From: Myxococcus sp.
GTDB taxonomy: Bacteria > Myxococcota > Myxococcia > Myxococcales > Myxococcaceae
Reading direction: 5' to 3'
Length of the DNA stretch: 33,412 nucleotides
NCBI GenBank assembly: GCA_014879945.1
Contig: JACSRE010000192.1
Coordinates: 1-33,412 of the forward strand
The notes beneath the pieces were generated by a model. It saw only the letters and a list, made by a program, of their open reading frames with translations. It made no database searches and had not been told where the DNA came from. The translations under genes were made by a program, and so were the position numbers. Of this stretch, positions 1 to 33,412 are shown piece by piece; the first letter of the stretch is position 1; every line of letters begins with the position of its first letter.

Positions 1-12
1 GCGACCGTGCCC

Positions 13-34
13 GGCGTGGCTGATCCGCCACGCC
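13..34 (-). terminator. GC-rich hairpin downstream of rnz
   Basis: A perfect 8-bp inverted repeat, GGCGTGGC (13-20) and GCCACGCC (27-34), with a 6-base loop. It lies about 30 bases past the rnz stop codon on the minus strand. No run of T follows on either strand, so it is not a classical intrinsic terminator; it may be a transcript 3'-end stabiliser or a Rho-assisted stop. The pairing is seen directly; the role is inferred. Confidence 0.35.
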
Positions 35-62
35 CACCGCGGACCGATTTCCCGATTGCTCT

Positions 63-986
63 TCAGTCGACGGGAACGATCTCGACCGTGTACCCGTCGC
101 GCGCCGCGTCGACGGGCCCGCTGAACGCCTGCCTCGCCTGAGCCACCACCGGCTCGGGGTCGACGTCGTGGCGGGCCGAGAAGTGCGTCAGCACCAGGCG
201 CTTGACCTGCGCGGCGGCGGCGACCTGGCCGGCCTCGCGCCCGGTGGAGTGCCTGGTCTCGAGCGCGCGCTCCTGCTCGTCGTCCGAGAAGGTCGCCTCG
301 TGGATCAACACGTCAGCCCCCTGGGCGGCCTCGGTGAGCGCCTGGCACGGCCGCGTGTCACCCGAGATGACCAGCTTGCGCCCACGCCGCGAGGGGCCGA
401 GCACCTGCGAGGGCTCCACCACCCGGCCGTCGGGCAACGTCACCGACTCGCCCCGCTGCAGCTTGCCGAACGAAGGCCCGTGCGGCACGCCGAGCGACTT
501 CGCCACCTCGAGCTCGAACCGGCCCGGCCGCGTGTCCTCTTGCACGACGTAGCCCAGCGCGTTGACGCGGTGATCGACCCGCACCGCCCGCACGACGTAG
601 CCGCCGCGCTCGAGCGCTTCGCCGCCCTTGAGCTCCTGAATCTCGACGGGGAAGGCGAGGCGCTCCACGCCCAGGTGAATGGCGGTGTCGAGCACCCGGC
701 GGGCCGACGGCGGGCCGTAGAGCGTGAGCGGCGCCTCGCGGCCCCCCATGCCGAGGGTGCGCAAGAAGCCGATGATGCCGAGGTAGTGGTCGGCGTGAAA
801 GTGCGTGAAGAACACCGCCGCCACGCTGAAGCCGGTGCCGTACCGGATCATCTGCCGCTGGCTGCCCTCGCCGCAGTCGAACAACAGCAGGTCGGCGTCG
901 GCCTTCACCGCGATGCCCGAGACGTTGCGGTGGAGCGTGGGCGCTGCCGCCGAAGTGCCGAGGAACGTCACACGCAACAGCGACAT
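63..986 (-). CDS. rnz: Ribonuclease Z (tRNA 3'-processing endonuclease)
   Basis: Cytoplasmic metallo-beta-lactamase-fold nuclease that cuts the 3' trailer from tRNA precursors. The protein is 307 aa, normal for bacterial RNase Z. The zinc motif HFHADH is at residues 62-67, with further likely ligands H139, D210 (SGDTRPC) and H268 (THFS). The family signatures HEATF (229-233) and HSTGREAG (246-253) are present, and the flexible exosite region is recognisable around PSFGKLQRGE (171-180). The frame stays open for 48 more codons upstream, but the family starts at about this ATG (MSLLRVTFLGTSAA). The gene is divergent from the kinase gene, with 137 bases between. A TAGAGT hexamer (minus strand, 1012-1017) could be its -10 box, but no -35 is visible. 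Function is secure by motif; in vivo substrates are inferred from the family. Confidence 0.95.
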   Translation of the reverse strand: MSLLRVTFLGTSAAAPTLHRNVSGIAVKADADLLLFDCGEGSQRQMIRYGTGFSVAAVFFTHFHADHYLGIIGFLRTLGMGGREAPLTLYGPPSARRVLDTAIHLGVERLAFPVEIQELKGGEALERGGYVVRAVRVDHRVNALGYVVQEDTRPGRFELEVAKSLGVPHGPSFGKLQRGESVTLPDGRVVEPSQVLGPSRRGRKLVISGDTRPCQALTEAAQGADVLIHEATFSDDEQERALETRHSTGREAGQVAAAAQVKRLVLTHFSARHDVDPEPVVAQARQAFSGPVDAARDGYTVEIVPVD

Positions 987-1123
987 GCCACTCGAGCTCA
1001 CGGCGACGTCGACTCTATCCGAACGGCACCCTGACCGGCCGACTTTTCGAGGGCCGGGCGTGTCCTGGGCGCGACACCTGCGCGCCTTGCGACCATCGGC
1101 GGCTTCCATCATCCTCCGCGGGC

Positions 1124-3397
1124 GTGGCAACGGCGTCGAAGCGCTTCGGGAAGTACGAGCTGGTCCGCTCCCTCGGTCACGGAGGCATGGCCGAGGCGTG
1201 GCTCGCGCACTCGAAGGGCGCGGCCGGCGTCACCAAGCCCGTCGTCATCAAGAAGGTGCTGCCCGAGCTCGCCGCTCAAGCCGAGCTGATCGAGGCCTTC
1301 GTCGCCGAGGCCACCATCTCGACGTCGCTCTCGCACGGCAACATCGCCCAGGTCTTCGAGTTCGGAGAGGTGAAGGGCGAGTACTACCTGGCCATGGAGT
1401 GGGTGAACGGCAAGAGCCTCGCCCACGTGCTGCACCGCGCCGCGCAGAAGGGCTACTGGCACCTGCCCATTCCCATCGCGGTGTACATCGCGGCCGAGAC
1501 GCTCAAGGGCCTGCACCACGCCCACACGCGCAAGGGCGCCGACGGCCGGCCGCTGCACCTGGTGCACCGCGACGCGACGCCCGACAACATCCTCCTGAGC
1601 TTCGAGGGCGAGGTGAAGGTCGCCGACTTCGGCATCGCCAAGGCGCGGCTGTCGGGCCGCAAAGAGACGCAGATCGGCGTGGTGAAGGGCAAGTTCCTCT
1701 ACTTCTCGCCGGAGCAGGCGACGGGGAAGCAGGTGGACGCGCGGGCTGACGTCTACGCCGTCGGCGCGGCGCTGTACCAGATGCTGACCGGCCAGCTCGC
1801 CTTCGAGGGGCCCTTCATGCAGGTGATGCCGAAGCTGGTCGCCGGCGCCTACCGGCCCGTCAGAGAGCTCAACCCCGAGGTGCCCGAGGCGCTCGAGGCC
1901 ATCGTCGATCGCGCGATGGCGAAGGACCTCGCCGCTCGGTACCGCACGGCGCAGCAGATGCTCGAGGCGCTCACCACCTTCCTGTCCGAGAACGCGCCCA
2001 GCTTCTCGGCCGAGCGGCTGAAGCTGCTGCTCGACTTCCTCTACGAGGCCGAGCACGAGGCCGAGGGGGAAGCCCGCCTGTTCAGCGAGAGCGAGCGCGA
2101 CCAGCTGGCGACGTGGAAGCCCGCAGCGCGAAAGCGCAGCGCCGCCTCGCGGGCCGGGCCTGACGTGACGGCGCCCGCGCTCAAGGCCGTGGCCGACGCC
2201 CCGCCTCCGAAGTCGATGCGGGTGGCCGCCATCGGGGTGATGGGCGTGCTGGTCGTCGGCGCCGTCGCCGCCGCCGGCGTGCTGCTGACGTCGACCCCCC
2301 CCTCGACCGCGACCGAGCCGACCGCCATCGTGCCGGTGCCTCCGCCCTCCCGGCCAGGCCGCGCGCTCCCGGTGGAGCCAAAGCCCGCCCCCGCCGAGCC
2401 CGAGCCCGCGCCGGTGGCCGCGGTCGCCGTCGTGACGCCTGCCGACGACGGGCACCGCGCGCTCAAGCTGCTGGCAGACACCCACCTGGTCTCGCACCGG
2501 CCCGCGCGCACGCAATGGAAGCAGCTGGGTGAAGGCACCTCGTGGCGGGTCTCGCTGGTGGAGCCGGGGCCGCTGCTGGCGAACGTGCAGCTCGAGTTCG
2601 AAGACGCCGCGGGCAAACAGCTGGTGCCGATCAAGAACGGCGAGACGCTGCAGGTGCGGAACAAGCGCAGCGTCGGCGTGCTCTGCGAGCCGGGCGCGCG
2701 CGTCGGGGCCGAGCAGGTGGCGGTCCTCATGCTCAACGCGGGCGGCTCGACGCAGCGGCTGCGCATCGACCCCATGCAGTGCGCGGACTACGAGCAGGCC
2801 AAGCGCATCGAGCTCGACCACGAGAAGCACTACACCCTGGCAGTCCCCGCCGACGTCTCGGCGACGCTGGGTGACGAGCCGCGGGTGCGGGTGGCGTGGC
2901 GCACCCGGCTGAAAGACGGGGCCTTCTCGGCGGGAGACCTCAAGCCCGGCCAGTCCACCAACGTCGACGGCGCGGTGTTCCTCGAGCTGGGGTTCTTCGA
3001 TCAGACGGCGTCTGACAACCAGGGCTCGGTGGAGCTGAGCCTCGACGTGACGGAGCAGCCCACCCGGCTGTCGGGCGGCGGCACGGTGGAGCGGGTGGGC
3101 GACGAGAAGGGCGGCCCGGTGCTCCCCTACGCCGCGTCGCTCAAGCTGGCGGTGGTGCAGCGGGCGCGGGCGCTGATGCAGGCCGGCCGGGTGCCCGAGG
3201 TGCTGCCCACCATCGCGCCGTGCTTCAAGGAGCCCCTGCCGGTGCCCGAGTGCTACCGGCTCGAGGGAGAAGCCTATGTGCGGCTCGATCAGCCCGACCG
3301 CGCGCTCGTCAGCTATCGGCGCTTCCTCGATCTCGCCGGGCCCGACCACCCCGGCCGGCACTCGGTCGGCGAGTACGTGCGCGCGTCAGAGCCCTAG
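1124..3397 (+). CDS. Transmembrane Hanks-type serine/threonine protein kinase
   Basis: 757 aa, GTG start. The kinase domain spans roughly residues 8-290: glycine loop LGHGGMAEAW (17-26), ATP lysine K43 (VIKK), alpha-C glutamate E62, catalytic HRD 148-150 with N155, DFG 168-170, and SPE in place of APE (195-197). The catalytic-loop lysine of HRDxK is Thr (HRDATPDN), a common variation in myxobacterial kinases. A linker leads to one transmembrane segment (about 365-389), then a Pro-rich stretch and a region of about 340 aa, presumably outside the membrane; its end (about 690-745) has TPR-like helices. The outer region has no domain I can name, so the signal sensed is unknown. It is upstream of and codirectional with pabA and may be the first gene of that operon. 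Kinase activity is likely because the key residues are intact. Confidence 0.9.
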   Translation: MATASKRFGKYELVRSLGHGGMAEAWLAHSKGAAGVTKPVVIKKVLPELAAQAELIEAFVAEATISTSLSHGNIAQVFEFGEVKGEYYLAMEWVNGKSLAHVLHRAAQKGYWHLPIPIAVYIAAETLKGLHHAHTRKGADGRPLHLVHRDATPDNILLSFEGEVKVADFGIAKARLSGRKETQIGVVKGKFLYFSPEQATGKQVDARADVYAVGAALYQMLTGQLAFEGPFMQVMPKLVAGAYRPVRELNPEVPEALEAIVDRAMAKDLAARYRTAQQMLEALTTFLSENAPSFSAERLKLLLDFLYEAEHEAEGEARLFSESERDQLATWKPAARKRSAASRAGPDVTAPALKAVADAPPPKSMRVAAIGVMGVLVVGAVAAAGVLLTSTPPSTATEPTAIVPVPPPSRPGRALPVEPKPAPAEPEPAPVAAVAVVTPADDGHRALKLLADTHLVSHRPARTQWKQLGEGTSWRVSLVEPGPLLANVQLEFEDAAGKQLVPIKNGETLQVRNKRSVGVLCEPGARVGAEQVAVLMLNAGGSTQRLRIDPMQCADYEQAKRIELDHEKHYTLAVPADVSATLGDEPRVRVAWRTRLKDGAFSAGDLKPGQSTNVDGAVFLELGFFDQTASDNQGSVELSLDVTEQPTRLSGGGTVERVGDEKGGPVLPYAASLKLAVVQRARALMQAGRVPEVLPTIAPCFKEPLPVPECYRLEGEAYVRLDQPDRALVSYRRFLDLAGPDHPGRHSVGEYVRASEP

Positions 3398-3436
3398 CGC
3401 GCGGTGACGGTCGGCCACGCCCGGAGTAAGGCTGGC

Positions 3437-3979
3437 GTGGTGCGCGCGGTCTTCGTCGAGAACGACGACTCCTTCTCCTTCAACGTCGTCGACCTGCTCC
3501 CGGCGGGCGTCGAGGTGGTGCGCGGCGCCGCGGCCCTCGAGGCGGTGCGTCGCGCCGACGCGGTGGTGCTGGGGCCCGGGCCCACCGACCCGGAGCGCGC
3601 GGGCCTCGTGTCGCTGGTGCGCCAGGTGCTGACCGCGCAGACGCCCCTGCTGGGCATCTGCCTGGGTCACCAGGCCCTCGGCCTCGCCTTCGGCGCCACG
3701 CTGGTCCGGTCCACGCCCGCGCACGGGAAGGTCGCCACCATGCAGGTCGAGGCGTCGCGCTTCTTGCCGGCGGGCGCCCACGAGGTGATGCGCTACCACT
3801 CGTTGTCGCTCACCGAGGTGCCGGCGCCGCTGCGGGTGACGGCGCGGCTCGACGACGGCACGGTGATGGCGGTGGAGCACGAGTCGCTCCCGGTGCTGGG
3901 CCTGCAGTTCCACCCCGACTCCTACGCCACGCCGGGCGGGCGGGGCTTCATCGACGCCTTCTTCCGGAGCCTGGGGTGA
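3437..3979 (+). CDS. pabA: Glutamine amidotransferase subunit of aminodeoxychorismate synthase
   Basis: Class I glutamine amidotransferase that releases ammonia from glutamine for PabB; about 180 aa, close to the usual 185-200. It shows the ENDDSFSFN start signature, the nucleophile loop GICLGHQALG with C75, and the second active-site segment LQFHPDS with H159. The residue after HP is normally Glu (HPES) but is Asp here (D161), a conservative change in the catalytic triad. I chose the GTG at 3437 because a GGAG lies 10 bases upstream and the family begins here; the frame also opens at a GTG at 3404. The stop overlaps the pabB start by 4 bases (GTGA), which suggests translational coupling. The choice of PabA over TrpG rests on the partner PabB having the PabB-type lysine. 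Confidence 0.88.
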   Translation: MVRAVFVENDDSFSFNVVDLLPAGVEVVRGAAALEAVRRADAVVLGPGPTDPERAGLVSLVRQVLTAQTPLLGICLGHQALGLAFGATLVRSTPAHGKVATMQVEASRFLPAGAHEVMRYHSLSLTEVPAPLRVTARLDDGTVMAVEHESLPVLGLQFHPDSYATPGGRGFIDAFFRSLG

Positions 3980-4953
3980 GGCTCGAGGAGCTCGACGCGC
4001 GCGCCGCCTTCGCGGTGCTGGGCCCCGGCTTCTTCGCCGACGGCCGCTGGCGGTGGTTCGAGCCGGGGGCCGACGGTGACGCGACGCTCTGGCTCGCGAC
4101 CTACGACGGCGCGCCCTCACGCGTGCGCGGAGCGCTCCGCCCCTTCGCTCCGGAGTGGACGACCGGGCCGGAGCTGATCGTCGAGCTCGACGACGGAGGC
4201 TTCGAGGAGAAGGTCTCGCGCATTCGCGAGCGCATCGCGGCCGGTGACGTCTACCAGGTGAACCTGACGGTGCGCGCGAAGGTGACGGCGCGCAGCGGCG
4301 CCGAGGTGCTCGCGCGGCTGTGCGCGCACGCGGTCCCGCGCTTCGCGGCCTGGGTCCGGCTCCCGGGCGTGGAGGAGTTCGTCTCGGGGAGCCCGGAGCT
4401 GCTGGTCGAGACCGCGGGCGCGTGGGTTCACGCCGAGCCGATGAAGGGCACCGCCGCGCCCGGCGGCCGGAACGCGCTCGAGGCCAGCGGGAAAGACCAG
4501 GCCGAGCTGGCGATGATCACCGACCTGACGCGAAACGATCTGCAGCAGCTCTGCGTGCCCGGCTCGGTGCGGGTGGTGGCGGCCCGGCGGTTCATCGAGC
4601 TGCCCTACGTGGTGCAGGCGGTCAGCGACGTCGAAGGCGCGCTGCGACCCGGCGTCACCCCGGCCGACGTCTTGCGCGTGATGCACCCGGGCGGCTCGGT
4701 GACGGGCGCACCGAGGCCCGCCGCGATGGCGGTGATCGCCGAGCTCGAGCCCACCCCGCGTCGTTTCTACTGCGGCACGCTGGGGCTCGAGACGGCCGGG
4801 GCCTTTCGCGCGGCGCTCCTCATTCGCACGGCGACCCGGCGTGGCGACGACACCTGGGAGTACGGCGTCGGCGGGGGCATCACCTGGGACTCGGAGCCGA
4901 AGGCCGAGCTCGACGAGGTGCACCTCAAGCTGGGCGCCCTTCGGCGTTCGTGA
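3976..4953 (+). CDS. pabB: Aminodeoxychorismate synthase component I (chorismate-binding)
   Basis: Converts chorismate plus ammonia to 4-amino-4-deoxychorismate for folate synthesis. At 325 aa it keeps only the C-terminal chorismate-binding core and lacks most of the N-terminal domain found in 450-aa PabB and TrpE proteins. Core motifs are clear: IAAGDVYQVNLT (88-99), PMKGT with K157, the metal-binding segment ELAMITDLTRNDL (177-189), and GSVTGAPRP (240-248). K157 matches the lysine of PabB (PIKGT); TrpE has Ala there, which favours PabB over anthranilate synthase. The GTG start overlaps the pabA stop. Assigned function is firm from motifs and from its PabA partner; the short N-terminus is typical of compact PabB forms and means any tryptophan-type feedback site is absent. 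Confidence 0.9.
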   Translation: MRLEELDARAAFAVLGPGFFADGRWRWFEPGADGDATLWLATYDGAPSRVRGALRPFAPEWTTGPELIVELDDGGFEEKVSRIRERIAAGDVYQVNLTVRAKVTARSGAEVLARLCAHAVPRFAAWVRLPGVEEFVSGSPELLVETAGAWVHAEPMKGTAAPGGRNALEASGKDQAELAMITDLTRNDLQQLCVPGSVRVVAARRFIELPYVVQAVSDVEGALRPGVTPADVLRVMHPGGSVTGAPRPAAMAVIAELEPTPRRFYCGTLGLETAGAFRAALLIRTATRRGDDTWEYGVGGGITWDSEPKAELDEVHLKLGALRRS

Positions 4954-4987
4954 CGAAGCCCGGCCTCTCCTGCGAACCTGCGGCCCC

Positions 4988-5101
4988 ATGGGTGTTCTCG
5001 CCACGTTCTGCCAGCTGTGCGCGCTGCCGACGCAGCACGACGACGCCGAAGCTCCGACGTGGACGGCCTTCTTCGAAGAGCTGGGCCTGCACCGCCGATG
5101 A
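4988..5101 (+). CDS. 37-aa hypothetical small protein coupled to pabC
   Basis: Short frame beginning MGVLATFCQLCALPTQHDD, 37 aa, ending in a TGA that overlaps the next gene's ATG (ATGA, 5098-5101). It has a CxxC pair (C8, C11) close to a His, like half a zinc knuckle. There is no Shine-Dalgarno upstream; a TGCGAACCT element ends 8 bases before the ATG and resembles the leaderless-type promoters seen elsewhere in this window, though its first base departs from TANNNT. It may be a real microprotein, a leader peptide for pabC, or a remnant of a larger CxxC protein. I do not recognise a family with certainty. Confidence 0.4.
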   Translation: MGVLATFCQLCALPTQHDDAEAPTWTAFFEELGLHRR

Positions 5102-5700
5102 CCTACACGGTGCTCCGCGTCGCTGAAGGCGGCACCATTCCGTTGCTGCACCGGCACGCGTCGCGGCTGGGAGCAGGCGCCCTGGAGCTGCTTGAGCGGT
5201 TCGAGGGCGAGCCCGGCGTGTACCGCGTCACCTTCGACGGCTTGCAGCTCGGCGTCACCCGGCGCCCGGCCTCTCGGTTGCGCGAGGGCATGCCGACCCG
5301 GGTGCTGGTGTCTCCGATGGCGGGGCGGGTGGGGCGGTTCCCCAAGCCGGCTCCTCCGTCGCCGTATGACGAGGTGCGGCTCGACGGCGTGGCCACGCTG
5401 CTGACGGATGCGCGAGGCGACGTGCTGTACGAGTCGTGCTCGGCCACCCTCGTCGCGTGGGATGGCGCCTCGGTGGTCCTCACGCCAGAGGAGAGCCCCG
5501 CCGTCGCCTCCCTCGCCGAGGCCGCCATCGCCGCGCACGAGCGCGTGCTGAGAAGTCCGCTGTTGGTCGCGAGCGCCTGGCCGCTGGTGCTGGTGAACGC
5601 GGTGGTGGGCACCTGCGGCGTCGACACGCCCGGGCGCCTCCCCTTCCCCGTCGAGGTGCGCGCCCGCCTCGCGGCGCTGTTGGCTCGGGAGGACGCATGA
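5098..5700 (+). CDS. pabC: Short class-IV aminotransferase-like protein, probable aminodeoxychorismate lyase
   Basis: 200 aa. PabC-type enzymes use PLP to split aminodeoxychorismate into p-aminobenzoate and pyruvate. Family features visible are an early YTVLRV...RHASRLG segment (like the ETLRV..HLARL region), the central 'dG.vlE.s.a.L.....' block at GDVLYESCSATLVAWDG (107-123), TP at 129-130, and the late VNAVVGTCGVDTPGR segment (156-170). It is about 60-70 aa shorter than usual PabC and lacks the standard N-terminal lid. The PLP lysine is not certain: K83 (FPKPAPPSP) lies about 29 residues before E112, near the expected spacing, but the context is atypical. Position directly after pabB, with ATGA overlaps at both ends, supports the pabC assignment more than sequence alone does. 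Confidence 0.65.
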   Translation: MTYTVLRVAEGGTIPLLHRHASRLGAGALELLERFEGEPGVYRVTFDGLQLGVTRRPASRLREGMPTRVLVSPMAGRVGRFPKPAPPSPYDEVRLDGVATLLTDARGDVLYESCSATLVAWDGASVVLTPEESPAVASLAEAAIAAHERVLRSPLLVASAWPLVLVNAVVGTCGVDTPGRLPFPVEVRARLAALLAREDA

Positions 5701-6617
5701 AGTCCGCCCCGTTCGCCGCGATCATCGCAGCACGTGGCGTGGTGCTGTTCGACGGCGCGCTGGCGACCGAGCTGGAGCGCCGCGGCGCCGACCTCTCGAG
5801 CGCGCTGTGGTCGGCCCGGCTGCTCATCGACGACCCCGAGGCCATCATCGCCGTGCACCTGGCGCACCTGCGCGCGGGCGCCGACGTCATCTCCTCGGCC
5901 TCGTACCAGGCCAGCCGGCAGGGCTTCGCGGCGCTGGGCCTCGACGCGGGCCAGGCCGACGCGCTCCTCACCCGGGCGGTGGAGCTCGCGCACGAGGCCG
6001 TGCGGCGCCACGGCGAGCCGGGCCGGCTGGTCGCCGCCTCGCTGGGGCCCTACGGCGCGGTGCTCGCCGACGGGAGCGAGTTCACCGGCGACTACGCGCT
6101 GACGGTGGCGCAGCTCGTCGACTTCCACCTGCCGCGCGTCGAGGCGGCGCTGCGGGCCGGGCCCGACCTGGTGCTCTTCGAGACGCTGCCGTCGATGGCC
6201 GAGGGTGAGGCGGTCGCGCAGCTGGCGGCCCGGTTTCCCGAGGTGGCGTTCATGGCCAGCTTCTCGGCGAAGGCGAAGGGCCTCTCGCACGGTGAGCCGT
6301 TCGCCGACGCGGTGGCGAGGCTCGACCGGGTGCCCAACGTCATCGCGGTCGGCCTCAACTGCTCGGCGCCCGAGGTCATCGCCCCGCTCTTGCGGACCGC
6401 GAGACCAGCGCGCGTGTGGCTGGCGGCGGCGCCCAACTCCGGAGAGACGTGGCACGCGCCGTCGCGGAGCTGGGTGGGCACGCCGACGCGGGGCGACGAC
6501 TTCGGCGCGCTGGCGCGGTCGTACGCCGAGGCGGGCGCGCGCATCATCGGGGGCTGCTGCCGCACCCGCCCCGAGGACATCGCCGCCGCGAAGCGGGCCT
6601 TGAGCATGCGCGCCTGA
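5697..6617 (+). CDS. mmuM: Homocysteine S-methyltransferase
   Basis: 306 aa, matching the 300-310 aa of MmuM-type enzymes that methylate homocysteine to methionine using S-methylmethionine or S-adenosylmethionine. The TIM-barrel Hcy-binding domain fills the protein. Zinc-ligand cysteines are visible in GLNCSAPEV (about residue 222) and in GGCC near residues 285-288; the N-terminal FDGALATELERRG motif is also typical. The ATG overlaps the pabC stop (ATGA). The same domain is module 1 of cobalamin-dependent MetH and occurs in betaine methyltransferases, so the methyl donor cannot be fixed from sequence; length and absence of other MetH modules favour MmuM. It links the folate-precursor operon to methionine supply. 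Confidence 0.85.
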   Translation: MKSAPFAAIIAARGVVLFDGALATELERRGADLSSALWSARLLIDDPEAIIAVHLAHLRAGADVISSASYQASRQGFAALGLDAGQADALLTRAVELAHEAVRRHGEPGRLVAASLGPYGAVLADGSEFTGDYALTVAQLVDFHLPRVEAALRAGPDLVLFETLPSMAEGEAVAQLAARFPEVAFMASFSAKAKGLSHGEPFADAVARLDRVPNVIAVGLNCSAPEVIAPLLRTARPARVWLAAAPNSGETWHAPSRSWVGTPTRGDDFGALARSYAEAGARIIGGCCRTRPEDIAAAKRALSMRA

Positions 6618-6663
6618 GTCGAGGGTGAGTCACCCGACCTGAGCGCGCGGCCGAGCGGCACGC

Positions 6664-6681
6664 GGGAGCGCCTGCGCTCCC
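6664..6681. terminator. Hairpin between convergent mmuM and secA
   Basis: A perfect 7-bp stem, GGGAGCG (6664-6670) and CGCTCCC (6675-6681), with the 4-base loop CCTG. It lies in the 101-base gap where mmuM (plus) and secA (minus) end tail to tail, so it could serve both transcripts. No T-tract follows in either direction. The same stem sequence recurs upstream of carB (22821-22842). Confidence 0.45.
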
Positions 6682-6718
6682 CTGCGTCGGCGGGTGGCTG
6701 AGCCGATCAACGCCGCCA

Positions 6719-9553
<2,835 letters not shown>

Positions 9554-9620
9554 GGCGGTTGCCTTCTCGCTGAAAACGGCCGGAACCGCCACAGAGACCG
9601 AAGGCGGAAAAAGCCGCGGC

Positions 9621-9648
9621 AAGGTACAGCGGCAAACCCCCGCCGCAA
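9621..9648 (-). promoter_or_regulatory. Candidate sigma-70-type promoter of secA
   Basis: On the minus strand, TTGCGG (9643-9648) is followed after 16 bases by TACCTT (9621-9626), about 68 bases before the secA ATG. The hexamers match the vegetative consensus at several but not all positions. It lies in the 188-base gap between divergent secA and the lipoprotein gene at 9742. Seen in sequence; use in vivo is inferred. Confidence 0.3.
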
Positions 9649-9741
9649 GGGCCGTGCGGGCGACCCACTGCCGCCGGGTGCCAGCCCGTGCTAACCCTGT
9701 CTGAACGGTCTGGCCGCCGTCACTCGTCGCAGGGAGTCCTG

Positions 9742-12700
9742 ATGTCCTCATACCGTCGCCTGGCCCCGTTGCTGGCGGGCCTCGTCGTCGTCGCTTGTGA
9801 CTGTGAGAAGCGCGTGCAGGTGGCCTCGGGCCAGGTGCGCTGGGAGTGGGAGACCAGCGACGGCGCGCAGGCAGGCGAAGCGGCCGCGATCGACTTCGGC
9901 ACGGTGTCCATGGGCAGCCGGGTGCAGCAGCTGCTGTTCGTGCGCAACGTCGGCCGGGGCTCGTTCTCGCTCTCTGACTTCGCGAAGGTGGTCGGCGACG
10001 CGGTCACCGTGCAGCAGCGGGTCGAGCCGGGCGCGGCCTTCGAGCTGACCTACGAGCAGGACCGCCTGGTGCCGCCCTCGGAGCGCCAGCCCATCACCGT
10101 CACCTTCGCGCCGCCGGTGCGCCTCGACGTGCGCGCCTACGAGGTCAGCGCCCTGATGGACTTCGTGCCGATCGGCGCGCCCACCACGCCGCTCGACCTC
10201 AAGGGGCGCGCCATCTCGGGTGAGTGTGAGGTGCCCGAGGCCATCGACTTCGGCATCGTGCCCGTCGGCAGCACCACCTCGAGCGAGGTGAACCTGGGCA
10301 ACGACAGCTCGATCCCGGTGCGCGTCACCACCGGGCCGGTCACCGGCGTGGCGGCGGGCATCTTCTCGCTCTCGGGCCTCGACGGCGCCGGCGCGCGCGA
10401 GGTGGCCGCCGGAGAAGCGGCGCGCAGCACCATCACCTTCACCCCCACCGAGACGCGCGACTACCTGGCCCGGGTCGCCGTGCGGCGCACCCAGTCGTGC
10501 CCCGAGCGCGAGGTGACGCTGCGCGGCCGCGGCGTGGCCTCGTGCCTCACCTTCCGCGCCGACCCGCCCGACGACCCGCAGGGCACCTCGCTCTTCTTCG
10601 GCTTCGTGGCGCCCACGCAGAGCGCGCCTGGCACCGTCACCTTCGTCAACGCCTGCAGCAGCGCCGTCGACCTGACGGGGCTGGGCTCGAGCGACCCCGC
10701 CTTCGCCGTCACCGCCGCCTCGGCGACCGACCTGACGAGGCTCACCGTGCCGGCCGCGACCCGCGACGCCATGGGGCAGTGGAGCGACGGCGAGGCCGCC
10801 ACCTCGCTCGAGTTCCGCCCGACGGCGCTGGGCCCCCGCACGGGCACCCTGCGCGCCAACACCTCGCTCGCCGGCCAGCCCTCGGTCGCGGTGCGGCTGC
10901 GGGGCGTCGGCGGCGGCCCTCGCATCGACGCGCGACCGTCACCGCTCTCGGTGGGGCGCATCGGCTTCACGGCCAACGCCTCGCCGCCCACCTTCGTGCC
11001 CCGAACCCTGCGCGTCTCGAACGTCGGCACCCGCCCGACGCCCGCCGACCCCCGCGCCAACCTGAAGCTGGGCGGCATGGGCATGGGCATGCCGTACTGG
11101 CGGGTGCGCGCCATCAGCGGCGGCACCGCGGCCGAGCTGTGCGTGGGCGAGTGGGACCAGCAGCGCAACGGCTGCACCAACACCCTCCAGCCGAACGTGT
11201 ACGACCCGAACCGGGGCATCGAGGCGGTGGCCGGCGGCGCGCTCAACCTGCCGATCCGCGTGATCCCCCTGACGGCGGGCTTCAAGGAGTGGGAGCTCAC
11301 CCTGCTCTCGAACGACCCCGTCACGCCCGAGCTGAACGTGCGCATCACCGCCGAGGCCGTCGAGGCGCCGCCGTGCAATTACGAGGTGGTGCCCGGCCAG
11401 CTCAACTTCGGCGTCGTGGACCAGCCGCAGATGCGAGACCTCACGTTCCTCTTCCGCAACCGCGGCGTGCAGCCCAACGACGTCTGCTACTTCAACGCCA
11501 TCGACGTCTCGCCGACCAGCGACGACACCTTCACGCTCCCGCAGGGCGCCATCGCGTCGATGATGATCCCCCCGGGCCAGCAGATCCCCATCACCGTGCG
11601 CGCGATGCCGCTGCGCCCGTCACCGACCACGCCCACGGTGGTGCGGGGCGAGGTGACGTTCGGGGTGTCGACGCCAGGCGCCTCGAGCGGCAGCGTGCAG
11701 CTGGTCGCCACCCTGGCGCCGAGCTGCATCACCATCAGCCCGTCGCCGCTGGACTTCATGAACACCGAGCTCGAGTGCGGCTCGCCGGCGCGCACCATCA
11801 GCATCACCAACACCTGCTCGACGGCCCTGACGTTGAACGGCGTGACGCTGGCCGACCCGAGCCTGGCGCCCAACGGCTCGGGCTCCTGCGCCACCGCGGC
11901 CGGCTGCGCCCAGTTCGCCATCTCGACGGCGGCCACCGCGGGCACCATCTCTCCCGGCGCCTCGCGCACCATGCAGCTGCGCTTCAGGCCGTACCTGCTG
12001 GGCGCGGCGACCGGCGCGCTCAACGTCACCGTCACCCAGAACGGGCAGATGATCAGCTACCCGGTGGCGCTGGCCGGCACCGGCGTGCCGCGCTCGGCGA
12101 TGGGCTGCGGCGTCAGCGCGATGTGCCCCGGCCCCATCACCACCGGCGCCAACACCACCGTCAGCCTGGTGCCCTCGGTGATGTCCAACGGGCCCGTCAC
12201 CTGCGCGTGGAGCGTCGGCTCGCGGCCGCCCACGGCCAACGGCAACTTCGGGCAGGCCACCAGCTGCACCAGCTCGACCTACTTCGCCGACGTCGTCGGC
12301 ACGCACGTGGTGAACTTCAACGTCTCGGACGGGCTGGGCGGCACCTCGACCTGCTCGACGCCCATCACCGTGACGCCCAACGGCGACCTGTGGATCGAGC
12401 TGACCTGGTCGCGGAACTACGACGTCGACCTGCACCTCATTCACCCCATGGCGGGGCCGTGGACGTCGGCGTCGAGCTGGTCGAGCTCGCCGTGGGACTG
12501 CTACTACGCCAACCGCACGCCCACCTGGGGCGCCGCCGCGCAGAGCCCCAGCCTCGACCGCGACGACACCTCGACGCGCGGCCCAGAGAACACCCGCATC
12601 AACACGCCCCAGCCGGGCCTCGCCTACACCATCGGCGTGCACATGTTCGGCAGCGCCAACTCGCCGGTGGTCTCGACGGTGAAGGTGTACTGCGGGGGCC

Positions 12701-12828
12701 TGCTGGTGACGACCCAGAGCCGCAGCCTGGCCACCACGAAGGACATGTGGGTGGTCGGCAGCGTGCAGTTCGGCGCCGTGTCGCCGTGCAGCTTCACCCT
12801 GGTCAACAGCATCCTCAACGTGCCGTAG
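9742..12828 (+). CDS. Large lipoprotein with ASH/Hydin-like repeats and a C-terminal DVDLHL domain
   Basis: 1028 aa. A lipoprotein signal ends in LVVVAC with lipidated C19 and Asp at +2. The body contains repeated Ig-like units of the ASPM/SPD-2/Hydin (choice-of-anchor) type, each opening with a phrase such as [30 protein letters not shown] or [11 protein letters not shown], followed by '..V.N' strands. About residues 790-880 form a PKD-like unit ([12 protein letters not shown]). The last 150 or so residues, from [21 protein letters not shown], form a domain recurrent in myxobacterial surface proteins, with [13 protein letters not shown]. An AGGGAG 5 bases before the ATG fixes the start. It is probably an envelope-anchored scaffold or adhesin; no enzyme motif is visible. 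It is followed by rlmM after 75 bases. Confidence 0.8.
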
Positions 12829-12903
12829 CGAGCCGGCTGACGGTGGCCGGGGCGCAACGGCGGAAGGCGCGCGGGCGCATTCCGCGCTACGAGCGCTCGC
12901 ATC

Positions 12904-14010
12904 ATGCGCAAGGGACACCACAGGACGAAACGCCGTGACGAGCGCCGCCCGGCCCCGCGTGAGCCGCGCGCGGCCGCGGCCACCGTCACCCTGCCCAACC
13001 GCATTCGGATTCCACCCGTCGCGAAGCTGGCGGCGCTCCCCACCGTGGGCAAGTGGCTGTGGACCTGCCGCGACGGCTTCGAGGGCCAGCTCTACGAGGA
13101 GCTGTGCTGGAAGAAGTGCGGCGCGACGCTGCTCGGGGCGGGGCTGGTCGAGACCGAGCGGGAGCCGTCGTCTCCGCCCACCTTCGCGCGCATGGGCTTT
13201 CGCGTCGACGCGCTGGTGAAGACGCCGCAGCAGGCCGCCGCCGCGCTCCGCCACGAGCCCAGCCGGGTGCAGGTCTGGGTGCCCGACACCGACGCTGGCA
13301 ACGCCCGCGCAGGCGAGTGTCTGGCCTGGCAGTCGACCATCAACGCGCTGCGCGAGAACATCAAAGACCCGGCGACCCCGTGGGCGGCCTTCGAGAGCGG
13401 CGCGTGGCTCGGGCAGGTGTGCCTGGTGGCGCCGCACACCGCCGCCGTGGGCTCCATCGGCGCCCGGGTCGCCCTCTCGCTGGCCGCCGGCGGCCGGGCC
13501 CGCATGAAGCGCACCGCCGACGCGCCCTCCCGGGCGGCCATGAAGCTCGACGAGGCGCTCGAGTGGGTGGGCGTGTCGCCTGGCAAGGGCGACCTCTGCG
13601 TCGATCTCGGCTCGGCCCCGGGCGGGTGGACGCGGCGCCTGCTCGAGCGCGGCGCGCGGGTGTGGAGCGTGGACACCGGCCTGCTCTCGCCCGATCTGCA
13701 GAAGCACGCGCGGGTGAAGCACTTCCACCAGACGGCGTTCGCCTTCACGCCCGAGGAGCCCTGCGACTGGCTCTTCTGCGACATGGCCTGGCGGCCCCTC
13801 GAGGTGGCGCAGCTGCTGGCGAAGTGGGCGCGCAACCGCTGGGCGACGCAGCTGGTGGCGAACATCAAGCTGCCCATGAAGGACAAGCTGCCCATGGTGG
13901 TGCGCGTCAAGGCGACGCTCGAAGACGGCGGCTGGTCTGACGTGCGGCTGCGCCAGCTCTACCATGACCGCGACGAGGTGACGGTCTGCGCGGTGCGCAA
14001 GGCCGGCTGA
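12904..14010 (+). CDS. rlmM: RlmM-like 23S rRNA 2'-O-ribose methyltransferase
   Basis: 368 aa, matching the 366 aa of E. coli RlmM (C2498 2'-O-methylation of 23S rRNA with S-adenosylmethionine). The Rossmann-fold SAM site is DLGSAPGGW (234-242). The K-D-K-E catalytic tetrad of FtsJ/RrmJ-type 2'-O-methyltransferases can be read as K214 (AMKLDEAL), D293 (FCDM), K322 (NIKLPMK) and E358. The C-terminal signature QLYHDRDEVTV (351-361) is strongly RlmM-like. The N-terminal 190 residues correspond to the THUMP-containing RNA-binding part, preceded by a very basic 25-residue head. The ATG at 12904 is the only good in-frame start before the conserved region. The target base is inferred from family; another 2'-O target is possible. 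Confidence 0.85.
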   Translation: MRKGHHRTKRRDERRPAPREPRAAAATVTLPNRIRIPPVAKLAALPTVGKWLWTCRDGFEGQLYEELCWKKCGATLLGAGLVETEREPSSPPTFARMGFRVDALVKTPQQAAAALRHEPSRVQVWVPDTDAGNARAGECLAWQSTINALRENIKDPATPWAAFESGAWLGQVCLVAPHTAAVGSIGARVALSLAAGGRARMKRTADAPSRAAMKLDEALEWVGVSPGKGDLCVDLGSAPGGWTRRLLERGARVWSVDTGLLSPDLQKHARVKHFHQTAFAFTPEEPCDWLFCDMAWRPLEVAQLLAKWARNRWATQLVANIKLPMKDKLPMVVRVKATLEDGGWSDVRLRQLYHDRDEVTVCAVRKAG

Positions 14011-14068
14011 CGCACTGCACGCAGCGGTCCCCTTGCCTGAACGCGCCTTCGACGCGATGAAGGCGGCG

Positions 14069-15097
14069 ATGGCCCGGTCTTCGCTCGACATGACCTCGCG
14101 TCTGGCCCCGATGGTGCTGCTGCACGCGAACGCGCGCGGCCTCGACGTCGCCGCCCTGCTGACCCAACACGAGCTGCCCGCCGACCTCGACTGGCGCGCG
14201 GGCGGCAAGGCCGAGGTCACCCTGCCGCTCCACAAGCTGACCGCGTTGGTTGACGACGTGGCGACGCGGCTGAACGCGCCCCACTTCGGCCTCGACGTCG
14301 CGCGCTCGGTGCAGCTGGGCGCCTACGGCGTCGCCGAGTTCCTCATTCGCTCCGCCACGACGGCGCGCGGGGCCTGCGAGAACCTGCTGCGCTTCTCGGC
14401 GTTGATGGCGCCCGACCAGGCCTTCCGCTTCGAGGTCTCGGGCGCCGAGGCCGTCGTCGAGCACGGCCTGCCCGGCAACCCGACCGGCATGTCGCGGCAC
14501 CACCACGAGTACACGACGTACCTGACCGCCAAGCGGCTCTTGAGCATGGTCGAGGGCTCGAAGCTCAGCCGGCTGTGGTTCGCGCACCAGAGGCCCGCGG
14601 ACGTGAGCGTGCTCGTCGACGAGTTCGGCACCGACCAGCTCTCGTTCGATCGACCGCTCAACGGCTTCGCCTTCGACGCGCAGTACCTCGACCTGCCGGT
14701 GAAGACCGGCGACGCGGCCCTCTTCTCGTTCCTCGAGGAGCACGCCCTGGCCGCCCTCGCCTCGCGCCCGAAGAGCGACGACCTGGTGGAGCGCCTGCGC
14801 CAGGGCATTCGTGAGGCCCTCAAGCAGGGCGAGCCCAACATCGAGCGCATCGCGACCCGCCTGGCGCTGTCGGGGCGAACGCTCCAGCGGCGCCTGTCTG
14901 ACCTGGGCACCTCGTTTCAGGCCGTGCTCGACGACGTGCGCTTCGACCTCGCCCGGGCCTACCTGCGCGACGCCCGCCTCGACATCACCCAGGTGGCCTA
15001 CCTGCTGGGCTACTCCGAGCTGCGCGCCTTCGATCGCGCCTTCAAGCGCTGGGCGAACGTCACGCCGCGCGACTGGCGCGAGCAGAAGACCTCGTAA
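14069..15097 (+). CDS. AraC-family transcriptional regulator (OruR/ArgR-like)
   Basis: About 342 aa. The N-terminal 200 residues resemble the arabinose-binding-like sensor domain of the OruR group (LGAYGVAEFLIRSATTARGACENL and H-rich GMSRHHHEYTTYL). The C-terminal 100 residues hold two helix-turn-helix units: IATRLALSGRTLQRRLSDLG, then ITQVAYLLGYSELRAFDRAF with the closing W..VTPRDWR signature. A GAAGG lies 5 bases before the ATG at 14069, which I therefore prefer; ATG 14057 and TTG 14033 in the same frame are alternatives. It is codirectional with rlmM (about 60 bases downstream) and with the unknown protein after it. Ligand and targets cannot be told from sequence; relatives often sense amino acids such as ornithine. 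Confidence 0.88.
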   Translation: MARSSLDMTSRLAPMVLLHANARGLDVAALLTQHELPADLDWRAGGKAEVTLPLHKLTALVDDVATRLNAPHFGLDVARSVQLGAYGVAEFLIRSATTARGACENLLRFSALMAPDQAFRFEVSGAEAVVEHGLPGNPTGMSRHHHEYTTYLTAKRLLSMVEGSKLSRLWFAHQRPADVSVLVDEFGTDQLSFDRPLNGFAFDAQYLDLPVKTGDAALFSFLEEHALAALASRPKSDDLVERLRQGIREALKQGEPNIERIATRLALSGRTLQRRLSDLGTSFQAVLDDVRFDLARAYLRDARLDITQVAYLLGYSELRAFDRAFKRWANVTPRDWREQKTS

Positions 15098-15208
15098 CCA
15101 CCTGAAGTAACGTGAACTTTGCACCTCGGCGGTGGCGCAAGGTGTCCACCCTGGTGTCGCGATTGGCGTGAAGCTGGCGCGACAACCGAGGCACTGACCG
15201 ACACCGCC

Positions 15209-15835
15209 ATGACCTCCGACACCGACGAGCTCACGTTCCCCAGGAAGCGGCGCCCCTTCGACGCCGCCCGCATCGCGCGGGTGGCCCCCGTGCTCGACGA
15301 CCACGGCGACTTCAGCGGAGAGCACGTGCTGGCCGCGGTGGTGGGCAGCCTGGAGGTCGAGGTGCGCTTCGTCGAAGCCAGCGGCGAGTTCCAGATCGTC
15401 GAGGACGAAGACGTTCGGGAGCTGTCGCGCACCGACCTCAAGGATCTCGCCAAGGCCCTGCGCCGGTACCAGCAGAACGTCCCGTGGGACGACGGCGAGG
15501 CGGGCCGCGTCATGGTGGGCCTCAACGACGCGCTGACGCCGACCCGGCTGTCGTCGTTCGCGGTGCGCTCGGTGAGCGACCTGGGGCCCGTGGTGCTGGT
15601 GGCGGGCAAGACCGAGTCCGAAGACCTCGACGTGGTGCTCGACGCGGTGACCGGAGAGCTCTCGCTCCTGGTCTGTCGCGAAGACCAGCGCTCGAAGCGG
15701 CGCGCCGTCTCAACCCAGGAGGCCCACGACCTGGTGACGGTGCTGCGTGAGCGCGTCGAGGGCCGCCCGGCGACCCGCAAGACGATGTTGCTCGCGGTGG
15801 TGCTCGAGGCGGCGCGCCGGCGGGCGCTCAACTGA
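15209..15835 (+). CDS. Hypothetical protein, 208 aa
   Basis: I do not recognise a family. No signal peptide or membrane segment is visible, so it is probably cytoplasmic. The composition is charged: a basic head (FPRKRRPFDAARIARVAP), an acidic centre (IVEDEDVRELSRTDLKDLAKALRR) and a basic, helical tail. Two beta-rich stretches (VLAAVVGSLEVEVRFVE and PVVLVAGKTESEDLDVVLDA) suggest an alpha/beta fold. Codon use matches its neighbours, which supports a real gene. The ATG at 15209 is chosen; the frame opens earlier at a GTG without conserved-looking sequence. No Shine-Dalgarno is evident before the ATG. The 111 bases upstream, after the AraC gene, contain small CACC/GGTG palindromes that could be a regulator site. 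Confidence 0.6.
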   Translation: MTSDTDELTFPRKRRPFDAARIARVAPVLDDHGDFSGEHVLAAVVGSLEVEVRFVEASGEFQIVEDEDVRELSRTDLKDLAKALRRYQQNVPWDDGEAGRVMVGLNDALTPTRLSSFAVRSVSDLGPVVLVAGKTESEDLDVVLDAVTGELSLLVCREDQRSKRRAVSTQEAHDLVTVLRERVEGRPATRKTMLLAVVLEAARRRALN

Positions 15836-15929
15836 TCAACGAGTGACTCGACCGGCCAACGACGCTACATGACGTGCCGCTCTCGCGGGGCAGCCGGGCC
15901 GACCTCGCGAACCGAAAGGCTGCTCGTTC

Positions 15930-18900
15930 GTGCGCTCGTTTCCGGTCATCTTCCTGCTCGCCGCCGCGCTCGCCGGGTGCCCCGAAGAGAAGCCCCCGTG
16001 CAACATCACCACCTGCCCCGAGGGCTGCTGCACCGCCGAGGGTGAGTGCCGGCCCGGCAACGACAAGGCCGCGTGCGGCACCGGCGCGCTCTTCTGCCGC
16101 GCCTGCGACGAGAGCGACACCTGCGCCGAGAAGCGCTGCGACCTGGTGCGCCCCGACGCCGGGGCGTGCCCAGCGGGGTTTCACAAGTGCCTCGACACCT
16201 GCGCGGCCGACGACGACGTGGCGACCTGCGGCTCGCGCTGCAGGCCGTGCGCGGCCAGCAACGGCGTCGCGACCTGCACCGCCGGCGTCTGCGGCGTCAC
16301 CTGTCGCACCGGGTTTCACGTCTGCGGCACCACCTGCGTCGAAGACACCGCCGTCAACTCGTGCGGCACGCGCTGCAGCCCGTGCTCGTTCCCGATGAAC
16401 TCGCGGCCTGCGTGCACCAACCTCGAGTGCGACTTCGAGTGCAACAACGGGTACCACCGCTGCGGCAGCGAGTGCCTAGCCGACGTCGAGCCCGCCTCGT
16501 GCGGCAGCCGCTGCACCGCCTGCCCCGCGCCGGCCAACGCGACCGCCACCTGCACCGCGGCGCTGGCGTGCGACTTCGTGTGCACCCCGGGCTTCCACCG
16601 CTGCGGGAACGCCTGCGTGTCTGACGCCGCGCCCGAGAGCTGCGGCTCGAGCTGTGTGCCCTGCCCCGGCACCGCGAACGGCGCGGCCGCGTGCGTGGCG
16701 GGCCAGTGCGACCTCACCTGTGACGCCACCTTCAACCGCTGCGACAGCGCCTGCGCGCCGGCGGCCTCGACGACGGCCTGTGGCGCGGCCTGCGCGCGGT
16801 GTGGCGCACCCGACGGCGGCGCCCCCGTGTGCACCAACGGCGCCTGCGCCTACACCTGCGCGGCGGGCTTCAACCCGTGCAACGGCGCCTGCGCGAGCGC
16901 GACCGACGTCACCGCGTGCGGCGCCGCCTGCACCCGCTGCCCCGACGGCGTCCCCGGCTCGGTGCCCACCTGCGACGGCACCACGTGCAGCACCACCTGC
17001 GCGGCGGGCAACACCCGCTGTGGCGGCCCCACCGGCAGCTGTGTCGGCGAGGGCGTCGCGGCCGCGTGCGGCGCCGCGTGCACGGCCTGCGCGACGGGCG
17101 GCCCGCGCGAGCGCACCACCTGCACCGCCGGTAGCTGCGCCACGGCCTGCATCGACACCTGCAACGCCGCCTGCGCCGACCGGCAGCGCGACCCGGCGAA
17201 CTGCGGCGCCTGCGGCACCTCGTGCGGCGCGGGCGCCTGCGTCGACGGGCAGTGCCGCGCCGCCTGCCCCAACGGCGTCGTCTTCACGGGCATCGCCGAG
17301 GCGCTGCCGCACGCCTTCACCTCGGGCACCGCGCCGCGCTTCTGGGCCGTGGACGTCACGGGTGACGCGCGGCTCGACCTGCTCGCGACCGCCGGCACCA
17401 GCCGCTTCACCTTCGCCAACGAGGGCAACGCGCGCTTCCAGGCCCCGACCCTCGCCGACGCCGGCACCACGCTCCTGCCGCTCGGCACGGCCGACTTCAC
17501 CCTCGACGGGCGCGACGACCTCATCGCCGGAGACCTGCGCGCGCTCTGGCTGGTGCAGCAGACGACCGCGGGCTTCTCGGCGCCGCTGGTGCTCTTCACC
17601 AACGGGCAGAACGGCCTCACGCTCGCCGCCGACTTCACCGGCGACGGCCGGGCCGACCTGGTGCGCGTGCCGCAGCTGGGCAACCTCAACGCCGACCTCT
17701 GGGTGAACCAGTCGGCCGACGGGGGCGCCCCCTTCTCGCAGACGCGCAACGCCGCGCCCAACCTGCTGCTGGCCGACCTCGCGCGCGCGGCCGACTTCAC
17801 CAACGACGCGCGCGCCGACCTGGTGACGTCACAGGCCGGGCAGCTGCGCGTCTTCGTCACCAGCGGCGCCAACGCCTTCACCCAGGTGACGCCACCGCCA
17901 GCCGTGCAGAACGGCCTCATCGGGCTGGCCGCGGCCGAGCTGACCCGCGATGGCAACCGCGACGTCGCCACCATGACGCCCGCCGCGGTGTTCGTGCTGG
18001 CCGGCAACGGCCTGGGAGGGCTCGGGGCGCCCGTGCTGGCCGCCAACGCCGGCTCGGTGCTCGCGGCCATCGAAGCGGCCGACCTCGATGGAGACGGCTT
18101 CACCGACCTGGCGCTGGGCACCAGCCGCGGCCTCGAGGTGCTGTGGTCCACCGGCCCCGGCACCTTCTCGGCGCCCGACGTGTTCGAGGTCGAAGGGTTC
18201 ACCTCGGCCTCGCCGGCCTCGCAGCTGCAGCTCGTCGACCTGACGGGAGACGGCCGGCTCGACGCGGTCCTCTCCAACACGCTGGTGCGGCCGGTGCTGG
18301 TGCGAAACGGCAGCAGCGGGCGGGGGTTCGAGCGCACGGTGAAGACGGCGCTGCCCAACGGGGAGTTCGTGCTCGCCGGGCGCCTCGACGCAGACGCCCG
18401 CGAAGACCTGGTGGTGAGCCGCCGCGCGTCGGTCGTCAGCATGTCGCCCATCACCACGCAGACGCGGGTGCTGCGCGCCAACGGCGACGGGGGCTTCGCC
18501 GTCGGCCCCGAAGACGCGCTGACCCGACCCGACGCGCTGGCCGACTTCGATCAGGACGGCAACGTGGACCTGCTGCGGCTGGACTGCCCGAGCCCGCTCC
18601 TGCCTGACGGCGGCTTCTCGACCGCGCCGGTGCCGTGCTTCGCGCGGGTGGAGTTCGGCGCGCCTTCGCTCCGCTTCGGGGCCGACTCGGTCTCGCTCGC
18701 CCTCGACGTCGTCGCGAGCGAGGTGCAGCTGCGCACCGCCGACTTCGACGCCGATGGCCGGGCCGACCTGCTGGCGCGCACCAACGCGGGCTTCTGGCTG
18801 TACCGCAACCTCGGCGCGCGGCAGTTCGCGCCGCCCACGCTGACGCCCTTCCTCCCGGCCGTGCAGGACCTGGCGGTGGTCGACGTCGACCGCGACGGCC

Positions 18901-19361
18901 GGCCCGACCTGCTGGTGCTCGCCAACGCCAACGCGCCGCGCGTGGTGTACCCGCTGCTCAGCCGCGGCGCGGGCTTCGTGTTGGCCCCGCGCGTCTCGAG
19001 CTTCGACTTCGAGACCGGCCTCGCGGCGGGCTTCGTCACCAACGACGCCTTCCCTGACGTCGCCGGCAGCACGGGCGTGCTGATGACGGGGACGGGCGCT
19101 GGCGCGTTCCTGCGCGGCCCCGACTGGAAGCCGGCCCCGACGGCGGCGGGCGCCTCGTTCGTCGTCGACACCGACGGCGACGGCCGCGCCGAGGTGGTGA
19201 ACCGGCAGTTCGGCGCGACGGTGCTGGCGAACCCCGAGGTCATGCCGCGCGGCTTCACCGGGCGGGTCGATCGCTTCGCCGACGTCACCGGAGACGGCGT
19301 GCCCGACTGGGTCGAGCTGTCGCCCACCGACGTGGTGGTGGGCGTGGGCCGCTGCCGCTGA
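15930..19361 (+). CDS. Lipoprotein with Cys-rich repeats and FG-GAP/VCBS-type beta-propeller repeats
   Basis: 1143 aa, GTG start with AAAGG about 10 bases upstream. A lipoprotein signal ends in LAGC (C17, Pro at +2). Residues about 17-450 hold a short Cys-rich head and about eight repeats of 45 aa with eight or more Cys each, very likely disulfide-bonded outside the cytoplasm. Residues about 455-1143 hold 14 FG-GAP-like units with the calcium-type loop DxDxDGxxD, for example DLDGDGFTD, DFDADGRAD, DVDRDGRPD and DVTGDGVPD; two or three are degenerate. Fourteen units would build two seven-bladed propellers, as in integrin-alpha-like domains. Likely an outer-surface binding or adhesion protein that needs calcium. 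Codirectional with the upstream unknown gene; convergent with carB. Confidence 0.82.
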   Translation: MRSFPVIFLLAAALAGCPEEKPPCNITTCPEGCCTAEGECRPGNDKAACGTGALFCRACDESDTCAEKRCDLVRPDAGACPAGFHKCLDTCAADDDVATCGSRCRPCAASNGVATCTAGVCGVTCRTGFHVCGTTCVEDTAVNSCGTRCSPCSFPMNSRPACTNLECDFECNNGYHRCGSECLADVEPASCGSRCTACPAPANATATCTAALACDFVCTPGFHRCGNACVSDAAPESCGSSCVPCPGTANGAAACVAGQCDLTCDATFNRCDSACAPAASTTACGAACARCGAPDGGAPVCTNGACAYTCAAGFNPCNGACASATDVTACGAACTRCPDGVPGSVPTCDGTTCSTTCAAGNTRCGGPTGSCVGEGVAAACGAACTACATGGPRERTTCTAGSCATACIDTCNAACADRQRDPANCGACGTSCGAGACVDGQCRAACPNGVVFTGIAEALPHAFTSGTAPRFWAVDVTGDARLDLLATAGTSRFTFANEGNARFQAPTLADAGTTLLPLGTADFTLDGRDDLIAGDLRALWLVQQTTAGFSAPLVLFTNGQNGLTLAADFTGDGRADLVRVPQLGNLNADLWVNQSADGGAPFSQTRNAAPNLLLADLARAADFTNDARADLVTSQAGQLRVFVTSGANAFTQVTPPPAVQNGLIGLAAAELTRDGNRDVATMTPAAVFVLAGNGLGGLGAPVLAANAGSVLAAIEAADLDGDGFTDLALGTSRGLEVLWSTGPGTFSAPDVFEVEGFTSASPASQLQLVDLTGDGRLDAVLSNTLVRPVLVRNGSSGRGFERTVKTALPNGEFVLAGRLDADAREDLVVSRRASVVSMSPITTQTRVLRANGDGGFAVGPEDALTRPDALADFDQDGNVDLLRLDCPSPLLPDGGFSTAPVPCFARVEFGAPSLRFGADSVSLALDVVASEVQLRTADFDADGRADLLARTNAGFWLYRNLGARQFAPPTLTPFLPAVQDLAVVDVDRDGRPDLLVLANANAPRVVYPLLSRGAGFVLAPRVSSFDFETGLAAGFVTNDAFPDVAGSTGVLMTGTGAGAFLRGPDWKPAPTAAGASFVVDTDGDGRAEVVNRQFGATVLANPEVMPRGFTGRVDRFADVTGDGVPDWVELSPTDVVVGVGRCR
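16166..17266 (+). repeat. Tandem Cys-rich protein repeats (about 8 x 135-150 bases)
   Basis: In-frame repeats inside the lipoprotein gene. The unit reads C-x2-G-[FY]-x2-C-x3-C, then about 8-12 residues, CG-x2-C-x2-C, about 10 residues, C-x4-C-x3-C. Clear copies begin with PAGFHKC, RTGFHVC, NNGYHRC, TPGFHRC, DATFNRC, AAGFNPC and AAGNTRC; the eighth (IDTCNAAC) is divergent. Similar at protein level but with drifted DNA, so an old expansion. Confidence 0.75.
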
Positions 19362-19511
19362 TTTCACCCGAAGCCCGACGACCTCACCACCTCAGGGCCG
19401 CTCGCCCGCTTGCTCCAGCGGCGCGCGCGAGGCCAGGGGCGTCGAGGAGGTCGAGCGCCGCCTCGGGGAACGACGCCCGCTCGAGGGCAGGGCCGCGACG
19501 AGGCCCGCCGA

Positions 19512-19552
19512 CCGGCGCCACGCCGGCAGGCCTGAGCCGAGGGAGGGCCTGC
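19512..19552. terminator. Hairpins between convergent lipoprotein gene and carB
   Basis: The 205-base gap where the lipoprotein (plus) and carB (minus) end tail to tail holds two overlapping GC-rich palindromes. One is CCGGCG-CCA-CGCCGG (19512-19526). The other is GCAGGCC (19526-19532) with GGCCTGC (19546-19552) and a 13-base loop. They share one base and are mutually compatible only in part. No T-tract is present. The rest of the gap shows no coding signal I trust. Confidence 0.35.
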
Positions 19553-19566
19553 GCCCAGGCCTCGCG

Positions 19567-22788
<3,222 letters not shown>

Positions 22789-22820
22789 GGAGTGGCGCCT
22801 AGCTGAAACACGGGAGGATC

Positions 22821-22842
22821 GGGAGCGGTGAGTTGCGCTCCC
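22821..22842. promoter_or_regulatory. Inverted repeat in the carB leader
   Basis: Perfect 7-bp inverted repeat GGGAGCG (22821-22827) and CGCTCCC (22836-22842) with an 8-base spacer, about 33 bases upstream of the carB ATG and about 63 bases upstream of the GTG at 22905. It could be an operator shared by the two divergent genes or a leader hairpin. No T-tract follows on the carB strand. The arms equal those of the hairpin at 6664-6681. Confidence 0.35.
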
Positions 22843-22888
22843 TTCTCGTCTTACCGGAACCGGCGGGCGGCCCCGCGGTGGCGCCGCT

Positions 22889-22897
22889 TGCTAGCCT
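22889..22897 (+). promoter_or_regulatory. Extended -10 promoter element next to a GTG start
   Basis: TGCTAGCCT is an extended -10 (TGnTANNNT). It ends 7 bases before the GTG at 22905, so transcription would begin at or one base before the start codon, giving a leaderless mRNA. No -35 is needed for extended -10 promoters and none is clear. This position also supports the choice of GTG 22905 as the start. Confidence 0.4.
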
Positions 22898-22904
22898 CGG
22901 CGCG

Positions 22905-24680
22905 GTGAACGACGCGCTCGTCTCGCTGGCTGCGCTCGAGGTGGCCTGCGACGAGGGCGTGACCCGGCACGTCAGCCGCCTCGACGAGGCCCTCGCGAGG
23001 GCGCCGCCCGCCGACCGGCCGGTGCTCGAGCGCGTGCGAGAGACGCTGCTGATTCACCTGGCGCTGCTCCTTCACCGGCCCGATGCGCTCTGGCCCGCCC
23101 TCTACGCCCACTGCGCCTTCGTCGATTCTCCGCGCGCGCGCACCTTTGGCGTCTCGGCGCCCGGGCCCCACATGCCGGTGTTCTCGCAGGTGGGCCGCTG
23201 GCTCTCGGAGCGGCGCGCGCTTCACCCCGAAGCGCCGTGGCTGCGCGCGTTGACGCCCACCACTCCGTGGGGCGGCGCGCTCGAGGCCGAGCTGCGGGGC
23301 CTCGAGCAGCCCCGGGTCGCGGCGATGACCGACGACCAGGTGTCGCTGACCGCCGGCGGGCAGCACCTGGCGTGGCGCCCGGCCAGCGGGGCGGTGTCGG
23401 CCGAGCAGCCGGCGGAGTCGCCGCCGCCGCTGGTGGCCACGCCGCCGGGAGGCGGGCTGATGGTGGCAGGGCCGCGCGCCCCCGAGCGCCCCGCCTGGCT
23501 GCTGCCGCCTGGCTGGTCCATCTCACGCGTCGCGTCGGCGCAGACCCGCGTCGCGTGCCTGGCCTGGGACGGAGACGAGGCGGTGCTGTTCGTCTTCGAC
23601 GTCGCCACCGGCGCGCAGCTGGCGTCGCTCCAGGCGCCCGAGGGCGAGGCCCTGGCGCTCTCGGCCGACGGCGCGTACCTGGCGTGGCAGTCGCAGGGTG
23701 GGGCCACGGTGCGGCACCTCGACTCGGGCGCCGAGGCCCGCGTCGAGACCGGGCGCTTCTCGACGGCCGCCGTCAGCCCGGGCGGCCGACGGCTGTGCGT
23801 GGCCGAGCGGGGCGTCGTGCGCGTCTACCGCCCCCACGCCGGGCCGGCGTGGCGCCCCTTCGTCGAGCGGCCCCTGGCGCCCGCCTTCTCGCGCGACGGC
23901 GCGGCCCTGCTGCTGGGGCAGTTCGTGCTCGCCGGCAGCGACGGCAGCGTCAGGCAGGCGCACGCCTTCCGCACCATCGAGTACATGGAGGGCGGGCCGC
24001 CGCCGTTCGGCGTGAGGGTAACGCCGAAGCGGGTGTGCGTCTGCGAGGCCTTCTCGACCGAGACGCTCGCCATCGACACCGGCCGGGTGACGACGGTGTC
24101 GGGCGTGCACGCCGGCCCCAGGCATCGGGTGGCGTGGTCGGGTGACGGCCTGGTGCTCGCCACCTGCCGCCAGGGCGACGAGGAGGTGACGCTCCACCTC
24201 GCCCGCGGGCGCCGCACGGTGCGCGCCTCGGGGCCGCTCGAGGGCCTCGCGCTCGACGAGACCGGCTCGCAGCTCGCGCTCCTCCACGTCGACGGCACCG
24301 TCGAGCTCCAGGCCGGCGGCACCCGCCTGCGGGCCGTGCCGGGCGCGACGGGCCTCTGCTTCGTCGCCCGCGACAGCGCCCTGGCCGTCGGTGGGCGGCA
24401 GGCGACGGTGGTGCTCGGCCTCGACGGCGCCGAGCGCTGGAGCGCGCCCACGCCCTTCGAGCCGACCGACGCCTGCGCCTGTGAGGTCGAGTGGCGGAGC
24501 GGGCTGCGCGCGCCCTCGGTGGCCGAGGCGCTGGTGCTGACGAGCGCGAAGGGGCTGCTCACCGCCAGCGCGGGCGCCGCCGGGGCCGTCTTCCCCTCGG
24601 GGACCGCCCGCTGGGTGCGCTCGCCCGCGGGCGCCCTGCTCGCCCACGGCACGACGCTGCTCTCGTGGGAAGGGGTTTGA
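22905..24680 (+). CDS. Hypothetical beta-propeller-like protein, 591 aa
   Basis: I do not recognise the family. The first 140 residues look helical (VNDALVSLAALEVACDEG, LERVRETLLIHLALLLHRP). From about residue 160 on there is a run of WD40/PQQ-like blades: LAWDGDEAVLFVFDVATGAQL, LALSADGAYLAWQSQGG, VSPGGRRLCVAERGVVRVY, FSRDGAALLLGQF, WSGDGLVLATCRQG and LDETGSQLALLHVDGTVEL. No signal peptide, membrane segment or catalytic motif is visible, so a cytoplasmic scaffold or sensor is likely. It is divergent from carB, with a promoter-like element right before the GTG. An earlier TTG (22833) keeps the frame open but adds low-complexity sequence. Desaturase gene follows after 77 bases, possibly cotranscribed. 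Confidence 0.65.
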   Translation: MNDALVSLAALEVACDEGVTRHVSRLDEALARAPPADRPVLERVRETLLIHLALLLHRPDALWPALYAHCAFVDSPRARTFGVSAPGPHMPVFSQVGRWLSERRALHPEAPWLRALTPTTPWGGALEAELRGLEQPRVAAMTDDQVSLTAGGQHLAWRPASGAVSAEQPAESPPPLVATPPGGGLMVAGPRAPERPAWLLPPGWSISRVASAQTRVACLAWDGDEAVLFVFDVATGAQLASLQAPEGEALALSADGAYLAWQSQGGATVRHLDSGAEARVETGRFSTAAVSPGGRRLCVAERGVVRVYRPHAGPAWRPFVERPLAPAFSRDGAALLLGQFVLAGSDGSVRQAHAFRTIEYMEGGPPPFGVRVTPKRVCVCEAFSTETLAIDTGRVTTVSGVHAGPRHRVAWSGDGLVLATCRQGDEEVTLHLARGRRTVRASGPLEGLALDETGSQLALLHVDGTVELQAGGTRLRAVPGATGLCFVARDSALAVGGRQATVVLGLDGAERWSAPTPFEPTDACACEVEWRSGLRAPSVAEALVLTSAKGLLTASAGAAGAVFPSGTARWVRSPAGALLAHGTTLLSWEGV

Positions 24681-24737
24681 GCGGCGCGCCGAAGAAAAAC
24701 CGAGCAGGTCATCGGGTTGCGCGCAGCGGCCTGCCCG

Positions 24738-24756
24738 GCGTACGGGGGCTGTACGC
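24738..24756 (+). promoter_or_regulatory. Perfect inverted repeat before the desaturase start (candidate operator)
   Basis: GCGTAC (24738-24743), 7 bases, GTACGC (24751-24756), ending one base before the ATG at 24758. The 19-bp palindrome fits a dimeric repressor site. The spacer contains GGGGG, the only Shine-Dalgarno-like sequence, so an RNA hairpin here could also affect translation. TTGCGC at 24717-24722 is a possible -35. Confidence 0.45.
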
Positions 24757-24757
24757 A

Positions 24758-25807
24758 ATGACATCGATTCAGCTGACGGACCCGCACACCGCCCCGACCT
24801 ACGCCTCGACGCCTCACCAACGCCTGATCGAGTCGCTCCTCTTCGACCCCCGTGACGCCGTCTTCGTGCGGCTGTGGCTACGCTCCCTGGCGCTGGTGGT
24901 GCCAGTCATCGTGCTGACCTACCTGTACTTTTCGTGGTGGGTCGCGCCGTTCGTCTTCGCGTTTCAGGTGGCGTGGATGGCGCCGCCCGTCATCTTGATG
25001 CTGCACAACACCATGCACCGGCCCTTCTTCAAGCGCTGGCGGGTGCTCAACCGGGTGGTGCCGTACTCCATGAGCGCGCTGTTCGGCATCCCCACCGGCT
25101 ACATGGAGCACCACGTCGGCATGCACCACGCCGAGAACAACCTGCGCGGCGATCTCTCGTCGACGATGAAGTACCAGCGCGACAACTTCTTCCACTGGCT
25201 GGCCTACGTCGCCCGCTTCCTGCTGCTGATTCAGGTCGAGCTGTCGGCGTACCTGGTCAAGAAGGGCCGCGCGCCGCTGGCCATTCGCGCCATCTCGAGC
25301 GACGTGGTGCACCTGCTGGGCATGGCCGCGCTCTCGTTCGTGCACTGGCAGGCGACGGTGGTGTGCTTCCTCCTGCCGTACGTCGCGGTGCGCTTCGCGA
25401 TGATGGCCGGCAACTGGGGCCAGCACGCCTTCATCGACCCGTCGCGCCCTGGCGACAGCTACGTCAACTCCATCACCTGCATCAACGCGGCGTACAACGC
25501 GCGGTGCTTCAACGACGGGTACCACATCGGGCACCACGTGAAGCAGAACCGCCACTGGACCGAGATGCCGAAGGACTTCCTCGACAACCTCGAGAAGTAC
25601 CAGCGCGAGGGCTGCGTGGTGTTTCACGGCGTCGACTTCTTCATGGTGTCGGTGCTGCTGTGGACGAGGCAGTACGGCTTCCTCGCCAGGCGCTTCGTGC
25701 GGCTGCCGGGCGACACCCGCACCGACGCCGAGGTGATCGACTTCCTCAAGGCCCGCACCCGCGCCATCCCCCTCGCGGCGCCCGAGGGCCTCGTCGCCAA
25801 CGCCTGA
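24758..25807 (+). CDS. Membrane fatty-acid desaturase/hydroxylase family protein
   Basis: 349 aa di-iron membrane enzyme that would introduce double bonds (or hydroxyl groups) into acyl chains at the inner membrane. The three histidine boxes are present: HNTMH (83-87), HHVGMHH (118-124, with the HxxMHH core) and HIGHH (246-250), plus H213 in GNWGQHAF. Hydrophobic segments are at about 42-58, 60-82, 140-160 and 175-205, giving the usual four-helix topology with histidines on the cytoplasmic side. The ATG at 24758 is preceded by a perfect palindrome. It lies downstream of the beta-propeller-like gene on the same strand and converges with argF after a 20-base gap. Substrate and regiospecificity cannot be told from sequence. 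Confidence 0.88.
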   Translation: MTSIQLTDPHTAPTYASTPHQRLIESLLFDPRDAVFVRLWLRSLALVVPVIVLTYLYFSWWVAPFVFAFQVAWMAPPVILMLHNTMHRPFFKRWRVLNRVVPYSMSALFGIPTGYMEHHVGMHHAENNLRGDLSSTMKYQRDNFFHWLAYVARFLLLIQVELSAYLVKKGRAPLAIRAISSDVVHLLGMAALSFVHWQATVVCFLLPYVAVRFAMMAGNWGQHAFIDPSRPGDSYVNSITCINAAYNARCFNDGYHIGHHVKQNRHWTEMPKDFLDNLEKYQREGCVVFHGVDFFMVSVLLWTRQYGFLARRFVRLPGDTRTDAEVIDFLKARTRAIPLAAPEGLVANA

Positions 25808-25827
25808 AAGCGGCGGCGCGCCCGTCG

Positions 25828-26757
25828 TCAGATGCTCTCGTTGAGCCGATCGCCGGCGTGCACGAAGGTCTCGAGCAGGGCCTTCTGCACGTGCAGGCGG
25901 TTCTCGGCCTCGTCCCACACCGCGCTCTGAGGGCCGTCGATGACGTCGGCGCTCACCTCTTCGCCACGGTGCGCGGGCAGGCAGTGCAGGAAGATGGCGC
26001 CCGGCTTCGCCAGCTTCATCAGGGCCGCGTCGACCTGAAAGCCCGCGAGGTCGGCCAGGCGCTGCTTCGACTCGGCCTCCTGGCCCATCGAGGTCCACAC
26101 GTCGGTGATGATGACGTCGGCGCCTCTGGCGGCCTCGCGCGGGTCGTCCACCAGGTGCACGTGGCCCGGTGACCGCTTCACCACGTCGTCGGCCGGGTGG
26201 TAGCCCTTCGGCGAGGCGAGCTTGAGCTGGTAGCCGTACAGCTTGGCGGCCTCGGTGAAGCTACGGCCCATGTTGCTGGCGGTGTCGCCGATGAAGGCCA
26301 GCGTCTTGCCTTCGACGGCGCCGAGCCGCTCCTCGATGGTGAAGAGGTCGGTGAGGATCTGCACCGGGTGCCCGCCGTCGGTGAGGCCGTTGATGACCGG
26401 CACCGCGCAGTGCTTCGCGAACTCGGCGAGCCGCTCGTCTCCGAAGGTGCGCATCATCACCACGTCGCAGTAGCGGCCGGTGACGCGCGCCGTGTCGGCC
26501 AGGGGCTCACCGCGCGACATCTGGCTGTTGGCCGCCGAGAGATCGATCGCCGAGCCGCCCAGCTGCGTCATCGCCGCCTCGAACGAGAGCCGGGTGCGGG
26601 TCGAGGCCTTCTCGAAGATCATCACCAGGGTGCGGCCGGCCATGGTGCTGATGACGCGCCCCTGCTTGCGGGCCTCTTTGAGCGCGCGGGCGCGGTGGAA
26701 CAGCGCCTTGTGCTCGTCGATGGTGAGGTCGAACAACGTCAGGAAGTCGCGCTTCAT
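25828..26757 (-). CDS. argF: Ornithine carbamoyltransferase
   Basis: 309 aa, cytoplasmic trimer subunit that makes citrulline from ornithine and carbamoyl phosphate (sixth step of arginine synthesis). The carbamoyl-phosphate loop is STRTR at 52-56 within MIFEKASTRTRLSFE; HPVQ matches the HPxQ motif; the ornithine-binding signatures DVWTSMGQE and HCLPAHRGEE are intact. It is last in the minus-strand arginine cluster, 72 bases downstream of argH. AGAGGG lies just before the ATG as ribosome site. A TATAG sequence (about 26788-26792) in the gap could be a weak -10 but has no -35, so cotranscription with argH is more likely. DVWTSMGQE and length favour ornithine over putrescine or acetylornithine transcarbamylases. 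Confidence 0.95.
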   Translation of the reverse strand: MKRDFLTLFDLTIDEHKALFHRARALKEARKQGRVISTMAGRTLVMIFEKASTRTRLSFEAAMTQLGGSAIDLSAANSQMSRGEPLADTARVTGRYCDVVMMRTFGDERLAEFAKHCAVPVINGLTDGGHPVQILTDLFTIEERLGAVEGKTLAFIGDTASNMGRSFTEAAKLYGYQLKLASPKGYHPADDVVKRSPGHVHLVDDPREAARGADVIITDVWTSMGQEAESKQRLADLAGFQVDAALMKLAKPGAIFLHCLPAHRGEEVSADVIDGPQSAVWDEAENRLHVQKALLETFVHAGDRLNESI

Positions 26758-26829
26758 GAGAGCCCTCTGGAAAAACGGAAGGCTCCCTATAGCGGACCGC
26801 GGCCCGCCGGGGGGGCAGAAGGCGACACG

Positions 26830-28275
26830 TCAGAGCGGCGCGACCGAGAGCTGCTCGAACAACGCGCCGAAGCGCGGCACGGCCTTCGACTTCTCGGCGA
26901 GCGCGCGCGCCTGAGTCGAGAGCGCCTCGAGCTGCGCCTTCACCGACGCGGGGCCCGTGCTGCCGGCGCTCTGCTTTCGCGCCACCGCGCCCGAGGCCTC
27001 GAGCACCGCGAGCGCCTCGGCGTCGATGGCCGGGTCGATCGACCTCGCCAGCTCGACCGAGGCCTTCGAGAGCGAGAGGCCCTGCTCCTGGCACTTCTTC
27101 ACCAGCGCGCCGACGTGCTTGTACGCCACGCGGAAGGCCATGCCCTTCTTCACCAGGGCCTCGGCGAGGTCGGTCGCCTGCGTGAAGCCCTCGTCGAGCC
27201 CCACCCGGCACTTCTCGGGGTGGAACGTCACGTGGGGGAGCGACAGCCGCAGCACCGACACCACCCCGTGCAGCATGGGCTTCGTCTCGAGCAGCGGGCC
27301 GCGGTCTTCCTGCAGGTCGCGGTTGTAGCCGCCGGGCAGGCCCTTCACGGTGGTGAGCAGGCCCATCAGGTTGCCGATGGCCCGGCCCGACTTGCCGCGA
27401 ATGAGCTCGAAGACGTCGGGGTTCTTCTTCTGCGGCATCATCGAGCTGCCCATCGAGATCTCTCCCGAGAGCGTGGCGAAGCCGAACTCCGACGTCGTGA
27501 AGTCGATGAGGTCGGTCGAGAGCCGGCTGGCGTGCACGAAGAAGCGCGCGGTGGCGTAGAGGTAGTCGAGGGCGAAGTCGCGGTCGCCCACGGTGTCGAG
27601 GCCGTTGGGGGTGAGGCGCGAAAAGCCCAGCAGGCTCCGGGTGATCTCCCGATCGATCGGCAGCGAGGTGCCGCTGATGGCGCCGCTGCCCAGCGCGAGC
27701 GCGTCGGCCTGGTCGAGCGCGAAGGCAAAGGCCTGCGCGTCTCGCACGAAGGCTGCACCGTACGAGGCCAGCCAGTACCCGAGCGAGATGGGCTGAGCGC
27801 GCTGCCGGTGCGTGTACGACGGCATGAGCAGCGCGCCGTCCTTCCGCGCGCGCTGAACGACCTCCTCGACGAAGGCGCAGAGGTTGGTGAGCGCGGTGGC
27901 GACCGCGTCGCGCACGTGCAGGCGCAGATCGGTGGCGACCTGATCGTTGCGGCTGCGCGCCGAGTGGAGCAGCGCGGCCGGCGCGCCGATGGTGCGGTTG
28001 AGCTCGACCTCGACCGCCATGTGCACGTCTTCTTCGTCTGGGAGCACCAGCGCGCCGGCGTCGTCGCGCCGCCACAGGTCCACCAGGCCGTCACGAATGA
28101 CGCGCGCCTCTTTGGCGGGAATCACGCCGGTGCGGCCCAGCATGGTGACGTGGGCCATCGAGCCCAGCAGATCTTCTTTGAGGAGCTGGCGATCGAGGCC
28201 CAGCGAGGTCGAGAACGCGAGGACCTCGGGCAACAGCCCCGAGCCTCCAGAGGCATCTGTCTTGGCGAGCGCCAT
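26830..28275 (-). CDS. argH: Argininosuccinate lyase
   Basis: 481 aa; splits argininosuccinate into arginine and fumarate, the last step of arginine synthesis. Fumarase/aspartase-superfamily signatures are clear: HSARSRNDQ (104-112), the base-bearing YTHRQRAQP (154-162) with H156, and the flexible serine loop GSSMMPQKKNPD (276-287). The first 15 residues lack the LWGGRF phrase common at the N-terminus of this family. A strong AAGGAG 7 bases before the ATG fixes the start. The gene begins 28 bases after the argJ-fusion stop, so it is very likely in the same transcript. No delta-crystallin or other fusion is seen. Confidence 0.95.
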   Translation of the reverse strand: MALAKTDASGGSGLLPEVLAFSTSLGLDRQLLKEDLLGSMAHVTMLGRTGVIPAKEARVIRDGLVDLWRRDDAGALVLPDEEDVHMAVEVELNRTIGAPAALLHSARSRNDQVATDLRLHVRDAVATALTNLCAFVEEVVQRARKDGALLMPSYTHRQRAQPISLGYWLASYGAAFVRDAQAFAFALDQADALALGSGAISGTSLPIDREITRSLLGFSRLTPNGLDTVGDRDFALDYLYATARFFVHASRLSTDLIDFTTSEFGFATLSGEISMGSSMMPQKKNPDVFELIRGKSGRAIGNLMGLLTTVKGLPGGYNRDLQEDRGPLLETKPMLHGVVSVLRLSLPHVTFHPEKCRVGLDEGFTQATDLAEALVKKGMAFRVAYKHVGALVKKCQEQGLSLSKASVELARSIDPAIDAEALAVLEASGAVARKQSAGSTGPASVKAQLEALSTQARALAEKSKAVPRFGALFEQLSVAPL

Positions 28276-28303
28276 GGTGCGGCTCCTTCGGTAAGAGACG
28301 GGT

Positions 28304-30388
28304 TCAGCCCAGGGTGACGAGACTGCCGATGCCCTGCTCGGTGAAGAACTCCGCGATGATGCTGTGCGGCGTTCGGGAGTCGATGACGTGCACCCGCTCG
28401 ACGCCCCGCTCCAGCGCGGCGATGGCGAAGCGGCCCTTGCGCGCCAGGTTCGGCTTGAAGGTGTTGGCGGCGATCTTCGCGGCGAGCAAGGTGGTGGTCA
28501 GCTGGTTGAGCAGCACGTCGTCTTCGGTGAAGCCGGGCACGCCGACCAGGTACACCAGCTTGGTGGCCTTCGCGGCGACCGCGAGCTCGCTGGCCACCTG
28601 ATCGGGCTCGAGCGGCACGGTGGTGCCGTCATCGAGGAAGCCCACCGGAGACACCACCGGCACGTAGTTGCGCTGGAGGAACAGCTCGAGCAGCTCGGTG
28701 TTGATGCTGGTGACCTCGCCGCGCGGCGCGTCGACGCTCGAGTCCTTCGCCAGCACAGACTTGAGGAACGAGGCGTCCATGCCAGAGAGGCCGATGGCCT
28801 GGGTGCCCGAGCGGTTGAGGAGCGTGACGAGCTCGGTGTTGGTCTGGCCGTTGAGCACCATCTCGCGGCTGCGGGTGTCGCCCTTCGACGAGCCCTCGGG
28901 GCTCTCGCCGTGCACGATGATGGGCACCATGCCCACGGCGCGCAGCAGCGACACGTCCTGGACGATCGAGGCGCGCAGCGAGTCCTTGCCCATCGCCTGC
29001 CGGCCCAGCTTCAGCACCACCCGCTTGTCGGCGAAGCGCGAGATGTACGTCAGCGCCTCGGTGACGAGGTTCACCTTGAACTTGGGAGAGTAGTTGGTGA
29101 GGCGATCGTCCTTCGCGACGCTGCCGTCGGCCGTCGGCACCAGCAGCGAGGTGTAGTCGGCGTTGATCTTCACGTAGTCGTACGAGAGGTCGCAGCCCCA
29201 CCCCACCGACGCGTCGCTGCCGCTGCGCAGGTCGACCTCGATCAGCACCTCGGGCGCCCGCATGCGCGCGCGCAGGCCCTTGTGGCCCGGCACGCTCGGG
29301 CCTTCGTTGGCGTCGTTCGCCACCATCGGCCCCGGCGGCAAGCGGGGGTCGAACACCGGCCTGGCGTCGTAGACGCAGATGCCCTGCACCACGACCTTCG
29401 CGGCGCTGGGGTCGACGGGGAACTTCTGGCTGCCGCAGCGCGCGCCGACGGTGGCCAGAATGCGGCCCCAGTTCGGGTCGGCGCCGAAGATGGCAGCCTT
29501 CACCAGGGTGGAGCCCGCCACCGAGCGCGCGAGGTCGGTCGCGATGGCCCGAGACGGCGCGCCGGTGACGCGCACCTCGAGGAGCTTGGTCGCGCCCTCG
29601 CCGTCGCGCGCGACCTCTTTGGCCAGCTCGGCGCAGATCGACTGCAGCTGCGCCGCGAAGGCGTCGAGCTCGGGGCCGCCCTCGACGAGCTCGGGGTTGC
29701 CGAGGGCGCCGTTGGCGAGCACCAGCACCATGTCGTTGGTGCTCATGTCGTTGTCGACGGTGAGGTTGTTGAAGCTGCCGTCCATCGCGGCCGTGAGCGC
29801 GCGCTGCAGGGCCGCCGGCGCGATGGCGACGTCGGTGCAGATGAACGCGAGGGTGCTCGCAAGCTGCGGCGCGATCATGCCCGAGCCCTTGCAGATGGCG
29901 GTGAGGCGGCCCTCTTTCCGGGCGACGCGCACGGTGCGCGAGGCCACCTTGATGTGGGTGTCGGTGGTGAGGATCGCCTCGGCCGCCGTCTCGACCGCCG
30001 CCTTGAGCTGCCCCTTCAGGCGCGGGAGCGCGTCGATGATCTTCTGCTTCGGCAGGCGCTGCCCGATGACGCCGGTCGACGCCATCAGCACCGCCGCCGC
30101 GTCGAGCTCGAGCGCCTTGCCCGCCGCCGCGCACAGCTCGCTCACGTCGGCGAGCCCCTCGGGGCCGGTGAGGGCGTTGGCGTTGCCCGAGTTGATCAAC
30201 ACCGCGCGCACGCCGGTCGCCGGCAGCCGGCGCTCACAGTCGACGATGGGCGCGGCCTTGGCGGCGTTGACGGTCAAGACCGCCGCGGCCGTGCAGGGGC
30301 GCTCCGAGACGATGAGGGCCAGGTCCTTCTTGAACGGCTTGATGCCGCTGTGCAGGCCCGAGAAGGTGAAACCGCGCGCGATGGGCAT
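28304..30388 (-). CDS. argJ: ArgJ (ornithine acetyltransferase) fused to a degenerate ArgB-like amino-acid kinase domain
   Basis: 694 aa in one open frame. Residues 1-413 are ArgJ, which moves acetyl from acetylornithine to glutamate: STGVIG (104-109), TTDT (141-144), KGSGMIAP (167-174), DGEGATK (262-268), ADPNWGR (303-309) and a usual end at DLSYDYVKINADYTS. The self-cleavage site, normally Ala-Thr, reads A177-S178. Residues about 436-694 resemble arginine-sensitive acetylglutamate kinase: the N-terminal helix VTEALTYISRF, K460 of VVLKLG, GLSG, GEVTSINTELLELFL and the C-terminal TEQGIGS. However the glycine motif HGGGP is HGESP (493-497), about 28 residues with the substrate arginine (GLRVT) are missing, and the ATP-site Asn-x-Asp is changed to EPD. 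ArgJ activity is likely; kinase activity is doubtful. Own promoter-like element lies upstream. Confidence 0.9.
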   Translation of the reverse strand: MPIARGFTFSGLHSGIKPFKKDLALIVSERPCTAAAVLTVNAAKAAPIVDCERRLPATGVRAVLINSGNANALTGPEGLADVSELCAAAGKALELDAAAVLMASTGVIGQRLPKQKIIDALPRLKGQLKAAVETAAEAILTTDTHIKVASRTVRVARKEGRLTAICKGSGMIAPQLASTLAFICTDVAIAPAALQRALTAAMDGSFNNLTVDNDMSTNDMVLVLANGALGNPELVEGGPELDAFAAQLQSICAELAKEVARDGEGATKLLEVRVTGAPSRAIATDLARSVAGSTLVKAAIFGADPNWGRILATVGARCGSQKFPVDPSAAKVVVQGICVYDARPVFDPRLPPGPMVANDANEGPSVPGHKGLRARMRAPEVLIEVDLRSGSDASVGWGCDLSYDYVKINADYTSLLVPTADGSVAKDDRLTNYSPKFKVNLVTEALTYISRFADKRVVLKLGRQAMGKDSLRASIVQDVSLLRAVGMVPIIVHGESPEGSSKGDTRSREMVLNGQTNTELVTLLNRSGTQAIGLSGMDASFLKSVLAKDSSVDAPRGEVTSINTELLELFLQRNYVPVVSPVGFLDDGTTVPLEPDQVASELAVAAKATKLVYLVGVPGFTEDDVLLNQLTTTLLAAKIAANTFKPNLARKGRFAIAALERGVERVHVIDSRTPHSIIAEFFTEQGIGSLVTLG

Positions 30389-30399
30389 CGAGTGGGCGC

Positions 30400-30428
30400 C
30401 ACATACGGACTGTGGGCGGGTGCTTCAA
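30400..30428 (-). promoter_or_regulatory. Candidate promoter of the argJ fusion gene
   Basis: On the minus strand, TTGAAG (30423-30428), 17 bases, TATGTG (30400-30405). The -10-like box ends 11 bases before the ATG, so the leader would be only about 5 bases. The same two hexamers precede argC with an 18-base spacer, and 8 bases (CGTATGTG) are identical. The repetition raises my confidence that this is functional. Confidence 0.5.
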
Positions 30429-30463
30429 GCCTCACGGACTGGCGGGGTGCCCCCCTCGCCCGT

Positions 30464-30495
30464 CAGGGCGCCTTCGGTCGGGGTCGAAGGCCCTG
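30464..30495. promoter_or_regulatory. Hairpin in the argC-argJ gap
   Basis: CAGGG/CCCTG (30464-30468, 30491-30495) and CCTTCG/CGAAGG (30471-30476, 30485-30490) stack into an 11-bp stem with a 2-base bulge and an 8-base loop. It lies in the 211-base gap between argC and the argJ fusion, upstream of the latter's promoter-like element. No T-tract follows, so it may end, stabilise or attenuate the argC transcript. I see no gene in this gap. Confidence 0.4.
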
Positions 30496-30599
30496 CGCCC
30501 CCGGCACGCGCCGCCCCAGGCACGCCCGCGGAAGCCCCACCACGCGCGCCACCGCGGCAGGAAGACGCGGGGGGCTCGGCCCACGCCGACTGAACGCGC

Positions 30600-31622
30600 T
30601 CAGCTCAACCCCATCGTCTCGGGGAAGCCCAGCATCAGGTTGAGGTTCTGCACCGCCTGGCTCGCGGCGCCCTTCTGCAGGTTGTCGATGGCGGCGATCG
30701 ACACCACCTTGCGGCCCTTCACGCTGAAGCCGAGGTGGGTGAAGGGGGTGCTCGCCACGTCGGCGATGCGCACCGCCTCGGGTGACGGCATCAGCCTGAC
30801 CAGCGGCTCGGCCCCGTAGGCCTGCTCGAAGGCCAGCGCCACCTCGGCGCCGTCGACGCCCTCGCGCAGGTTGGCCACCGCGGTCGACAAGATGCCGCGC
30901 TTCATCGGGAGCAGGTGCGGGGTGAAGACGAGCCCCACCGGGCGACCGGCCAGGGCCGACAGCGTTTGCTCGATCTCGGGCGTGTGCTGGTGCGAGAGCA
31001 CCTTGTAGGCGCGGAAGTCAGCGTCGATCTCCATGAAGGTGAACTCCTCGCTCGCCTTGCGCCCCGCGCCCGAGACGCCTGACGCGGCGCTGATCACGAT
31101 GGAGTCGAGGTCGACCAGCCCCTGCCGCACCAGCGGCGCGACCGAGAGGGTGGCGGCGGTCGCGTAGCAGCCCGGGTTCGAGATGAAGCGCTGGCCGGCG
31201 ACCCGCTCACGGAAGAGCTCGGGCATGCCGTAGACCGCCTGCTGCAGCAGCGCGGGCTCGGGGTGGGTGAACTTGTAGAACGTCGGGTAGAGCGAGGCGT
31301 CTTGCAGGCGGAAGGTGCCCGCGAGGTCGACGACGCGCGTCTTCGGCAGCAACTTCGGCGCCAGCTCGAGCGACGTCTCGGCCGGCGTCGCGAGGAACAC
31401 CGCCTCACACTGCGCGGCGCGCTCGAGGCCCTGCTCGACCGAGACGTACTGGGTGGCGCCCTCGGTCACCCGCGCGCCGGTGCGCGTCTGCACGCTCTGG
31501 CCGACCCACCGGTCCGAGGTGAGGAAGTCGATGGTGACGCGCTCGTGCCGCAGCAGCAGCCTGGTGAGATCGAGCCCCGAGAACCCTGACGCTCCGACGA
31601 TGCCGACGCGCGCGCGTGTCAT
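30600..31622 (-). CDS. argC: N-acetyl-gamma-glutamyl-phosphate reductase
   Basis: 340 aa; NADPH-dependent reduction of acetylglutamyl phosphate to the semialdehyde (third step of arginine synthesis). The Rossmann motif is GIVGASGFSG at 7-16 and the catalytic cysteine is C152 in SNPGCYATA. The C-terminal dimer part (HQHTPEIEQ, FTPHLLPMKRGILST) is typical. The ATG at 31622 is preferred over a TTG at 31658 because a TTGAAG-N18-TATGTG element ends 6 bases before it, implying a leaderless mRNA starting at this ATG. It follows the lysR-like gene after 32 bases on the same strand and heads the argC - argJ - argH - argF group. Length and motifs fit ArgC; the LysY or aspartate-semialdehyde families are less similar. 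Confidence 0.95.
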   Translation of the reverse strand: MTRARVGIVGASGFSGLDLTRLLLRHERVTIDFLTSDRWVGQSVQTRTGARVTEGATQYVSVEQGLERAAQCEAVFLATPAETSLELAPKLLPKTRVVDLAGTFRLQDASLYPTFYKFTHPEPALLQQAVYGMPELFRERVAGQRFISNPGCYATAATLSVAPLVRQGLVDLDSIVISAASGVSGAGRKASEEFTFMEIDADFRAYKVLSHQHTPEIEQTLSALAGRPVGLVFTPHLLPMKRGILSTAVANLREGVDGAEVALAFEQAYGAEPLVRLMPSPEAVRIADVASTPFTHLGFSVKGRKVVSIAAIDNLQKGAASQAVQNLNLMLGFPETMGLS

Positions 31623-31628
31623 GGCAGG

Positions 31629-31658
31629 CACATACGCAGCGCGCGGCTTCGACTTCAA
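31629..31658 (-). promoter_or_regulatory. Candidate leaderless promoter of argC
   Basis: On the minus strand, TTGAAG (31653-31658), 18 bases, TATGTG (31629-31634), then 6 bases to the ATG. Transcription would start at the A of the start codon. The -35-like box contains the TGA stop of the lysR-like gene. It matches the element before the argJ fusion. Confidence 0.5.
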
Positions 31659-31921
31659 CCGCCATCAGCGGCGCGCACGACCGCCGGCGTGGCCCGGACC
31701 ATCGCCAGCACCGCGCGCGCGTGGGCCAGCAGCCGCGCACCCTCGCAAGTCAACGTCATGCCCCGGGCGCTGCGCTCGAAGAGCCGGGCCTCGAGCTCGT
31801 GCTCCAGCGCGTGGATCTGCCGCGTCAGCGGAGGCTGCGAGACGGCGCACCGGGCGGCGGCCGCGGTCACCGTGCCCGACTCTGCGACCGCCACGAAGTA
31901 CTCCAGCTGGGTGAGGCTCAT
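31655..31921 (-). CDS. LysR-type DNA-binding domain without effector domain
   Basis: 88 aa. Residues 1-60 are a clear LysR-family winged helix-turn-helix: MSLTQLEYFVAVAESGT, then the recognition part CAVSQPPLTRQIHALEHEL and LFERSARGMTLT. Residues 61-88 match only the linker helix (GARLLAHARAVLAMV). The usual 200-residue co-inducer domain is absent, and argC starts 32 bases after the stop, leaving no room for it. It is either a remnant of a full LysR gene or a stand-alone DNA-binding protein that could dimerise through the linker helix. TACCGT ends 6 bases before the ATG, again a leaderless-type start. A T-N11-A palindrome lies 37-51 bases upstream. Divergent from map; same strand as the arg genes. 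Confidence 0.7.
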   Translation of the reverse strand: MSLTQLEYFVAVAESGTVTAAAARCAVSQPPLTRQIHALEHELEARLFERSARGMTLTCEGARLLAHARAVLAMVRATPAVVRAADGG

Positions 31922-31927
31922 TGGCCG

Positions 31928-31933
31928 ACGGTA
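31928..31933 (-). promoter_or_regulatory. Candidate -10 box of the lysR-like gene
   Basis: TACCGT on the minus strand (TANNNT form), ending 6 bases before the ATG at 31921, the same geometry as for argC. No clear -35. Weak on its own; it gains weight from the repeated spacing in this window. Confidence 0.3.
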
Positions 31934-31957
31934 GCGCACGCGGCCCCGGGCTGCCCC

Positions 31958-31972
31958 ATACCCAGACGGTAT
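31958..31972. promoter_or_regulatory. LysR-type T-N11-A palindrome between lysR-like gene and map
   Basis: ATACC (31958-31962), 5 bases, GGTAT (31968-31972): a perfect inverted repeat that contains T31959-N11-A31971, the classic LysR-family box. It lies in the 86-base gap between the divergent lysR-like gene and map, where autoregulatory LysR sites normally are. TATTGG (31970-31975), a possible -10 of map, overlaps it. Confidence 0.5.
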
Positions 31973-32007
31973 TGGCGCCGTCGGCCCACGCCCGGCACGG
32001 TGCCCAG

Positions 32008-32757
32008 ATGCCTCCTCGAATCACCGCGCGCGAGCTCCCCCACTTCCGTCGCGCCGGGCAGGTCGCGGCCCAGACCCTGGCGCACGTCGGGCACCAGCTC
32101 CGCGCTGGGCTCACCACCGCGGACATCGACGCGCTGGTGCGTGACGACACGGCGCGCCGGGGCGCGCGGCCAAGCCAGCTCGGGTACCACGGCTTTCCGG
32201 CGGCCGTGTGCACCAGCCGGAACCACGTCGTGTGCCACGGCATCCCGCGCGCTGACGAGGTGCTGCGCTCCGGCGACATCATCAACGTCGACGTCACCAG
32301 CGAGGTCGGCGGCTGGCACGGCGACACCTCGGCGACGTTCTGCGTCGGGCCGGTCGGGGAGGACGCTCGGCACGTCGTCGAGACGGCCCGTCGTTGCCTC
32401 GAGGCAGGCATCTCGGCCGTTCATCACGGCGCGCACCTGGGTGACGTCGGCGCGGCGATCGAAGCGCTCGCCCGCGAGGCCGGGTGTGACGTGGTGCGGG
32501 AGTGGGGTGGGCATGGCATCGGGCGGCAGATGCACCTCGAGCCGCACGTGGCCCACGTCGGCCGACGGGGCACCGGCCTCAAGCTCAAGGCAGGCATGGC
32601 CTTCACCATCGAGCCGATGATCACCCTCGGCCGACCCGAGACGCGCCTGCTCGACGACGGGTGGACGGTGGTGACGGTCGACGGGCGCTGGTCGGCGCAG
32701 TTCGAGCACACCGTGGTGGTGACGCCGAGCGGCTGCGAGGTGCTGACCCGCCTCTAG
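32008..32757 (+). CDS. map: Type I methionine aminopeptidase
   Basis: 249 aa; removes the initiator methionine from nascent proteins. All five metal ligands of the pita-bread fold are in place: D95, D106 (HGDTS), H169 (GGHGIG), E202 (IEPM) and E233 (FEHT), each exactly two residues before its E. coli counterpart (D97, D108, H171, E204, E235). The substrate-binding H77 (CHGIP) is also present. No N-terminal zinc-finger or SH3 extension, so type Ia. The ATG at 32008 is chosen; an upstream GTG-type extension is not conserved. It is divergent from the lysR-like gene and converges with the esterase gene: the stop codons of both are read from the same CTAG (32754-32757). Confidence 0.96.
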   Translation: MPPRITARELPHFRRAGQVAAQTLAHVGHQLRAGLTTADIDALVRDDTARRGARPSQLGYHGFPAAVCTSRNHVVCHGIPRADEVLRSGDIINVDVTSEVGGWHGDTSATFCVGPVGEDARHVVETARRCLEAGISAVHHGAHLGDVGAAIEALAREAGCDVVREWGGHGIGRQMHLEPHVAHVGRRGTGLKLKAGMAFTIEPMITLGRPETRLLDDGWTVVTVDGRWSAQFEHTVVVTPSGCEVLTRL

Positions 32758-33412
32758 CGGCCTGGCCCCAGCAGGAACCGCAGCGCCACGGGCAGGCGCT
32801 GCGCCCAGTACACCTCGCTGTGGGTCGCGTTGTTCTGCACCACGTACTTGAGCGTCACGTCGTCGGCGTAGCCGCGATCGCGAAAGGCCTGCGCCAGCGC
32901 CGCGGTGTCGGTGACGCCGTCGTTCGAGTTCCCGGCGTTGCCGCTGTCGACGTACACCTTGAGCGGGCGCTGCGGCGACGGGCGCAGCCCGGCCACCGAC
33001 CCGAGAATCCACCGGTTGTCCCACCACGTCGAAGGCGACATCGCGCCGATGTTCCCGAACACCTCGGGCCTCTGAACCCCCGCGTAGGTCGAGATGAGCC
33101 CCCCCAGCGACGAGCCGATGAGGACGGTGGTCTCTCGCTGGGGCCGGGTGCGGTACTCGGCGTCGACCGCCGGCTTGAGCTCGTCGACGAGGAAGCGGAG
33201 GTAGTCATCGCCCTTTCCTCCGCCGTACATCGCGGTGTTCGTCGGGGTGTACTCGTCGATGCGCGCCTGGCCCGCGTTCTCGGGGCCCACGATGATGGCC
33301 TCGGCGATGAAGCCGTCGTTGGCGGTGCGGTTCATCGTCTCGTCGACCTGCCACTCGTTGCCCCCGAAGGCCGTCGCCGGGTCGAACAGGTTCTGCCCGT
33401 CGTGCATGTAGA
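32754..33412 (-). CDS. Esterase, Fes/enterochelin-esterase-like alpha/beta hydrolase (5' end outside window)
   Basis: At least 219 residues; the frame is open through the right edge, so the start is missing. The visible part begins ...YMHDGQNLFDP, a hallmark of the putative-esterase (esterase D/Fes) family. The nucleophile elbow is GSSLGGLIS with its Ser, followed by AMSPSTWWDNRW. The acid is probably in VYVDSGNAG and the catalytic His is probably in NNATHSEVYWAQRLP near the end. The family includes ferri-enterobactin, feruloyl and carbohydrate esterases, so the substrate is open. A signal peptide, if any, would lie outside the window. It ends tail to tail with map, sharing the CTAG. Confidence 0.85.
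   Translation of the reverse strand, partial: YMHDGQNLFDPATAFGGNEWQVDETMNRTANDGFIAEAIIVGPENAGQARIDEYTPTNTAMYGGGKGDDYLRFLVDELKPAVDAEYRTRPQRETTVLIGSSLGGLISTYAGVQRPEVFGNIGAMSPSTWWDNRWILGSVAGLRPSPQRPLKVYVDSGNAGNSNDGVTDTAALAQAFRDRGYADDVTLKYVVQNNATHSEVYWAQRLPVALRFLLGPGR

Follow-up and report, generated by a model that had tools for sequence, protein, structure and literature searches.

The argJ fusion gene and its neighbourhood

The window, that is, the whole stretch of 33,412 nucleotides of Myxococcus sp. DNA analyzed here, carries on its reverse strand argC (30600-31658; TIGR01850, 359 bits), a fusion gene of argJ and an argB-derived part (28304-30388), argH (26830-28275; TIGR00838, 440 bits) and argF (25828-26757; NF001986, 413 bits), with argC upstream and argH downstream of the fusion. 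The contig that holds the arg genes has another reverse-strand frame (19567-22788, 1073 amino acids), which by eye resembles the carbamoyl-phosphate synthase large subunit and may encode it. We searched 145 genomes of the order and the 195 genomes of a phylum sample for relatives, and found the ArgJ-ArgB fusion together with its linker in 81 of the latter. The order argC-argJX-argH-argF was retained in most of the named records, whose labels were Archangium, Myxococcaceae and one Polyangiaceae metagenome genome. An assembly or contamination artefact as the source of the fusion was ruled out by this wide occurrence and conserved gene order.

The fusion gene is an ATG-initiated open frame of 694 amino acids that matched both ArgJ and AA_kinase profiles, which agrees with a preliminary description of one frame joining a full ArgJ to an ArgB-like domain. 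The ArgJ domain (residues 1-414; 29147-30388, reverse strand, like all features below) was matched over its full length by NF003802 (424.1 bits against a cut-off of 351, residues 3-414) and PF01960 (430.9 bits). It is followed by an inter-domain linker (residues 415-434; 29087-29146) with the conserved sequence GSVAKDDRLTNYSP, found across fusions, and by a putative pseudokinase domain (residues 435-694; 28307-29086) that profiles and structure comparison assign to ArgB. AA_kinase (PF00696) matched residues 455-670 with 66.6 bits, and the argB model TIGR00761 gave 115.8 bits for the fused domain, below its cut-off of 151.3. The fusion scored 87.6 bits with the classical NAGS (ArgA) model NF003641, against a cut-off of 344, and no GNAT domain was found in it by profile search. 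An ArgA origin of the domain was ruled out, as the argB profile scored higher and intact fused relatives exceeded its cut-off, with scores of up to 265 bits. A domain from a catalytic ArgB, and not from ArgA, placed on ArgJ fits the independent solution that had been suggested at first.

The model of the whole protein had a mean pLDDT of 83 and a pTM of 0.59. Its ArgJ part matched 1vz6 (VIA-align Z 44). For its kinase part the highest scores came from enzymes regulated by arginine, namely A. thaliana 2rd5 at Z 34.6 and the arginine-bound T. maritima structure 2bty at Z 34.5; N. gonorrhoeae NAGS (2r8v, Z 30.3) and E. coli NAGK (Z 29.1) scored lower. Confidence was low at residues ~402-434, around the linker, and the model thus gives no prediction of relative domain placement. 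Alignment with kinase folds and structure prediction, both proposed in the preliminary description, gave arginine-sensitive NAGKs (ArgB; T. maritima 2bty, P. aeruginosa 2buf) as the best matches in sequence and structure, and the fused domain shares with them the fold, the N-helix and the arginine-contact residues. It differs in sitting behind ArgJ, in lacking GxRVT, HGGGP, the asparagines of N-x-NAD and GGM, and in falling under the argB cut-off.

Active-site and predicted arginine-site residues of the fused domain

The substrate-site motifs of the fused domain are absent. HGESP (residues 493-497) replaces HGGGP and is followed by a deletion that takes out the GxRVT substrate hairpin (28874-28912 for motif and deletion); PLEPD (residues 592-596; 28601-28615) stands in place of N-x-N-A-D, with the Asp equivalent to D162 alone retained; PNLARK replaces GGM; and the TDVPG position reads VGVPG. 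Most of this had been read correctly from the start, including HGESP, EPD where NAD is expected, VGVPG, and the retention of the N-terminal helix VTEALTYISRF and the C-terminal arginine region. The deletion had been given as about 28 residues including the GLRVT hairpin; its location at the hairpin was right, but with T. maritima NAGK or the intact fused relatives as reference it comes to about 19 residues, and the larger figure holds only for enzymes of the P. aeruginosa type, whose extra length is not confined to this place. For R66 and N158 we assumed the roles known from E. coli NAGK. The catalytic positions K8, G11, G45, D162, G213 and K217 were numbered after PMC3329491. By alignment, the equivalents of K8, D162 and K217 are retained in the window protein as K460, D596 and K651.

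We aligned 54 fusions. In families f2 and f7 the fusion was the sole argB found (12 genomes searched with the argB model), and all 14 catalytic or substrate positions checked were intact in the nine aligned fusions. As the fusions that are the only ArgB are all intact, the ancestor was probably a bifunctional ArgJ-ArgB. Intactness at all 14 positions was seen neither in the fusions of f1, the family of the window, nor in the fusion L056. In f1 the GxRVT hairpin was absent from most fusions, N158 was lost in all, GGM and K217 were lost in several, and the K8 position was R, Q, G, S or H in several genera. In f3, where every genome searched had a second argB, G45 was changed to A and N158 to S in every aligned sequence. 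Overall, K8 was retained in 39 of the 54 fusions, and on a tree inferred solely from the ArgJ columns, its loss needs at least four changes, compared with minima of at least five for the Arg of GxRVT, five for GGM and at least three for K217. By these alignments, the fused domain has lost catalytic residues several times, by different routes, in the window's family. We also observed one genome with two ArgJ-ArgB fusions, the second of which (L069, G074:C66:326342-328279) has HVGG and has lost the hairpin.

A different picture was obtained for the arginine site. In X. campestris NAGS-K, the N-helix aromatic F35, a second aromatic position of that helix, and E280, G286 and G288 towards the end of the fold are needed for the effect of arginine (PMC2566978), and so are H268 and G287 in the C. 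glutamicum enzyme (PMC10464499). We assigned their window equivalents through spacing and alignment to the N-helix (residues 435-452; 29033-29086; helical at 435-450 in the model), the arginine-site and hexamer helix with Y448 and F452, and to the C-terminal arginine-contact segment (residues 667-688; 28325-28390; HVIDSRTPHSIIAEFFTEQGIG) with H667, E680, G686 and G688. Y448 and F452 were invariant across all 54 fusions, and the other four residues were identical in 53 of the 54 rows, i.e. in every row reaching the segment. Among 32 rows with a decayed domain, all six literature-defined arginine-contact residues were invariant, with 41 of 258 positions invariant in total (hypergeometric p = 1.2e-5), against none of the 13 alignable catalytic positions. 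Catalytic decay together with invariant arginine contacts supports the proposal, made in the preliminary description, of an arginine-sensing pseudokinase on ArgJ, in which both the 'dead' kinase and the sensing of arginine are predictions from sequence. The domain very likely has no acetylglutamate kinase activity left, and it likely binds arginine.

Within the window genus, pairwise dN/dS ranged from 0.03 to 0.21 in the kinase-like domain and from 0.18 to 0.28 in ArgJ, and in the other pairs compared the domain was also mostly slower than ArgJ, with exceptions in g4 and f3. These values, well below 1, ruled out free decay, and the altered motifs are thus not those of a dying domain. Low dN/dS could also be expected if the domain were still a kinase with reduced or altered use of its substrate, and no covering row of the window's HGESP clade has lost any of the residues equivalent to K8, D162 and K217, so that ATP binding or residual chemistry is possible there. 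However, the GxRVT hairpin is deleted, HGGGP is now HGESP, N158 has become Pro or Ala, sister genera have lost the lysines themselves, and a complete ArgB is present at another locus of the window genome, which makes a surviving kinase highly improbable. Purifying selection that covers the whole domain would also suit an oligomerisation scaffold for ArgJ, in which the N-helix and the C-terminal segment are kept for hexamer contacts and not for arginine; the N-helix links dimers in arginine-sensitive hexameric NAGKs (PMC10464499), and residues for the arginine site and for oligomerisation overlap within it. On the other hand, the equivalents of H667, E680, G686 and G688 are arginine-site residues whose substitution elsewhere abolishes or weakens the effect of arginine (PMC2566978, PMC10464499), and they are identical in every fusion covering them. 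We consider the scaffold unlikely.

A second argB and a second argJ

The presence of a true argB elsewhere in the genome had been predicted, and one further argB (P0003; C275:1636-2481, 281 amino acids) was indeed found in the window genome (7.7 Mb, 98.7% complete). It scored above the TIGR00761 cut-off, and its motifs KIGGE, HGGGP, GQRVTD, NVNAD and GGMIPK are all intact; it is itself without the N-helix, on which arginine control depends. An astD-like gene adjoins it, and this pair was present in four congeners (astD 83-87% and ArgB 85-90% identical), so the short contig C275 is part of the window genome and contamination was ruled out as the source of this 3-kb contig. No classical ArgA was found in the window genome by profile search; a match on C396 was rejected, being the GNAT part of a different protein.

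The stand-alone ArgBs that were read from the window genome and its relatives retained their catalytic motifs, less so in the divergent L116, but no N-helix precedes their first strand, and the first Gly of E-x5-G-x-G is missing. E. coli ArgB is arginine-insensitive and has no arginine site. If the stand-alone ArgBs are arginine-blind in the same way, then of the early-pathway proteins found in the window genome only the fusion would have such an arginine site.

A second argB was found in 38 of the 41 genomes with a decayed domain (three of the 38 as partial matches); in the other three (85, 88 and 98% complete) none was seen. In three genomes (G143, G161 and G162) a second argB accompanies a fused kinase that is still intact, which suggests that redundancy precedes the decay of the fused kinase; the same genomes, intact despite a second ArgB, indicate that decay is no constant sequel. 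When the link between second argB and decay was tested with phylogenetically independent contrasts, just two were available, too few for significance. In three genomes of the same family (G085, G090 and G092; 90-98% complete), profile search found neither argB nor argJ, and these organisms are possible arginine auxotrophs.

That the decayed domain is nearly always found together with an ArgB lacking an arginine site of its own would also be compatible with action in trans, in which the domain senses arginine but joins or caps the arginine-insensitive stand-alone ArgB, or another pathway enzyme, and confers arginine sensitivity on it. A precedent is the NAGS-NAGK metabolon of yeast (PMC3329491), and in the genera g8 and g9, which are without ArgJ, an unfused decayed ArgB occurs beside an intact ArgB, so that such a domain can persist without an ArgJ partner. 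This reading appears rather improbable, since the stand-alone ArgB is without the N-helix by which hexameric NAGKs interlace and lies at a different locus, whereas the cis fusion to ArgJ is retained in all decayed fusions seen. The unfused ArgB-like proteins of g8 and g9 (L195:4896-5708 in G077; L196:5359-6198 in G084) have lost the catalytic motifs (VVLLDG, HSASP or HGSGP, no GxRVT) and kept the N-helix. In G077 the gene is flanked on one side by that for N-acetylornithine carbamoyltransferase (NF003384, 422 bits) and on the other by one resembling acetylornithine deacetylase genes; an intact argB of the E. coli type is present at a separate locus.

Control in cis, by arginine, of the attached ArgJ is the leading choice that we infer. 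Nine genomes with a decayed domain have no ArgJ besides the fused one, so the ArgJ half of the fusion should be active there and the sensor would sit on a working ArgJ. The window genome is less clean, as it has a second ArgJ, and Ser takes the place of the nucleophile Thr in its fused ArgJ. The self-cleavage and nucleophile motif of the latter is A177-S178-T179 (29852-29860); according to the ArgJ alignment, fusions of the window clade have Ser178 followed by Thr179 (LASTLAF), and the remaining fusions have Thr. S178, or T179 through a shift of one residue, may still act as the nucleophile. The second, stand-alone ArgJ (L077, G000:C176:4614-5744) has the canonical ATMLAF motif, and no other arg genes were seen beside it; having no sensor, it could be a route to bypass control.

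Putative arginine control of ArgJ

Taken as a whole, the best reading, somewhat more probable than not, is that the fused domain is a pseudokinase which binds arginine and thereby places ArgJ under feedback control. On this account the gene encodes ArgJ, an ornithine acetyltransferase that may serve as acetylglutamate synthase too, and the C-terminal part of the protein goes back to a catalytic ArgB under arginine regulation. The ancestral ArgJ-ArgB fusion would have made both enzymes, and sister families still have an intact-looking version as their only ArgB. Where a second, E. coli-type ArgB without an arginine site existed, the fused kinase may have lost N-acetylglutamate binding and catalysis several times, with its arginine site retained through those losses. 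The proposed binding site for arginine has the N-helix (435-452) on one side and the last part of the C-lobe (H667, E680, G686, G688) on the other, and the bound arginine might shift the domain or its oligomer and lower the activity of the attached ArgJ, as happens via the kinase-fold domain of ArgA. We see an even chance that a bifunctional ArgJ-ArgB repeatedly, in parallel, became an arginine-inhibited ArgJ after an arginine-blind second ArgB took over catalysis.

An arginine-sensing silent kinase domain is already known in classical NAGS (ArgA), where it likewise carries the arginine site on an acetyltransferase of the same pathway. In contrast, the partner here is ArgJ, with another fold and reaction, and the domain is C-terminal and descends from ArgB fusions whose forms in relatives appear active. 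In the yeast Arg5,6/Arg2 NAGK-NAGS metabolon, an arginine site in a kinase-fold domain also coordinates two early steps, but there is no ArgJ fusion and the NAGK of yeast is an active kinase. ArgH(A) (H-NAGS) of marine gammaproteobacteria is likewise a fusion of two arginine-pathway proteins, although it adds a catalytic acetyltransferase and not a sensor (PMC1382215). The open-access literature yielded no description of ArgJ fused to ArgB or carrying a kinase-like sensor, an absence that is weak as most subscription papers lay outside this scope; matches to 'argJB' were rejected as the fusion, being mostly names of staphylococcal gene clusters.

If the proposed control is true, direct regulation of an ArgJ by arginine would be seen here for the first time, as we know of no earlier case. 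ArgJ is generally held to be unresponsive to arginine, and its control by arginine would thus alter the view of feedback in the cyclic pathway. In C. glutamicum, for example, ArgJ was unaffected by arginine (PMC3827942). The domain would also represent a second origin of an arginine-sensing pseudokinase apart from ArgA, and the unfused ArgB pseudokinases of g8 and g9 a further one. For annotation, the fused domain could be miscounted as the ArgB of the cell. Finally, the living relatives offer a natural series from an active-looking fused kinase through a partly altered to a decayed one, which opens to experiment a question that normally escapes it, namely how an enzyme turns into a pure allosteric sensor, and whether it does so only after a duplicate takes over catalysis.
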